Shown here: positions 1 to 5,595 of the stretch, in pieces
Numbering within the stretch: the stretch's first letter is position 1
How the letters are laid out: every line of letters starts with the position of its first letter
Origin: Deltaproteobacteria bacterium
GTDB lineage: Bacteria > CG2-30-53-67
Assembly (NCBI GenBank): GCA_013151235.1
Contig: JAADIO010000014.1
Coordinates: forward strand, 1-5,595
Reading direction: 5' to 3'
DNA: 5,595 nucleotides
Notes under the pieces: generated by a model
Seen by the model: the letters and a program-made list of their open reading frames with translations, nothing else
The model's database searches: none
Told to the model about the DNA's origin: nothing
Made by a program: the position numbers and the translations under genes

Positions 1-429
1 CGCCTGATCCGCCATTACGGTCTTCATTCCGACGACTATGATGTTGCAAAGCAGGGATGGAAGTATACGCTGAAAAGCGGCCGGGTCCTCGAATTCATCC
101 CGACCTCCTTTCTGCATGCGCCCGGTGCAATCGCCACCTATGATGCCAGGACCCGGACCCTTTTTTCCGGCGATCTCTTCGGCGCGATTGGCCGGGAATG
201 GTCCCTCTTTGCCGATGAGGAATTTATCGCCCCCATGGAGGAATTCCACCGCCTCTACATGCCTTCGAAGAAAATTCTGCGATCCTGCATGAACCGGCTG
301 GAAGGGTACGCCATCGACCGGATCCTTCCCCAGCACGGATCAATCCTCGAAGGCGAACAGGTCAAAACGGCCACCGCCCGTCTTCGGGAACTGGAGTGCG
401 GCATAGATCTTTCCGTGGAAGAACCATGA
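1..429 (+). CDS. Metallo-beta-lactamase-fold di-iron (ODP / flavodiiron-like) protein, C-terminal part
   Basis: Open from the first base in frame 1, so the N-terminus lies outside the window; 142 residues are visible, ending at TGA 427-429. Visible fragment numbering: FLHAPG with H39, LFSGDLFG with D58 and PQHG with H112 fit the last three metal ligands of the flavodiiron / ODP branch of the metallo-beta-lactamase fold (family ligand order HxExD...H...D...H; the HxExD part would lie upstream). The chain stops about 30 residues after H112, so the C-terminal flavodoxin (FMN) domain of true flavodiiron O2/NO reductases is absent. Stand-alone ODP proteins are known as oxygen or iron sensors feeding kinase pathways (for example in Treponema chemotaxis). 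Here the neighbour is a hybrid histidine kinase, so a cytosolic O2/redox sensor is the favoured role by inference. A generic MBL hydrolase or a reductase using a separate electron donor remain possible. The stop codon lies at the edge of a repeat element. Confidence 0.85.
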   Translation, partial: RLIRHYGLHSDDYDVAKQGWKYTLKSGRVLEFIPTSFLHAPGAIATYDARTRTLFSGDLFGAIGREWSLFADEEFIAPMEEFHRLYMPSKKILRSCMNRLEGYAIDRILPQHGSILEGEQVKTATARLRELECGIDLSVEEP

Positions 430-454
430 TGAAGTCGTAAAAAGTCGTTTTCCG

Positions 455-519
455 GATTCCGTTCATGGTTCGACAGGCTTCCGAGCATGGTGAGCTTGCC
501 GAACCACACGAACGGAATC
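455..519. repeat. Long internal hairpin of the element
   Basis: GATTCCGTTC at 455-464 is a perfect 10-bp inverted match to GAACGGAATC at 510-519. After a small bulge, the arms 467-480 and 492-505 continue pairing with one mismatch (473/499) and two G-U type pairs, leaving a loop of 481-491. In RNA this would be a stable stem of more than 20 pairs between the two genes. It has no T-run after it, so it is more likely a structural repeat or an mRNA processing/stability element than a simple terminator. Confidence 0.7.
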
Positions 520-553
520 AATAACTTACACCGTTCGCACTGAGCCTGTCGAA
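469..553. repeat. Inverted repeat TTCGACAGGCT / AGCCTGTCGAA
   Basis: TTCGACAGGCT at 469-479 and AGCCTGTCGAA at 543-553 form a perfect 11-bp inverted pair. It competes with the 455-519 hairpin, because the left arm is shared. Motifs of this kind (CCTGTCGAAGGGC next to CGTTCG) recur in intergenic repeats of many bacterial genomes as I remember them, which supports calling the whole segment a dispersed repeat. Copy number in this genome cannot be seen from one window. Confidence 0.6.
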
Positions 554-585
554 GGGCTTCGTGACTTTTTACGAGACCATCAACC

Positions 586-2442
586 ATGAAACACTACGAC
601 AAGGAGATCGTCCGGACGAGCGACCGGCAATTAACGGAGATCCTGACCATCAACAAGGAGCTCACGGAAAAATCGCTCCGGATGCGGTGTCTCTCCTATC
701 TCGCGGAAGTGAAATCCGAACTCCTGACCCAGACCGTCTATGAGATCGGCCGGAGCAAGAAAATCCTGCAGCAGATCAACCTTGATCTCACCTCCTCCCA
801 TACGACCCTGAAACACCAGCAGGAGATTGTCAGAGCACAGAACGAGGAACTGGAACGATGTGTTGCGGAACGGGTAGCCGATCTTCAACATTCAAATAAA
901 ACCTTACGGGAAGAGATCGAAGCACACCGGAAGAGTGAGAAACAACTACTCCTCTTCCGTACGCTCCTCAACCATTCCAATGACGAGATTTTCGTGATTG
1001 ATCCCGAACGGGGAACCTTTCTTGATGTTAATGAAAAGACCTGCACGGAACTCGGATACAGTCGCGTGGAACTCCTTTCCAGGAGTGTCATCGATGTCGA
1101 ACAAACCATTCCGGATCTCGCTGCATGGCAGACTCATGTTAAAGAACTTGCTCATATGGGAACGGCACTCTTCCCGGGGATACACATCCGGAAGGACGGA
1201 ACGACCTTTCCGGTCGAGGTGAGCGCCTCCTACATCCGGGAAGAAGATACGGCTTATCTTGTAGCGGTCGCCCGAAACATCACGGACCGGAAAAAACTAG
1301 AGGCGCAGTTCCTGCAGTCACAGAAAATGGAGGCAATCGGCCGGTTTGCCGGGGGGATCGCTCACGACTTCAACAACCTGCTCACGGCCATTATCGGCTA
1401 TTCGGAGATGCTCCTCCTCGATCGAACGCCCAAGAGTGGCGATTACGATGAGATCAAAACGATCCGCGAGACGGCAGAACGGGCATCACAACTGACCCGC
1501 AGGATCCTCGCCTTCAGCAAAAGGCCGGTAATGGAGCCAACATTGTTCAATCTGAACGATATTCTCCGCGATATGGAGAAGATGCTTACGCGTCTGTTAG
1601 GAGAAGATATTGAGTTTCGCTTTGAACCGGATGCAGATCTTCGAACGATCAAGGCCGACCCGGGCCAGGTGGAGCAAGTCCTCCTCAACCTCGTTGTCAA
1701 TGCACGCGATGCCATGCCCGACGGAGGGAGGTTGACCGTTGCCACGACCAATATCCGACTCGACCCCTCCTATGTCCAGGCCCACCCGGAGATTCGAACA
1801 GGTGATTACGTCCTGCTCTCCGTCACCGACACCGGAATCGGGATGGAAGAAGAAGTTCGGACACATATCTTCGACCCCTATTTCACAACAAAAGAAGACG
1901 GAACGGGGCTGGGACTCTCCACGGTTTACGGGATCGTCCGCCAGAACGGCGGACACCTTTATGTCTACAGCGAAATTGAACAGGGAACGACCTTTAAGGT
2001 CTATTTCCCTGTGGCAACACAAGGAGGAGTCACAAAAGAAGTTCTCCAAAAGGAAGAGACGTCGCTTCCCCACGGCCGGGAAACACTCCTCGTGGTGGAG
2101 GACGAACAGACGATTATCACACTTGTCCTTCAGGTCCTCGAATCCCTGGACTATAACGTTCGGACCGCGATGAGCGGCGAGGAGGCGCTAAGACTCATCG
2201 CTGAACGGGACAGACCGCCCGATCTGCTGATCACCGACGTTATCCTCACGGGGATCGGAGGACCGGAAATGGCCGTCGAAATGAAAAAGAAGTGGGCCGA
2301 CCTGAAGGTCCTTTTCATGTCCGGTTATGCGGACCGTAGGATTGCAAAACTTTCCGAGCTGCCTGAACCCATGGCCTTCCTTCCCAAACCCTTTACACCG
2401 GGCGAACTGGCCCGGAAGGTCCGGGAAATACTGGATGGATAA
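586..2442 (+). CDS. Soluble PAS-domain hybrid sensor histidine kinase with C-terminal receiver
   Basis: Complete, 618 residues, no membrane segment or signal peptide, hence cytosolic. Domains in order: a helical, probably coiled-coil N-terminus (about 1-120); one PAS domain (about 122-238, ending NITDRKKLEAQ); HisKA with phosphoacceptor H260 in GGIAHDFNNLL, the HPK4-like signature; HATPase with N box N368/N372, G1 box DTGIGM 415-420, F box around 429-433 and G2 box GTGLGL 439-444; then a receiver (about 499-616) with acidic E505/D506, phosphoacceptor D551, S579 and K601. All catalytic residues are intact. With no DNA-binding output, phosphate must pass on to an Hpt or another regulator not in this window. 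ATG 586 is the first start in frame after stops at 541 and 562. Its only Shine-Dalgarno candidate is a weak GAGA at 573-576, because a repeat element separates the gene from its presumed partner upstream. The ligand is unknown; oxygen/redox input through the adjacent ODP protein is inference. Confidence 0.95.
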   Translation: MKHYDKEIVRTSDRQLTEILTINKELTEKSLRMRCLSYLAEVKSELLTQTVYEIGRSKKILQQINLDLTSSHTTLKHQQEIVRAQNEELERCVAERVADLQHSNKTLREEIEAHRKSEKQLLLFRTLLNHSNDEIFVIDPERGTFLDVNEKTCTELGYSRVELLSRSVIDVEQTIPDLAAWQTHVKELAHMGTALFPGIHIRKDGTTFPVEVSASYIREEDTAYLVAVARNITDRKKLEAQFLQSQKMEAIGRFAGGIAHDFNNLLTAIIGYSEMLLLDRTPKSGDYDEIKTIRETAERASQLTRRILAFSKRPVMEPTLFNLNDILRDMEKMLTRLLGEDIEFRFEPDADLRTIKADPGQVEQVLLNLVVNARDAMPDGGRLTVATTNIRLDPSYVQAHPEIRTGDYVLLSVTDTGIGMEEEVRTHIFDPYFTTKEDGTGLGLSTVYGIVRQNGGHLYVYSEIEQGTTFKVYFPVATQGGVTKEVLQKEETSLPHGRETLLVVEDEQTIITLVLQVLESLDYNVRTAMSGEEALRLIAERDRPPDLLITDVILTGIGGPEMAVEMKKKWADLKVLFMSGYADRRIAKLSELPEPMAFLPKPFTPGELARKVREILDG

Positions 2443-2497
2443 GGTTCAAATCGGGGGCGGGTACACCCTGAGGAAGCAACTAATTCCGGCGGACTGT

Positions 2498-3724
2498 TCA
2501 ATTCAGAAGTGTCCAACTCTTTTTATAGAATTTTTTTAGCAGAGAAACCATCGCCGGATTGTAATCGATTGAGGCATGTTCCTTGATTATAAATTCAATT
2601 CCATTTTCCTGATCATCTGAATAGGCAATGAGAGCACCTTCAATCTTGGCGTTTTCACTCAACTTGATCCGGGTTACGCCGTGATGCTTCGGATCCAGGT
2701 GGCGGAGTATAACCAGCCCGTGATAGTTGAAATTATCGTTGGCATCAAGACGGGCGGCTGTGCTTTCACAGCCGTCATTATAATCATCAATAATCAGAAC
2801 ACCGTAGCCGGTCACAGAGTTTTCAGTCTTCACATTTCCCTGCAAATAGGTCACTTGCGGAGCATCGGCAGTCCCCATCAGCAAAAGGTCAAGATTGTGC
2901 TCATTATCAATCCTGATAACTTTTGCGGCTTTGTCCGGCTCCCTACCGCGGAGAAGGCTGTTGACAAACCCGTCCAGTTCTTCACGTGTCGGGTGATAAT
3001 TATGAGTGATTGAAGTAACCGCTGACGTTTCATCTTCTATATCAGGCAATGAATCCGTCGTGGCAATTTTGATTTCAGTATCATCCTTCGTTTTCTTCCC
3101 TTTTATTTTCCCTTCCCAACTACTTTCAATCCTGATCTGCACATTAGGAGGCCGTTTTGTATTATCACCAGCGCCGCCGGGATTAATCAGGTTCACTGCG
3201 CCATTCAAGAGAAGAGTACCGAAGGTAATCCGGACCATATCCCGTTTGTCGTCATAGCGTGAGAAAAGAGAGAATGAACCATCACCATGATTACTAATAT
3301 GGATCGTATAGCTCTCTCCATCGTCCGGATTGCAGAGAGCATTGATGTCTTCTCCTTCGGCAAGAATATCTTCTTTCTGGGGGGACAGGTAAGCATTCAA
3401 GACGGGAGTAATGTCACCATCGACCGTGTCATACTCGAGAAGATCGTTCAAACTGTCAAATGTATAGTTGGTATTATTGATATTCAGCGATGTCCCGCTT
3501 ATGATCGCCTCAATATTGCTTGCGGCCAACTCCGTGCATCCCTCGGCAGCATACAGATTTTTCTTGTTCTGATAATCATTCCCGGCGATCTTCGTGTCAA
3601 TGGTTGTATTAATCATGGCCGTCATCCCGATCAGGGTCAGGGCCAAAAGGATCAGCAAGGCCGTCACCAGGGCCATGCCCTGGTCATTCACATACACAAC
3701 GCTCATCCTCGAAAAACGAATCAT
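2498..3724 (-). CDS. pilX: PilX-like (GspK-like) minor pilin with large C-terminal domain
   Basis: 408 residues from ATG 3724. An in-frame GTG at 3739 overlaps the previous gene's stop (GTGA) and would add five residues. I prefer ATG because GAGGGG at 3732-3737 sits seven bases ahead of it. A short leader ends NDQG, then MALVTALLILLALTLIG forms the hydrophobic helix, followed by IAGNDYQNKKNLYAAEG, which matches the PilX N-terminal family. Expected prepilin-peptidase cleavage is G16/M17; position +5 is Thr, not Glu, as in GspK and PilX tip subunits. The C-terminal part (about 289-394) has repeated short beta strands (GYGVLIIDD, FNYHGLVILR, AKIEGALIAYS), which suggests a beta-solenoid-like fold (inference). 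It is the last gene of the minor pilin operon; its product would reside in the inner membrane and then at the pilus tip. Exact ligand or adhesive function is not evident. Confidence 0.85.
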   Translation of the reverse strand: MIRFSRMSVVYVNDQGMALVTALLILLALTLIGMTAMINTTIDTKIAGNDYQNKKNLYAAEGCTELAASNIEAIISGTSLNINNTNYTFDSLNDLLEYDTVDGDITPVLNAYLSPQKEDILAEGEDINALCNPDDGESYTIHISNHGDGSFSLFSRYDDKRDMVRITFGTLLLNGAVNLINPGGAGDNTKRPPNVQIRIESSWEGKIKGKKTKDDTEIKIATTDSLPDIEDETSAVTSITHNYHPTREELDGFVNSLLRGREPDKAAKVIRIDNEHNLDLLLMGTADAPQVTYLQGNVKTENSVTGYGVLIIDDYNDGCESTAARLDANDNFNYHGLVILRHLDPKHHGVTRIKLSENAKIEGALIAYSDDQENGIEFIIKEHASIDYNPAMVSLLKKFYKKSWTLLN

Positions 3725-3731
3725 GGTTCTT

Positions 3732-3737
3732 CCCCTC
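3732..3737 (-). promoter_or_regulatory. Ribosome binding site deciding the pilX start
   Basis: On the minus strand GAGGGG precedes ATG 3724 by seven bases. The G of the overlapping GTG alternative start is itself part of this motif, so initiation at GTG would need another site, and none is obvious. The 14-base string GGAAGAACCATGAT here is identical to 417-430 at the end of the di-iron protein gene. Confidence 0.6.
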
Positions 3738-4320
3738 ACATATTCCTCAAGACAACACGCCGGGTCAAGACGATCTGCCGATAACCATTATTGTTTTTGT
3801 ACCTCGGGTCTGCCCTCCGGGTCCTCGCAATGATCGTCACGGTCACGACATGGGGATTAACGGGGTTGTCCACCTGGAACATCGGGGTATCAGGAATTCC
3901 GTCCCCAGTTAGGTCCTGGGTGATAAAAGATGCGATAAAACCGTTGCCGGCACCCGTCCCGCTTACACTGATGCGGCCGGCTTTATCCTCCTTGCTTGAA
4001 TACAGGTCCGTCCCTTGATTAAAACGATACACAACTCCGTCTTGCAGGAGGACGCCATCCCCTTGTCGGGGATGATCAGTGAATATATGTTTTAACGTAA
4101 GGCTCTGCGTTCTTTGAAGTCCCCCAACCAAGTAGTCCATGGCCACCCTGGCATTCTGTTCCATCTCCTGCACGTTTTCCTGAACATTGTAGCTCCGGCT
4201 CTGAGAAACCATGAAGTTCACCAGTCCCGCCGTCACAATCCCCGTCAAAGCAAGAGTAACAAGAATTTCAACCAGGGTGAATCCACCCTGTCTCCCCTTA
4301 TGGTCGGTAGCCACAGTCAC
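3736..4320 (-). CDS. pilW: PilW-like (GspJ-like) minor pilin
   Basis: 194 residues with GTG start at 4320, six bases after the previous gene's stop; a second GTG two codons on (4314) is an equally possible start. A short basic leader ends GRQGG, then FTLVEILVTLALTGIV: a class III prepilin signal cleaved at G13/F14, with E18 at +5 of the mature protein. The following SQSRSYNVQENVQEMEQNARVAMDYL-type segment (39-64) is characteristic of PilW/GspJ minor pilins. A single calcium-loop-like DLTGDGIPD occurs at 136-144. Established role of the family: with the H, I and K subunits it forms the initiating tip complex of a type IV pilus or type II pseudopilus, assembled from the inner membrane. Its stop overlaps the alternative GTG of the next gene. 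Which of the two machines it serves cannot be decided here, but the PilV/PilX resemblance favours type IV pili. Confidence 0.85.
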   Translation of the reverse strand: MTVATDHKGRQGGFTLVEILVTLALTGIVTAGLVNFMVSQSRSYNVQENVQEMEQNARVAMDYLVGGLQRTQSLTLKHIFTDHPRQGDGVLLQDGVVYRFNQGTDLYSSKEDKAGRISVSGTGAGNGFIASFITQDLTGDGIPDTPMFQVDNPVNPHVVTVTIIARTRRADPRYKNNNGYRQIVLTRRVVLRNM

Positions 4321-4326
4321 CTGAAC

Positions 4327-4869
4327 TCACATCCGGCCGATAATTGTTGTAAAGTCGGCATGGTGCAGTTTCGGTGGTTCCGTCCTTCCCGGATCCGGCC
4401 AGAAAACCGAGACCGCCACTTTCGCAAAAAGAGGCCGCGTAGGATCAGGGTAGAATGTCACCACACGTGTCCACGTAAAACCCTTGTAGGGGTTATCCAC
4501 TTTCCCGTCCCCGTCGATATCAATATCTCCGGGATCTAAATTTCCATCACCGTTAATATCCCCGTAGGGAATGCTTGTTGTGGATTGATTATTCTTTGTC
4601 AAAAAGAGTTCGTTTGTTGTGAAGGGATTCCCGTTATTAAGATCCGTTAAGCTCGCGAACAAGGTTGCTAAACTCTTGCTTCTAGCCTCCTCGATAAGGT
4701 CAGCCCCAATCGAGGTCGCAATCGTCATATTGCTGCTGAAGGCATTGGAGCGAATCATTTGAGCCTGGAGCCCCGCCAGTCCCAACAGCCCGAAAGAGAG
4801 AACCACCAAGGTGATCAGTAGTTCAATCAGGGTAAAACCTTCCTGATTCGACACCCTACTTCTTGACAA
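4327..4869 (-). CDS. pilV: PilV-like (GspI-like) minor pilin with dockerin-type calcium loops
   Basis: 180 residues. The start is TTG 4869, inside the last codons of the preceding gene (14-bp overlap), supported by GGAGGG seven bases upstream. NQEG/FTLIELLITLVVLSFGLLGLAGLQ gives prepilin cleavage at G11/F12, Glu at +5 (E16), and the PilV-family helix. Residues 104-125 hold two consecutive DxNxDGxxD loops (DINGDGNLDPGD, then DIDGDGKVD), resembling dockerin or EF-hand calcium sites. Calcium binding is inferred from the motif. A globular C-terminal domain follows, with the FTWTRVV...KVAVSVFWPD strands typical of PilV. The family works in the minor pilin tip complex that primes pilus assembly. 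The overlap with the upstream gene indicates translational coupling. Confidence 0.88.
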   Translation of the reverse strand: MSRSRVSNQEGFTLIELLITLVVLSFGLLGLAGLQAQMIRSNAFSSNMTIATSIGADLIEEARSKSLATLFASLTDLNNGNPFTTNELFLTKNNQSTTSIPYGDINGDGNLDPGDIDIDGDGKVDNPYKGFTWTRVVTFYPDPTRPLFAKVAVSVFWPDPGRTEPPKLHHADFTTIIGRM

Positions 4870-5323
4870 GCCTTAACCCTCCGACAGGATTTATCTTTAC
4901 CTCATATTCTGTAACCGTTTGTCTGAGACCAACCGTGATGGTTTGCGCCCCATCCTTCAGATTGCCCATGGGCTGATAAGTCAGCTTCCCGGCATTGGCC
5001 CCACACAAATTACTTGTCAGCTTTACATCGGGGGTACTATCTTGGAAGTCAACCCGCGGAATCACATCACGTCCAGTGCTATCCTGAATCGACATTGCAG
5101 CAGCCGGGTTCAGAGAAAAAATTATATCGACAGTCTTATTCTCTTCAATCGCCGCCATTCGTGCCAACTGCAAATTGGTGTAGATCTCCCGCGCCGTATT
5201 CTTTACTTTTTGTGATTGAGAATATGTCTCAAGTGACGGCGCAACAAAGGCCAGGGTCAGGGCAATAATGGAGATGGTAATGATAAGCTCGATATAGGTA
5301 AAACCTGAACTTGCGCGGTGCAT
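4856..5323 (-). CDS. GspH/FimT-family minor (pseudo)pilin
   Basis: 155 residues, ATG 5323, preceded by AAGGGA (5331-5336) at seven bases. A very short leader MHRASSG is followed by FTYIELIITISIIALTLAFVAPS: cleavage G7/F8, E12 at +5. The mature N-terminal helix continues through KVKNTAREIYTNLQLARMAAIEENKTV, the usual GspH/FimT pattern, and the C-terminus ends in a beta segment around NPVGG. Length and layout are normal for FimT/FimU/GspH proteins. As the first gene of the four-gene operon it would provide the H-type subunit of the minor pilin complex in the inner membrane. FimT proteins of some species bind DNA in competence; the short C-terminus here is not enough to claim that. Confidence 0.88.
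   Translation of the reverse strand: MHRASSGFTYIELIITISIIALTLAFVAPSLETYSQSQKVKNTAREIYTNLQLARMAAIEENKTVDIIFSLNPAAAMSIQDSTGRDVIPRVDFQDSTPDVKLTSNLCGANAGKLTYQPMGNLKDGAQTITVGLRQTVTEYEVKINPVGGLRLVKK
4877..4882 (-). promoter_or_regulatory. Ribosome binding site supporting the TTG start of pilV
   Basis: GGAGGG on the minus strand lies seven bases before TTG 4869, inside the coding end of the GspH gene. The other in-frame candidate (GTG at codon 6) has AGTAGG directly abutting it, too close for initiation, so TTG is favoured. Confidence 0.65.
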
Positions 5324-5330
5324 TATTTTA

Positions 5331-5336
5331 TCCCTT
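5331..5336 (-). promoter_or_regulatory. Ribosome binding site of the GspH/FimT gene
   Basis: AAGGGA on the minus strand, seven bases before ATG 5323. It lies in a leader of roughly 40 nucleotides if transcription starts at the promoter predicted upstream. Confidence 0.55.
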
Positions 5337-5369
5337 ATCTTGTACCATGTTCTGAAATAACCTCAACGG

Positions 5370-5397
5370 ATAGTAACAGATTTGCAAAAAATGTCAA
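5370..5397 (-). promoter_or_regulatory. Sigma-70-type promoter of the minor pilin operon
   Basis: Reading leftwards: perfect -35 TTGACA (5397-5392), a 16-base spacer, then -10 TACTAT (5375-5370, 4 of 6 to consensus). The predicted transcription start is near 5362, about 40 bases before ATG 5323. The -35 lies inside the left arm of a long inverted repeat, so access may be controlled by a symmetric DNA-binding protein. No sigma-54 GG...GC box is apparent. Confidence 0.6.
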
Positions 5398-5439
5398 CAT
5401 ATTGTATACGAGAAAGTTGACATTTTTTTCACTCTGTTA
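5374..5439. promoter_or_regulatory. Large symmetric inverted repeat (operator candidate or hairpin)
   Basis: AAAAAATGTCAAC at 5386-5398 pairs perfectly with GTTGACATTTTTT at 5416-5428 (13 bp). The outer arms TAACAGA (5374-5380) and TCTGTTA (5433-5439) pair perfectly again after offsets of 5 and 4 bases. The centre holds the palindrome GTATAC (5404-5409). Each inner arm contains a TTGACA pointing outward. Readings: a divergent promoter with an operator, or a bidirectional AT-rich terminator hairpin whose stem is followed by T-runs. The well-spaced -10 on the left side favours the promoter/operator reading. Confidence 0.7.
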
Positions 5440-5446
5440 ATACAAA
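5417..5446 (+). promoter_or_regulatory. Possible rightward divergent promoter
   Basis: TTGACA at 5417-5422 is perfect. Candidate -10 boxes are TACAAA (5441-5446, 18-base spacer) and TAATAC (5438-5443, 15-base spacer). Both are weaker than the leftward promoter, and no clear gene start lies within the visible downstream DNA, so this rests mainly on symmetry. Confidence 0.3.
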
Positions 5447-5537
5447 AAATATGGCTGAACTATACCAGAAGATGGGGGAAAAGGCAAGGTAAAATTTACA
5501 AAAGTATTACGTACTACCACAATCTAAAGATATAAAA

Positions 5538-5595
5538 ATGCTTAGAATAACCAAATCCATCCGTTTTCAGGGAAAATCGCGCAGCCTCCTGCATT
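5538..5595 (+). CDS. Possible start of a rightward reading frame, cut by the window end
   Basis: ATG 5538 opens a frame of 19 codons to the window edge with a basic N-terminus (MLRITKSIRFQGKSRSLLH). The upstream bases are A-rich with no strong ribosome binding site. It is listed only because a possible divergent promoter points this way; the product is not recognisable and the frame may be chance. Confidence 0.2.
   Translation, partial: MLRITKSIRFQGKSRSLLH

Follow-up and report, generated by a model that had tools for sequence, protein, structure and literature searches.

Organisation of the locus

The analysed window is the whole stretch of 5,595 nucleotides at the start of contig JAADIO010000014.1 (GCA_013151235.1, Deltaproteobacteria bacterium). 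It opens with a pair of genes on the forward strand, between which lies a 154-bp non-coding mobile element with the termini GATG...CATC, its edges placed by comparing the 51 complete copies that this genome contains. The features are as follows.

1–429, forward strand: 3' part of the gene for an ODP-type metallo-beta-lactamase (oxygen-binding di-iron protein; Pfam ODP, 3.9e-35), the ORF ending at 429 with the stop TGA at 427–429
422–427, no strand: left 6-bp target duplication AACCAT, from the copy comparison
428–581, no strand: the MITE, 154 bp, edges from 51 complete copies
428–446, forward strand: left terminal inverted repeat (TIR) GATGAAGTCGTAAAAAGTC, from the copy comparison
455–519, no strand: inner palindromes, a strong RNA hairpin by folding
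563–581, reverse strand: right TIR, reading GATGGTCTCGTAAAAAGTC on the minus strand, from the copy comparison
582–587, no strand: right duplication AACCAT, carrying the AT of the kinase start codon, the G of which is 588; from the copy comparison
586–2,442, forward strand: hybrid sensor kinase with PAS, HisKA, HATPase and receiver domains, placed second in the pair, from Pfam and the conserved order in four genomes belonging to other families

The element codes no ORF of size, and no transposase gene lies within its 154 bp. Its TIRs are 19 bp long, imperfect (16/19 identical) and conserved among copies, and between these constant ends the inner sequence varies from copy to copy. The preliminary description had proposed a repeat that transposed, bounded by TIRs and duplicating its target, which the copy comparison bears out, with edges slightly redrawn. 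Inverted arms of 20 nt are indeed present (427–446/563–582, 85% complementary), as that description held of its 20-bp imperfect repeats, but the TIR of the element itself is 19 bp. Likewise, the direct repeat AACCATGA (422–429 and 582–589, spacing 160) had been taken for an 8-bp duplication, which is actually 6 bp (AACCAT), the next GA on the left being the first bases of the element. The repeat appears to be 8 bp long because GA both opens the element and happens, by chance, to follow the target site. Copies with T-initial duplications (TTACTT, TTCTTT and TTGATT) indicate that the outer A/T are bases of the target and not of the element, and the window duplication is therefore AACCAT and the element 154 bp. 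The period of 160 is unchanged by this redrawing.

Copy number, target duplication and distribution

The family comprises about 70 copies in its own bacterial genome (2.62 Mb, in a 73-contig assembly), in keeping with the earlier expectation of other copies with the same TIRs. The TIR core TCGTAAAAAGTC gave 147 matches in this 2.62-Mb genome vs 0 for a reversed control, a recurrence far beyond chance, and 56 BLAST matches to the element region (428–581) were reported. Of the 51 complete copies, 36 carry a target duplication of 6 bp and seven one of 7 bp, whereas eight no longer have one; this characteristic length differs from the 8 bp initially proposed. Its consensus is A-W-N-N-W-T (AWNNWT), and exact 6-bp duplication matches were found at 25 of the first 36 copies, compared to 0.8 with the right flanks shuffled.

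For the longer end GATGNNNTCGYAAAAAGTC, the own genome gave 68 + 64 occurrences and a same-genus genome 78; G002 and G004 have a few, and the same-family genomes G003 and G005 have none. The distribution of the MITE family is wide but patchy. Three genomes from outside the phylum (G271, G114 and G377) hold 87–233 exact copies of this end. Matches to the MITE ends on viral contigs were mostly to single ends, and a scan of genome contigs returned the query itself and nothing else. One further copy (L155, 1383–1553) separates the genes for MurJ and a polysaccharide deacetylase. AGGA is part of its duplication, AAGGATT, so the insertion may have given the downstream gene a second ribosome-site-like sequence.

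Survival of the stop and start codons at the ODP-kinase junction

Removal of 160 bp, leaving a single AACCAT, yields GGAAGAACCATGAAACAC (...GAACCATGAAACAC), in which the TGA of the ODP gene and the ATG of the kinase gene share bases as ATGA, with no change to either protein. This reconstruction, its ATGA overlap, the GGAAG four bases before the ATG and the retention of both protein sequences after insertion were all part of the preliminary description and are confirmed in the sequence. Its explanation, that the duplication regenerated both codons, applies to the start and only in part to the stop. The kinase start AT|G survives because the right-hand duplication supplies its AT and the flank its G, while the stop of the ODP gene survives because its T, the only base of that codon to be duplicated, lies in the left copy and GA opens the element. 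More generally, since the target usually ends in T, the edge T|GATG gives TGA in one frame; another frame meets a TAA ten bases into the element.

The GGAAG (in the 417–429 region) was not duplicated at insertion, so that ACGAGACCATCAACC now stands ahead of the kinase ATG, possibly with altered translation of the kinase. The 13-mer GGAAGAACCATGA is found at 417–429 on the forward strand and again at 3721–3733 on the reverse strand, before pilX, and in none of 200 shuffles. This ribosome-site string before pilX had been counted as support for the reconstruction; it says nothing about the insertion, and no link between the pilX-side string and the element was found. A 10-bp string inside the element, TTCATGGTTC (463–472), is the reverse complement of GAACCATGAA in the reconstructed empty junction (421–430), which is probably a chance match because duplications at other insertion sites are unrelated.

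No match to the ODP protein at the threshold used, or to the kinase N-terminus, was obtained in the other genomes of the phylum set, and the ODP-kinase site therefore has no close empty allele. The pair does occur without the element, in the same order, in four genomes of other families. Two of these junctions are 4-base stop/start overlaps, CCCATGA (ATGA, L140) and CCGTGA (GTGA, L139), whereas the other two have spacers of 2–13 bp, namely TAG-AT-ATG with a 2-bp spacer (L138) and a 13-base spacer (L137). The compact state is thus the common one, with ATGA or GTGA exactly in two of the four, whereas the 160-bp shorter allele anticipated for relatives was found in the phylum set at another copy and not at this exact locus. 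An ATGA overlap is the probable empty state of the exact locus.

The same genomes bear on the reading that the flanks were joined artificially through the repeat. Short reads running through one of many similar copies in a 73-contig assembly could misjoin flanks, but AACCAT stands on both sides of the element and the ODP-kinase order is conserved in the four other-family genomes, making such a chimera extremely unlikely.

It was also considered that the element has been retained as a regulator of the kinase, its hairpin or terminator-like stem tuning kinase expression or uncoupling it from the ODP sensor gene. The predicted fold of the whole element is very stable (-64.6 kcal/mol, z -5.8), one terminator-like site is present (542–559, vs 0.4 expected) and the kinase start has lost its nearby GGAAG, all of which would suit such a role. 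However, hairpin and stem lie in sequence common to many copies at unrelated places, although not each copy was tested, and so are not specific to the ODP-kinase operon. Furthermore, crude folding predicts a similar accessibility of the kinase start with the element (0.46) and without it (0.42), and a crude anti-SD pairing score barely shifts (-3.0 vs -3.3 kcal/mol). Retention for regulation is on these grounds unlikely; the insertion itself may nonetheless have weakened or uncoupled translation of the kinase.

Empty sites and insertions at other gene ends

At a sister copy (L169), which has an ABC-transporter ATPase gene on one side and a gene for a membrane protein on the other, the empty site was found in the same-genus genome G001 (L195). 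The alignment with G001 runs across the site, and what G001 is missing is precisely the 132-bp element plus one 6-bp duplicate, reading GAATAAAGGTTGCG vs GACTAAATGT[element]AAATGTTGCG. This copy, at TAAATG, was considered as a third stop/start case and rejected, given that the relative has TAAAGG at this place and the real start codon probably lies further downstream.

Inner palindromes and a strong fold are also what would be expected of an old intergenic palindromic (REP/BIME-like) or RNA-regulatory spacer that never transposed. Set against this are the sharp common edges, the 6–7 bp duplications at most copies, constant TIRs around a variable inner sequence, the exact empty site at the sister copy and the lack of any Rfam match at gathering thresholds. 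An untransposed spacer, at odds with both the duplications and the empty site, is very unlikely.

A second stop/start overlap was encountered at L176 (minus strand, ATGGTTGA), between an upstream gene for an HGD-D family protein (Pfam, 4.3e-34) and a downstream ORF of 308 aa, where stop and start are both preserved by the same route as at the window copy. The element is absent from this site in G001 (L189), which has a TAATG junction, and the corresponding junction in G003 and G005 is ATGA. The family thus combines the features of a MITE, being short and without a transposase gene, with TIRs, a duplication of characteristic length, many copies and empty sites, the last seen directly at L169 and as absence of the element at the L176 site, and represented for the window copy by the compact junctions of other families.

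At two further copies (L148 and L178) the stop codon was split after its T and then restored by the element. Altogether, a stop codon was interrupted behind its T by five insertions out of 43, compared to 1.5 expected from nearby permitted AWNNWT sites (simulated P ~0.006), an excess that is suggestive only, as the test used crude ORF calls and was run after the cases had been seen, and one of the five, L167, adjoins the end of an older relic. Because AWNNWT|GATG makes TGA at either edge, an insertion that hits a stop codon at its first base would be silent for the upstream protein. We tentatively consider it possible, if rather doubtful, that stop codons and tight stop/start junctions are favoured surviving sites, the transposon ends and target preference being fitted to gene ends.

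A candidate transposase

In the sister species of the same genus (G001, JAJRUP010000066.1), a 597-aa protein with DUF772 and DDE_Tnp_1_6 domains (L095) is flanked by GATGAACTCGTAACAAGTC and GACTTCTTACGAAGCCATC, each with one mismatch to the MITE end. Its best NCBIfam family is IS1182 (NF033551) at 159 bits, below the cut-off of 270; it is IS1182-like and was not filed as an IS1182 member. No matching target duplication was found around this element. A homologue with 61% identity, L107, comes from G377, where 162 TIR matches were counted; it has similar ends and adjoins a MITE of the same design. In this unrelated genome the MITE (1095–1261) stands beside the related full-length IS (1268–2932), with AACCTT between them. 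A 40% identity homologue in G142 is present in three 1.8-kb copies with the ends GACGGGGCGGCAAAAAGTC (GACG...CGTC) and duplications of 6–7 bp (AAATCTA, ATAAATT and AAAGCT). With duplications of equal length and ends that resemble those of the MITE, an IS1182-like transposase is the best candidate and, as judged from these sequences, the likely mobiliser of the MITE.

In the own genome, no L095-like transposase was matched at E 1e-40, and no long ORF recognised by eye as a transposase lay within about 3 kb of six single TIR ends. Given the former result, the family may be stranded there, or its partner was missed. A 546-aa IS1182 transposase inside a TIR pair in G004 (L097) was rejected as the autonomous element because it has different ends of its own (AGAGACTGTGTCA...), and was read by eye as an IS nested in a MITE. 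This IS1182-family element (L097 575–2501, G004:C150; NCBIfam, 364 bits) is apparently inserted in a MITE of the window-element family.

Combining these lines, we propose that staggered-cut transposition would have brought a MITE of the approximately 70-copy family into AACCAT|GA, at a junction where the ODP and sensor-kinase genes overlapped by ATGA. Filling-in of the stagger would have duplicated 6 bp, with the right copy retaining the kinase ATG and the left copy the T of the stop, the TGA of which would be completed by the fixed terminus GATG, and the transposase would most likely be an IS1182-like DDE enzyme supplied in trans. As a whole, this account of a non-autonomous MITE entering an ATGA overlap, with duplication and terminus saving the codons and an IS1182-like enzyme acting in trans, is held with high confidence.

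Comparison with known systems

MITEs are well known in bacteria, and no description of this TIR was found among the papers searched, both string matches being unrelated; the element apparently represents a new MITE family of a known kind. Chunjie is reportedly a MITE of Geobacter uraniireducens Rf4, and the title of Chen et al. 2008 (Genetics 179:2291; cited in PMC10969869) is said to present it as a precedent for insertion into an operon. In conflict with this title, the review PMC10969869 has the Chunjie insertion disrupting one copy of the operon. Chunjie is 235 bp long (178–235), against 154 bp for the window MITE. REP and other intergenic palindromic repeats are likewise short, repeated and strong hairpins between genes, but the window element differs from them in its clear TIRs and target duplications. 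With the IS1182 family the candidate transposase shares DUF772, DDE_Tnp_1_6 and its best NCBIfam match, and it differs in scoring under the family cut-off and in the 6–7 bp duplications of the L095 homologues, compared to 4 bp for ISPse1, the only IS1182 element in the table of PMC3281130.

Against this background, a high-copy MITE family of a little-sampled phylum is tied to a likely IS1182-like transposase, and the idea arises that the end sequence of an element may determine where its insertions survive. The window MITE shows with unusual clarity an insertion at a stop codon overlapping a start codon, giving a base-resolved account of how a transposon enters overlapping genes and leaves both proteins unchanged, the duplication restoring the start and the terminus of the element the stop.
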